The notes under the pieces: model-generated
Seen by the model: only the letters and a program-made list of their open reading frames with translations
Told to the model about the DNA's origin: nothing
The model's database searches: none
Assembly: GCA_018268135.1 (NCBI GenBank)
Contig: JAFDXD010000021.1
Span: 1-45,548 of the forward strand
DNA: 45,548 nt
Reading direction: 5' to 3'
From: Bacteroidota bacterium
GTDB taxonomy: Bacteria; Bacteroidota; Bacteroidia; Chitinophagales; Chitinophagaceae
Program-made: the position numbers and the translations under genes
Shown here: positions 1 through 45,548 of the stretch, piece by piece
Layout of the letters: each line of letters begins with the position of its first letter
Numbering within the stretch: the stretch's first letter is position 1

Positions 1-1715
1 GGTATTGCCAGGTTTTCCAACAATCCCATTTTTTCTACCAGCTCTTTTTCTTTTTCTATATATACATCATACTTTACCTGTATTTCTGCCTGCTCTAATA
101 CTTCATCATCTATATTACCCAGTTGTTGCTGCAATGCCGGTATTGCGGTTATCATTGACTTAATGGCTACATCGGGCCTTAATAAAAGCTGGGCGGCCTT
201 TTGCCTTATTACTAACGGTGTAGAGTAAACGCTTTTTAAATACGCTTCTGCATCTGCCGGCTCTATCGACGTTTCGTTTAAGATGGTTTTTACTTTTTCG
301 ATGGCTTCTTTTTTGTTTCTTGCCATTTCCATTCTTTGCCGGCTTGCAAGCCCCAGTTGAAAACTTTTTTCAGTAAGCCTCATATCTGCATTATCCTGCC
401 TAAGCAGTGTTCTAAACTCGGCCCTGCTGGTAAACATTCGGTATGGCTCGTCTGTTCCTTTATTAATAAGGTCGTCAATAAGCACTCCAATATATGCTTC
501 ACTTCTTTTTAAAATAAACGCTTCTTTATTAGTAGCAGCTAAATGTGCATTGATACCTGCCATGAGTCCCTGGCAGGCGGCTTCTTCGTATCCGGTGGTG
601 CCATTAATTTGCCCTGCAAAAAACAAGTTTTTTATGAGCTTGGTTTCCAGGCTGCTGGTAAGTTGTGTAGGGGGAAAAAAATCATACTCTATTGCATATC
701 CCGGCCTAAACATTTTACAATTTTCAAACCCTGGTACTTTTTTCAGTGCTTTTAGCTGTACCTCTTCTGGCAGCGAAGTAGAAAAACCGTTTACATATAT
801 TTCTACGGTATTCCACCCTTCCGGCTCTACAAATAGCTGGTGCCGGTCTCTTTCGGCAAACCTGTTTATTTTGTCTTCAATGCTTGGGCAATATCTTGGC
901 CCGGTACCCTGTATGCGGCCTTGAAACATTGGGCTTGCATCAAAACCGGTTTTTAAAATATCGTGTACTTCTGAGTTTGTGTAAGTAATCCAGCAGCTTC
1001 GTTGGTTTTCGGGCTTAAGAGCCGGTTTTTCTATAAAACTAAATCCAACAATCTCGGTATCGCCCTTTTGCTCTTCCATTTTAGAATAGTCAAGGCTTCT
1101 TCCATCAATCCTGGGTGGGGTTCCGGTTTTTAACCTGTTGCTCTCAAAGCCAATAGACACCAATTGTTCTGTAATACCGGTGGCAGCTTTTTCGGATACC
1201 CTCCCACCTCCAAAGTTTTTTTCGCCAATATGTATTACTCCATTTAAAAAAGTACCATTAGTTAATACCACAGTTTTAGCCATTATTTTATGGCCAAGCC
1301 CTGTTTCTACCCCTTTTACCTGCTTATCTTCAATTACAAGTCCTCTTACCATATCCTGGTAAAAATCTACGTTTTGGGTAGCTTCCAGCATTTCTCTCCA
1401 GGTAGTTGCAAATAGCATCCGGTCATTTTGCACTCTTGGGCTCCACATTGCCGGGCCTTTAGATCGGTTTAGCATTCTAAACTGAATCATGCTTCTATTG
1501 CTCACAATTCCACTATACCCTCCCATGGCGTCTATTTCTCTTACAATCTGGCCTTTAGCAATACCTCCCATTGCCGGGTTGCAACTCATTTGTGCTATAG
1601 TTTGCATGTTCATGGTAATAAGTAATACCTTACTACCCATATTGGCTGCGGCGGCGGCAGCTTCGCATCCGGCATGGCCTGCGCCTACTACTATTACATC
1701 ATAGTTTTGAAACAT
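1..1715 (-). CDS. mnmG: tRNA uridine-5-carboxymethylaminomethyl(34) synthesis enzyme MnmG (C-terminus cut by window edge)
   Basis: MnmG (GidA) is the FAD enzyme that, with MnmE, installs the carboxymethylaminomethyl group on U34 of certain tRNAs. The frame is open from the ATG at 1715 to the window edge, 571 codons. The family is about 620 residues, so roughly 50 C-terminal residues lie outside. The N-terminus carries the dinucleotide-binding motif VVGAGHAGCEAA (residues 9-20). It is followed by the family signatures MSCNPAMGGIAKG, GTFLNG, GTPPRIDGRS and GTGPRYCPSIEDK, and later TGYEEAACQG and TSRAEFR. The start is supported by a TAnnTTTG -7 box that ends 4 bases before the ATG. The HNH-like gene is 43 bp upstream on the same strand and ybeY lies before that. 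Confidence 0.97.
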   Translation of the reverse strand, partial: MFQNYDVIVVGAGHAGCEAAAAAANMGSKVLLITMNMQTIAQMSCNPAMGGIAKGQIVREIDAMGGYSGIVSNRSMIQFRMLNRSKGPAMWSPRVQNDRMLFATTWREMLEATQNVDFYQDMVRGLVIEDKQVKGVETGLGHKIMAKTVVLTNGTFLNGVIHIGEKNFGGGRVSEKAATGITEQLVSIGFESNRLKTGTPPRIDGRSLDYSKMEEQKGDTEIVGFSFIEKPALKPENQRSCWITYTNSEVHDILKTGFDASPMFQGRIQGTGPRYCPSIEDKINRFAERDRHQLFVEPEGWNTVEIYVNGFSTSLPEEVQLKALKKVPGFENCKMFRPGYAIEYDFFPPTQLTSSLETKLIKNLFFAGQINGTTGYEEAACQGLMAGINAHLAATNKEAFILKRSEAYIGVLIDDLINKGTDEPYRMFTSRAEFRTLLRQDNADMRLTEKSFQLGLASRQRMEMARNKKEAIEKVKTILNETSIEPADAEAYLKSVYSTPLVIRQKAAQLLLRPDVAIKSMITAIPALQQQLGNIDDEVLEQAEIQVKYDVYIEKEKELVEKMGLLENLAI

Positions 1716-1719
1716 TTTG

Positions 1720-1727
1720 CAAAGGTA
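1720..1727 (-). promoter_or_regulatory. -7 box of mnmG (TACCTTTG)
   Basis: On the minus strand TACCTTTG matches the Bacteroidota -7 consensus TAnnTTTG and ends 4 bases before the mnmG ATG. Transcription would start at or within a few bases of the start codon, giving a leaderless or nearly leaderless mRNA. No clear -33 TTTG was identified. Confidence 0.55.
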
Positions 1728-1758
1728 AATGAGAGTTGATAATTGGCCGGGGTAATTT

Positions 1759-2373
1759 TTAACCGAATTTTTTTAAGATTTTCTTTTCCAGTAAAATATC
1801 CTTTATTGTTATTCCTTCATTGATACTCTTAAATTCGTGGTATGTAAAGGTTGAAAGTGTTTCAATGGCATCCTTCTTACTGATTAAATAGTTTTCTATT
1901 TCCTGCTGTATAGCTGTTGCCGGTAACTGAATACTATTAATTTTTGCCAGCATTTTTGTACATATAGATAATCCTGTCTTATGATAGAGCGCTTCGAAAT
2001 AAGGTTTTATAGCTAAAATATCTACCTTATTCTCCCCGGCAGCGTGTTTTTCAAGCTTTTCTACTCTTATATTGATAAAATTCCAACAAAGTTTTAGGTC
2101 TTCTTCCAATGAAAAGTCAAAGTACGATACCGGTAAAATATGTTCAAACTGCCATGCTTCTGCAAAATTATCCCAACCTAAACCATCAGTGAATTGTATT
2201 TCTATCCATTTTCTAAAATCTTCAATACTCAGCCCAAAGTAAGGGGCATAAGATGGGCAATGGTTTTTTTCTAGTACGTATCGCCTTAGGGTTAGTTGCC
2301 ACTTCTTTTTTTCCCTGAGCTTTAATAAAGGCTCAGTTATTTCTTCTTTGGGTGTCCATTTTTTTCTTGCCAT
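1759..2373 (-). CDS. HNH-endonuclease-like protein, divergent, function unknown
   Basis: 204 residues from the ATG at 2373. The open frame extends upstream to a TTG at 2415, but that start lies inside the promoter and repeat. The middle of the protein (residues 48-103) resembles phage-type HNH domains: a GLSIEDFRKWIE helix, GLGWDNF, then WQFEHILPVSYFDFS and a WNFINIR segment. In typical members this reads as DHI-P-S-FD followed by an Asn in an NL motif. Here His78 and Asn101 could be the first H and the N, but Asp is replaced by Glu77 and the last catalytic position is unclear (His110 or Asn115). The protein may therefore be a degenerate or altered nuclease. It is lysine/glutamate-rich, with no signal peptide. 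It sits between ybeY and mnmG, which I recall as often adjacent in Bacteroidota, suggesting insertion. The 93 bp before it consist almost wholly of two imperfect repeats. Confidence 0.5.
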   Translation of the reverse strand: MARKKWTPKEEITEPLLKLREKKKWQLTLRRYVLEKNHCPSYAPYFGLSIEDFRKWIEIQFTDGLGWDNFAEAWQFEHILPVSYFDFSLEEDLKLCWNFINIRVEKLEKHAAGENKVDILAIKPYFEALYHKTGLSICTKMLAKINSIQLPATAIQQEIENYLISKKDAIETLSTFTYHEFKSINEGITIKDILLEKKILKKFG

Positions 2374-2382
2374 AAATGAAAA

Positions 2383-2412
2383 GTTTCTGATAGAAACAGT
2401 GCTACGTGAAAC
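2383..2412. repeat. 30-bp repeat, copy 1 of 2, just upstream of the HNH-like gene
   Basis: This 30-mer begins GTTTC and ends GAAAC, so its ends are inverted. It matches the copy at 2436-2465 at 26 of 30 positions. On the minus strand it ends with a small hairpin, GTTTC-TATCA-GAAAC. It lies between the likely promoter and the ATG at 2373, so it would fall in the 5' leader of the HNH-like gene. Confidence 0.8.
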
Positions 2413-2420
2413 CAAAGATA
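2413..2420 (-). promoter_or_regulatory. -7 box of the HNH-like gene (TATCTTTG)
   Basis: TATCTTTG on the minus strand is a perfect TAnnTTTG and lies in the 23-bp spacer between the two 30-bp repeats, 39 bases before the ATG at 2373. The repeats therefore flank the core promoter on both sides, a suitable place for an operator or leader structure. Confidence 0.5.
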
Positions 2421-2435
2421 TTAAACCTAAAGTTT

Positions 2436-2465
2436 GTTTCCTATAGAAACAGTGTTATGTGAAAC
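2436..2465. repeat. 30-bp repeat, copy 2 of 2, touching the ybeY stop
   Basis: Second copy of the GTTTC...GAAAC 30-mer. It differs from copy 1 at four positions and ends one base before the ybeY stop codon. The minus-strand hairpin GTTTC-TATAG-GAAAC keeps the same stem with a different loop. Copy-to-copy period is 53 bp. Only two copies exist, with no cas gene in the window, so this is not called a CRISPR. Confidence 0.8.
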
Positions 2466-2466
2466 A

Positions 2467-2895
2467 TTAAATGAAGCTATCAAACTTTTTAAGACATTCA
2501 TCCTCCTTTTTCCTCATTTCTAATATATCACTTTTTGATTTATCCTTAAATCCACAAAGGTGAAGAATGCCATGAAAAATTACTCTTTGTAATTCAACTT
2601 GTAAGGGAATCTTTAGATTAAAGGCATTGTCTTTTACCCTGTCAACACTAATATATAATTCCGCATCTATGGTAGCCTGGCCTTTAGGAGAAAGATTAAA
2701 AGTGATAATATCAGTATAATAATCGTGTTGCAAAAAATCTTTGTTGATATTTAATAGGTACTCATCTGAGCAAAAAACAAAACTAATATTGCCTCCTAGC
2801 TTACGATTGAAAATAAATATTTCTGGTATAAATGCTTTAAGCTTTTTTCGCTGCTTTAAATCTACCTTCTTTTGAAAGTGAAAATGTACCGGCAT
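2467..2895 (-). CDS. ybeY: rRNA maturation endoribonuclease YbeY
   Basis: YbeY is a metal-dependent endonuclease involved in 16S rRNA 3'-end maturation and ribosome quality control. The 142-residue length and the ordered motifs fit: LNINKDFLQHDYYTDIITF (residues 48-66), the DAELYIS strand (78-84) and the metal-site helix HGILHLCGFKD (108-118). The first two metal ligands are His108 and His112. The third position, usually His in HxxxHxxxxxH, is Asp118, which I believe is common in Bacteroidota YbeY. The start is an ATG. It precedes the HNH-like gene and mnmG on the same strand. The divergent feoA begins 76 bp away. Confidence 0.95.
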   Translation of the reverse strand: MPVHFHFQKKVDLKQRKKLKAFIPEIFIFNRKLGGNISFVFCSDEYLLNINKDFLQHDYYTDIITFNLSPKGQATIDAELYISVDRVKDNAFNLKIPLQVELQRVIFHGILHLCGFKDKSKSDILEMRKKEDECLKKFDSFI

Positions 2896-2940
2896 AATTT
2901 ATTGTTTCTTAAATCGAAATTAACAACAATTACATTAATT

Positions 2941-2948
2941 TATCTTTG
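2941..2948 (+). promoter_or_regulatory. -7 box of feoA-nadD (TATCTTTG)
   Basis: TATCTTTG is an exact TAnnTTTG match 22 bases before the feoA ATG. It lies in the short divergent region between ybeY and feoA. I saw no convincing -33 TTTG at the usual distance and no clear Fur box. Confidence 0.5.
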
Positions 2949-2970
2949 TAAATCAAGTAGATAAAATAAT

Positions 2971-3198
2971 ATGTATAAAAGATTGTCAGAAATAAAAATT
3001 GGAAAAAAGGTAATTATAAAATCTTTTGAAAACGATGATATATTTCTAAAACTGATGGAGATGGGATGCATACCAGGCGAGACTGTGGTGGTAGATAAAA
3101 TAGCTCCATTAAAAGACCCAATTTCTATTAACGTTGCCGGTTACTGCCTGAGTTTAAGATTAGATGAAGCTCAACATATTTTTGTAGAAGAAATTTAA
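2971..3198 (+). CDS. feoA: Ferrous iron transport protein FeoA
   Basis: 75-residue SH3-like FeoA, the small cytoplasmic accessory of the FeoB Fe(II) transporter. The typical FeoA pattern is visible: an N-terminal LSEIKIGKKVIIK, the central LKLMEMGCIPGETV (residues 27-40), then DPISINVAGYCLSLRLDEA. It is a stand-alone gene 19 bp before nadD, so the two are likely cotranscribed. The cognate feoB lies at 41200-43317, unlike the usual adjacent or fused feoAB arrangement. Confidence 0.93.
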   Translation: MYKRLSEIKIGKKVIIKSFENDDIFLKLMEMGCIPGETVVVDKIAPLKDPISINVAGYCLSLRLDEAQHIFVEEI

Positions 3199-3217
3199 TA
3201 TAATAATTTTATATAAT

Positions 3218-3811
3218 ATGAAAATAGGATTATATTTTGGTTCTTTTAACCCTATTCATGTTGGTCATTTAATTATTGCTTCACATGTTTTATCCAATAC
3301 TTCCCTTGATGAATTATGGTTTGTAGTATCTCCGCAAAATCCTTTTAAAAAACACTCTACCCTTTTAAATGAACAACACCGCTTAAACCTGGTAAGAGCT
3401 GCAATAGAAGGCGAAAAAAAATTAAGAGCAAGTAATGTAGAATTTAAATTACCAAAACCATCTTACACTATCGACACACTTACCTACCTGGCTGAAAAAT
3501 ATCCTCAACACATCTTTTCGATAATTATGGGAAGTGATAGTTTTCAAAATATAGAAAAATGGAAAAATTATCAACAGCTTCTTCAAAACCATGAACTGCT
3601 TATTTATAAAAGACCGGGTTACGACATCAATAAATATATAGGTAACAATATTAAAGAACTCAATGCTCCGCTTTTACAAATATCGTCTACCCATATACGT
3701 GAGTTGATAAGAAAAAAACAATCTATAAGATATTTGGTAACAGATGTAGTGAAAGAAATGATTGAAAATAATGGTTATTACCAATCTGCCTTAGAAAATC
3801 CACCCGAGTAA
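3218..3811 (+). CDS. nadD: Nicotinate-nucleotide adenylyltransferase NadD
   Basis: NadD transfers AMP to nicotinate mononucleotide in NAD synthesis. The 197-residue protein begins [18 protein letters not shown], containing the nucleotidyltransferase motif HxGH (His14, His17). It continues with the substrate region VSPQNPFKK, the family segment [13 protein letters not shown], and the C-terminal [10 protein letters not shown] motif typical of NadD. It follows feoA closely. Its last 21 bp overlap the convergent chrA gene, and no terminator separates them. NadA, an earlier enzyme of the same pathway, is encoded at 5210-6220. Confidence 0.96.
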
Positions 3812-5041
3812 AAGACAGCCTAATACAATAACCGGCGCAGGTATTTTAGTATATTTTAAAATTAACGCCGTAGAAATAATAACTGCAATAGTAAGAACAG
3901 ATTGAATATTTAAATGAAAAAATGGAGTACTGTTCAACAGATATAAAGTAGCTGCCCACATAATACCTACTACTACTGCATTAATACCTTCTAAAGCCCT
4001 GAACACAAACACAAACCTTTTTAAATATTGCCATACCGGAAAAAAGAAAAGTACCAATAAAGCGCTTGGTAAAAAAATGGCAATGGTAGCAATAGCACAG
4101 CCTAGCGCCTGCATTTTAGCTCCATTTTCTTTTAATGCAATACCGCCTGTAAAACTGGCTACAGAAAAAGTAGGCCCCGGTATTGCCCTCATAATGCCGT
4201 AGCCTGTAAGGATATCGCTTTTAGCAATCTTAATACCATTAGGATTCCTTTTGGCTACATTTGGTACGCTCGGCCTTTCTACATATTGATCTAACATCAT
4301 AGGAAGAAGTACATCTCCACCACCAAATACAAAACTCCCAAACCGGTAAAAGTTTTCAAATAAGTTAAATGCTTTTCTTTGGGGCCAATCTTGTTTTCGG
4401 GAAGTTTCGCTCAATACACCTGCAATAATAAAAATGATTCCAAACAACCAGATATTTGTCCAGCGTATTTGCCTGGGCCTTATATTTTCTTTGGCAGGAA
4501 AACGTTTACTGCTCATACTGGTAGCAATGCCTCCGCCTACAATTAATACAGGAAATATCCAGGGAGTTTTAAAGAGAAAAAAAGTGACTATCATTGCTAC
4601 AAGCATAATAATCTGCGTAATAAAATTAGTAACAGAAATAGAAAAAGATCTGATAGCAGCATAAGCCAAAAAACCAATAGCCATGGGTTGTACAAACTTA
4701 AACAAACCGGTAGTAAGATTTTTTTGCGGAAAAAGGGTGAGTAAAAAAGAAAAAGCTCCCATTAAAATAGAAGCCGGTAAAATCCAAATGAGTAAAGTAA
4801 TGACAGCTAAAGGCACACCACCTCTTTTATACCCTATTAAAGTAACGGTTTGAGAACTTGACGCTCCGGGTAAGAGCTGGCAAAAAGAATTATATTCAAT
4901 CAACTCCTCTTCTGTTACATATCTTCTTTTATTTACAAAAGTCTTAAGCATCATTCCAAAATGTCCCTGTGGCCCACCAAATGCAGTAATACTGTATAAG
5001 AAAACAGACTTTAAAAATGGAATATGTCTAAATAATTTCAA
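3791..5041 (-). CDS. chrA: Chromate transporter (CHR family), two-domain form
   Basis: 416-residue inner-membrane protein with two homologous CHR halves, the normal length for the long ChrA form. The N-terminal half has the signature [12 protein letters not shown] (residues 20-31) and [11 protein letters not shown]. The second half repeats it as [11 protein letters not shown] and [12 protein letters not shown]. Members export chromate in resistance systems, though many bidomain CHR proteins have unproven substrates. The start is TTG at 5041; the next in-frame ATG (M29-M30) would remove the first signature. A terminator-like hairpin lies directly before the start. The 3' end overlaps nadD convergently by 21 bp. 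Confidence 0.88.
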
Positions 5042-5044
5042 GTT

Positions 5045-5077
5045 AAAAAAGCTAAGCCATTCAACAGATGAATGGCT
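5045..5077 (-). terminator. Rho-independent terminator of nadA, immediately upstream of chrA
   Basis: A perfect 8-bp stem AGCCATTC/GAATGGCT (5055-5062 and 5070-5077) with a 7-base loop is followed on the minus strand by TAGC and a run of six T. It sits after nadA, and its T-run ends 3 bases before the chrA TTG codon. It would separate nadA from chrA or act as an attenuator for chrA. Confidence 0.7.
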
Positions 5078-5209
5078 ATAAAATTTATAGAGTTGTTAAA
5101 AAAAAGAACTTATAGTTATTTAATTCCTGTTGCCTCGTATAATTTTAATAAAATAAAGAGCAAAATTCATTACATAAAAAATTTGCCTCTATTTTTGCTA
5201 ATTTACTGA

Positions 5210-6220
5210 TTATAAACCATATTTAGCACTAATTTTTAACATACGGTCAATTGGCTTTTTTGCCTCAAGCCTTAAGGTTTCATCCATTGTAATTTCAGGC
5301 AATTCATATTTCATACACAGGTATAATTTTTCGAGTGTATTAAATTTCATATACGGGCAATCATTACAAGCACAGGAATTATTAGGTGGTGCCGGGATAA
5401 ATGTTTTAGAAGGGCTTTCTTTTTGCATTTGGTGCAAAATACCGGCTTCTGTAGCCACAATAAACTCGTTACAATCTGAGGCTTTAGAATATTTTAAAAT
5501 ACCCGTAGTACTGCCAACAAAATCAGCTACAGCCAATACAGCATCTTCGCACTCGGGATGAGCTAAAACTTTAGCTTTAGGATGCCGTAATTTTAATTTA
5601 GTAATTTTTTCGAGGCTAAATATTTCATGCACCATGCAGGTACCATTCCATAAAAGCATATTTCTGCCGGTTTGTTTATTGATATAGGCTCCCAGGTTTT
5701 TATCGGGGGCAAATATTATCTTTTGATCCTTTGGCAGGCTCTCTACAATTTTTTGAGCATTACTACTGGTACAAATAATATCGCTCAACGCTTTCATACC
5801 TGCACTACAGTTAATGTAACTAATTACCAGATGATCAGGATGCTTATCTTTAAATGTTTTAAAAATAGCGGGTGGTGCAGAGTCGCTAAGAGAGCAACCG
5901 GCATTAAGATCAGGTAATAATACTTTTTTAGTGGGATTTAAAATTTTAGCAGTTTCGGCCATAAAGTGAACCCCGGCAAAAACTATAATAGCAGCATCTG
6001 TTTGAGCTGCTTTTTGTGCCAAACCCAGGCTATCGCCTATAAAATCTGCCACATCCTGAATATCCGGCTCCTGATAATAATGAGCAAGAATGATGGCATT
6101 TTTTTCTTTTTTAAGTTTTTCAATTTCGGAAAACAAATCTAAAGACGGGTCTAAATCAAAATCTAAAAATCCTTTTTGCTTTAGAATTGATTCAAAATTT
6201 TGTGTGTTAATATCTACCAT
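5210..6220 (-). CDS. nadA: Quinolinate synthase NadA
   Basis: NadA condenses iminoaspartate with dihydroxyacetone phosphate to quinolinate using an oxygen-sensitive [4Fe-4S] cluster. The 336 residues show the three expected cluster ligands: Cys109 (NAGCSLSD), Cys195 (WNGTCMVHE) and Cys288 (CACNDCPYM). Further NadA motifs are [20 protein letters not shown] (46-65), [14 protein letters not shown] and HPECEDAVL. The start is ATG. nadB and nadC are not in the window. It is transcribed away from the candidate origin region and ends before a clear terminator. Confidence 0.97.
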
Positions 6221-6796
6221 AATATGTATTAATACTATTTATTTATATAATCCCCTATTACTATTAGGGCTGTTAATATGTGGAAACAAAATTTCGGCCA
6301 GCTATTGTAAAGTTAAAAACTTTAGTTTACCCACGTGCATTCACAGTTTATACACATATAATTTCTCATTTATTATTGCCTCTACAGTTAAGTGCCGGCA
6401 TAGGTTTTATTAAAATTATTGATTTTAATAAACAGGCTGTTAATAAAAAAGAATGAGGATAAAAAAATGTGCCATTTTTTAAAAATTACTGTGAATGGAG
6501 CTTTGGTAAAATGCTAATAAGAAGGCAATTTTTATATGGTTTTAAAACCGGTGCATATTACCCCCATTTTATTAAGCTAAAATTATTTATCAAAGTATGG
6601 GTTACCCACAACTTTTCTCATTTTTCAACAGGGTATGTTGATAAACTAAAAAATGATTTATTTCTATATTATGATAAAAATGATATTAAGTTCCCGTAAT
6701 TAAATGCACATCTGCATTAGCGTATGTTTTCCACAATTTGTTGATATCCTTTTTTACCCTATTTTTGCCGTCCAAAAATAATTATATACTAACAAG
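6221..6796. other. Gene-free 576-bp region with DnaA-box-like cluster (candidate oriC)
   Basis: No convincing gene: the longest frame (6469-6699) has no recognisable motif. The stretch is very AT-rich and holds an exact DnaA box TTATACACA at 6348-6356. Close matches are TTACCCACA (6602-6610), TTTTCCACA (6727-6735), TTACCCACG (6327-6335), and on the minus strand GTTTCCACA (6279-6287) and TTATCAACA (around 6636). A/T-only tracts occur around 6400-6470 and 6650-6690. Flanking genes diverge (nadA minus, ppiD plus), as expected around an origin. The ppiD promoter lies at its right end. Origin function is inference. Confidence 0.45.
6737..6767 (+). promoter_or_regulatory. ppiD promoter (TTTG, 19 bp, TATTTTTG)
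   Basis: A -33 TTTG at 6737-6740 and a -7 TATTTTTG at 6760-6767 are separated by 19 bp, matching the Bacteroidota promoter consensus. The ppiD ATG is 29 bases downstream. A DnaA-box-like TTTTCCACA ends one base before the -33 element. Confidence 0.65.
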
Positions 6797-8914
6797 ATGC
6801 AGATAATACAATCAATACAGAAAAACAGGTATTTACTTGCGGGCACAATTGCTTTAGCTATTATAGCTTTTATTATAACCAGTGATGATAAAAAAGCCGG
6901 TTCTTTGTCATCTTCTTCTATTGGAAAAGTAGATGGTACTAAAATAGAATTAAACGAATTTAATAAAAGGGTAAAACAGGCAGAAGATCAGGAGGCACAA
7001 CGATCCGGGCAAAGGCCAACTACATCAAGAAGCAACCAGATAAGAGAGCAGGTGTGGAACCAGATGGTAGCAGAAGATATATTTTTTAAAGAAACCAAAA
7101 AATTAGGCATCACATTTACGTCAAAAGAAATGTCGTCTATTTTATTAAGTAATGATCAAAATAATCCTTTTTTGCAGGAACAAGGGATGACGGATGCTGC
7201 TACAGGTAAATTAGATATTAGTAAAGCGCAGGAAGCTATTACCAGTATAAAAAAATTAAAAGGTGAAGATAAAGAAAGGATAGATGCACAGTTAACAGAC
7301 CCATTGATACTATCGAGCCTTGTAGCAAAGTATGGTAGCTTAATAGCGGCAAGTGCATACTACCCAGCCTGGATGCAGCAAAAAGAAGCCACTGAAGCAA
7401 AAGAATTTGCCAATATATCTTATGTAAGTATTGGCTATAGCGAAGTATCAGATAGTGCAGTAAAAGTAACCGATGCAGATATAAATGAATATGTACAAAA
7501 ACATAAAAAACAATTTAAGCAAGAAGCTGGTTGCCGTATCAGTTATGTAAGCTTTAGCGAATTGCCAAATGGAGATGATAGTGCAAGGATAAAAGATGTA
7601 GTGGCACAAATAAAACCCGGTTTTTCTACAGATACCAATGCCAAAGCATTTGTGGCAAGAAATGCATCTGAAACACCGTTTACAGATGAGTATTTACCAA
7701 AATCAAAAATTCAGTCCTCAGCGTTGGATAGTATCTTATCTCAGCCATTTGGTACTGTATTTGGCCCTTATGCCGATAATGGAAATTATGTATTGGCAAA
7801 AGTATTAGGCTCTAAACAATTGCCCGATAGTGTAAAAGCAAGACATATATTAATAGCAACCGTAAACCCACAAACCGGCCAGCCCATTATGGAAGATTCG
7901 GTTGCAAAAAAATTGGCAGACAGCCTGCTTACTGTAATAAAAGCCGGAGGAAACTTTGCAGAGCTTGCTGCTAAATATTCTGCTGATGGTAGTAAAGATA
8001 AGGGCGGCGAATTGGGAACATTTGATTTTGGAAGAATGGTGCCCGAGTTTAATGATTTTGTATTTACAAAACCTGTAGGTAGTACAGATGTAGTAAAAAC
8101 ACAATTTGGCTACCATGTAATTAATATTGAAGACCAAAAAGATTTTAAGCCTGCCTATAAAATTGCATTTATTTCAAAACAAATTACCCCAAGCGATGTA
8201 ACCATTAATAATGCAAGCCTGGCAGCTACAAAAGCTTCTGCACAAAAAGACGGGGCATCTTTAGCCGCCTACACTGCTAAAAATGGCCTCAAATTAATAC
8301 AGGTGCCAACGCTAATAAAAGAAAATGATTATAATATTGGCAATATTGAAGATGCCCGTCAATTGGTAAAATGGGCTTTTGGCGCAAAACCAGGTATGGT
8401 GAGTGAGCCATTTAGTATTGGCGATAACTTTATAGTAGCTACGCTTGATAAAATAGAAAAAGAAGGAACCATGGATGCTGCAGCGGCAAGGCCAACAGCC
8501 GAAGCTGTAGTGCGTAATCAAAAGAAAGCAGCCATTATAAAAACTAAAATAGGCGCTAACCCAACTTTAGAAGCTGCGGCTGCAGCTTATAACAGGCAGG
8601 TAATGCAAGCCGGGGCAGACTCATCTATTACAATGGCTACACAATTAATACCGGGTATTGGAGCTGAACCAAAAGTAATTGGAGCTAGTTTTAATAAAGA
8701 AAATCAAACAAAGGCTTCTGCTCCCATTGAGGGCCAGTCTGCAGTGTATGTATTAAAAGTAAACAGCATTCAATCAAAACCTGCAGATGATGCAGCTACT
8801 GCAGCACAAAAATTAACAAACAGGTTAAGTGCTTTACGCAGCCAAACTACTAACTGGTATGAAGGGTTAAAAAACCAGGCTGATATCAAAGACAATCGCA
8901 GTAAAGTATTCTAA
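6797..8914 (+). CDS. ppiD: Periplasmic peptidyl-prolyl isomerase / chaperone, PpiD-SurA type
   Basis: 705-residue membrane-anchored parvulin-type foldase. One N-terminal membrane segment (residues 12-29) is followed by a SurA-like region and a complete rotamase domain from about residue 345 (VKARHILIA...GGNFAELAAKYSADG...KGGELGTF.FGRMVPEF...FGYHVINIED). A long alanine-rich C-terminal region follows, with a second parvulin-like remnant around residues 500-560. PpiD proteins help fold envelope proteins at the periplasmic side of the inner membrane. It is a single-gene unit with its own promoter and a strong terminator. Confidence 0.92.
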   Translation: MQIIQSIQKNRYLLAGTIALAIIAFIITSDDKKAGSLSSSSIGKVDGTKIELNEFNKRVKQAEDQEAQRSGQRPTTSRSNQIREQVWNQMVAEDIFFKETKKLGITFTSKEMSSILLSNDQNNPFLQEQGMTDAATGKLDISKAQEAITSIKKLKGEDKERIDAQLTDPLILSSLVAKYGSLIAASAYYPAWMQQKEATEAKEFANISYVSIGYSEVSDSAVKVTDADINEYVQKHKKQFKQEAGCRISYVSFSELPNGDDSARIKDVVAQIKPGFSTDTNAKAFVARNASETPFTDEYLPKSKIQSSALDSILSQPFGTVFGPYADNGNYVLAKVLGSKQLPDSVKARHILIATVNPQTGQPIMEDSVAKKLADSLLTVIKAGGNFAELAAKYSADGSKDKGGELGTFDFGRMVPEFNDFVFTKPVGSTDVVKTQFGYHVINIEDQKDFKPAYKIAFISKQITPSDVTINNASLAATKASAQKDGASLAAYTAKNGLKLIQVPTLIKENDYNIGNIEDARQLVKWAFGAKPGMVSEPFSIGDNFIVATLDKIEKEGTMDAAAARPTAEAVVRNQKKAAIIKTKIGANPTLEAAAAAYNRQVMQAGADSSITMATQLIPGIGAEPKVIGASFNKENQTKASAPIEGQSAVYVLKVNSIQSKPADDAATAAQKLTNRLSALRSQTTNWYEGLKNQADIKDNRSKVF

Positions 8915-8940
8915 AATATTCCGTTTAACGATAATCATAA

Positions 8941-8974
8941 AAGCTGCCGCATTAATTTGTGGCGGCTTTTTTGT
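8941..8974 (+). terminator. Terminator of ppiD
   Basis: A 10-bp stem AAGCTGCCGC/GTGGCGGCTT with two G-T wobbles and an 8-base loop is followed by a T-rich tail (TTTTGTTTT). It lies 27 bp after the ppiD stop. Confidence 0.85.
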
Positions 8975-8976
8975 TT

Positions 8977-8984
8977 TAATTTTG
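8977..8984 (+). promoter_or_regulatory. -7 box of the DUF2480 gene (TAATTTTG)
   Basis: TAATTTTG fits TAnnTTTG and ends 4 bases before the ATG at 8989, overlapping the tail of the ppiD terminator. This predicts a leaderless or nearly leaderless transcript. Confidence 0.5.
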
Positions 8985-8988
8985 TAAA

Positions 8989-9510
8989 ATGAGTGGCGAA
9001 CAAATTTTTAAAAATAAAGTAGCTGAAAGCGGCATTCTTTCACTCAACCTGGAAGATTTTTATCCCAAAACAGATATTGCTGTTTTTGATATGAAGGACT
9101 ATCTTTTTATGGGCTTAATTTTAAAAGAAAAAAATTTTAGGGAAGCATTAAAGCAATTAGACATCAATATTTACCGGGATAAAATAGTAGCGCTTACCTG
9201 TAGTACAGATGCCGTAATACCTATGTGGGCTTATATGTTAGCTGCCAGTACATTACAACCCGTAGCTTCAGAAATTATTTTTGGCTCAGAGCAAACAGCC
9301 ATACAATTACAATTATTAAAAAACATCAATACCATACAGCCCGATGAGTATAAAGATAAGCGCATAGTAATAAAAGGCTGTGGCGAATTGCCCATTCCGG
9401 AGGCAGCCTATATAGAAATTACTAAAATATTGCGTCCGGTAGCCAAAAGCATCATGTATGGCGAGCCTTGCAGCACTGTGCCGGTGTATAAACAACCTAT
9501 GCAACGGTAA
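8989..9510 (+). CDS. DUF2480 family protein
   Basis: 173-residue cytoplasmic protein that I recognise as the Bacteroidota-specific DUF2480 family. Typical segments are LNLEDFYP near residue 20, FDMKDYLFMGLILKEKNFREALK (34-56) and ALTCSTDAVIPMWAYMLAAS (68-87). The end has KGCGELPIPEAAYIEITKILRPVAKSIMYGEPCSTVPVYK. Cys71, Cys131 and Cys161 lie in conserved-looking contexts, but no biochemical role is known to me. It is a monocistron between the ppiD terminator and a gap of about 285 bp. Confidence 0.8.
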   Translation: MSGEQIFKNKVAESGILSLNLEDFYPKTDIAVFDMKDYLFMGLILKEKNFREALKQLDINIYRDKIVALTCSTDAVIPMWAYMLAASTLQPVASEIIFGSEQTAIQLQLLKNINTIQPDEYKDKRIVIKGCGELPIPEAAYIEITKILRPVAKSIMYGEPCSTVPVYKQPMQR

Positions 9511-9795
9511 TTTTAATATAAATAAATATCCCGGCTTTAATGAAAAGCCCTAGTTAGCCCTAATAAATTTTATACCCCCTACCATTCGATAAAATTATTT
9601 TAGATTTTTTGTAACCTTTTTGATCTTCACATTCTCTAACTTATTGAAAGCATAAAAAAGATAAGGTTATAGAGGGTTTAAAGCAATTTTTTCAATTAAT
9701 GTTTTTTTGCATTAGCCATATCAAAATATTGGTAATGGTTTATATAACTTAAATATTTTAAACGATACCAGGGTGATATTTTATAGTTGAAAAAT

Positions 9796-10443
9796 ATGAA
9801 ACAATTTGAAAAATATACAGAAGAAGAAATCATAAGCCGCATTATAAAAGGAGAGAAATCGCTTTATGAAATTATTATTCGCAGGTACAATCCATACTTG
9901 TATAAGGTAGGCAGGTCGTATAACTATAACCACCAGGATACCGAAGATTTAATGCAGGATAGTTTTATAGATGCCTACAAAAGCCTTGCACAGTATGAAG
10001 GAAGGGCCAGTTTTAAAACATGGATAATCCGTATAATGATGAATAATTGCTACCGCAAAAAAGAAAAATCAAGCTTTAAAAATGAAATTATGGTAGAAGT
10101 AAATAATCAGTCAAAGCCATTGTTTACAAATACAAATAATGATACCCATAGGCTTGTTCAAAATAGAGAACTGGGTCATATTATTGAAAATGCACTTGAA
10201 AAAATACCCTTTGATTACCGCATGGTGTTTTCATTAAGAGAAATAAATGGCCTGGATATTGCCGAAACAGCCCAACTATTAAGCATAAGCGAAGTAAATG
10301 TAAAAGTCAGGCTGAGCAGGGCAAAGGTTATGATGAAGAATGAGATAGAAAAATCATACTCTGCAGCCGAACTGTATGAGTTTAACTTAATTTATTGTGA
10401 TGCCATTGTAGAAAATGTAATGAATAAAATAAATAATCTATAA
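9796..10443 (+). CDS. ECF-type RNA polymerase sigma factor
   Basis: 215 residues from the ATG at 9796; a TTG nine bases upstream is also in frame. Sigma region 2 is clear: LYEIIIRRYNPYLYKVGRSY followed by QDTEDLMQDSFIDAYKSLAQYEGRASFKTWIIRIMMNNCYRKK. Region 4 is in the second half: LEKIPFDYRMVFSLREINGLDIAETAQLLSISEVNVKVRLSRAK. A short tail (YEFNLIYCDAIVENVMNKI) is typical of one Bacteroidota sigma subfamily. No anti-sigma gene follows; folE starts 8 bp after the stop, suggesting cotranscription. The 285 bp upstream hold no gene and no clear TAnnTTTG box. Confidence 0.92.
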   Translation: MKQFEKYTEEEIISRIIKGEKSLYEIIIRRYNPYLYKVGRSYNYNHQDTEDLMQDSFIDAYKSLAQYEGRASFKTWIIRIMMNNCYRKKEKSSFKNEIMVEVNNQSKPLFTNTNNDTHRLVQNRELGHIIENALEKIPFDYRMVFSLREINGLDIAETAQLLSISEVNVKVRLSRAKVMMKNEIEKSYSAAELYEFNLIYCDAIVENVMNKINNL

Positions 10444-10451
10444 AAATCATT

Positions 10452-11099
10452 ATGAGCGAAATAGTAAAAATGTATATGGACAAAGCGATTGCAGAGCTGC
10501 AAACCGGCGATAAAATTTTTGAACTGACAGACGAAGAAAAAATAAAAAAGATAGAGCATCATTTTACTGAAATAATGCACACGCTTGGCCTTGATTTAAA
10601 TGACGACAGCCTGAGAGGTACTCCAAAAAGGGTTGCTAAAATGTATGTAAAAGAAATGTTTAGCGGATTAAACCCGGCAAATAAACCGGCCATAAGCCTT
10701 TTTGAAAATAAATATGGATATCATCAAATGCTGGTTGAAAAAAATATTACTCTTTACTCTAATTGCGAACATCATTTTGTACCCATTATTGGTAAGGCAC
10801 ATGTAGCATACATACCCGGCAAGCAGGTAATTGGCCTGTCAAAAATAAACCGGCTGGTGCAGCATTACGCCAAAAGGCCTCAGGTACAGGAGCGGCTAAC
10901 CATACAAATAGCTGATGCATTAAAAGAAGTATTGCAACACAATGATGTGGCGGTGTATATAGAAGCTGATCATTTATGTGTAGCCTCAAGAGGCATTAAA
11001 GATACCAGTAGCTGCACCAGCACTGCCTGCTACTACGGCCGCTTTGAGGAAGAGAAAATCAGGCAGGAATTTTTATCGTATATTCAAAACAATAAATAA
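10452..11099 (+). CDS. folE: GTP cyclohydrolase I FolE
   Basis: FolE converts GTP to 7,8-dihydroneopterin triphosphate, the first step to folate and other pterins. 215 residues with the hallmark zinc and catalytic residues: Cys105 and His108 in SNCEHHFVP, and Cys176 in HLCVASRG. GKAHVAYIPGKQVIGLSKINR (114-134), RPQVQERLT and SSCTSTACYYGRF also match. The start is ATG, 8 bp after the sigma gene, and a flavin reductase gene follows 6 bp later. A pterin-carbinolamine-dehydratase gene occurs elsewhere in the window (40289-40522). Confidence 0.97.
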   Translation: MSEIVKMYMDKAIAELQTGDKIFELTDEEKIKKIEHHFTEIMHTLGLDLNDDSLRGTPKRVAKMYVKEMFSGLNPANKPAISLFENKYGYHQMLVEKNITLYSNCEHHFVPIIGKAHVAYIPGKQVIGLSKINRLVQHYAKRPQVQERLTIQIADALKEVLQHNDVAVYIEADHLCVASRGIKDTSSCTSTACYYGRFEEEKIRQEFLSYIQNNK

Positions 11100-11105
11100 A
11101 GTAAC

Positions 11106-11774
11106 ATGAAACAAATTGTAAAAATAAAATCAATAGACAGGCTTACACACGATGTACTAAAAATAACAGCAGAAAAGCCGGCATCATTACAATATAACCC
11201 CGGCCAGGCAGTAGATATTTCTATCAACAAAACCGGCTGGGAGCAAGAGCTAAGAGCGTTTACTTTTACATCATTGCCCGAGGATGATTTTATTGAATTT
11301 TCTATTAAAACTTATCCATCACACAATGGGGTTACCAATCAGTTGCTTTCACTAAAAAGCGGAGATGAACTTATAATACACGATGTGTTTGGCGATATTG
11401 GTTACAAAGGCGAAGGCATCTTTATTGCAGGCGGAGCGGGGGTTACACCTTTTATAGCCATCTTTAAATTTTTAGAAAAACAAAATAAAGTAGGCAACAA
11501 TAAACTATTATTTGCCAATAAAACCAAGGCAGATATTATACTGGAAGATAAGTTTACAAATCTATTGGGAAGCAATTTTATAAACATTTTGTCTGATGAA
11601 AATATTGCCGGGTATGAGCATGGTTTTATAACAGAAGGCCTGATAAAAAAACTTACAACCGATCAAACAAAATATTACTACTTATGCGGGCCAGAGCCAA
11701 TGATGCAAGCGGTAGAAAAACAATTATCTGCTTTGGGAATTGCAAATGAAAATATTGTAAAAGAAGCTTTTTAA
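11106..11774 (+). CDS. Ferredoxin-NADP(+) reductase-like flavoprotein
   Basis: 222-residue cytoplasmic oxidoreductase with the two FNR-type domains. The FAD-binding beta-barrel includes the RAFTFTS motif (near residue 54, equivalent to RxYSxxS), PSHNGVTNQL and the lead-in NPGQAVDI. The NAD(P)-binding domain has GIFIAGGAGVTPFIAIFKFL (99-118) and ends with the YYLCGPEPMMQAVEKQL motif. No iron-sulphur domain is fused, so it needs a separate acceptor such as ferredoxin or flavodoxin. It starts 6 bp after folE, hence the same operon. The physiological partner is unknown. Confidence 0.85.
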   Translation: MKQIVKIKSIDRLTHDVLKITAEKPASLQYNPGQAVDISINKTGWEQELRAFTFTSLPEDDFIEFSIKTYPSHNGVTNQLLSLKSGDELIIHDVFGDIGYKGEGIFIAGGAGVTPFIAIFKFLEKQNKVGNNKLLFANKTKADIILEDKFTNLLGSNFINILSDENIAGYEHGFITEGLIKKLTTDQTKYYYLCGPEPMMQAVEKQLSALGIANENIVKEAF

Positions 11775-11792
11775 TGGTAGAATACCATTTTT
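11773..11792. terminator. Compact hairpin between convergent flavin reductase and corA
   Basis: The inverted repeat AATGGTA-GAA-TACCATT spans 11773-11789, starting within the flavin reductase stop codon, and is followed by five T on the plus strand. The stem is short (7 bp, 3-base loop), so efficiency is uncertain. Confidence 0.45.
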
Positions 11793-12882
11793 AAAACCAG
11801 CCTCTTTTTCTAAATATCCATAGCATAGCCAATGGTATGAGCAACATGGCGCTTACTGATATAAAAAACCCCCAATGATTGTGTAACAGTGGTATCTGTT
11901 CAAAATTCATCCCGAAAATACCACCAATTACAGTAGCGGGTGCAAGCAGGCAGGTAACTACGGCCATTACCTTCATTACTTCATTCATTTTTAAGTTTAC
12001 ATTATTCAGGTACAAATCATGTAAGTTCATCATCATATCCCGATAATTTTCTGCAAGATCATTTGCCTGTATAATATGGTCGTACACGTCTTTAAAATAT
12101 TTTTCTGTTTTATCTTCTATCAGGCTGCTACCGCTTCGCAATATACCATTTACCAACTCTCTTACCGGTGCAATGCTTCGTTTTAGTACAATCATTTCTT
12201 TACGCAACATGCTTATGCGTGCAAGGGTACGAGTGTTAGAGTTTCGTAAAATATCTTCTTCAAGCAATTCTATTTTATCACCCATTTTTTCCATAACCAG
12301 GTAATAGCTGTCTACTATTAAATCTATCAGGGTATAAAATAAAAAATCAGCGCCACTCATCCTTACCTTGCTGCCTGCAATATTTAATTTTTCACGTAAG
12401 CTGTTAAATACATCTCTTGTTTCATCTTCCTGAAAACTGATAACAAAATTTTTACCTAATACAATGCTAACCTGCTCGGTTTCTACTGCCGAAATTTTTT
12501 CATTAAAATAAAGCATATTCAGCAGGCAAAAAATAATGCCGTTCAATTCATCCATTTTAGGCCGTTGGCCAATACTCAATATATCTTCTGCAATCAACTG
12601 GTGAATACCAAAATGTGAGCATACTTTATCTACATCCTCCTTGCGTAAACCATCAATATTGATCCAGGAGTTTTTTAAAGAAGTAAGAGAGGGGTAAGTT
12701 TCATCAATATTTGTAATATTAATACAACTTGAATTTTCTGTATCATATTCATACAAAGTAATTTTAGGATGGACGGGTGTGCTTCTGTTGGGACTAACGG
12801 TGGGGTTTACATGCAATACCTTTTTAGTTCGCAGAAGCTCCAGTGGATTTATAATATAATCAAGATATTTTTTTCCTCTCAT
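11791..12882 (-). CDS. corA: Magnesium/cobalt transporter CorA
   Basis: 363-residue CorA family channel. The long N-terminal cytoplasmic part ends in a long helix (roughly residues 200-290). Two C-terminal membrane helices follow (about 303-325 and 335-355), with the diagnostic GMN motif in GGIFGMNFEQIPL between them and a basic tail (FRKRGWF). The QEDETRDVFNSLREKL and LIDLIVDSYYLVMEKMGDKIE segments are family-typical. The start is ATG. It is convergent with the folE operon, and the asnS terminator isolates it from asnS upstream. Confidence 0.95.
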   Translation of the reverse strand: MRGKKYLDYIINPLELLRTKKVLHVNPTVSPNRSTPVHPKITLYEYDTENSSCINITNIDETYPSLTSLKNSWINIDGLRKEDVDKVCSHFGIHQLIAEDILSIGQRPKMDELNGIIFCLLNMLYFNEKISAVETEQVSIVLGKNFVISFQEDETRDVFNSLREKLNIAGSKVRMSGADFLFYTLIDLIVDSYYLVMEKMGDKIELLEEDILRNSNTRTLARISMLRKEMIVLKRSIAPVRELVNGILRSGSSLIEDKTEKYFKDVYDHIIQANDLAENYRDMMMNLHDLYLNNVNLKMNEVMKVMAVVTCLLAPATVIGGIFGMNFEQIPLLHNHWGFFISVSAMLLIPLAMLWIFRKRGWF

Positions 12883-12925
12883 GGTAGTATATTAAAAAGT
12901 TAAAATAGTTTTCTTATACCAATGT

Positions 12926-12961
12926 AAATAAAAAATCCGCAGAGAAAAACTTTGCGGATTT
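12926..12961 (-). terminator. Terminator of asnS
   Basis: A 9-bp perfect stem AAATCCGCA/TGCGGATTT (12933-12941 and 12953-12961) is followed on the minus strand by TTTATTT. It lies 8 bp beyond the asnS stop. Confidence 0.85.
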
Positions 12962-12969
12962 ATAAAGAA

Positions 12970-14412
12970 TTAAAACGAAGCACTTTTAGGATATCTCGGA
13001 AAAGGAATTACATCCCGAATATTGGTCATACCCGTTACAAAAAGCACCAGCCTTTCAAAACCCAGCCCAAAGCCCGCATGTATGCACGACCCAAAACGAC
13101 GGGTATCTAAATAAAAATCAAGTTCTTCAGCAGGAACATTCATTTCCTTCATACGCTGTACCAACTTATCATAGCGTTCTTCTCTTTGGCTGCCTCCAAC
13201 TATTTCGCCAATGCCCGGCGCCAGTATATCCATTGCGGCCACCGTTTTTCCATCATCATTCATCCGCATGTAAAACGATTTTATTTCTTTAGGATAGTCG
13301 GTTAAGATGACGGGTTTTTTAAAATGTTTTTCTACCAGGTAGCGCTCATGTTCGCTTTGCAAATCTGTTCCCCAATTTTCTACCGGGTATTGAAATTTCT
13401 TTTTCTTATTATGATTGCTGTTTTTTAATATATCAATAGCTTCAGTATAAGTAAGCCTTTCAAATTGGTTGTTCACTACAAAATTTAATTTTTCCAGCAG
13501 GCCCATTTCGCTGCGTTCGGCCTGAGGTTTTGTTTTTTCTTCATCTTCCAGACGCTGCGCTAAAAATTCAATATCTTCTTTATTATTTTTTAAAGCATAG
13601 TTAATCACATATTTAATAAACTCCTCTGCCAGGTTCATATTATCTTCCAAATCATTAAAAGCCACTTCGGGCTCTATCATCCAAAACTCAGCCAGGTGGC
13701 GGGCTGTATTGCTGTTTTCGGCTCTAAATGTTGGGCCAAATGTATAAATATCACTATAGGCCATAGCTGCCAGCTCACCTTCTAACTGACCACTAACGGT
13801 AAGGTTTGTACTACGACCAAAAAAATCTTCTTTATAATTTATAGCGCCATCAGCATTTTTTGGAGCGGTACCATCTAAAGGCAGCGTGGTAACTCTAAAC
13901 ATTTCGCCGGCGCCCTCTGCATCGCTTGCCGTAATGATGGGCGTATGCAAATACACAAAACCTTTATCATTAAAAAATTGGTGAATAGCAAAAGCCAGAG
14001 AATGCCTTACCCTAAAAACTGCACCAAAAGTATTGGTACGAAATCTAAGATGAGCAATTTCACGTAAAAACTCAAGCGAGTGTTTTTTAGGTTGAAGCGG
14101 AAACTTTTCAGCATCACTATCGCCCAATATTTCAATGGAAGTTGCTTTTAATTCAATCTTTTGCCCCTTGCCAAGCGAAGCAATAATTTCGCCGGTAGCT
14201 TTTATACAGGCGCCGGTGGTAATGCGTTTAAGCGTAGCATCATCCAGCAGACCAAGCGCTACCACTACCTGCAAATTATTATTAGTGCTCCCATCATTCA
14301 AAGCTATAAACTGGTTGTTTCTAAATGTTCTAACCCACCCCATTACCGTTGCTTCATAATTGGTAGTATCTGCCTGAAGTAAAGCATTGATTTTTGTGCG
14401 CTTGTTGTACAT
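12970..14412 (-). CDS. asnS: Asparagine--tRNA ligase AsnS
   Basis: 480-residue class II aminoacyl-tRNA synthetase charging tRNA(Asn). The N-terminal OB-fold anticodon-binding domain contains [20 protein letters not shown]. Class II motif 2 is seen as [22 protein letters not shown]. The C-terminal motif 3 region is [31 protein letters not shown]. The frame is open upstream to a TTG at 14475, but the ATG at 14412 (MYNKRTKIN) is chosen because TATCTTTG at 14431-14438 lies between the two. Its terminator is directly downstream. Confidence 0.97.
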
Positions 14413-14430
14413 AAAAAATATTTTGGAGTG

Positions 14431-14438
14431 CAAAGATA
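14431..14438 (-). promoter_or_regulatory. -7 box of asnS (TATCTTTG)
   Basis: An exact TAnnTTTG on the minus strand, 18 bases before the ATG at 14412. It decides the asnS start, since the longer frame would begin upstream of the promoter. Confidence 0.6.
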
Positions 14439-14487
14439 AGCCTATTGCGGTTTTTAAAGGAAATACAATTATCAAAAAAATTATTTT

Positions 14488-14564
14488 GGCATTCCCTTCG
14501 GGCCGGGCTATCCGCTACAATCTTTTGTACTCAAAGGCAGCACAAAAGGATTTTCGCTTCTATC
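14488..14564 (-). repeat. Dispersed intergenic repeat, copy C
   Basis: Read on the minus strand, this 77-bp element begins GATAGAAGCG and ends ATGCC, with TTGTAGCGGATAGC in the third quarter. Between these are complementary arms (AATCCTTTTGT and ACAAAAGATT) that form a hairpin. It starts 9 bp after the stop of the TonB-tailed anti-sigma gene and ends about 50 bp before the asnS -7 box. The other copies are at 31777-31857 and 43363-43439. Confidence 0.75.
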
Positions 14565-14573
14565 CCTAATGCA

Positions 14574-15689
14574 TTAAAAGCTCATTGAGTACAAGATGCC
14601 TTTCCCCTTTTTGCCTGGGCGGGCCGGGCTGTTTTTTAATATGCTGATAGCGGCGGCATTACATGGTATGCACGAAGAGCTTACAATAGTTATATTTTCA
14701 GGCTTTCCATTTTTTAATAAGTCAAAAGAAAGCAGCACCATGCCCGAATGTTGTATTGTAGAAGTGTCTTTAAAGTTTTGAACACTTTGAGCAATATAGG
14801 TATCAAACACATCTTTAGCGCCTACAGGAATAGCTTTAGTATTCATATTAATTTTAGATGCCCTTTTGCTTTTATCCACTCCGGCGGCGGATACAACTAC
14901 TTCACTCAAGGCTGCATTATCTTCACTCTTTTTAATATCAGCCGATTTTTTAGTTGATAATATAATATCTTTTTCCCGGTAGCCCTTTGGCGAGGCAGCA
15001 ACAATGCTTTCATCAGTATTTTGTGAAACACTGCCGACGGTATCAGCAATAGCTCTGCTGTTGTTGTTTTTAACTGTAATGCCAGCAGCTACAGTTGGCG
15101 CCACTTCTTTAGCCGCAATTTTATCTGTTAAAACATTTTCTTTTTTATCAAAATGAAGTGCAGCCTTTTGTTCATTTTCTGGCATTTCTGAAGCCGCTAC
15201 AGGAGCTGCAGACTTATCGGTATTATTTTTTGAGGTATTTAAATCATTGCTTTGAGCGGCAGTTTTGTTTTCTACAGGCTCATTTTCATTTTTAGCAACG
15301 GCAGTATTAGCATTGCTATCTTGCAAGGGCAAGGTTTTATTAGTGGCTGTTGAAGCCAGGTTGGTATCTTTTGTGGTATGGTTAAATGTATAAAATAAAA
15401 TTGCGGCACCACTTACAATAATAATAGCTGCTGCAGCACGCCACCAACCTTTATAGGATGAAGAAATAAAAAATACAGCTTTGCTTTTTTGTTTATCTTT
15501 TAAGCGCTCTTTAATATCCTTCACATCTTTTTCGGCATCGGTAGTAAAAGCATAACCCTCTAATGCGTCTGCCAAAAAAGGGTCTTCCAGCGCTGCTTTT
15601 TCCAGCAAATACATTTCTGCCTCAGGCATTTTGCCAGAGTGGTATGCTGCAAAGTCTGCTACGGTATATGTTTTATTGTTATCAGCCAT
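14574..15689 (-). CDS. Anti-sigma-factor-like membrane protein with TonB-like C-terminal domain
   Basis: 371 residues. The N-terminal cytoplasmic part (DFAAYHSGKMPEAEMYLLEKAALEDPFLADALEGY) resembles Bacteroidota anti-sigma or zinc-finger-derived domains. One membrane helix follows (82-102), then a long low-complexity Ala/Asn/Lys/Thr-rich periplasmic spacer (110-290). The C-terminal domain (about 295-371) matches the TonB C-terminal pattern: GMVLLSFDLLKNGKPENITIVSS, then AAISILKNSPARPGKKGKG. An EVVVSAAG stretch in the spacer recalls the start of TonB-receptor plug domains and is similar to one in the neighbouring VWA protein. It starts 1 bp after the sigma gene, so the two are translationally coupled. 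A role as the sigma partner is inference. Confidence 0.65.
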   Translation of the reverse strand: MADNNKTYTVADFAAYHSGKMPEAEMYLLEKAALEDPFLADALEGYAFTTDAEKDVKDIKERLKDKQKSKAVFFISSSYKGWWRAAAAIIIVSGAAILFYTFNHTTKDTNLASTATNKTLPLQDSNANTAVAKNENEPVENKTAAQSNDLNTSKNNTDKSAAPVAASEMPENEQKAALHFDKKENVLTDKIAAKEVAPTVAAGITVKNNNSRAIADTVGSVSQNTDESIVAASPKGYREKDIILSTKKSADIKKSEDNAALSEVVVSAAGVDKSKRASKINMNTKAIPVGAKDVFDTYIAQSVQNFKDTSTIQHSGMVLLSFDLLKNGKPENITIVSSSCIPCNAAAISILKNSPARPGKKGKGILYSMSF

Positions 15690-15690
15690 T

Positions 15691-16266
15691 TTATGCTTTT
15701 TCCATTGCCTGCTTATCCATACATATTTTTAAATTTCTTCTTCCGTTTTGTATAAAGCTCCGTACTTTATTTATTTCAATTGAAGTAGATTCAGATATTT
15801 CTTTATAACATTTTTGCTGTAAATAAAATAATTGAATCGCCTGCTTTTGCTCGGGTGGAAGTTGCTCTATACAGTTTTCCATTAGTATAAGAGTTGCTTC
15901 TTTTTCCATTACACTATCAGGATGCATATTTTCAGGTAAATGCACAAAGTCGATATCTACCTGCGTAGGTTTATTTTTTGCAGCCCTAATTTTCATCAGG
16001 CAGTGGTTTTTTGCCAATTGGTAAAGCCAGGCTTTAAAGTTTTCCACCTCGTATTTTTTTAATTTGGGTACCAGCTCTTCAAAAATATTTATTACTGCAT
16101 CTTTAGCCTCGTCAGGCTCTTTTAAATATTTTAAACACACACCATATATCATATCCATATAGCGATTATACAAATCGCCAAGGGTATTAATATTGCCGGA
16201 TGCTTTGTATTGCTGCAGTAGCAGCTCATCCGTAAGTTCGCCTGTTATTTTTTTTATAAATGCCAA
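15691..16266 (-). CDS. ECF-type sigma factor
   Basis: 191 residues. Region 2: LGDLYNRYMDMIYGVCLKYLKEPDEAKDAVINIFEELVPKLKKYEVENFKAWLYQLAKNHC. Region 4: IEQLPPEQKQAIQLFYLQQKCYKEISESTSIEINKVRSFIQNGRRNLKI. The start is TTG at 16266; the next in-frame ATG is residue 37, inside region 2, so TTG (or an unseen start) is required. It is followed with a 1-bp gap by the TonB-tailed anti-sigma-like gene. The VWA protein gene is divergent, 114 bp away, and may be a target of this sigma (inference). The 33 bases around its start closely match those around the start of the 33927 gene. Confidence 0.9.
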   Translation of the reverse strand: MAFIKKITGELTDELLLQQYKASGNINTLGDLYNRYMDMIYGVCLKYLKEPDEAKDAVINIFEELVPKLKKYEVENFKAWLYQLAKNHCLMKIRAAKNKPTQVDIDFVHLPENMHPDSVMEKEATLILMENCIEQLPPEQKQAIQLFYLQQKCYKEISESTSIEINKVRSFIQNGRRNLKICMDKQAMEKA

Positions 16267-16380
16267 TACAATAAAGTTATTTAATTTTTTTAAGGACTTT
16301 ATGTAATTGGTAAAAATACAGCATCCCTAATAACAAGAGCGTAAACAACTTCACAATAAAATTTTTTAAAAACATCTTTT

Positions 16381-18246
16381 ATGAAAAAAATTATTTTAAT
16401 TCTTTTGCCCATACTTATTGCAGTATTGGCATTTAAAAACAGCAGGCAGGTTACCATCACAGGCTATGTAACCAATAGCCGTGGAGAAGCTGTAGTAGCA
16501 GCAACTGTAAGCGCCGGCGCCCAAGCCTGCCTTACAAATTCAAATGGGTATTATAGCATTTTGGTAAGTGAAAAAAATATCTATCTGCATTTTTCAGCAG
16601 TAGGTTACCAATCTCAAAAAGTAAAAATCAATAAGCAAATTCAGATTAATGTAGTAATGGCAGATACTAAAGCGCCTTTAGATGAAGTAGTAGTAAGTAC
16701 TGGCCATATTAAAAAAACAGTTAAAAGTGAGGAGCTTTATGCAAGCGTTACAATGACAGATAAATCTAGTGTCGGATACAGCGGCTCGCCTGCGCCTTAT
16801 GAGCAGGAGTTTAACACTGAGGAGTACAGCAATATTGCAGAAAATGGTTTTCATAAAGTAAAGGACGACCCGCTTTCTACTTTTTCTATTGATGTAGATG
16901 CCGCATCATACAGCAATGTACGCAGGTATTTAAACAATAATCAATTGCCACCCACTGGCGCTGTGCGTACAGAAGAAATGATTAATTATTTTAAATACAA
17001 TTATCCGCAGCCCACCGGCAAAGACCCATTTTCTATCAATACAGAAATGAGCGATTGCCCCTGGAATAAAAATAATAAACTGGTACTGATAGGCCTGCAG
17101 GGAAAGACAATACCCTACAATAATTTACCGGCAAGCAACCTGGTGTTTTTAATTGATGTTTCCGGCTCTATGATGGATGAAAATAAATTGCCATTGGTAA
17201 AACAATCAATGAAATTATTGACCGACCAATTAAGAGAGAATGATAAAATATCGATAGTGGTATATGCCGGAAATGCAGGCATGGTACTGCCTGCAACAAG
17301 CGGAGCCAACAAAATAAAAATAAAAGAAGCCATTGATGGCTTAGAAGCCGGGGGTTCTACTGCAGGGGGCGAAGGCATAAAGCTGGCGTATAAAATAGCG
17401 CAAAATAATTTTATGAAAGATGGTAATAACAGGATAATACTTTGCACCGATGGTGACTTTAATGTAGGCGAAAGCAGCGATGCAGCAATGGTAAAATTAA
17501 TAGAAGGCGAAAGAGATAATGGAATATTCCTGACGGTACTTGGGTATGGTATGGGTAATTATAAAGACAGTAAAATGGAAGAGCTTGCCGATAAAGGCAA
17601 TGGCAACCACGCTTATATTGATGGAATAAATGAAGCAAAAAAAGTATTGGTAAATGAGTTTGGCGGCACATTATTTACCATTGCAAAAGATGTAAAGCTG
17701 CAGGTAGAATTTAACCCTGCAAAAGTAGCCGGCTACAGGCTAATTGGATATGAAAACAGGATGTTAAATAAAGAAGATTTTAACAACGATAAAAAAGATG
17801 CAGGAGAGCTGGGCAGCGGGCATACGGTAACAGCGCTGTATGAAATAATTCCTACCGGAGTGGAATCTGAATTTTTAAAAAATGTAGATCCATTAAAATA
17901 TCAGCAGACAAATAAAATTGCAACCTCCGATTTTAATGATGAAATGCTTACTGTAAAATTCCGCTATAAAAACCCGGGCAATGAAAAAAGTGAATTAATA
18001 GTACATCCGTTGGCAGATAGAAACATTGCTTTAAATAATACTTCTGATAATTTTAGATTTGCTACAGCAGTTTCGGGCTTTGCAATGTTGCTGCGCAATA
18101 GTGAATATAAGGGCAACTGTAGTTTTGAAAGCGTGATGGCTCTTGCAAAATCAGCTATTGGCACAGATGCAGAAGGATACAGAAAAGAGTTTATTGGCTT
18201 ATTGCAAAAAGCAGAAGGATTAGAAAAAAGTAAAGTGGTTAATTAA
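16381..18246 (+). CDS. VWA-domain protein (YfbK-like) with carboxypeptidase-regulatory-like N-terminal domain
   Basis: 621 residues with an N-terminal signal or anchor helix (3-19). A carboxypeptidase-D-regulatory-like beta-sandwich (about 23-92) is followed by a LDEVVVSTG stretch. Next comes the YfbK N-terminal region (FSIDVDAASYSNVRRYLNN and TEEMINYF). The von Willebrand A domain starts near 252, with the MIDAS motif DVSGSMM (259-265) and a second metal-site loop CTDGDFNVG (355-363). The C-terminal DUF3520 region runs from about 440 (KDVKLQVEFNPAKVAGYRLIGYENR). Such proteins are envelope-exposed with unknown ligands. It is divergent from the ECF sigma/anti-sigma pair and has its own terminator. 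Confidence 0.88.
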   Translation: MKKIILILLPILIAVLAFKNSRQVTITGYVTNSRGEAVVAATVSAGAQACLTNSNGYYSILVSEKNIYLHFSAVGYQSQKVKINKQIQINVVMADTKAPLDEVVVSTGHIKKTVKSEELYASVTMTDKSSVGYSGSPAPYEQEFNTEEYSNIAENGFHKVKDDPLSTFSIDVDAASYSNVRRYLNNNQLPPTGAVRTEEMINYFKYNYPQPTGKDPFSINTEMSDCPWNKNNKLVLIGLQGKTIPYNNLPASNLVFLIDVSGSMMDENKLPLVKQSMKLLTDQLRENDKISIVVYAGNAGMVLPATSGANKIKIKEAIDGLEAGGSTAGGEGIKLAYKIAQNNFMKDGNNRIILCTDGDFNVGESSDAAMVKLIEGERDNGIFLTVLGYGMGNYKDSKMEELADKGNGNHAYIDGINEAKKVLVNEFGGTLFTIAKDVKLQVEFNPAKVAGYRLIGYENRMLNKEDFNNDKKDAGELGSGHTVTALYEIIPTGVESEFLKNVDPLKYQQTNKIATSDFNDEMLTVKFRYKNPGNEKSELIVHPLADRNIALNNTSDNFRFATAVSGFAMLLRNSEYKGNCSFESVMALAKSAIGTDAEGYRKEFIGLLQKAEGLEKSKVVN

Positions 18247-18278
18247 GAAAATTTTTTGAGGGTAAGTTGGTTCATTTA

Positions 18279-18308
18279 ATGGCCGGACAATAGTTGCCGG
18301 CCATTTTT
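18279..18308 (+). terminator. Terminator of the VWA gene
   Basis: The 8-bp GC-rich stem ATGGCCGG/CCGGCCAT (18279-18286 and 18297-18304) is followed by four more T. It lies between the convergent VWA and 224-aa membrane protein genes. Confidence 0.85.
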
Positions 18309-18981
18309 ATGCCATGTCTTTTTTAAAAACTTCAATTTCGTTCATAAAATCTTTTGCTTTTATTACCGATGTCCACTCAGGGCTGTTAAACAATATTTTG
18401 AACCATTTTTTATCACAGTTTTTATAGCTAATATTTTTATAAAGCCAGAGTGAAAAATAAACAAACAGCAAGGCAATAGGTAAAGAAATAAACCAAAACC
18501 CCGGATCGCCACTACTAACCCATGCGGGAGTAAACCACCAGGTACAATAAAACGGGCTTTGTAAAAAAAGTATGCGAGGGATATTTAATGTAGAGGTTTG
18601 AAGCTCTGCCAGCTTTTGTTGTACGTAAATGATGTTTTCGCTATTGTCAATTTGACGAATAAGAATTATCTGCCTGATGTACATTGCCACACCAATACTC
18701 GTAATAACGGCAATTGCCCCCGCAGAAATTACAAACGCTATTTTAGAAAACACTAAAGAGTGGGCAATTAAAAACAAGAGAAACAATACCCAGATTATCC
18801 CTAAAAATACAGCCCATTTTTTTAAAGTGGCCAGCCTGTTTAGTTTTGCTTTTGCTTTTTGCTTTTGCAAATCTTCAAAACATTTTAAATTTAAAACCCA
18901 GGATTGCATATTTAAAACCCGTGACTCTTCTAACTTATGATCATAGGCCTTCCAGATGTCTTGTAAATTATCAATATTCAT
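18307..18981 (-). CDS. Polytopic membrane protein encoded with an ECF sigma factor, function unknown
   Basis: 224 residues with a soluble N-terminal part (LQDIWKAYDHKLEESRVLN..., 1-50) and probably four membrane helices (about 56-78, 80-103, 135-155, 160-182). No catalytic motif recognised. The start is 4 bp after the sigma gene stop, so the pair is an operon. By analogy with other sigma-membrane-protein pairs it could restrain or sense for the sigma factor, but nothing in the sequence proves this. Confidence 0.6.
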   Translation of the reverse strand: MNIDNLQDIWKAYDHKLEESRVLNMQSWVLNLKCFEDLQKQKAKAKLNRLATLKKWAVFLGIIWVLFLLFLIAHSLVFSKIAFVISAGAIAVITSIGVAMYIRQIILIRQIDNSENIIYVQQKLAELQTSTLNIPRILFLQSPFYCTWWFTPAWVSSGDPGFWFISLPIALLFVYFSLWLYKNISYKNCDKKWFKILFNSPEWTSVIKAKDFMNEIEVFKKDMA

Positions 18982-18985
18982 TTTT

Positions 18986-19492
18986 TTAATTTTTTATGTC
19001 AGTAAATTTTTCTTTCAAATTATTTTTTATACGGTTTATTTTGGTAGCTACATTGGTTTCGGTAATACCGAGTATTTCTGCAATCTCGATATAGGGCCTG
19101 CCTTCCAGATAAAGTAGCATCAGGGCTTTATCAAGGGCTTTAAGCTCATTAATGAAGGTTTGCAGCAATTTAATTTTTTCATCAGCTTCTGTGTTTTCGT
19201 GGTTCTTATCGGCCAGGTGTAAAACTTCATCAATTGGTACAGCAGCGGTTTTTGTTTTTTCTTTTCTATAAAATGAAATAGCTACATTTAATGCAACCCT
19301 GTACATCCATGTAGAAAATTTATATTCGCTATTAAATTGCCTGCCCGATTTCCAAAGGTTATAAATGATTTCCTGTGCCAGATCTTCCCTATCGTTTTTA
19401 TCGGGACAATAGGACTGGCATATTTTATAAATTATTCGCTTATTTTCTTCTATAAGCTGTATAAATTTTGATTTTTCGTTTTCGCTGTCCAT
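18986..19492 (-). CDS. ECF-type sigma factor
   Basis: 168 residues, standard ECF length. Region 2: IQLIEENKRIIYKICQSYCPDKNDREDLAQEIIYNLWKSGRQFNSEYKFSTWMYRVALNVAISFYRK. Region 4: INELKALDKALMLLYLEGRPYIEIAEILGITETNVATKINRIKNNLKEKF. ATG start. It heads an operon with the four-helix membrane protein. A perfect 17-bp palindrome lies about 118 bp upstream in the divergent gap shared with the S41 protease gene. Confidence 0.92.
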   Translation of the reverse strand: MDSENEKSKFIQLIEENKRIIYKICQSYCPDKNDREDLAQEIIYNLWKSGRQFNSEYKFSTWMYRVALNVAISFYRKEKTKTAAVPIDEVLHLADKNHENTEADEKIKLLQTFINELKALDKALMLLYLEGRPYIEIAEILGITETNVATKINRIKNNLKEKFTDIKN

Positions 19493-19609
19493 TAAGCTTT
19501 AAATATACTTTTATTATTATTCGCAAACGGGTCAAAAAAATCACAATGCCGGTCAGATATTTTTTTAAGATAATGATAAAAGGCTTTAAAACCTGCGGGG
19601 GTTGTTTAC

Positions 19610-19626
19610 TTTCAATGAAATTGAAA
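19610..19626. promoter_or_regulatory. Palindrome in the sigma/S41 divergent gap
   Basis: TTTCAAT-GAA-ATTGAAA is a 7-bp perfect inverted repeat around a 3-base centre, in the 191-bp divergent intergenic region. It has the size of a dimeric regulator site, but no regulator is identified. Confidence 0.35.
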
Positions 19627-19683
19627 TGTTTTTTAAATAACTGAAATTAATATTAATTTGGAGGCTGAATTATACAATGCTTT

Positions 19684-21165
19684 ATGAACAAGTTGCCCGT
19701 AGCTTATTTACTGTTGTGCTGCTGGCTGTTGGCATCTTGTATCACGGGGTTTAAAAATTATTCCCCACAAAAAAAGTACTCCCCGGAAGTTATTCAAAAA
19801 GACTACAGGCTGCTCAAAAATATTCTTGAAACCAAGCACCCTTCCTTGTATTGGTACACACCTAAAGATAGTATGGATTATTATTTTACCTACTATTACA
19901 ATGCAATAAAAGATAGCATGACGGAGCAACAGTTTGCCTGGCATATACTAGCACCCCTGGTAGATAAAATTCATTGCGGCCATACTACGGTGGCTATGAG
20001 CAAAGCTTATGGCAAATGGATAGAAGGAAAGCGGTTACCTTCTTTTCCATTGTATGTAAAAGTGTGGAACGATACCATGGCAGTAACGGCAAGCCTTATA
20101 CGAAATGATAGTATTTTTAAAAGAGGCACGCTTCTTACCTCTATTAATGGTATTCGCAACCATGAATTGATACAAACCATATTTAATTATCTTCCTCAAG
20201 ACGGGTATGCCGATAATGTGAACTATATTAGGATGAGCGCCAACCTCCCTTATTTTCACCGGAATATATTTGGACTAAGTAAAACCTATGCTGTAACTTA
20301 CCTTGATGATGCTGTGGAAAAGACAACCAATGTTCCATTGTTTGTTCCGAAGAAAGACAGCAGTAAATCTGCAAGCACAAAAAGGAACAGAGAAAAACGA
20401 TTACCCCGGGCAATGAGGCTAAAAGAATTTCGCTCTTTTGAAATTGATAGCAGCAGGCAGTTTGCAACCATTACGCTAAATACATTTTCTAAAGGCAATC
20501 TCCGGCATTTTTTTAAAACAACTTTTAAAACACTTCGAAAGCAACAAATCAGTCATCTGATTATTGATGTAAGAAGCAATGGCGGCGGGCGTGTGGGGCT
20601 TTCTACCCTTCTTACAAAATATCTAACGCACCAACCTTTTAAAGTAGCAGACAGCCTTTATGCAAAGGCAAAAAGCTTATCGCCTTATACAAAATATATA
20701 AAAGATAAAATGTTGAACAATATAGAATTGGCTTTTATCACACATAAAGAAGCTGATGGTAATTATCATCTTCGGCATCTTGAAAATAAACTGTATCAAC
20801 CCAAGAGACAAAATCATTATAACGGTAAAGTGTATGTGCTAACAAATGGCCCCACCTTTTCGGCGGCTGCCTTATTTTGCAATGCAATAAAAGGGCAAAA
20901 AAATATTTTGCTTGCAGGCGAAGAAACCGGCGGCGGCTGGTATGGCAATGATGGCATCATGATACCGGATATTATTTTGCCCAACACGGGGGTAAGGGTA
21001 AGGCTTCCCTTATTCAGGCTGGTGCAATACAAGCATATACCCGAAAAGGGCAAAGGAATAATGCCTGATATTTACATACCTACCAACTATCAGGCGCTGG
21101 TAAATGGAATAGATAAAAAAATGGAAATTGTAAAAGAGTTAATAAAAAAAGATACTACAAATTAA
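19684..21165 (+). CDS. S41 family peptidase, lipoprotein
   Basis: 493 residues with a lipoprotein signal ending LLASC (lipidated Cys19), so it is probably anchored in the envelope. The S41/tail-specific-protease core occupies the C-terminal half. It includes IIDVRSNGGGRVGLSTLLTKYL (about 300-321), the serine motif GPTFSAAALF with predicted nucleophile Ser393, the GEETGGGWYG loop, and a terminal GKGIMPDIYIPT motif. The N-terminal part (residues 35-250) resembles the helical domain found before S41 catalytic domains in Bacteroidota. The substrate is unknown. Its 3' end overlaps the convergent amidase gene by 11 bp, and no terminator lies between. Confidence 0.85.
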   Translation: MNKLPVAYLLLCCWLLASCITGFKNYSPQKKYSPEVIQKDYRLLKNILETKHPSLYWYTPKDSMDYYFTYYYNAIKDSMTEQQFAWHILAPLVDKIHCGHTTVAMSKAYGKWIEGKRLPSFPLYVKVWNDTMAVTASLIRNDSIFKRGTLLTSINGIRNHELIQTIFNYLPQDGYADNVNYIRMSANLPYFHRNIFGLSKTYAVTYLDDAVEKTTNVPLFVPKKDSSKSASTKRNREKRLPRAMRLKEFRSFEIDSSRQFATITLNTFSKGNLRHFFKTTFKTLRKQQISHLIIDVRSNGGGRVGLSTLLTKYLTHQPFKVADSLYAKAKSLSPYTKYIKDKMLNNIELAFITHKEADGNYHLRHLENKLYQPKRQNHYNGKVYVLTNGPTFSAAALFCNAIKGQKNILLAGEETGGGWYGNDGIMIPDIILPNTGVRVRLPLFRLVQYKHIPEKGKGIMPDIYIPTNYQALVNGIDKKMEIVKELIKKDTTN

Positions 21166-21958
21166 TTTTAAAATTATCTGCATCTTTCCAAAAGGGATAC
21201 TTTTCTCTTACCTGGTTTACATGTTCTTTTTGTAAGGTGATGGTAAAAATATCTTCATCATCTTCCATGTGATAAAGCACTTCACCCAATGGGTCAATCA
21301 TCATACTATTACCACTATGGTAAATATTATTACCATCATTGCCCACCCGGTTTACGCCCACTACATAAGCCTGGTTTTCTATGGCTCTTGCACACAACAG
21401 CGTTTTCCAGGCATGGCTGCGGCGGCCCGGCCAATTGGCTACATACAGCAATACATCATACTCCTGCCCCTCTTGCTGAGAAATTATATTTTGCCTTGCC
21501 CACACCGGAAAACGTAGATCATAACAAATTTGTACATTAATTTTCCAGCCTTTTACTGAAGCTATTAATCTTTTATTGCCGGATGAATAATTTTGATTTT
21601 CGCCGGCAAAGGCAAACAAATGCCGCTTATCATAATAACCATAATTACCATTGGGCAACATCCAAATCAAACGGTTAAAATATTTTTCTTCTTCTTTAAT
21701 GATGATACTTCCGGTAAGAATAATGCCTTGTTTTGCAGAAATTTCTTTCATCCAATTAATGGTATTGCCATCCATTGTTTCGGCAAGTGTAGCTGCATTC
21801 ATGCTAAATCCTGTACTAAACATTTCGGGGAGCACTACTATTTCCGCATGATCAGGAATACTGTTTATTTTCTCTTGCAGCATACGCAGGTTTGCCTGCT
21901 TATTTTCCCAAAATAAATTGGTTTGAATGCTTGTGATGGTAAGTGTACTCATGCACAT
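21155..21958 (-). CDS. Omega-amidase / carbon-nitrogen hydrolase, YafV type
   Basis: 267-residue cytoplasmic nitrilase-superfamily protein. The Glu-Lys-Cys triad is visible: Glu in VVLPEMFSTGF (near 45), Lys in YYDKRHLFAFAGE (near 110), and Cys in VQICYDLRFPVWARQ (near 143). The FSTGFSMN and KRHLF wording is characteristic of YafV-like omega-amidases, which hydrolyse alpha-keto acid amides such as ketoglutaramate as metabolite repair. Two starts are possible, ATG at 21958 and ATG at 21952 two codons later. Confidence 0.88.
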   Translation of the reverse strand: MCMSTLTITSIQTNLFWENKQANLRMLQEKINSIPDHAEIVVLPEMFSTGFSMNAATLAETMDGNTINWMKEISAKQGIILTGSIIIKEEEKYFNRLIWMLPNGNYGYYDKRHLFAFAGENQNYSSGNKRLIASVKGWKINVQICYDLRFPVWARQNIISQQEGQEYDVLLYVANWPGRRSHAWKTLLCARAIENQAYVVGVNRVGNDGNNIYHSGNSMMIDPLGEVLYHMEDDEDIFTITLQKEHVNQVREKYPFWKDADNFKINL

Positions 21959-22056
21959 ATTTTAATTATTACCCGAAGCTACTATATTTATCTTTTTTAC
22001 CTTTCAACCATCAAAAAAAAATTAAACAAATTATCGAAGGGTTATTCTCCGGAAGT

Positions 22057-22899
22057 TTAGGCCAATTCCCTAAAATTTTTTGGGCTTAGTTTTTTCTTTT
22101 TTAAAAAAATCCTGTTGAAATAGGTAAGAGATTCGTAACCGGAGTGGTAAGCAATTTGCGAAATTGGTATGTCTGATTCGAGTAGCAACTGGCAGGCGTG
22201 GGCAATTCGAATTTCATTTACATGGTCAGAAAATGTAATGCCGCTGATGCGTTTAAAATATTTGCAAAATGCGCTTTCAGATAAATGGATGATTGCTGCA
22301 GCTTTATTCAGGTATATTTTATGACGAAAATTATTTTGAACATATTGAAACACTTTATTGATTCGCTGCTCATTAATATTTCTTTTTATGGATTTAAAAG
22401 CGGTTTTGTTGAGTAAGGTTATTTTTTCTTCTGTAAGTGTTTTTAAAATTTGTAAAAGTAGCAAAAGCCTGTCGGCGCCCGATTGGCGTACCATTTCTTT
22501 AATCAAAGATGCAGTGTTATTTTTTTTTGATAAAGTAAAGCAAATGCCTTTGTAAGATTTTGAAATTAAATTTTTTATGTCTTTCAATTCCTCATACTGT
22601 ACAAAGGGCTCTATAAATTCTTTTGAAAACTGAATAACAATGGCTTTGCAGGATTGTGTTTTATTTTTTTCACTGATCCAGGTGTGCGGAAGGTTACTGC
22701 CAATCAACACTAAATCACCTTCTGAAAAAGATTCATAATGATTGCCCACCAACCTTTTTCCTTTTCCGGAAACAATGTAAGTAAGCTCATACTCAGGATG
22801 GTAATGCCAAAAAAAATCAAAGGAGGGTTGCGTCATTTCATAGCATACAAATGACTGGTTGTTTTTTTTAGCTGATAGTTGTTCTAATTTAGCTCTCAT
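22057..22899 (-). CDS. AraC family transcriptional regulator with cupin sensor domain
   Basis: 280 residues. The N-terminal cupin-like ligand domain includes FFWHYHPEYELTYIVSGKGKRLVGNH near residues 29-54 and DLVLIGSNLPHTW. The C-terminal AraC double helix-turn-helix (about 180-280) contains LNKAAAIIHLSESAFCKYFKRISGITFSDHVNEIRIAHACQLLLESDIPISQIAYHSGYESLTYFNRIFLKK. The ATG overlaps the end of the upstream alpha-glucosidase gene by 11 bp, so the two are translationally coupled. It is the only obvious candidate regulator of the surrounding sugar genes (inference). Confidence 0.92.
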   Translation of the reverse strand: MRAKLEQLSAKKNNQSFVCYEMTQPSFDFFWHYHPEYELTYIVSGKGKRLVGNHYESFSEGDLVLIGSNLPHTWISEKNKTQSCKAIVIQFSKEFIEPFVQYEELKDIKNLISKSYKGICFTLSKKNNTASLIKEMVRQSGADRLLLLLQILKTLTEEKITLLNKTAFKSIKRNINEQRINKVFQYVQNNFRHKIYLNKAAAIIHLSESAFCKYFKRISGITFSDHVNEIRIAHACQLLLESDIPISQIAYHSGYESLTYFNRIFLKKKKLSPKNFRELA

Positions 22900-24622
22900 C
22901 TGTTATACATTCATACAGGATAGCCTGCCAGGGCTTAAGAACCACCCGGCTATTTTCAAAATGCGTTTGTTCATTATAGTTATTAATGATTTCTTTTACA
23001 ATTTTATCATTTGCCCGAAGGGTAAATGCGGTTTCTGTATCGCTAAAATTTAAAACCACCAATACCTGCATGTTTGCCAGGCGACGGGTAAATACAAAAA
23101 GTGTTTCGCTTTCTTTTTCTAACAAATTAAAATCGCCATAAACCAATACTGGCAAGGCTTTTCGTAAGGCAATCATTTTACGGGTATAATGCAAAATACT
23201 TGCAGGGTCATTTTCTGCATTCCTTGCATTTATTGATTCATAGTCAGGGTTTACATTTATCCAGGGGGTTCCGTTGGTAAACCCTGCATTTTTTTGGTTG
23301 CTCCACTGAAATGGTGTGCGGCTATTGTCTCTCGCCGTTTCTTTTTGCGCCTCAATAAAAGCTTGTGTGTCGCCACCGGTGGTAGCCAGGTAATGGTAGT
23401 AATTAATGGTATGAAGGTCTTTGTATTCGCCAATTTTTTCAAAGCGAATATTTCGCATTCCAATTTCATCGCCCTGGTAAATGTAGGGAGTGCCTCTCAT
23501 GCTTAATAAAAAAGTAAGCAACAGTTTTGAAGACTCATTTCTGTAAGTAGTATCATTGCCAAAGCGGCTTACCATGCGGCTTTGGTCGTGAGTGGTAAGA
23601 TACACAGCGCCCCAACCGTCATTTTCAAATGCAGCATCCCAAAGAGAAAATATTTTTTTCAGGTCGGTCAGTTTCCTGTTTTTTAAATCGGGGTAATACA
23701 AATTATTTTTATTTCTGCCCCAGTTGGCATGATCAAAATGATAAAGGGTTTGTATTTCTTTTCGCTCTGTGGCGGTAAACAGCAAAGCCTGGTCGTGAGT
23801 GATGCCGGATGCTTCACCCACGGTCATTAAATCATAATGACTAAAAACCTCTTTGTTCATTTCCTGTAAATAGTTGTGCAGCCCCGGCCCGCATGAGTAA
23901 TAACTGAATGGATCCTCTTTATATTTTTCGGGTATCTCAGGGTAGCTGTTATCTTTTGAGATATAAGTAAAAGCATCCAGCCTAAAACCGTCCACGCCTT
24001 TATCTAACCAAAATTTCATTACCTCGTACATTTCTTTTCTTACTGTAGGGTTTTCCCAATTTAAATCAGGTTGCTTGCGACTGAAATAATGCAGGTAGTA
24101 ACTATCTGTGGTATTATCATAGGTCCAGGCGCCTTCTTCATGAAATACGCTGTAACGCCTTGGCGGCACTCCTTTTTCTGCCGGCCACCAGTGATAATAA
24201 TTTCGATAAGGATTGTTGCGGCTGCTTTTACTTTGTACAAACCAATCATGCTCATCACTTGTGTGGTTTAATACCAAATCGGCTATCAGTTTTATCCCTC
24301 TTTGATGTAATCCATTTAGCAATTCATTAAAATCATTCATGGTTCCCATTTCTGTCATGATATTGCGATAATCACTTACATCGTAGCCCATATCATCATT
24401 GGGCGAAGAAAAAACAGGGTTTAGCCAGATAACAGTAATGCCAAGGCTTTGCAGGTAATCTAATGAAGCAATAATGCCTTTGATATCGCCAATACCATCT
24501 CCATTGGAGTCCTTAAAACTTCTGGGGTATAGCTGGTACACTATGGCTTCTTTCCACCAGGTTTTGTTAGTAGGGTAAGATTCTTTTTTTTTATCCTCTT
24601 CAATATTTTTGTTTGCTGTCAT
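22889..24622 (-). CDS. Alpha-glucosidase, GH13 (subfamily 31-like), cytoplasmic
   Basis: 577 residues from the ATG at 24622; the frame extends to a TTG at 24652. GH13 (beta/alpha)8 barrel with the calcium-site sequence DSNGDGIGD near the start. Catalytic residues are visible: nucleophile Asp216 (DGFRLDAF), acid/base Glu270 (TVGEASG) and Asp346 (TTHDQSR, where relatives usually have NHDQPR). QPDLNWENP is typical of oligo-1,6-/alpha-1,4-glucosidases. The residue after the nucleophile is Ala, not the Val associated with isomaltase specificity, which hints at alpha-1,4 bonds (weak inference). There is no signal peptide, so it acts on imported oligosaccharides. It is coupled to the araC-type gene. 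Confidence 0.92.
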   Translation of the reverse strand: MTANKNIEEDKKKESYPTNKTWWKEAIVYQLYPRSFKDSNGDGIGDIKGIIASLDYLQSLGITVIWLNPVFSSPNDDMGYDVSDYRNIMTEMGTMNDFNELLNGLHQRGIKLIADLVLNHTSDEHDWFVQSKSSRNNPYRNYYHWWPAEKGVPPRRYSVFHEEGAWTYDNTTDSYYLHYFSRKQPDLNWENPTVRKEMYEVMKFWLDKGVDGFRLDAFTYISKDNSYPEIPEKYKEDPFSYYSCGPGLHNYLQEMNKEVFSHYDLMTVGEASGITHDQALLFTATERKEIQTLYHFDHANWGRNKNNLYYPDLKNRKLTDLKKIFSLWDAAFENDGWGAVYLTTHDQSRMVSRFGNDTTYRNESSKLLLTFLLSMRGTPYIYQGDEIGMRNIRFEKIGEYKDLHTINYYHYLATTGGDTQAFIEAQKETARDNSRTPFQWSNQKNAGFTNGTPWINVNPDYESINARNAENDPASILHYTRKMIALRKALPVLVYGDFNLLEKESETLFVFTRRLANMQVLVVLNFSDTETAFTLRANDKIVKEIINNYNEQTHFENSRVVLKPWQAILYECITDES

Positions 24623-24717
24623 ATTATAGCCAGATATTTTTTTAGAAATCAAAGGAGTCTTTTGAAATAAAAAACACAGGTTTGTTTTTTATTAAATGAA
24701 TAAGGAATGCGAATATA

Positions 24718-24796
24718 ATGCTATGCTCTAAAATGATAGCATATAATTGCCCAAATATTTACTCTAAATAATAAAAAATGTCAATATAGTGCTATA
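24718..24796. promoter_or_regulatory. Putative operators in the divergent sugar-gene promoter region
   Basis: The 241-bp gap between the GH13 gene and the PhyH gene holds an inverted repeat ATGCTAT (24718-24724) / ATAGCAT (24736-24742). A second, related dyad TATAG-TG-CTATA lies at 24785-24796. The same ATAGC-type half-site recurs four times within 80 bp. This would suit a regulator such as the AraC-type protein, though AraC sites are more often direct repeats. Confidence 0.4.
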
Positions 24797-24863
24797 ATTT
24801 GATTGTTTTGTGTAATACAAGCCTTGTTTATCAGCGTAATTTAGAGGTTTAAAAAAGATAAAT

Positions 24864-25694
24864 ATGAGCGCTATTCCATCATCGGTCCTTCAATTTCTAC
24901 AGCAGCCTTACCAGCTTACACAAGAGCAGGTAGATTTTTATGATACAAACAGGTATATAAAACTTAAGCATGTTTTTAATGAAGAAACCCTGCAGTTTTT
25001 TAATACTGTAATTGCTGAGCAGGTAGCCAAAATGAATACTGTAAATACAGCTCTTGAAGAAAGATCCACTTATGGCAAGGCATTCCTTCAGTTATTTAAT
25101 TTATGGAGGGAAAATGAAGTAATAAAAGAACTGGTATTTAGCAAACGGTTGGCAAAAATTGCAACTGATTTAATGCAAACAAATGGCGTAAGGCTTTACC
25201 ACGATCAGGCCTTATTTAAAGAAGCTGGCGGCGGCATTACCCCCTGGCACGCAGATCAATATTACTGGCCGCTCGAAACTGACAAAACAATTACTGCATG
25301 GATGCCCTTGCAGGCAACACCATTGGAGCTGGGGCCATTAGAATTTAGCGCAGGCAGTCACCAAATAGTAGAAGGCAGGGAGCTTGAAATTGGTGATGAG
25401 AGTGAAATTGCTATTGAACGTAAATTAAAAGTAACCGATTTTAAGCATGTCATTGAGCCTTTTGATGCGGGAGAAATCAGTTTTCATTCCGGCTGGGCTT
25501 TTCACAGGGCGGGCGCCAATACCACTAACATGATGAGAAAAGTAATGACGATTATTTACATGGACAAGGATATGAAATTAAAAAAACCAGAAAACAAGAA
25601 CCAGGAAAACGACTGGAATACCTGGTGCCCAGGCGCTGTACCCGGGCAAATAATTAATTCGCCCATCAACCCGGTTTTATTTGCCACTACATAA
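24864..25694 (+). CDS. Phytanoyl-CoA dioxygenase (PhyH) family protein
   Basis: 276-residue Fe(II)/2-oxoglutarate-dependent oxygenase. The metal triad and co-substrate residue are identifiable: His129 and Asp131 in TPWHADQYYWP, distal His214 in GWAFHRAGANTT, and Arg225 in MMRKVMT for 2-oxoglutarate. GPLEFSAGSHQ is typical of the family. No signal peptide. It is the first gene of a plus-strand run with a TIM-barrel isomerase, secreted GH13 and sugar transporter. The substrate is unknown; the context suggests a small carbohydrate-related molecule, but that is inference. Confidence 0.85.
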   Translation: MSAIPSSVLQFLQQPYQLTQEQVDFYDTNRYIKLKHVFNEETLQFFNTVIAEQVAKMNTVNTALEERSTYGKAFLQLFNLWRENEVIKELVFSKRLAKIATDLMQTNGVRLYHDQALFKEAGGGITPWHADQYYWPLETDKTITAWMPLQATPLELGPLEFSAGSHQIVEGRELEIGDESEIAIERKLKVTDFKHVIEPFDAGEISFHSGWAFHRAGANTTNMMRKVMTIIYMDKDMKLKKPENKNQENDWNTWCPGAVPGQIINSPINPVLFATT

Positions 25695-25741
25695 ATTAAA
25701 AAATACATTGTAACAATTGCAATGCTTAATTAAAGATTGAT

Positions 25742-26581
25742 TTGAATATACACATACAATACATTTGCCCGTATTGGGGGCAGGAGCATTTATCTGCAAA
25801 GGCTTTTTTTGAAAAAGTAATGACTGGCAATTTCCAGGGGATTGAAATTAATTTGCCGAATTCGACCGAGAGTAAGAAAGATTTTTTTGCAACATTAGAG
25901 TTAACCCGCAATATCAACCCCGATTTTATTTTTATTCCTCAGCAGCTTACTGCAGCAGAAAATGAAAATGTAAGCGACTATATTAAAAGAGTAGAATTAA
26001 AGCTTCTTGAACTGGCGGCCTATCAGCCTGCATTTATTAATTCGCATACCGGCAAAGATTATTTTTCTTTTGACGATAATTGCCGGGTGATAGAAGCCTG
26101 CCAGAATATAAGCAGCAAAACAGGGATAAAAATTTTGCATGAAACTCACCGTGGCCGATTTTCATTTCATACAGCTTCTTTGATTCCTTACCTACAAAAA
26201 TTTCCGGAGCTTGAGCTTACCGGCGACTTTTCTCATTTTTGTGCCGTATCAGAAAGTTTATTAAACGACCAGGAAAATATTTTGAATAAAATTATTCCGC
26301 ATGTATCTTATATTCATGCAAGGGTAGGGTATGAGCAGGGGCCGCAGGTAAACAATCCTTTTGCCCCGGAGTGGAAAAATCATTTGCAGCAGTTTACCAA
26401 ATGGTGGGATGCAATAGTTCATTGCAACAAACAAAAAGGCAAATCAGAAATAGCCATTTGTCCTGAATTTGGACCGGCGCCCTATATGCCCTGCCTGCCT
26501 TTTACAAAACAGCCTCTGGCAAATCAATGGGAGGTTAATGTAAAACTGAAAGAATATTTGGCCGGGTATTTTAAAAAATAA
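25742..26581 (+). CDS. Sugar phosphate isomerase/epimerase-like TIM-barrel protein
   Basis: 279 residues of the xylose-isomerase-like TIM-barrel superfamily. Candidate metal ligands lie at strand ends: Glu in ILHETHRGRFSFH, Asp/His in LTGDFSHFCAV, His in SYIHARVGYEQGPQ, and Glu in ICPEFGPAPYMP. The last motif is typical of a Bacteroidota group in this superfamily. The start must be TTG at 25742, because an in-frame stop lies 15 bases upstream and no ATG is suitable. It lies 47 bp after the PhyH gene and 19 bp before the GH13 gene. The reaction is unknown. Confidence 0.75.
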   Translation: MNIHIQYICPYWGQEHLSAKAFFEKVMTGNFQGIEINLPNSTESKKDFFATLELTRNINPDFIFIPQQLTAAENENVSDYIKRVELKLLELAAYQPAFINSHTGKDYFSFDDNCRVIEACQNISSKTGIKILHETHRGRFSFHTASLIPYLQKFPELELTGDFSHFCAVSESLLNDQENILNKIIPHVSYIHARVGYEQGPQVNNPFAPEWKNHLQQFTKWWDAIVHCNKQKGKSEIAICPEFGPAPYMPCLPFTKQPLANQWEVNVKLKEYLAGYFKK

Positions 26582-26600
26582 CTTCTAAAATAAATTACAA

Positions 26601-28169
26601 TTGATACCATTAGTTAAACAAAGCTTTGTTGTTTTTTTATTTTCTATTGCTCTAAGCGGAGTTTATGGCCAATCAAAAATGAGCGGCAATAGCGGAGAAA
26701 TTATTTATCATGTATTTCAGCGAAGCTTTTATGATAGTAATGGAGATTTACAGGGCGATTTGAATGGCTTGCGCCAAAAGCTGGGCTACATACAGGATTT
26801 AGGCGCTACTTCCATTTTATTATTGCCTTTGTATGATGCAAAATGCTATCATAATTATTTTGCAGACAACTTTGAAAAAATTGATCCAAAGTATGGTACA
26901 ATGGCAGATTACATCCACCTGGTAAAAGAAGTACACCGTAGAGGCATGAAAATATATTTGGATATGGAAACTCAGTATGTAACAGAAGATCATTTGTGGT
27001 GGAAAGATGCTGTGGGTAATTTACAATCGCCATACAGTAACTATATTCTATTTCAGGATTCGGCCCATACCAGGCCATCTACCATGGTATTTAATTTAAC
27101 CGAACTTAACAGTTATGATGGCTCTAAAATAAAAGTAACTACCGTAAACCTGAAGAGTAAAGAAGTGCTGGACTATAATATTAAACTGTTTTCTTTTTTT
27201 GCCGACCCCAATAAAGATGGAAAATTTGATGATGGCGCTGATGGCTTTAGATTAGATCATACCATGGATTCGCTGGATGGCAAACCTCAATTGGGAAATT
27301 TGTTGCAATCGTTTTGGGCTCCTTTAATAAAAAAGGTAAAAGCGGTGAACCCAAAAATAACATTTACAGCAGAGCAGGGAAACTGGGCAGATGACGGATT
27401 AAAATATTTTGAAAAAGGAAATATTGACCGTGTATTTGCATTTGGCCTTTGGGGTGCAATGGTAAATCTCAATAAAAAAGACATTATCCGCAACGCCAAT
27501 TCATGCATTAGCCAATTGCCACCCGGCAAAGAAGAAATTATTTTTTTAGAAAATCATGATGTGCCACGTTCGGCTTCATTTTTAGGAAAAGACCCCGGTA
27601 AAGAAAGGGCTGCTGCTGCTATACAGCTTCTGATAGGGGGCGTGCCATCCATTTATTATGGGCAGGAGCTTGGCATGTATGGAAAAGGTGGTTATGGTAA
27701 GTTTGGCAATACAGATGGCAATGATATACCGCAGCGGGAAGCTTTTGAATGGACAAAATCCGGAACGGGCAAAGGCATGGCATTATGGTATAAAAATACC
27801 GGACCCTGGTGGGATAGTACCAATATAAAACCCAACGATGGCATTTCGCTGGAGGAAGAAAAAAACAATAAAAATTCTTTGTATCATTTTTATAAATCCA
27901 TCATTGCGCTTCGCAAGAGCCATCATGCCCTGGCTGCGGGCACATTTGCAAATGCAGTAAACGATAACGATAAAGTGCTCAGCTTTATAAGAGATGATGG
28001 TAAAAATAAAATAATGGTGGCTGTAAATCTTTCTGATAAAAAACAAATTGCTTTATTGCAATTACCTTCTTTAAAATTTGCACCGATATTTGGCAATTGC
28101 AGAATTGCTGCCAACAAAATTGAGTTACCGCCATACAGTGTGGGCGTATGGAAAATAGAAAAAAAATAA
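26601..28169 (+). CDS. Secreted alpha-amylase family protein (GH13)
   Basis: 522 residues with an N-terminal signal peptide ending near VYGQ (residue 24), so periplasmic or outer. GH13 barrel with nucleophile Asp219 (DGFRLDHT), acid/base Glu258 (TAEQGN) and Asp320 (LENHDVPR). IIYHVFQRSFYDSNGDLQGDLNGL marks the start of the barrel and GVPSIYYGQELGM its later part. The C-terminal beta domain ends VGVWKIEKK. The start is TTG at 26601, required to keep the signal peptide. The 3' end nearly touches the transporter gene. It likely trims alpha-glucan oligosaccharides before import; exact specificity is unknown. Confidence 0.9.
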   Translation: MIPLVKQSFVVFLFSIALSGVYGQSKMSGNSGEIIYHVFQRSFYDSNGDLQGDLNGLRQKLGYIQDLGATSILLLPLYDAKCYHNYFADNFEKIDPKYGTMADYIHLVKEVHRRGMKIYLDMETQYVTEDHLWWKDAVGNLQSPYSNYILFQDSAHTRPSTMVFNLTELNSYDGSKIKVTTVNLKSKEVLDYNIKLFSFFADPNKDGKFDDGADGFRLDHTMDSLDGKPQLGNLLQSFWAPLIKKVKAVNPKITFTAEQGNWADDGLKYFEKGNIDRVFAFGLWGAMVNLNKKDIIRNANSCISQLPPGKEEIIFLENHDVPRSASFLGKDPGKERAAAAIQLLIGGVPSIYYGQELGMYGKGGYGKFGNTDGNDIPQREAFEWTKSGTGKGMALWYKNTGPWWDSTNIKPNDGISLEEEKNNKNSLYHFYKSIIALRKSHHALAAGTFANAVNDNDKVLSFIRDDGKNKIMVAVNLSDKKQIALLQLPSLKFAPIFGNCRIAANKIELPPYSVGVWKIEKK

Positions 28170-28171
28170 AC

Positions 28172-29653
28172 ATGCTGCCCTTTCAAAAAAAACTCAGCAA
28201 TACTTTTTATGCGATAGTAAGTTTGCCCGCTACGGCAGTTGGTTTTTCGTTTTCTACACAAGTGGCTGTGCTAAGCTGGATACTAAGTACGCAATACCAT
28301 CTTCATATTGAAGATGTGGCGCTGGTATGGCTGGCGGGCCCGGTATCAGGCATTATTATGCAGCCATTGGTAGGGATGATAAGCGATAAAAACTGGTTTT
28401 GGGGAGGAAGAAGAAAACCATTTATTGTGATGGGAGGCGTATTGGGTACACTGATGTTGCTGGGTTTATTAAAGATGGATGCCATCAGCAGAATATTGGG
28501 AATGCATTCTGTTTTTATAGTAGCCGTGGTGGTTGCTTTATTATTAGACCTGTCAATAAATGTAACATTCAACCCCGCCCGTTCCATCATTGCAGATGTA
28601 ACACCCACCGGTGCAGAAAGAACAAAAGCCTACTCATGGATGCAGGTAATGTCGGGTAGTTTTTCTATCGGTGCCTATTTTATTTCTATCGCTTTTGGAA
28701 ACCTGGTTTTGATTTATGTGGCCGCTATTCTCGTTTTTATATTTTCGATAGTGCCTTTGTTTTTTATTACAGAGCCAAGAGAGCTACAAGCGGCTGATGC
28801 CGGGCACTTAGCAGAAAAGATATCATTTGGTAAAACTGTAAAAACATTGTGTCCGCTTTATGGATTTATTCTGTATGGGTTATTTGTAGTAATTAATAAA
28901 ATGATACTGGCAGATGCATGGGCGCCTTATCAAACAAAAGTAATGTATGCCTGCCTTGTACTTACACTGCTGTTGGGCATTTATGTAATTATTGCCGGCA
29001 AAAAAAAGGCTTCTCTGGATAATGAATTTCAAAAATTACTGCTGGCACATTCGTTTACCTGGCTGGGCCTGCAAAGTATGTTTGTAATGTGTTTTTTTTA
29101 TGTGCAGCAAAAAATTGTGCCGGGGCTTGATACCAATAAAATTTTTGCAAATATTTTTTCTACTTTTTTTTCCGGCAAAGTTCAGGGGGTTGAAAGCTCA
29201 GCAGGCAATATACTATCATTGGGATTTTTAATTTTAAATTTTGTAGGGGTGCTTCTGCCGGTATTTGTATTGGAACCTTGTACAAGAAAAATAGGAAAAG
29301 TAAAAACCTACCTGTTGGCATTGCTGTGCCTGGTGGCCGGGTATGCATTTTTGTATATGTGGGGAGCAGCAGAAATTAATTTTTACATTGGCATGCTCTT
29401 GTGCGGTATTGGCTGGTCGGCGGTTATATCAATTGTGTTTGCCATCATGTCAGAAAAAGTAGAAGCAGTAAATATGGGATGGTATATGGGCTTATTTAAT
29501 TTTAGTATTGTATTTCCGTCGATGATGACGGTGGGGGTTTCAAAAATTGTAAGCCAGTCAAAAGACCCGTCCAGCTTGTTTCTTATAGCTTTTTTATGCT
29601 TATTGCTCTCAGTTGTATTTTGGCTTTTTGTAAAAGAGCCCGGCAAGGGCTAA
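28172..29653 (+). CDS. MFS sugar transporter (GPH/SLC45-like)
   Basis: About 493 residues from the ATG at 28172, or 501 from the ATG at 28148, which would overlap the GH13 gene by 22 bp. I prefer 28172, 2 bp after the GH13 stop. Twelve membrane helices are expected. Family motifs: FSFSTQVAVLSWILS in helix 1, WLAGPVSGIIMQPLVGMISDKNWFWGGRRKPFI between helices 2 and 3, and NVTFNPARSIIADVTP. These match the SLC45/maltose-type cation symporters found beside GH13 enzymes in Bacteroidota. Likely substrate is maltose or short maltooligosaccharides (inference from context). Confidence 0.85.
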   Translation: MLPFQKKLSNTFYAIVSLPATAVGFSFSTQVAVLSWILSTQYHLHIEDVALVWLAGPVSGIIMQPLVGMISDKNWFWGGRRKPFIVMGGVLGTLMLLGLLKMDAISRILGMHSVFIVAVVVALLLDLSINVTFNPARSIIADVTPTGAERTKAYSWMQVMSGSFSIGAYFISIAFGNLVLIYVAAILVFIFSIVPLFFITEPRELQAADAGHLAEKISFGKTVKTLCPLYGFILYGLFVVINKMILADAWAPYQTKVMYACLVLTLLLGIYVIIAGKKKASLDNEFQKLLLAHSFTWLGLQSMFVMCFFYVQQKIVPGLDTNKIFANIFSTFFSGKVQGVESSAGNILSLGFLILNFVGVLLPVFVLEPCTRKIGKVKTYLLALLCLVAGYAFLYMWGAAEINFYIGMLLCGIGWSAVISIVFAIMSEKVEAVNMGWYMGLFNFSIVFPSMMTVGVSKIVSQSKDPSSLFLIAFLCLLLSVVFWLFVKEPGKG

Positions 29654-29671
29654 ACACTTTTGCAGGCGGTT

Positions 29672-30508
29672 TTATTTTTTTGTTTTCATTTTTGAAAAAT
29701 CTACACATAGCCCCAGAGATGCATTAAATTTTCTTACTGTGCCGGGTTTTATACCGGTATTTTCTCCTACTCTCGATAAGATGAAGTCAATCTTAAGCCA
29801 GGGGCACTCAGGTATGGTAACCTGCAGGTTGGTTGCGATTTCAATAAACCCTTTAGTTTTATTTTGAATATTGCTTAGTTTAAAATAATCTAATTCGGAT
29901 GGAGAATAAGAAGTAGAAATATTGGCATAATGTACCAATGTAGGTTTAAAAATAAGCGCAACTGTAACAACTTCGGATGGGGTAAAATTAATAGCCGGCT
30001 GCAAATACCATCGGGATATATTGCTTGAATGATACCGGCTGTAATTGGTACCGTTAGAATCTAAACCATTATCGTTAAAAGAAAATTTACCAAACGAGTA
30101 GCTACCCAAAATATTAATGCTAAGGGTATTGCTCCTGTTTAGGTTTGCAAAATATCCGCCTCCAATATCAAATAAGTTTCGATGATACATTACCAGCGAG
30201 CTATCAAATGGTTTATTATAAGAAGAGAAATAATTGTACACATTTTTTTCTTTTTGATAAAAAAATGAGGAGGTAACGGCAAGATGATTGGTAAGAGAAT
30301 AAGCGGCCTGTACATCTACCCCATGTGCATAGTTATTGTTTAAAATATGATTAGATGATGAAGTGAAATAAGCGGCGAGCTTTGATTGGTTTTTTTGAGT
30401 AAAATAAGGATTGTTTGGGGGCGATGCTGTGTAAGTATAACGGGTAGTATTACACGAAAATAGCATTATCACACCCGGTATAAAGTACAGCTTGAAAAAC
30501 GTTTTCAT
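29672..30508 (-). CDS. Predicted lipoprotein with outer-membrane beta-barrel-like sequence
   Basis: 278 residues. The lipoprotein signal ends MLFSC (Cys19). The mature part has alternating aromatic and hydrophilic strands (e.g. GVDVQAAYSLTNHLAVTSSFFYQ, DIGGGYFANLNRSNTLSINILGSYSFG, WYLQPAINFTPSEVVTVALIFKP) and ends with strand-like LGLCVDFSKM. This resembles the small beta-barrel proteins common in Bacteroidota envelopes, here with a lipid anchor. Function unknown. It is convergent with the MFS gene and 126 bp from the META protein gene on the same strand. Confidence 0.65.
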   Translation of the reverse strand: MKTFFKLYFIPGVIMLFSCNTTRYTYTASPPNNPYFTQKNQSKLAAYFTSSSNHILNNNYAHGVDVQAAYSLTNHLAVTSSFFYQKEKNVYNYFSSYNKPFDSSLVMYHRNLFDIGGGYFANLNRSNTLSINILGSYSFGKFSFNDNGLDSNGTNYSRYHSSNISRWYLQPAINFTPSEVVTVALIFKPTLVHYANISTSYSPSELDYFKLSNIQNKTKGFIEIATNLQVTIPECPWLKIDFILSRVGENTGIKPGTVRKFNASLGLCVDFSKMKTKK

Positions 30509-30571
30509 ATAGCAGTTAGGAATATTAATGTTTTAATAAATGTAAAATAACCATTAAATACCATAACTACC

Positions 30572-30611
30572 AAAATGCAAGCGGGCTGCAAGAGCAGCCC
30601 ACTTACTTTTT
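30572..30611 (-). terminator. Terminator of the META-domain gene
   Basis: A 13-bp stem with two G-T wobbles (30577-30589 and 30594-30606), a 4-base loop and a minus-strand ATTTT tail. The plus-strand side also has TTTTT, so it may work in both directions. Confidence 0.75.
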
Positions 30612-30633
30612 AATATTACAATCAATGATTAAA

Positions 30634-31080
30634 TTATTTTTTTGTAAAACTCATGAGAACTAAATTGCCTGCCATAAAATGTAAAGTAGAATCCGACACA
30701 CTAAATGCATTTACTTTTTTAAGCATTTGCAGGTAGGTAGTTTCTCCTGTCATTTCATCTTCGGCACATGCCATTTGGGTAGAAAACATTGGGCCGCTAA
30801 AATCTATTTTGCCGGGCTGAGCATTTAATGAGCCACCATAACTATTGCATCCTGCATTGCCGGCAATTGTTTTTTTTGTTACATCAAAAATGATGGTAGG
30901 TTTTTTATTGGGATAAAGCCCATCAAATGTAATGCGTGGGCCGGTAATATAAGTTAGTTGCCAGCTACCATTTAACGCTGCTACGGCTGTAGAGGGTGAA
31001 TCTGTTGTGTTCTTTTTGGAAGACTGACAAGCCGAAAGTATAAATAAAACTACAACACAAAACGAAATCAATTTTTTCAT
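30634..31080 (-). CDS. META domain-containing lipoprotein (HslJ-like)
   Basis: 148 residues. Signal peptide II with LSAC (Cys18). One META domain covers the mature protein: LNGSWQLTYITGP, PTIIFDVTKKTIAGNAGCNSYGGSLNAQPGKIDFSGPMFSTQMACAEDEMTGETTYLQ and the final LVLMSFTKK. The internal GNAGCNSYGG and TQMAC segments hold the two cysteines typical of META domains. HslJ-like proteins are envelope proteins linked to heat or antibiotic stress in enterobacteria; the role here is unknown. ATG start; the terminator follows. Confidence 0.88.
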   Translation of the reverse strand: MKKLISFCVVVLFILSACQSSKKNTTDSPSTAVAALNGSWQLTYITGPRITFDGLYPNKKPTIIFDVTKKTIAGNAGCNSYGGSLNAQPGKIDFSGPMFSTQMACAEDEMTGETTYLQMLKKVNAFSVSDSTLHFMAGNLVLMSFTKK

Positions 31081-31183
31081 TATAAATAATATTATAAGGT
31101 TTGCAAGATAGATTGCTATTTTTTTATCATTACATAACCCGGGTTCAGATTATTAAAAACATTAACAGTTTTTAACCAAAGAT

Positions 31184-31696
31184 TTATATTTCAAGCATAT
31201 CGCTGTAAGATAATGATTGAAAATCGGAGCTATTAATATTAAAGAAGCTTGCATAATAATTACATTGCTCCGTTATTTTATCAAGCCCGATGCTTCCATA
31301 GGCATCTATAGCTTCTACTTCAATAAAGTTGCCGAGGCCTTTTACTGTATCAAAATGAAATTTTACATTATCAATAAAATAAATGCGGCGGCACTTGTCA
31401 ACTACAATTTTGATGCCGAGGGTTTTTATTAAAATTTGTTTTAAAGTATTATCGGGTTGGTGTTGATATAATAAAATATGCGATTGTTTGCTGCCGGAGA
31501 TATTTGCTCTATCGTACCAGATAAGAGCGTTTTCAATATTGCCTTCTCTAAGTTTTAGCCGGCCTGTGCCGGTATTAAAGTAAGTGTCAAGTTGATGATC
31601 TTCGCCTTTAAAAATGGGGTGTAATGTTTTTAGCTGCTCTTCAAGATGCAGTAAATTGTGTGTAATTGCCTTAAACTCTACATTGAGGTGTGCCAT
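31184..31696 (-). CDS. CYTH domain protein (class IV adenylate cyclase / triphosphatase-like)
   Basis: 170 residues from the ATG at 31696. A longer frame begins with a TTG at 31717, but that TTG is part of a -7 box, so the shorter form is chosen. The N-terminal strand HLNVEFKA is the CYTH entry motif (ExExK, first Glu replaced). TYFNTGTGRLKLREG, KQILIKTLGIKIVVDKCRRIYFIDNVKFHFDTVKGLGNFIEVEAI supply the other tunnel residues. Members hydrolyse or cyclise triphosphates such as thiamine triphosphate or ATP; which applies here cannot be told. Confidence 0.82.
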   Translation of the reverse strand: MAHLNVEFKAITHNLLHLEEQLKTLHPIFKGEDHQLDTYFNTGTGRLKLREGNIENALIWYDRANISGSKQSHILLYQHQPDNTLKQILIKTLGIKIVVDKCRRIYFIDNVKFHFDTVKGLGNFIEVEAIDAYGSIGLDKITEQCNYYASFFNINSSDFQSLSYSDMLEI

Positions 31697-31714
31697 TATA
31701 TTGTTAATTACCTG

Positions 31715-31722
31715 CAAATATA
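31715..31722 (-). promoter_or_regulatory. -7 box of the CYTH gene (TATATTTG)
   Basis: TATATTTG on the minus strand matches TAnnTTTG, 18 bases before the ATG at 31696. It overlaps the alternative TTG start and so argues against it. Confidence 0.55.
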
Positions 31723-31776
31723 AAAGGGTTGGGTATTACTATTGCACAGCAAAGATACATGGCTGAAAAGCAGGCG

Positions 31777-31857
31777 GATAGAAGCGTAAAACCCGGTGAG
31801 GCTATAGTGTTCAGGCTTTTTGTGCCGGATTTGTAGCGGATAGCCGCTACACATGCC
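31777..31857 (+). repeat. Dispersed intergenic repeat, copy A
   Basis: 81 bp on the plus strand. It begins GATAGAAGCGTAAAACCCGG, contains TTGTAGCGGATAGC and ends ATGCC. It can fold through CCCGG (31792-31796) with CCGG at 31825, or with CCGGG just beyond its end. GTAGCGG-ATAG-CCGCTAC forms a second, perfect 7-bp hairpin at 31833-31850. It lies between the divergent CYTH and rho genes. Confidence 0.75.
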
Positions 31858-32071
31858 GGGCTTTATTTTGCAAGCCGACTGCACTAAAAAATAAAAAATT
31901 TGTGTAGTTATAAAAAAACAGCGTATTATTGCAGCGGAAAGGTTGATAAGATTATCCTAATCTAATCGCTTCAAAGTTTGTAGCCGTTCCGTCAACAAAA
32001 ACAAATTTCAACTACCATTTTACAGACACACAAGACTGGATTTTTTTGAAAAAGGCATTTTCTTATATTTT

Positions 32072-33718
32072 ATGCACGATATATTACAACTGAACGAACT
32101 CCTCGTTCCTGAACTGCTTGATATTGCAGATGAACTGGGTATTTCCAACACCAAAAAATTAAATAAGCAGGATTTAATTACAAAAATCCTGGATAAACAA
32201 ACCATTATGGCTACAGATAAAAAAAGCACCACCGATGAAAAGCCAAAGCGCAAACGTATAGCAAAATCGCCTGCCGAAAATGCGGCCCCGGCTACAGAAG
32301 AAATGCAGCCAGAGTTGCATAAAAAAGAAGGCCCTGTGGTAAAAGCTAAAAAAACTGACCACGAAAAAAAGGTTTCGGTTAAAAAACCACAAGCTGTAGC
32401 AGCCATGGAAGAAGCGCCGGATGATACTGAAGAAGAACTGCTGCCCATTACAGAAGAACAAACCACCATACCTGCTGATATAGCTCAAATGCTGCATGAA
32501 GAAGATGTACAACAGCCTGAATTGTTGCCCGAAGAGCCTTTGCACCAAAACCATCAAAACCGTCAGCAGCACAAAAAAGAACAACCTGTTTTTAATATTG
32601 AATTTGACGGAGTGGTACAGGGCGAGGGTGTGCTTGAAATGATGCCCGATGGCTATGGCTTTTTGCGCAGCAGTGATTATAATTACCTTTCTTCTCCCGA
32701 TGATATTTATGTATCTCCATCTCAAATAAAATTATTTGGATTAAAAACAGGTGATACGGTATTTGGTAGTGTAAGGCCGCCAAAAGAAGGCGAAAAATAT
32801 TTTGCTTTGCTAAAAGTGAATACCATTAATGGCAAATCGCCGGAAGAAGTGAGGGACCGTGTGCCATTTGATTACCTTACACCTTTGTTTCCATTTGAAA
32901 AACTAAACCTTACTACAAAGTCCGATAATTTTAGTACAAGAATAATGGACCTGTTTACTCCAATTGGAAAAGGGCAGCGTGGCTTAATAGTGGCACAGCC
33001 TAAAACGGGTAAAACCATGTTGCTAAAAGAGCTGGCCAATGCAATTGCAGAAAATCATCCTGAGTGTTACTTAATGATAGTGCTGGTAGATGAGCGCCCC
33101 GAAGAGGTAACAGATATGGAGAGAAGTGTAAAAGCAGAAGTAATAGCATCTACCTTTGATGAGCCCGCTGAAAAGCATGTAAAAGTAAGTACCATTGCAT
33201 TGCAAAAAGCAAAACGCCTGGTAGAGTGCGGTCACGATGTGGTGATATTGTTAGACTCTATCACCCGTCTTGCAAGGGCGCACAACACTGTGGCGCCAAG
33301 TAGTGGCAAGGTATTGAGCGGCGGTGTAGAAGCCAATGCTATGCAAAAACCAAAGCAGTTTTTTGGTGCTGCACGCAAAATTGAAAATGGAGGGTCGCTT
33401 ACCATTATAGCTACAGCGCTGGTAGATACAGGTAGTAAAATGGATGAGGTGATTTTTGAAGAATTTAAGGGTACAGGAAATATGGAATTGCAACTTGATC
33501 GCAAACTTTCTAACCGCCGTATTTATCCTGCTATTGATATTGTATCTTCTTCTACAAGGCGGGATGATTTGTTGTTAGACAAAGATATTTTTAAAAGAAT
33601 GTGGATACTGCGTAAACATATTGCAGATATGAACCCCGAAGAGGCATTGAATACCCTTTTGAAAAACATGAAAGGCACAAAAGACAATGCAGAATTTTTG
33701 ACAAGCATGAACGGTTAA
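32072..33718 (+). CDS. rho: Transcription termination factor Rho
   Basis: 548-residue hexameric RNA-dependent ATPase. The N-terminal Rho-N helix domain ([34 protein letters not shown], 6-39) is followed by a long charged Glu/Lys/Gln-rich insertion (45-170) as seen in Bacteroidota. The RNA-binding cold-shock-like domain ([30 protein letters not shown]) comes next. The ATPase core has Walker A PKTGKTM in [27 protein letters not shown], Walker [17 protein letters not shown] and [32 protein letters not shown]. Start is ATG; a strong terminator follows. Confidence 0.98.
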
Positions 33719-33738
33719 CACACTTAATTTTTATTATA

Positions 33739-33772
33739 AAACGCTGCCTTTATACAGGGCGGCGTTTTTTTT
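33739..33772 (+). terminator. Terminator of rho
   Basis: Stem AAACGCTGCC/GGCGGCGTTT (33739-33748 and 33758-33767) with one G-T wobble, followed by more T to make an unbroken run of eight. It lies 20 bp after the rho stop. Confidence 0.88.
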
Positions 33773-33926
33773 GGTAGTAATTGGGCTAATAAAATTTGAT
33801 TGATGTAAAGCGCCTTCTTTTTATTTAAGTAAAATAAAACCCGTAAAAGAGCAGCAAGCTATTTTTTTACATATTATATATTATACAAAATAGAATAGTG
33901 TAACTTTAAGTACAATTATTATTGTA

Positions 33927-35165
33927 TTGGCATTTTTAAAAAAATATACAGGCTTATTATTAGTATTTATATTTCCGCTGCAATTATTGGCACAGGATAT
34001 TACCGGTGTGTGGAAGGGCTCCTTTTATGTTGACTCTACCAAAATGACCTTTCCTTTTGAATTATCTATCAGCGAAAACAAAGGCAGGCTTACGGGCTAC
34101 TCCCGCATTTCGTTTGAAGAAAATGGAATACCCCAGGTAGTTTACAGAGATCATAATATAACCAAACAGGGTGATCAATATATTGTTGTAGATAAAAGTG
34201 AAATTACAAAAGCTTCCAGTGTAGAGCAACCCAAAGAGGTAAAGAAAACAATGATAATGTTGCTCTCCATTAAAGACAGTGTAATGACACTGCAAGGCGA
34301 ATGGAGTACCAATAAAACCCGGCGATATTTAGCGGCAAGGGGCACCGTAATGGTACAGCATAAAAATGATTACAGGCAAACGGATATTTTTAAAAAATTA
34401 GCGGAGCTTCATTTGTCCGACGACCTCTCTTTTAATAAGCCGGAAGAAAAACCCGATTTTGTTCTTGCAGCTAAAACAGAATTGCCGCAAGCGAATACTA
34501 TAACCAATAAGAAATCCATAGAAGTTGCATCAAAAGTTTCATCGCCGTCAGTAGCTGTAAAACTGCCATTGCCAGAGCAACCCAGGCAGCCAGAAGTAGT
34601 AAAACCTGCGCCAAAGCCTGCGGTAAAAGCGCCAGCGCCTGTAATTGTAAAAAACACAGCCCCTCCTCCGGTAAAAACAGTAATAACAAAACCGGTAGTG
34701 AAAAATACGGCAGCTCCCATAGTGCCAAAGCCTGTAGTGATAGCATCGGCCCCCAAGCCTGTAGCAGCACAAAACATGGTGTCTGTATCAAAAACTGCAG
34801 CAGTAGAGGTAAATGAAAGAAACAATAGCTCAGTAAAATCTATTTATTACACATCTGATAGCCTGCAACTAACCTTGTACGACAATGGTGAGATAGATGG
34901 AGATACCGTAAGCGTATTGCTCAATGGCAAAGTGATTATTGCTAAGCAAAGGCTCGATATAAAACCTAATGTACACACTATTTATTTTGATAAAGACACT
35001 CCAGACTCTATGATGCTGGTGATGTATGCCGAAAACCTCGGAAGCATACCGCCCAATACCGGCCTGCTGGTAATTCACGATGGCAAAGCGGTTTACGAGG
35101 TGAGGTTTAGTGCAGATTTTAAAACGAATGCAGCCATTATATTACGGCGAAAAAAAAATCAATAA
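33927..35165 (+). CDS. Secreted protein of unknown function, paralogue of the 36855-38309 product
   Basis: 412 residues. Signal peptide cleaved near LLAQ (residue 22). The N-terminal beta-rich domain (DITGVWKGSFYVDSTKMTFPFELSISENKGRLTGYS..., about 23-150) is followed by a Pro/Ala/Val/Lys-rich linker (about 170-295) and a C-terminal beta domain (about 305-410; [26 protein letters not shown]... and [43 protein letters not shown]). The start is TTG at 33927, needed for the signal peptide. I do not recognise a named family. The Asp/Asn-rich DNGEIDGD loop looks like a possible calcium site. It is convergent with the half-MFS gene, 2 bp apart. Confidence 0.75.
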   Translation: MAFLKKYTGLLLVFIFPLQLLAQDITGVWKGSFYVDSTKMTFPFELSISENKGRLTGYSRISFEENGIPQVVYRDHNITKQGDQYIVVDKSEITKASSVEQPKEVKKTMIMLLSIKDSVMTLQGEWSTNKTRRYLAARGTVMVQHKNDYRQTDIFKKLAELHLSDDLSFNKPEEKPDFVLAAKTELPQANTITNKKSIEVASKVSSPSVAVKLPLPEQPRQPEVVKPAPKPAVKAPAPVIVKNTAPPPVKTVITKPVVKNTAAPIVPKPVVIASAPKPVAAQNMVSVSKTAAVEVNERNNSSVKSIYYTSDSLQLTLYDNGEIDGDTVSVLLNGKVIIAKQRLDIKPNVHTIYFDKDTPDSMMLVMYAENLGSIPPNTGLLVIHDGKAVYEVRFSADFKTNAAIILRRKKNQ

Positions 35166-35167
35166 CT

Positions 35168-35791
35168 TCAATCGTCTATCAACTCAGGCTGGTAGACTTT
35201 ATACTTTACAAAAAACATTACAATGCCAGCTATCAGCATACAAAAGCTACCTATTGGCATGATGTAAATACTGTTTCCATTTAAAAAATGATGATTAATA
35301 TACCCAAATAAAAATGCAGCCGTAACCTGAGGTATTACTACCGAAAAATTAAATACAGCAAAATAATTTGTCATGCTTTCTTCTGGTGCAATACTGCTTA
35401 CTATAGAATAAGGGATGGTAGAAATACTGCTCCATGCTATGCCGATAAAGGCAAAAGATAAAAACAGCATATACTTATTTTTAATAAAATAAATAAGCAG
35501 CAAACCCACGGCTCCGGCTATCAGTGCAATGGCATGTAACTTTTCTTTGCCGGTAATTTTTTCAACTTTGGGAATAATAAATACAAGCAAAGCGGCCAGT
35601 GTGCTATACAGGGCAAAACAAATTCCCACCCAGGCGGTTCCATTTTCAAAAGCGCTGCTTTGCGCATCTAAAGCTCCAAAAATATACCGGGTAATTACCG
35701 GCGTGGCATATATCCATAAGGCAAATAACCCCAGCCAGGTAAAAAACTGTACAATAAAAAGCGGGAGCAAATGTTTTGCAATTTTAATCAT
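35168..35791 (-). CDS. Half-length MFS transporter (C-terminal six-helix half)
   Basis: 207 residues with about six membrane helices. The sequence aligns with the C-terminal half of the SLC45-like MFS protein at 28172-29653: FFTWLGLFALWIY matches SFTWLGLQSMFVM, and FIGIAWSSISTIPYSI with VFNFSVVIPQV matches LCGIGWSAVISIVFAI with LFNFSIVFPSM. No N-terminal half is encoded upstream, where the divergent mnmH begins. Yet the gene has an ATG and its own -7 box 5 bases before it, so it is either a truncated relic still expressed or a half-transporter. The last 3' bases abut the convergent 33927 gene. Confidence 0.7.
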   Translation of the reverse strand: MIKIAKHLLPLFIVQFFTWLGLFALWIYATPVITRYIFGALDAQSSAFENGTAWVGICFALYSTLAALLVFIIPKVEKITGKEKLHAIALIAGAVGLLLIYFIKNKYMLFLSFAFIGIAWSSISTIPYSIVSSIAPEESMTNYFAVFNFSVVIPQVTAAFLFGYINHHFLNGNSIYIMPIGSFCMLIAGIVMFFVKYKVYQPELIDD

Positions 35792-35796
35792 CGGTA

Positions 35797-35804
35797 CAAA
35801 TGTA
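35797..35804 (-). promoter_or_regulatory. -7 box of the half-MFS gene (TACATTTG)
   Basis: TACATTTG on the minus strand ends 5 bases before the ATG at 35791, predicting a near-leaderless mRNA. It is only 2 bp from the oppositely oriented mnmH -7 box. Confidence 0.5.
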
Positions 35805-35806
35805 TG

Positions 35807-35814
35807 TAGCTTTG
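35807..35814 (+). promoter_or_regulatory. -7 box of mnmH (TAGCTTTG)
   Basis: TAGCTTTG on the plus strand ends 6 bases before the ATG at 35821. It rules out the longer frame beginning at 35800 and predicts a near-leaderless message. Confidence 0.55.
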
Positions 35815-35820
35815 TGGCTA

Positions 35821-36876
35821 ATGCCTATCAAAAAAATTGCCATAAAAGACTTTATAGAGCAGGCCTCAAAAGGTATCTTGCTTGATGTACGCAGCCCCGG
35901 CGAATATTTGCATGCACAAATACCTGGCGCTATCAGTCTGCCTGTTTTTACTGATGATGAAAGAAAAGTAGTAGGTACCGCCTACAAGCAGCAAGGAAGG
36001 CAGCCTGCCATCAAACTAGGAATAGATTATTGGGGAGCTAAAATGAAAACTACCATTGAAGAAGTAGAAAAAATAATTGCAAAAAATGCTGAGCAGCTTT
36101 CCGAACAAACCATTTACTTATACTGCTGGCGGGGTGGCATGCGCAGCGCAGCCGTAGCATGGCTGTTAGACCTGTACGGATACAATGTTTGCCTGTTAAC
36201 AGGCGGCTATAAAGCTTACAGAACCTGGGCGCTGTTGCAGTTTCAAAAAAAGTATGAGTGCAATATTATTGCAGGATATACCGGCAGTGGTAAAACAGAA
36301 TTGTTGCACCGGTTAGCACAATACCATTTACCCACCATCTGCCTCGAAACTATGGCAAGGCACAAAGGCTCTGCATTTGGCGGCTTTAACCAGCCTCCAC
36401 AACCTTCGCAGGAAATGTTTGAAAATATTTTAGCCCTTGCTTTACATAAAAATGAAGAAAAAATTTTTTTTATAGAAGACGAAAGCAAAAGAATTGGGGC
36501 ATTAAATATTCCAAATGAATTTTGGCAAACAATGAGGGCCCAGCCTGTTTATTTTATTGAAATACCTTTTGATGAAAGGCTGGCATATATTTTAAAAGAA
36601 TATGGCACTCTCAATAAAGAGGCATTACAAACAGCCATACTTCGCATTAAAAAAAGATTAGGACCCCAGGAAACCAAAACAGCTATTCAACATTTAGAAG
36701 AAGGTAATTACAAAGACTGCTTTAAGATTTTACTCCATTATTACGATAAATATTATTTAAAAGCATTAAATAACCGGGAGAATATTACGTTATTACTAAA
36801 TAAAATTGAATGCCAAACTGTTGATACAATATCCAATTTTGAAAAACTAAGATTATGCACTACCGTAAATATATAA
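35821..36876 (+). CDS. mnmH: tRNA 2-selenouridine synthase MnmH (SelU)
   Basis: 351 residues from the ATG at 35821. MnmH replaces sulphur of 2-thiouridine at tRNA position 34 with selenium, using selenophosphate, via a geranylated intermediate. The N-terminal rhodanese domain has LLDVRSPGEYLHAQIPGAISLPVF and active-site Cys102 in YLYCWRGGMRS. The P-loop domain has GYTGSGKTELL (152-162), and ICLETMARHKGSAFGG and FIEDESKRIG are diagnostic of MnmH. The 3' end overlaps the next secreted-protein gene by 22 bp, and selD follows that, so the three form one coupled operon. Confidence 0.95.
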   Translation: MPIKKIAIKDFIEQASKGILLDVRSPGEYLHAQIPGAISLPVFTDDERKVVGTAYKQQGRQPAIKLGIDYWGAKMKTTIEEVEKIIAKNAEQLSEQTIYLYCWRGGMRSAAVAWLLDLYGYNVCLLTGGYKAYRTWALLQFQKKYECNIIAGYTGSGKTELLHRLAQYHLPTICLETMARHKGSAFGGFNQPPQPSQEMFENILALALHKNEEKIFFIEDESKRIGALNIPNEFWQTMRAQPVYFIEIPFDERLAYILKEYGTLNKEALQTAILRIKKRLGPQETKTAIQHLEEGNYKDCFKILLHYYDKYYLKALNNRENITLLLNKIECQTVDTISNFEKLRLCTTVNI

Positions 36877-38309
36877 TTATACTGTTATTATGTGTGCCTT
36901 TTAAAATATTTGCACAGCAGGCTACCCTTGCAAATACAGATATTACCGGGCTTTGGAAAGGTACTCTTTACAACGATACTACTAAACAATACTACCGATA
37001 TGAAATAGCCATTAGCAAAGAAAAAGGAAAACTTACAGGCTATTCGCACACCTGGTTTATACTGGATGACAAGCAATATTATGGAGTAAAAAAAGTAAAG
37101 ATTAAAGAAGAAGATGGGAAAATTATTATACAGGATGATGGGCTTATAGCCAACAACTACCCGGTAGCTCCGGCTAAAGGAGTAAAGCAATTAAATATTC
37201 TTGAGCTTAATGCATCTGACAGCCTGATGACATTAACAGGGCCCTTTACTACCAACAGTACAAAAGTGTACAGGCCATTAACAGGGAGCATTTACCTGCA
37301 AAGAAAAAATGATTTTTGGCAATCGGCGCTGGTGCCACATTTAGAAGAGCTTGGGCTGGCAAAAGAATTATCTTTTGTAAAAGATGAAAAAGTGCTTTCA
37401 AGAAACAATGATGTGTACATTACCGTAGCAAAACCCAATAATAAAATGAATGAATCTGCTACCGTATCAACTATTTCGATGGAAAAAAAGGAAATACCCC
37501 TACCAATTATTACATCAAATAATGAAGTTGTAAAAAATGATACTAAAATAAATTCAGCAGCCAATGGGCAACAGGTAACTATTACCACAATAGAAAATAA
37601 TACAAAAACAGAAAAAACCGAAGCTAAAAAAGTAAATAAAAAAGAAGCTACCGTTATAGCACAAACGCAGGCAGAACAAAAAAATAAAATTGAAATAAAG
37701 AATACAAAATCATCAAATATAAAAGAGGGGAAAACTGTGGCAGTGAATAATCCTCAAAAGCCAGCAGCAGCAAAGGCGGTAGCCACTACAACCAATGCTG
37801 AGCAGAAAAATACAGTAATAAAAACGGAAGAAAAATCGCTGCCTGAAAATAAAGTTATTGTGGCTTCTGCCAATACACCCGTTACGCCTGTAATGCCCGT
37901 TTCATCTACTATAACACACGCACAGGAAATAAAAAATATAGCTGCCGCTAAAGAAGTAGATACCCGTAAAACCCTTTTGGAGCAAACCGTATATTTTGCC
38001 TCAGACAGCCTGCAGCTTACCTTGTATGATAATGGTGAAGTAGATGGCGATACCGTAAGTGTATTGATGAATGGAAAAATAATAATGCCAAGGGTGGGAT
38101 TAAGCACCAATGCTGTGAGAAAAACAATTTATATTAATAATGATGAAGATTCTGTGCAATTGGTAATGTATGCAGAAAACCTGGGAAGCATTCCACCTAA
38201 TACAGGCTTGCTGGTAGTAAGAGATGGCAAAGATATTTACGAAATAAGATTTAGTGGCGACTTGCAAAAAAATGCCGCCATCGTTTTCAGGCGAAAGAAA
38301 AATAAATAA
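36855..38309 (+). CDS. Secreted protein of unknown function between mnmH and selD, paralogue of the 33927-35165 product
   Basis: 484 residues. Signal peptide cleaved near IFAQ (residue 21). It has the same architecture as the 412-residue protein: N-terminal domain [37 protein letters not shown], then a long Lys/Asn/Thr/Ala-rich linker (about 185-370), then the C-terminal domain [27 protein letters not shown] and [45 protein letters not shown]. The C-terminal domains are far more alike than the linkers. The ATG lies inside the mnmH 3' end (22-bp overlap) and selD begins 2 bp after its stop. Function unknown; no selenium-binding motif seen. Confidence 0.75.
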
Positions 38310-38311
38310 CC

Positions 38312-39376
38312 ATGAGTAATGAAAGTAAGAATGCAGACAGCATTAAGCTCACACAATATTCGCATGGAGCAGGCTGCGGCTGCAAAATATCACCGCAGGT
38401 ATTAGAAGAAATTTTACATGCCCAATTTGCCAAGCCCGGCGATAAAAACTTATTGGTGGGCAATCATAGCAAAGACGATGCAGCAGTGTATGATTTACAA
38501 AATGGCACTGCATTAATTAGTACAACAGATTTTTTTATGCCCATTGTAGATGACCCTTATACGTTTGGCCGTATAGCTTCTGCCAATGCTATAAGCGATG
38601 TATATGCCATGGGAGGACAACCCATACTTGCCATTGCCATATTGGGCTGGCCAATAAATACATTACCGGCATCCATTGCCAATAAAGTAATAGAAGGCAG
38701 CCGAAGCATTTGTGCAGAAGCAGGCATTACACTAGCCGGTGGCCATAGTATTGATAGTCCCGAACCTATTTTTGGCTTATCGGTAAACGGGCTGGTAGAT
38801 ATCAATCATTTAAAGCAAAACAATACAGCCCGGCAGGGCAACTTTTTATTTTTAACCAAACCAATTGGCGTAGGCATCTTAACTACTGCCGAAAAAAAAG
38901 GTATTTTAAAAAATGCACACAATGGCTTAGCCGCAAGGCAAATGATGCAGTTAAATAATGCCGGCGCCTTATTAGGAAAAATAAAAGGAGTAACCGCCAT
39001 TACTGATGTAACCGGCTTCGGACTGTTGGGGCACTTGGCCGAGATGGCCGAAGGTAGTGGGCTTAGTGCAGAAATTTATTTCAACAAAATACCTACCATC
39101 ACCCCTGATTTGGCAGATTACATCAAAAATAAATCGGTACCAGGTGGCACCGGCCGCAATTGGGATAGCTATGGAAAAAAAATAAGCAGCATTACTGAAA
39201 TACAAAAAGCAATATTGGCAGACCCTCAAACCAGCGGAGGATTGTTGGTAGCAGTAGATGAAAATTCATTAGAAGAAGTAACTAAAATATTTGAAGAAAA
39301 CGAGCTGCAAAATTTTACAACACCCATTGGAAAACTGATTGCAAAAAATGAAACACTCATTACGGTAATCAGTTAA
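38312..39376 (+). CDS. selD: Selenide, water dikinase SelD
   Basis: 354-residue enzyme making selenophosphate from selenide and ATP. Catalytic motif [12 protein letters not shown] has Cys22 at the nucleophile position (Cys form, not selenocysteine) and Lys25. DDAAVYDL and [33 protein letters not shown] match the ATP and metal site. [18 protein letters not shown] and [15 protein letters not shown] are also canonical. With MnmH in the same operon and no selA, selB or selC in the window, its visible role is tRNA selenouridine synthesis. It overlaps the convergent ctlX by 8 bp. Confidence 0.97.
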
Positions 39377-40274
39377 ATATTTCGGCCACCATACAGCGCA
39401 CACTTCCGCCTCCGGCTTTTTCTATGGCAGATACATCAGGTACTATTAAAGATGAAAATGTTTCAAGCTCCTGCAATTGTATAGAAGATAAAGAGCGGTA
39501 AGCTGTACGGCTCATTAGTAAATATTGTACTGCATCTTTTCCGGTTAATTGAAGCATATTGCCTGCAAAAGATTTCATTTGACTAAAAGAAATGGAAACA
39601 ACCTTGTGGCCGGTATTATGTAATTGCTCTAACAACAATTTCTTTTCTGCAGTGTTTTTAACGGCATCCATACACACTATTGCATACCCCGAGCCAATGC
39701 ACATCATTACATTGGTATGATAAATTTCATTGCCCATTTCGTCTGATGCTTCAAAGCATATAGCCTTGTAATTTATTTCGGAAGCATACAAAGTAAACAG
39801 TTGCTTATTTGTTCGGGAAGAAAGACAGGCATATACGCATTTGTTTTCATGATCAAATATCATACTGCCGGTACCTTCTAAAAACAATCCCTTGCTCTCA
39901 TAGCTGCTCCAGTCTTTAATTATTTTACAGCCTGTTTTGTCTTTTAATTCCTCTATCAGCTCTTTTCGTTTTTCGAGCCTGCGGTTGGGGGCATACATCG
40001 GAAATACGTGCAGTACAGCATCTCTGCAGGTAAACCAATTATTCGGAAATACCGCATCTGGCTTTGCAGGGCTGGCAGTATCTTGCAACACTATCACTTC
40101 AATTTTTTTTTCTTTTAAAAGAGCTACCATGGCATCAAACTCCTGTAGCGCCAACGGTTGCAAAGCTTCGTTGTCAACCTGGTTTTTATCCTGAAAGTGA
40201 TTGTTTACGGCAGTTTGTTGATTATAGCCAAATGCAGCAGGGCGTATCATTGCAATGGTAGAGGCAGATTGCAT
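39369..40274 (-). CDS. ctlX: Citrulline utilization hydrolase CtlX / arginine deiminase-related protein
   Basis: 301 residues of the amidinotransferase / guanidino-group-modifying superfamily. Family motifs: [32 protein letters not shown] (72-103), [26 protein letters not shown], a catalytic His in [13 protein letters not shown], and nucleophile Cys294 in [14 protein letters not shown]. CtlX is reported to act on citrulline in Bacteroidota; the reaction here is inferred from similarity. The start is ATG 40274, with an alternative ATG 8 codons in. It is the last gene of a three-gene minus-strand operon (14-bp gap to the PCD gene). Confidence 0.85.
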
Positions 40275-40288
40275 CTTATTATTTTAAT

Positions 40289-40522
40289 TTATTTCAGCAA
40301 CTCATCAATTTTTTTAGAAAGGCTCTTATCTTTTTCTGTAACTATATTTCCTGCATCGTGTGTGCTCAACCATATTTCTACTTTGTTGTATTCATTCGTC
40401 CAGGCAGGATGATGATCCATTTTTTCTGCAATCAATGCCACCCTTGTAATAAATGCAAAAGCATCAGAAAAATCTTTAAAAATAAATTTTCGATATAGTT
40501 TATTATTTACATGCTCCCACAT
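40289..40522 (-). CDS. 4a-hydroxytetrahydrobiopterin dehydratase (pterin carbinolamine dehydratase)
   Basis: 77 residues, slightly short for the roughly 95-residue family. The core motif [33 protein letters not shown] (33-65) contains the catalytic His-His pair and the conserved STHDAGG-like segment; [19 protein letters not shown] is the preceding helix. PCD enzymes recycle 4a-hydroxy-tetrahydropterin formed by aromatic amino acid hydroxylases; no hydroxylase gene is in the window. It lies in an operon with ctlX (14-bp gap) and the IPExxxVDY gene (15-bp gap). Confidence 0.9.
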
Positions 40523-40537
40523 AAAAATTATTTTAAA

Positions 40538-40972
40538 TTATAAAATTAAATGCTGCTTATTTTTTATTTTCTCATTCGTCATTTCATTTACCAATTGTAC
40601 AGAAGGTATTTTTTTTATAGCCTGTAGCAGCCAAATCAGTTCATCAGATTCCATTTCTTCTCCTTTTGCCAGCCATAAGAAATCAAGGTGTTTAAACTCT
40701 GGCAAAAGATATTCGCCATCATGGTGGTTATTGTACAGGTAATGCACCAAACAGCAGCCGGGCACACAATATTCATATATCGAAAAAAAATAATTCCGCT
40801 CTTTTTTTTTAAGCTGTATTTCCAATGTATTGTTTAATCGAAAATTAAAACCCATTATTTGATTGATATGCCAGGTTAAAACATAATCTTTTACGGGCGC
40901 TACAATGCCTAATAATCTGGTGGTATCAAAAAACTCGTTCACCAAAGTTTGGGTATCAATTTTTAATTTCAT
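40538..40972 (-). CDS. IPExxxVDY family protein
   Basis: 144-residue Bacteroidota-specific protein of unknown function. The name motif appears as LPEFKHLDFLWLAKGE (90-105), preceded by FFDTTRLLGIVAPVKDYVLTWHINQIMGFNFRLNN (14-48) as expected for the family. A CCLVHYLYNN stretch with a Cys pair is in the middle. The C-terminal AIKKIPSVQLVNEM helix is also typical. No catalytic motif. It is the first gene of the IPExxxVDY-PCD-ctlX operon, divergent from feoB. Confidence 0.75.
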   Translation of the reverse strand: MKLKIDTQTLVNEFFDTTRLLGIVAPVKDYVLTWHINQIMGFNFRLNNTLEIQLKKKERNYFFSIYEYCVPGCCLVHYLYNNHHDGEYLLPEFKHLDFLWLAKGEEMESDELIWLLQAIKKIPSVQLVNEMTNEKIKNKQHLIL

Positions 40973-41158
40973 GTAGCATCTTTAAATTTTCATAAAGGGT
41001 ATTGGGTACCCTGCCATTTGTTTTTGTATGAATAAATAAGCCGGCTTGCGGTATCCATTCATTTCAAAGTTAAAAACAACTACATTTTTAAGCAAATCTA
41101 ATACCGCATTACATAAACATGTTTCTTAAAATCGTAAACTCCATTACACCGATAATGG

Positions 41159-41166
41159 TACATTTG
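41159..41166 (+). promoter_or_regulatory. -7 box of feoB (TACATTTG)
   Basis: TACATTTG matches TAnnTTTG, 33 bases before the feoB TTG codon in the 227-bp gap divergent from the IPExxxVDY gene. No clear Fur or DtxR box was recognised nearby. Confidence 0.5.
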
Positions 41167-41199
41167 CACTTAAAAATTTACCGGCAAAAGCCCATATAA

Positions 41200-43317
41200 T
41201 TGAGCAGAAAAATAAACATAGCTTTAGTAGGCAATCCCAATAGCGGCAAGTCGTCTCTTTTCAATGCACTCACAGGCCTTAATCAAAAAGTAGGAAACTT
41301 TCCCGGGGTAACGGTAGATAAAAAAACAGGCCAAGCCTCCATATCCGACACCTGTACAGCAAATATTATAGACCTGCCCGGCACATACAGCCTATATCCT
41401 AAGCGGGCAGACGAGTGGGTGGCATACAAAGTATTATTGCAGCAGGATGAAAAAATAAAACCCGATATGGTGGTATTGGTGGCAGATGCCAGCAGCCTTA
41501 AAAGAAACCTTTTATTTTGCTCACAAATTATAGATCTTAAAATACCGCTGGTTATAGCTTTTACTATGATGGACCTTGCCAATAAAAAAGGCACTCACAT
41601 AGATATACCCGGCCTGGAAAGAGAGTTAGGCGTACCCATTGTAGCAATAAACCCCCGGAAAAATAAAGGAATCCCACAATTAAAAAAAGCCATTAGCCTT
41701 ATTGCTGATAACCTCGAGCTTTTGCCTGCAAGAGAATTTATTAATACCTCTATGCTGGCAAATGATGCCGTAAGCGATGTAAAAAATATGTTTCCGGGCA
41801 TCAGCAATTATGCGGCCATACATTATTTAATCAATCATGAGTCGTTTACATTAACACAGGCACAGCAGGATGCAGTAGAGCAAATAGAGGCCGACCATAA
41901 ATTTAATCCCACTAAAACGCAGGCCGAAGAAATTGTGCAGCGTTACAGCCGCATCAAGCATGTAATGCAACAAACCATTGTAGAAAATGACCCCCTGCAA
42001 AAAGCATTGTTCAGCGAAAAATTAGATAAAATATTGCTGCACCGTACCTGGGGATATATAATTTTATTGGTAGTATTGTTTTTAATTTTTCAATCGGTAT
42101 TTTTTGTAGCACAATACCCCATGAATGCCATTGAGTGGAGCTTTGGGCAGCTTGCAGGCTGGCTTACGGCTACCATGCCATCCGGTTGGTTTAGCGATTT
42201 ATTTATTAATGGTATTGTAGCAGGCCTAAGCGGTATCATGCTTTTTGTGCCGCAAATAATGATTTTATTTGGCTTCATTACCCTGCTGGAAGATACAGGC
42301 TATATGGCCCGAATTAGTTTTCTAACGGATAAGCTTATGCGAAAAGTAGGGCTCAATGGTAAAAGTGTAATGCCCATGATAAGCGGCTTTGCCTGTGCTG
42401 TGCCGGCCATCATGAGCGCCAGAAATATTGAGAATAAAAAAGAGCGCCTCCTCACTATTATGATCACGCCGCTCATGAGCTGTAGCGCCCGCCTCCCTGT
42501 TTACACCATTTTAATTGCCCTGGTAATCCCTTCAAAATTATACTTTGGTTTCTTAAGCCTGCAAGGCCTTGTAATGATGGGGCTTTACCTCTTAGGTACT
42601 GTACTGGCGCTATTGGTGGCATGGGTTATGAAATTTTTTATCAAAAGCAAAGAGCGAAGTTTTTTTATACTGGAGCTACCCGTGTACCGCGGCCCCCGCT
42701 GGAAAAACGTAGCAGTAACCATGGTAGAAAAAGCAAAAATATTTGTATTAGATGCCGGTAAAGTCATTATGGTTATCAGCCTTATCCTTTGGGCATTAAG
42801 TACCTACGGCCCTTCACAAAAAATGGCAGCCGTTACAGCAAAGTACGATGCATTAGAGCATCAATACCCCACGCAGGCAAAAGAATTGCAAAAACAACGC
42901 AGCACGGCACTCCTGCAAAATTCGTATGCAGGCACACTTGGCAAAGCTATTGAGCCCGCCATAAAGCCCCTTGGCTACGATTGGAAAATAGGCATTGCCC
43001 TTATCACTTCTTTTGCAGCCAGGGAAGTATTTGTTGGCACCATGGCCACCCTCTACAGCGTAGGCGATGATGATAACAACAGCAGCACCCTCCGGCAAAA
43101 AATGCTGGCAGCACGTAGAGATGACGGCACCCCGGTTTATACCTTAGCAGCAGGCATGTCACTGTTAATTTTTTACGTAATAGCCATGCAATGCATGAGC
43201 ACATTGGCCATTGTAAAGCGTGAAACCCGAAGCTGGAAATGGCCCATCATACAATTTACATACATGACCGGCCTGGCATACCTAATGAGCCTGCTGGTTT
43301 ACCAGGTATTAAAATAA
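41200..43317 (+). CDS. feoB: Ferrous iron transport protein FeoB
   Basis: 705-residue inner-membrane Fe(II) transporter with an N-terminal GTPase domain. G1 is GNPNSGKS (11-18), followed by the switch GNFPGVTVDKKTG and G3 DLPGTYSL (58-65). The G4 position reads TMMD (122-125), so the usual Asn of NxxD is Thr, which may alter guanine recognition. A helical spacer precedes the transmembrane core with two Gate regions (GFACAVPAIMSARNI and SCSARLPVYTILIALVIP, later AAREVFVGTMATLYSVG). Start is TTG at 41200, needed for the G1 strand. FeoA is encoded 38 kb away. Copy B of the dispersed repeat follows. Confidence 0.95.
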   Translation: MSRKINIALVGNPNSGKSSLFNALTGLNQKVGNFPGVTVDKKTGQASISDTCTANIIDLPGTYSLYPKRADEWVAYKVLLQQDEKIKPDMVVLVADASSLKRNLLFCSQIIDLKIPLVIAFTMMDLANKKGTHIDIPGLERELGVPIVAINPRKNKGIPQLKKAISLIADNLELLPAREFINTSMLANDAVSDVKNMFPGISNYAAIHYLINHESFTLTQAQQDAVEQIEADHKFNPTKTQAEEIVQRYSRIKHVMQQTIVENDPLQKALFSEKLDKILLHRTWGYIILLVVLFLIFQSVFFVAQYPMNAIEWSFGQLAGWLTATMPSGWFSDLFINGIVAGLSGIMLFVPQIMILFGFITLLEDTGYMARISFLTDKLMRKVGLNGKSVMPMISGFACAVPAIMSARNIENKKERLLTIMITPLMSCSARLPVYTILIALVIPSKLYFGFLSLQGLVMMGLYLLGTVLALLVAWVMKFFIKSKERSFFILELPVYRGPRWKNVAVTMVEKAKIFVLDAGKVIMVISLILWALSTYGPSQKMAAVTAKYDALEHQYPTQAKELQKQRSTALLQNSYAGTLGKAIEPAIKPLGYDWKIGIALITSFAAREVFVGTMATLYSVGDDDNNSSTLRQKMLAARRDDGTPVYTLAAGMSLLIFYVIAMQCMSTLAIVKRETRSWKWPIIQFTYMTGLAYLMSLLVYQVLK

Positions 43318-43362
43318 TTTTTTTTAGAAGAATTAAAGAAGCCCGGCCAACCAACCATTACT

Positions 43363-43439
43363 GGCATTGGTCCCGCTATACGCTTCAAGTACGGCGCAAG
43401 CCCCACGCACCGGGCCTCACCGGGCTTTACGCTTCTATC
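43363..43439 (-). repeat. Dispersed intergenic repeat, copy B
   Basis: 77 bp read on the minus strand: begins GATAGAAGCGTAAAGCCCGG, contains TTGAAGCGTATAGC and ends ATGCC. AAGCCC near its start can pair with GGGCTT inside it, or with CCGGGCTT just past its end (43340-43347). It fills the GC-rich part of the 258-bp gap between convergent feoB and hemN. Copies A and C share both ends and the third-quarter motif. Confidence 0.75.
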
Positions 43440-43575
43440 GGGGCTAAAAATATCGGCAGCAACAAGCGCCCCGGCAGCAAAAAATCGTTTACCCCTTAGC
43501 GTTATATTTTTCCGAAGGCGGTATTTGCTTTTACAAATAATTTCCGGAGCCTGTTCAAATAAACTACATTCTTTT

Positions 43576-44946
43576 TTATATAGCCTTACTATATTGATGT
43601 GTATTATTATTTATTTCATGTGCCCTTAGCAAATGCAAGTCAAAAGCACTGCAAATATTCCTTAAAAAATTTCTTCCCAGCTCTGTTACTATCAACCCCG
43701 ATTCATCAAACTCAATTAAGTTGTCCTCTTTTAATTTTTTTAATTCATCAAAACTATATTGCTTTAGCAATGGTAAATGTTCTTTACAAAAAGAAGTTTT
43801 GCCCTGGCACGAAATATCTAAAATATATTGACGAAATGCTGCGTCTTCCTCATTCAAAAAATATCCTTTTGCTATGGGAAACTCATTTTTATTGATGGAT
43901 GCATAATACTCATGTATGGTTTTATGATTTTGAGCAAACCCAAAACCAACATCACTTATACTTGATACACCCAGGCCTAATAGCAGTTGCGTTTTTTGAG
44001 TGGTATATCCCATAAAATTTCTATGTAGCCAGCCTTCTTTCCAGGCGCTGTATAGGCTGTCAGTACTTAACGAAAAATGATCCATGCCAATATCTGAATA
44101 CCCGTTTTTTGTAAACAACTCTTTACCGGTTTGATATAATTTCATTTTATCATCGGCCGAAGGAAGGTCGCTCTCATCAAACAAACGCTGCCCCCTACTG
44201 GCCCAGGGCACATGTGCATAGCTGTAAAATGCTATCCGGTCGGGTTGTAAACTAATAGATTGCAATACCGTTTGCTCAATACTTTTTACTGTTTGCAGCG
44301 GAAGCCCGTATATCAAATCAAAATTTACAGAATGATAGCCCACCTCTCTTGCTATTTGTACCGCTTGTTGTACATTTTCAAATGGCTGTATGCGGTTAAT
44401 AATTTGCTGTACTTTAATATCATGATCCTGTACACCAAAACTTATTCTTCTAAAGCCAAGATTATACAAAGTTTCTAAATGCTCCCTGGTTGTATTGTTG
44501 GGGTGGCCTTCTATTCCAAACTCGTGCTTGTGGTGTATGATGCTATTTTTGAAAATTCCCTGTAAAAGGGTTTGTAAATTTTGGGGCGAAAAAAAAGTTG
44601 GCGTTCCACCTCCTAAGTGCAACTCACGAATGATGGGCTTTTTGCCCATGATGGCAACATACATTTCCCATTCTTTTATAATGGTTTGTAAGTAGCGTGT
44701 TTCTACAGAATGATTGGTGGTTATTTTTTTATTGCAACCGCAGTATGTACAAAGCGATTCACAAAAAGGTAAATGAATATACAAACTAATGCCTTCGGCC
44801 AGGTTGTGTTTTAAAAACTCTTGTTTAAATAATTGCAACCATTTTGAAACATCAATGCCGTTAGTCCAAATTGGTACCGTAGGATAACTTGTGTACCGGG
44901 GTACGGGTACATTATATTTTTTTAAAAGGTCAAAATCAATTTGCAT
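43576..44946 (-). CDS. hemN: Oxygen-independent coproporphyrinogen III oxidase HemN
   Basis: 456-residue radical SAM enzyme that decarboxylates coproporphyrinogen III without oxygen in heme synthesis. Cluster motif Cys62-xxx-Cys66-xx-Cys69 with the following Cys71 (LYIHLPFCESLCTYCGCNK) is the HemN form, not the HemW form. PRYTSYPTVP near the N-terminus, ELHLGGGTPTFF (SAM-binding), GIEGHPN, RISFGVQDHDIKVQQIINRIQ, LIYGLPLQT and MDHFSL also match. ATG start, with a TAACTTTG -7 box 17 bases upstream. It is convergent with feoB. Confidence 0.96.
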   Translation of the reverse strand: MQIDFDLLKKYNVPVPRYTSYPTVPIWTNGIDVSKWLQLFKQEFLKHNLAEGISLYIHLPFCESLCTYCGCNKKITTNHSVETRYLQTIIKEWEMYVAIMGKKPIIRELHLGGGTPTFFSPQNLQTLLQGIFKNSIIHHKHEFGIEGHPNNTTREHLETLYNLGFRRISFGVQDHDIKVQQIINRIQPFENVQQAVQIAREVGYHSVNFDLIYGLPLQTVKSIEQTVLQSISLQPDRIAFYSYAHVPWASRGQRLFDESDLPSADDKMKLYQTGKELFTKNGYSDIGMDHFSLSTDSLYSAWKEGWLHRNFMGYTTQKTQLLLGLGVSSISDVGFGFAQNHKTIHEYYASINKNEFPIAKGYFLNEEDAAFRQYILDISCQGKTSFCKEHLPLLKQYSFDELKKLKEDNLIEFDESGLIVTELGRNFLRNICSAFDLHLLRAHEINNNTHQYSKAI

Positions 44947-44963
44947 TTAATAATATTTTAATG

Positions 44964-44971
44964 CAAAGTTA
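44964..44971 (-). promoter_or_regulatory. -7 box of hemN (TAACTTTG)
   Basis: An exact TAnnTTTG on the minus strand, 17 bases before the hemN ATG. It separates hemN from the upstream rhodanese operon on the same strand. Confidence 0.55.
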
Positions 44972-45010
44972 TTTTTACAAGAGGAGATAAAATATGAGCC
45001 ACATCAGTTT

Positions 45011-45184
45011 TTAAAGATTACAACAGCCCTTATTGCTAATGGCCGTCATGCTTACAAAAAGGGCAATAACTGCCACGGTAATATCGTGGGTTTGTATGGC
45101 CAAAATGATTAACGTTATTCCCATTAAAAGCCTAATCCAACGCATGGTATGCCAATTGCTAAAAATGTTTTTACTTTTTCTCAT
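45011..45184 (-). CDS. Small membrane protein (57 aa) downstream of a rhodanese gene
   Basis: A 57-codon gene with an ATG at 45184, 7 bp after the rhodanese stop, so cotranscribed. It starts with a basic stretch (MRKSKN), then NWHTMRWIRLLMGITLIILAIQTHD, a membrane helix (about 17-30). A second hydrophobic helix (ITVAVIALFVSMTAI, 35-49) ends in a Cys pair (NKGCCNL). The WHTMRWIRL...GCC pattern resembles the small DUF2892/YgaP-like membrane proteins that accompany rhodaneses. Function probably linked to sulphur handling or transport (inference). Confidence 0.75.
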   Translation of the reverse strand: MRKSKNIFSNWHTMRWIRLLMGITLIILAIQTHDITVAVIALFVSMTAISNKGCCNL

Positions 45185-45191
45185 GTGAGAA

Positions 45192-45506
45192 TTAAATTTT
45201 GTGCTGCAGGCTCATCCACGAACCGGCATTGTAAACATTGGTAAATTTATTTGACTCTAAAATGCGCTTTGCCATACCACTTCGCATACCCGAAGCACAG
45301 CAACATACAATGCATTTATTTTTATCTTTCAATGTTGTTAGCTGACTACTTAATTCATTTACCGGAATATTGATGGCATTTCTAATATGCCCATTGGCAA
45401 ATTCACTTTTGCTTCTTACATCCAAAATGATTGCTCCTTGTGCTATTAATTCACTAAAATCAGTTTTGGGCCCAAGGCCTAACAGACTTTTAAAAGTTTG
45501 TAACAT
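45192..45506 (-). CDS. Rhodanese-like domain protein
   Basis: 104-residue single-domain rhodanese. The domain has ILDVRSKSEFANGHIRNAINIPVNEL (27-52) and the active-site loop CCCASGMRSGMA, with Cys70 as the likely persulphide-forming residue in the usual CxxGxR arrangement. Three adjacent cysteines (68-70) are unusual and may give extra sulphur or metal binding. No signal peptide. It is followed by the 57-residue membrane protein in an operon. A TAACTTTA sequence about 25 bases upstream is one mismatch from the -7 consensus. Confidence 0.9.
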   Translation of the reverse strand: MLQTFKSLLGLGPKTDFSELIAQGAIILDVRSKSEFANGHIRNAINIPVNELSSQLTTLKDKNKCIVCCCASGMRSGMAKRILESNKFTNVYNAGSWMSLQHKI

Positions 45507-45548
45507 GGTATGTTTATTTAAAAATATTTAAAGTTAAGCCGCCAAGTA

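Follow-up and report, generated by a model that had tools for sequence, protein, structure and literature searches.

Flavo-1 (RF01705), a dispersed hairpin family of Bacteroidota chromosomes that may be recognised as folded single-stranded DNA

The DNA analysed here, hereafter the window, is a stretch of 45,548 nucleotides from a Bacteroidota bacterium of the family Chitinophagaceae (contig JAFDXD010000021.1), and it carries three copies of a dispersed repeat, set between tandem, divergent and convergent genes for copies 1, 2 and 3, respectively, as judged from open reading frames (ORFs) and Pfam domains (Table 1). All three are members of a known Rfam family, RF01705 Flavo-1. In a cmscan search two of them exceed the gathering cut-off of 42 bits (14497-14574, minus strand, 62.1 bits; 43365-43449, minus strand, 47.7 bits), and the match at 31775-31846 on the plus strand, with 26.3 bits, falls below it. 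A second covariance model, R2, was made from alignment A2, which holds 26 copies from elsewhere in the same genome and excludes those of the window; up to an E-value of 10 it finds these three places and none besides, with E-values of 2e-22 for copy 3, 2.2e-17 for copy 2 and 5.3e-12 for copy 1 (here 14497-14577), so that the family in the window lies far beyond chance. The preliminary description of this DNA had located three repeats of 77-81 bp at these places, and cmscan and R2 bear it out. The common start GATAGAAGCG and the paired arms AATCCTTTTG and CAAAAGATT are as it states; the length given was too short, since the similarity between copies extends about 35 nt or more past the hairpin on each side. 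In copy 1 the ATGCC end that it reported is not a fixed terminus; it belongs to an outer stem, P1, whose 5′ strand GCATT (14568-14572) pairs with the 3′ strand AATGC (14489-14493) at this end. Elsewhere in the window, 34845-35166 and 37992-38310 are diverged direct repeats, 75-79% identical and 3.1 kb apart, which suggests a tandem gene duplication.

Table 1. Flavo-1 copies, parts of them and neighbouring genes in the window (positions counted from its first letter)
Feature	Position	Strand	Remark	Basis
Flavo-1 copy 1, AT-rich subtype	14489..14572	-	outer stem to outer stem	cmscan, R2, fold
Outer stem P1, 5′ strand (GCATT), copy 1	14568..14572	-		ssDNA fold; family-wide P1 test
Outer stem P1, 3′ strand (AATGC), copy 1	14489..14493	-		ssDNA fold; family-wide P1 test
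TonB_C-domain gene	14574..15689	-	neighbour of copy 1	ORFs and Pfam
AsnS-like gene	12970..14475	-	neighbour of copy 1	ORFs and Pfam
Flavo-1 copy 2	31765..31854	+	below the Rfam cut-off	R2, E 2.2e-17; Rfam, 26.3 bits
CYTH-domain gene	31184..31717	-	neighbour of copy 2; divergent genes	ORFs and Pfam
rho	32072..33718	+	neighbour of copy 2; divergent genes	ORFs and Pfam
Flavo-1 copy 3, GC-rich subtype	43365..43449	-		cmscan, 47.7 bits; R2, E 2e-22
Right end of copy 3 (GGGCTTC)	43338..43344	-	proposed outer-stem 3′ strand, partner AGCC in left arm	read from alignment; family-wide test
feoB	41200..43317	+	neighbour of copy 3; convergent genes	ORFs and Pfam
Radical-SAM gene	43576..44946	-	neighbour of copy 3; convergent genes	ORFs and Pfam

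Flavo-1 is dispersed through the chromosomes of some Bacteroidota. The window's own genome (3.27 Mb in 166 contigs) has at least 59 matches to the Rfam model at E ≤ 1, at least 31 of them over the cut-off (150 of 816 candidates scored), and at least 77 matches to R2 at E ≤ 4.8e-7 (150 of 471 candidates scored), so the further copies beyond chance on which the preliminary description had staked its claim do exist. Its impression that similar strings occur in other Bacteroidota was likewise correct: 48 of 392 genomes sampled from the phylum contain a match at E ≤ 1e-7 (up to 11 candidates scored per genome), many of them belonging to a single genus, g40. In a separate set of 59 genomes, the window's own included, 24 have a match at E ≤ 0.001 (up to 66 candidates scored per genome). 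At that threshold the count ranges from 0 to 56 per genome within the window's genus, a genome from another family of the order has 63, and copy number is therefore patchy even within one genus. In G427, a genome of g40, 41 matches reach E ≤ 0.001, and 38 of these exceed the cut-off; this genus is probably Flavobacterium, judging from the folE protein of G427, which is 89-100% identical to its counterparts in 80 loci whose titles name Flavobacterium or Flavobacteria(ceae). Viral contigs searched with two exact Flavo-1 patterns gave no match, a single 111-base blastn query against plasmid and phage collections retrieved no copy, and carriage by phage or plasmid was rejected on these empty searches. 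Five of the G427 copies (L100, L103, L111, L113 and L115) stand after near-identical long repeats (98% over at least 1.3 kb), which we take to be the ends of rRNA operons.

Aligned copies share a fixed order of parts, the 5′ arm being composed of P1, P2, GAT n GnA nn Gnn and the inner stem, and the 3′ arm of the inner stem, nnA nn GnA n AGC, P2′, a spacer and P1′. In A2 the columns that do not vary are GAT, G, A, G and one C in the 5′ arm and A, G, A and AGC in the 3′ arm; they amount to purine mismatches, A·G and GnA/GnA, together with two fixed pairs and one C, and the pairing letters n vary. Of the 97 copies that could be parsed, out of 108, 94 have A·G at the first mismatch, 2 have G·A and one is a misparse; the T-A pair beside this mismatch is replaced by C-G in three. 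Of 284 cells in A2, 98.2% are paired; 69 have changed on both sides, one on one side only, and 5 are unpaired. The resulting covariation score of 0.672 compares with 0.179 for shuffled alignments, none of 500 reaching the observed value, and with at most 0.115 for slid partners. The covarying arms and the selection on a hairpin that the preliminary description had proposed are upheld by these figures, and the conserved secondary structure with covariation expected of a member of RF01705 is present in A2. Such two-sided change with almost no intermediates is also what could be left by functionless quasi-palindromes that are kept perfect by arm-to-arm correction, through template switching in replication. 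That process should erase mismatches, yet A·G and GnA/GnA are (nearly) invariant, and the dispersal of copies with shared flanks also speaks against it; we regard this explanation as very improbable.

The element is longer than the Rfam model, outside which the outer stem P1 lies. When the left arm of 69 copies was compared with the right flank of the same copy, the mean longest complement was 4.13 against 3.67 in shuffled pairings (s.d. 0.11), and none of 500 shuffles was as high; an individual match 3 to 5 bases long is often due to chance. P1 thus covaries and is newly described here. In an informal comparison (79 of 89 copies parsed, 72 after removal of duplicated loci), the first 35 nt to either side of the hairpin have a mean identity of 0.42-0.44 within the window's genome and within G427 and of 0.37 between the two; on the left the similarity is at background from 45 nt on, and on the right in the window's genome it keeps to 0.42 as far as 73 nt and has dropped to background by 90. 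The Flavo-1 unit is therefore roughly 150 bp long with lineage-specific flanks, again a new observation. The DNA beyond the right end is significantly but modestly enriched in A, with a fraction of 0.44 against 0.32 (39 of 56 copies, P 0.04) and of 0.51 against 0.30 (23 of 26, P 0.001). When folds were computed for single-stranded DNA, copy 1 gave the family structure together with the outer stem at -12.7 kcal/mol (z -2.0), compared with -7.4 (z 0.2) for its complement, and copy 3 reaches -16.6 (z -1.3) against -11.4, so that the Flavo-1 strand is preferred in both, with modest z-scores; copy 2 adopts a different structure, at -16.0 on both strands alike.

The family is already known and has been classified as RNA. 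Rfam gives its type as "Gene; sRNA", and Table 1 of the study by Weinberg et al. (2010; PMC2864571) marks Flavo-1 as "y" for RNA and "n" for cis-regulatory; a review includes RF01705 among abundant small-RNA families (PMC9029176). That Flavo-1 is a structured RNA, either an independent sRNA or a cis-acting transcript element that acts after transcription, is a reading that the strong covariation favours. The pair statistics speak otherwise. In 116 copies, chosen by unpaired anchors only (from 136 hits, of which 17 unparsed and 3 duplicates were dropped), the 1160 cells comprise 1126 Watson-Crick pairs, 7 G·T, 7 A·C and 20 others, and the eight variable pairs alone (928 cells) comprise 906 Watson-Crick, 6 G·T, 7 A·C and 9 others. 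As a control, SRP RNA (RF04183) was taken from the family that holds G427, where 41 of 41 genomes have a match, and among the 30 of 43 listed SRP matches that were used, the seven variable pairs (210 cells) comprise 178 Watson-Crick, 24 G·U, no A·C and 8 others. RNA-like wobble, a usual property of sRNAs rather than a formal criterion, is accordingly not seen at the variable pairs of Flavo-1. Given that RNA tolerates G·U and that G·T is here as rare as A·C, covariation with hardly any wobble points to a DNA hairpin and suggests that the folded DNA strand, rather than an RNA copy of it, is the selected form. This comparison sets a single-copy gene sampled across genera beside Flavo-1 copies pooled within and between genomes, and the low wobble of Flavo-1 could partly come from recent duplication of perfect copies or from homogenisation. 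A further 13 of 19 new copies could be parsed and gave 117 cells with 105 Watson-Crick, 4 G·T and 8 others, nine of these cells (3 G·T, 6 others) coming from three copies that are, by inspection, one base out of register. As for other RNA controls, 6S-Flavo had one match, below the cut-off, in 59 genomes, and tRNAs were dropped because few lie within the loci.

Transcription data and gene context bear on the same question. In the passages of a Flavobacterium psychrophilum transcriptome study that concern Flavo-1, several transcribed 5′ regions overlap hits, which favours an RNA, and hits are also said to be indistinctly sense or antisense, with many outside transcribed regions, which does not (PMC9723704). 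For the window's genome, neighbours of 59 copies were called with a rough ORF heuristic and oriented to the element: both are minus in 20 cases and both plus in 12, the -+ arrangement occurs 11 times and the +- arrangement 7 times, and nine have one side unknown. The heuristic misplaced copy 2 of the window between two minus genes, where Pfam has rho on the plus strand. By the same rough calls, ORFs of at least 300 nt overlap 5 of the 59 copies. The dispersed, intergenic family of the preliminary description is supported, in that most copies are intergenic. The gene on the 3′ side is sense in 29 and antisense in 29 of the 58 called, that on the 5′ side is minus in 32 and plus in 19, and 30 loci of G427 are mixed as well (++ 10, -- 8, +- 7, -+ 5). 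Flavo-1 is hence without clear orientation bias relative to genes, and the consistent position after genes that had been suspected is not supported. Nor was a bias seen relative to replication in G427, where a hand count with the origin assumed at coordinate 0 gave 23 against 18 of 41, so an IS200-like lagging-strand mechanism is not favoured. By eye, several right ends in the window's genome lie a few bases past a run of T that itself comes after the opposing gene's stop codon, and at L034, L051 and L052 the element comes after terminator-like hairpins.

One gene did recur. Copy 1 lies upstream of a gene for a class II tRNA synthetase (D/K/N, Pfam) that we name AsnS-like; an asnS match is present in 28 of 30 Flavo-1-positive genomes, and in 9 of the 28, besides G427 and the window, Flavo-1 is directly upstream, on the strand of the gene in all nine. 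This shared orientation favours a structured RNA. By eye, TAnnTTTG, which we take to be a promoter-like motif, stands between Flavo-1 and asnS in these cases, so that Flavo-1 would not be a leader, and the idea of an asnS leader or riboswitch was rejected. As asnS was chosen post hoc, no functional conclusion is drawn from it. At L264 (genome G319) an apparently decayed Flavo-1 remnant was noticed by eye before the same promoter sequence (12.3 bits, E 0.81, with the model R1 described below). In blastp comparisons among the ORFs of 112 loci, the overlap consisted of rRNA-operon repeats, asnS in three genomes and common families (ABC transporter, glycosyltransferase and one more pair), about what chance would give by our own estimate, and a recurrent partner gene was rejected. 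Taking the pair statistics, the strand data and the separation from asnS together with the points in its favour, we consider a structured RNA improbable.

How the element behaves over time can be followed at orthologous spacers. R1, a covariance model from 18 copies of G427, gave 47 hits when 80 loci were scanned, and the spacer between folE and cysS was compared in 80 rows (79 loci and G427; L162 is without cysS). Flavo-1 occupies 28 of them, 36 have a spacer of more than 400 bases, and 16 have neither. Mapped onto a tree built from both flanking genes, the distribution of Flavo-1 takes 19 changes, of which strong branches force no fewer than 14, compared with 23.5 on average when labels are shuffled (14 of 500 shuffles as few as 19), and the events may be fewer than 19 because flanking genes can recombine. 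The long spacers hold ORFs of the 23S_rRNA_IVP type (38 hits, spread over 37 loci and confined to this site), and these cassettes alternate with Flavo-1, from which we make no causal claim. Two kinds of such ORFs (PF05635) were noticed among L126-L205 (e.g., L126:10768-11121 and L135:10710-11096), in spacers rich in inverted repeats, the same spacer holding Flavo-1 in other species. Six pairs of relatives were compared. In the four pairs whose members disagree in Flavo-1 or IVP at a site, one entire spacer stands in place of another between flanks about 82-97% identical; no clean empty site or target duplication was found among the spacers compared. A second spacer contains Flavo-1 in 12 of 64 loci by pattern and in 13 by R1. 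In one pair of close relatives, the spacer after cysS (L195:12295-12515, L200:12659-12823) is wholly different between flanking genes about 96-98% identical, one version with Flavo-1 and the other unrelated and palindrome-like. In the 22 of 28 folE-cysS copies that were parsed, the ten pairs together give 216 Watson-Crick, 3 G·T and 1 A·C; the pair N4 is A-T in 9, G-C in 8 and T-A in 5, is never mismatched and changed 8 times on the tree. Some of this variation arises because the site is occupied by different subtypes of Flavo-1.

Escherichia coli REP/BIME elements have been proposed as sites for a chromosome-organising or supercoiling protein. By analogy, Flavo-1 might be a fixed DNA site for such a protein, kept where it is useful and exchanged by recombination between strains with no dedicated enzyme. 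The long retention of its structure at orthologous spacers, replacement of whole spacers instead of clean insertion, recurrence upstream of asnS, and the lack of a transposase beside the copies in the loci checked would all agree with this. Its gain and loss at folE-cysS are fast, however (19 changes on 80 rows), it is missing from many members of the same genus, and unrelated loci share lineage-specific flanks; we judge a fixed site unlikely. The preliminary description had also allowed for a mobile element, and here the outcome is divided, dispersal and lineage-specific flanks being in accord with mobility and the missing empty site and target duplication counting against it.

Its further proposal, an association with a REP-type transposase, found no support. 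The domain Y1_Tnp has 3 matches in the window's genome and 52 in 15 Flavo-1-rich genomes, and none in G331, which has many Flavo-1 copies. Across the 59 genomes mentioned above, the counts of Y1_Tnp and of Flavo-1 have no relation visible by eye. Within up to 1.5 kb on each side of 33 Y1_Tnp loci (30 of the 52 and the 3), no Flavo-1 reaches the gathering threshold, and R1 yields one hit at E 2.1. The two intact Y1_Tnp proteins of the window's genome are of IS200 type (NCBIfam) and score far short of the REP-transposase cut-off. For the loci checked, the idea that RAYT or IS200 transposases accompany Flavo-1 was rejected, and in 112 loci around copies no transposase-like gene recurs. Several other hairpins came to light in this search. 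A degraded transposase-like gene at L033 (contig C49 of the window's genome, 234-437 and upstream), with motifs NHVH, WQ and YLHQNP, is preceded by a palindrome, GCGCAAGTG...CACTTGTG, that is not Flavo-1; the gene resembles subclass 2.6 as that type is described in PMC6006769. At L031:809-870, tandem palindromes CAACGGAATATATTCCGTTG stand close to an IS200-type gene with the Y---Q--HH pattern, and an Acido-Lenti-1 RNA (RF01687) scores exactly at the cut-off at L073:1893-1938, beside a Y1_Tnp gene; this computational "RNA" might be a transposase-linked hairpin.

We propose that Flavo-1 is a dispersed chromosomal DNA hairpin whose folded single strand is recognised in the manner of REP or attC sites, and we think this somewhat probable. 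The functional form would be one DNA strand of the non-coding element of about 150 bp, folded on itself, in which strict Watson-Crick steps alternate with the invariant purine mismatches, the inner stem has a bulged or mismatched position and the outer stem closes the structure. A putative protein would recognise the folded strand, as RAYT transposases do REPs and integron integrases do attC, and copies would be spread or exchanged among the intergenic spacers of the chromosome. Selection on folded DNA over RNA, a protein that reads single-stranded DNA, and duplicative spread are thus what we infer. Against this proposal stand the lack of a clean empty site, target duplication or mobilising gene, the deviant fold of copy 2 with its equal strands, the uniform orientation beside asnS, and the transcribed 5′ regions coinciding with hits in the transcriptome passages cited above (PMC9723704). 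A bolder version, which we advance tentatively and with more doubt than belief, is that Flavo-1 founds a class of chromosomal single-stranded DNA hairpins, rods in which purine loops of the G·A type divide short Watson-Crick steps, that are moved or exchanged among intergenic spacers by a non-Y1 enzyme encoded away from the copies, the RNA annotation being wrong. If folded DNA is what matters, RF01705 should be taken out of RNA catalogues, and a repeat that is common in bacteria akin to Flavobacterium would become a handle on a DNA-folding, recombination or chromosome-organising system. Comparing how often G·T and A·C occur at variable pairs, alongside an RNA control from the same clade, is cheap and can be applied to other "RNA" families known from computation only. 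The reading as a DNA element is a new claim, not stated in the sections on Flavo-1 of PMC2864571, PMC9723704 and PMC9029176.

Comparison with known systems places Flavo-1 as follows. It is the same family as RF01705, whose 76-position core omits the outer stem and the flanks and whose model misses many copies of the window's genome (at least 31 over the cut-off against at least 77 with R2); the sRNA type is disfavoured by the pair statistics. Integron attC sites have conserved ends and a variable, self-complementary middle, and one folded strand is recognised, unpaired bases being the mark; R and L boxes, an integrase gene and a cassette array further define them. Flavo-1 also has conserved ends and a self-complementary middle and may likewise be recognised on one strand by its unpaired bases, but as far as seen it is dispersed singly and not in cassette arrays. 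MITEs are short, non-coding, multi-copy and lineage-specific, with inverted ends. Flavo-1 is similarly short, non-coding, multi-copy and lineage-specific, its outer stem being a candidate for inverted ends; it differs in that no target duplication or parent transposon was found and in that its pairing and mismatches are kept over long divergence. With REPs and their TnpA_REP (RAYT) transposases it has in common short, imperfect, dispersed hairpins that would act at the level of DNA and form lineage-specific copy families. According to PMC6006769, REP transposases are Y1, HuH enzymes and the REP foot criterion is GT[AG]G, although subclasses 2.6 and 3 are also without it, and subclass 2.6 of Bacteroidetes has "atypical secondary structures". 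No GT[AG]G foot is among the A2 invariant columns of Flavo-1 and none of the 33 Y1_Tnp loci checked has a copy, where REPs would flank tnpA_REP (G331 has many copies and no Y1_Tnp). With these two hallmarks of REPs not found, Flavo-1 would be filed under neither name, and by analogy it may nevertheless work as REP or attC sites do.
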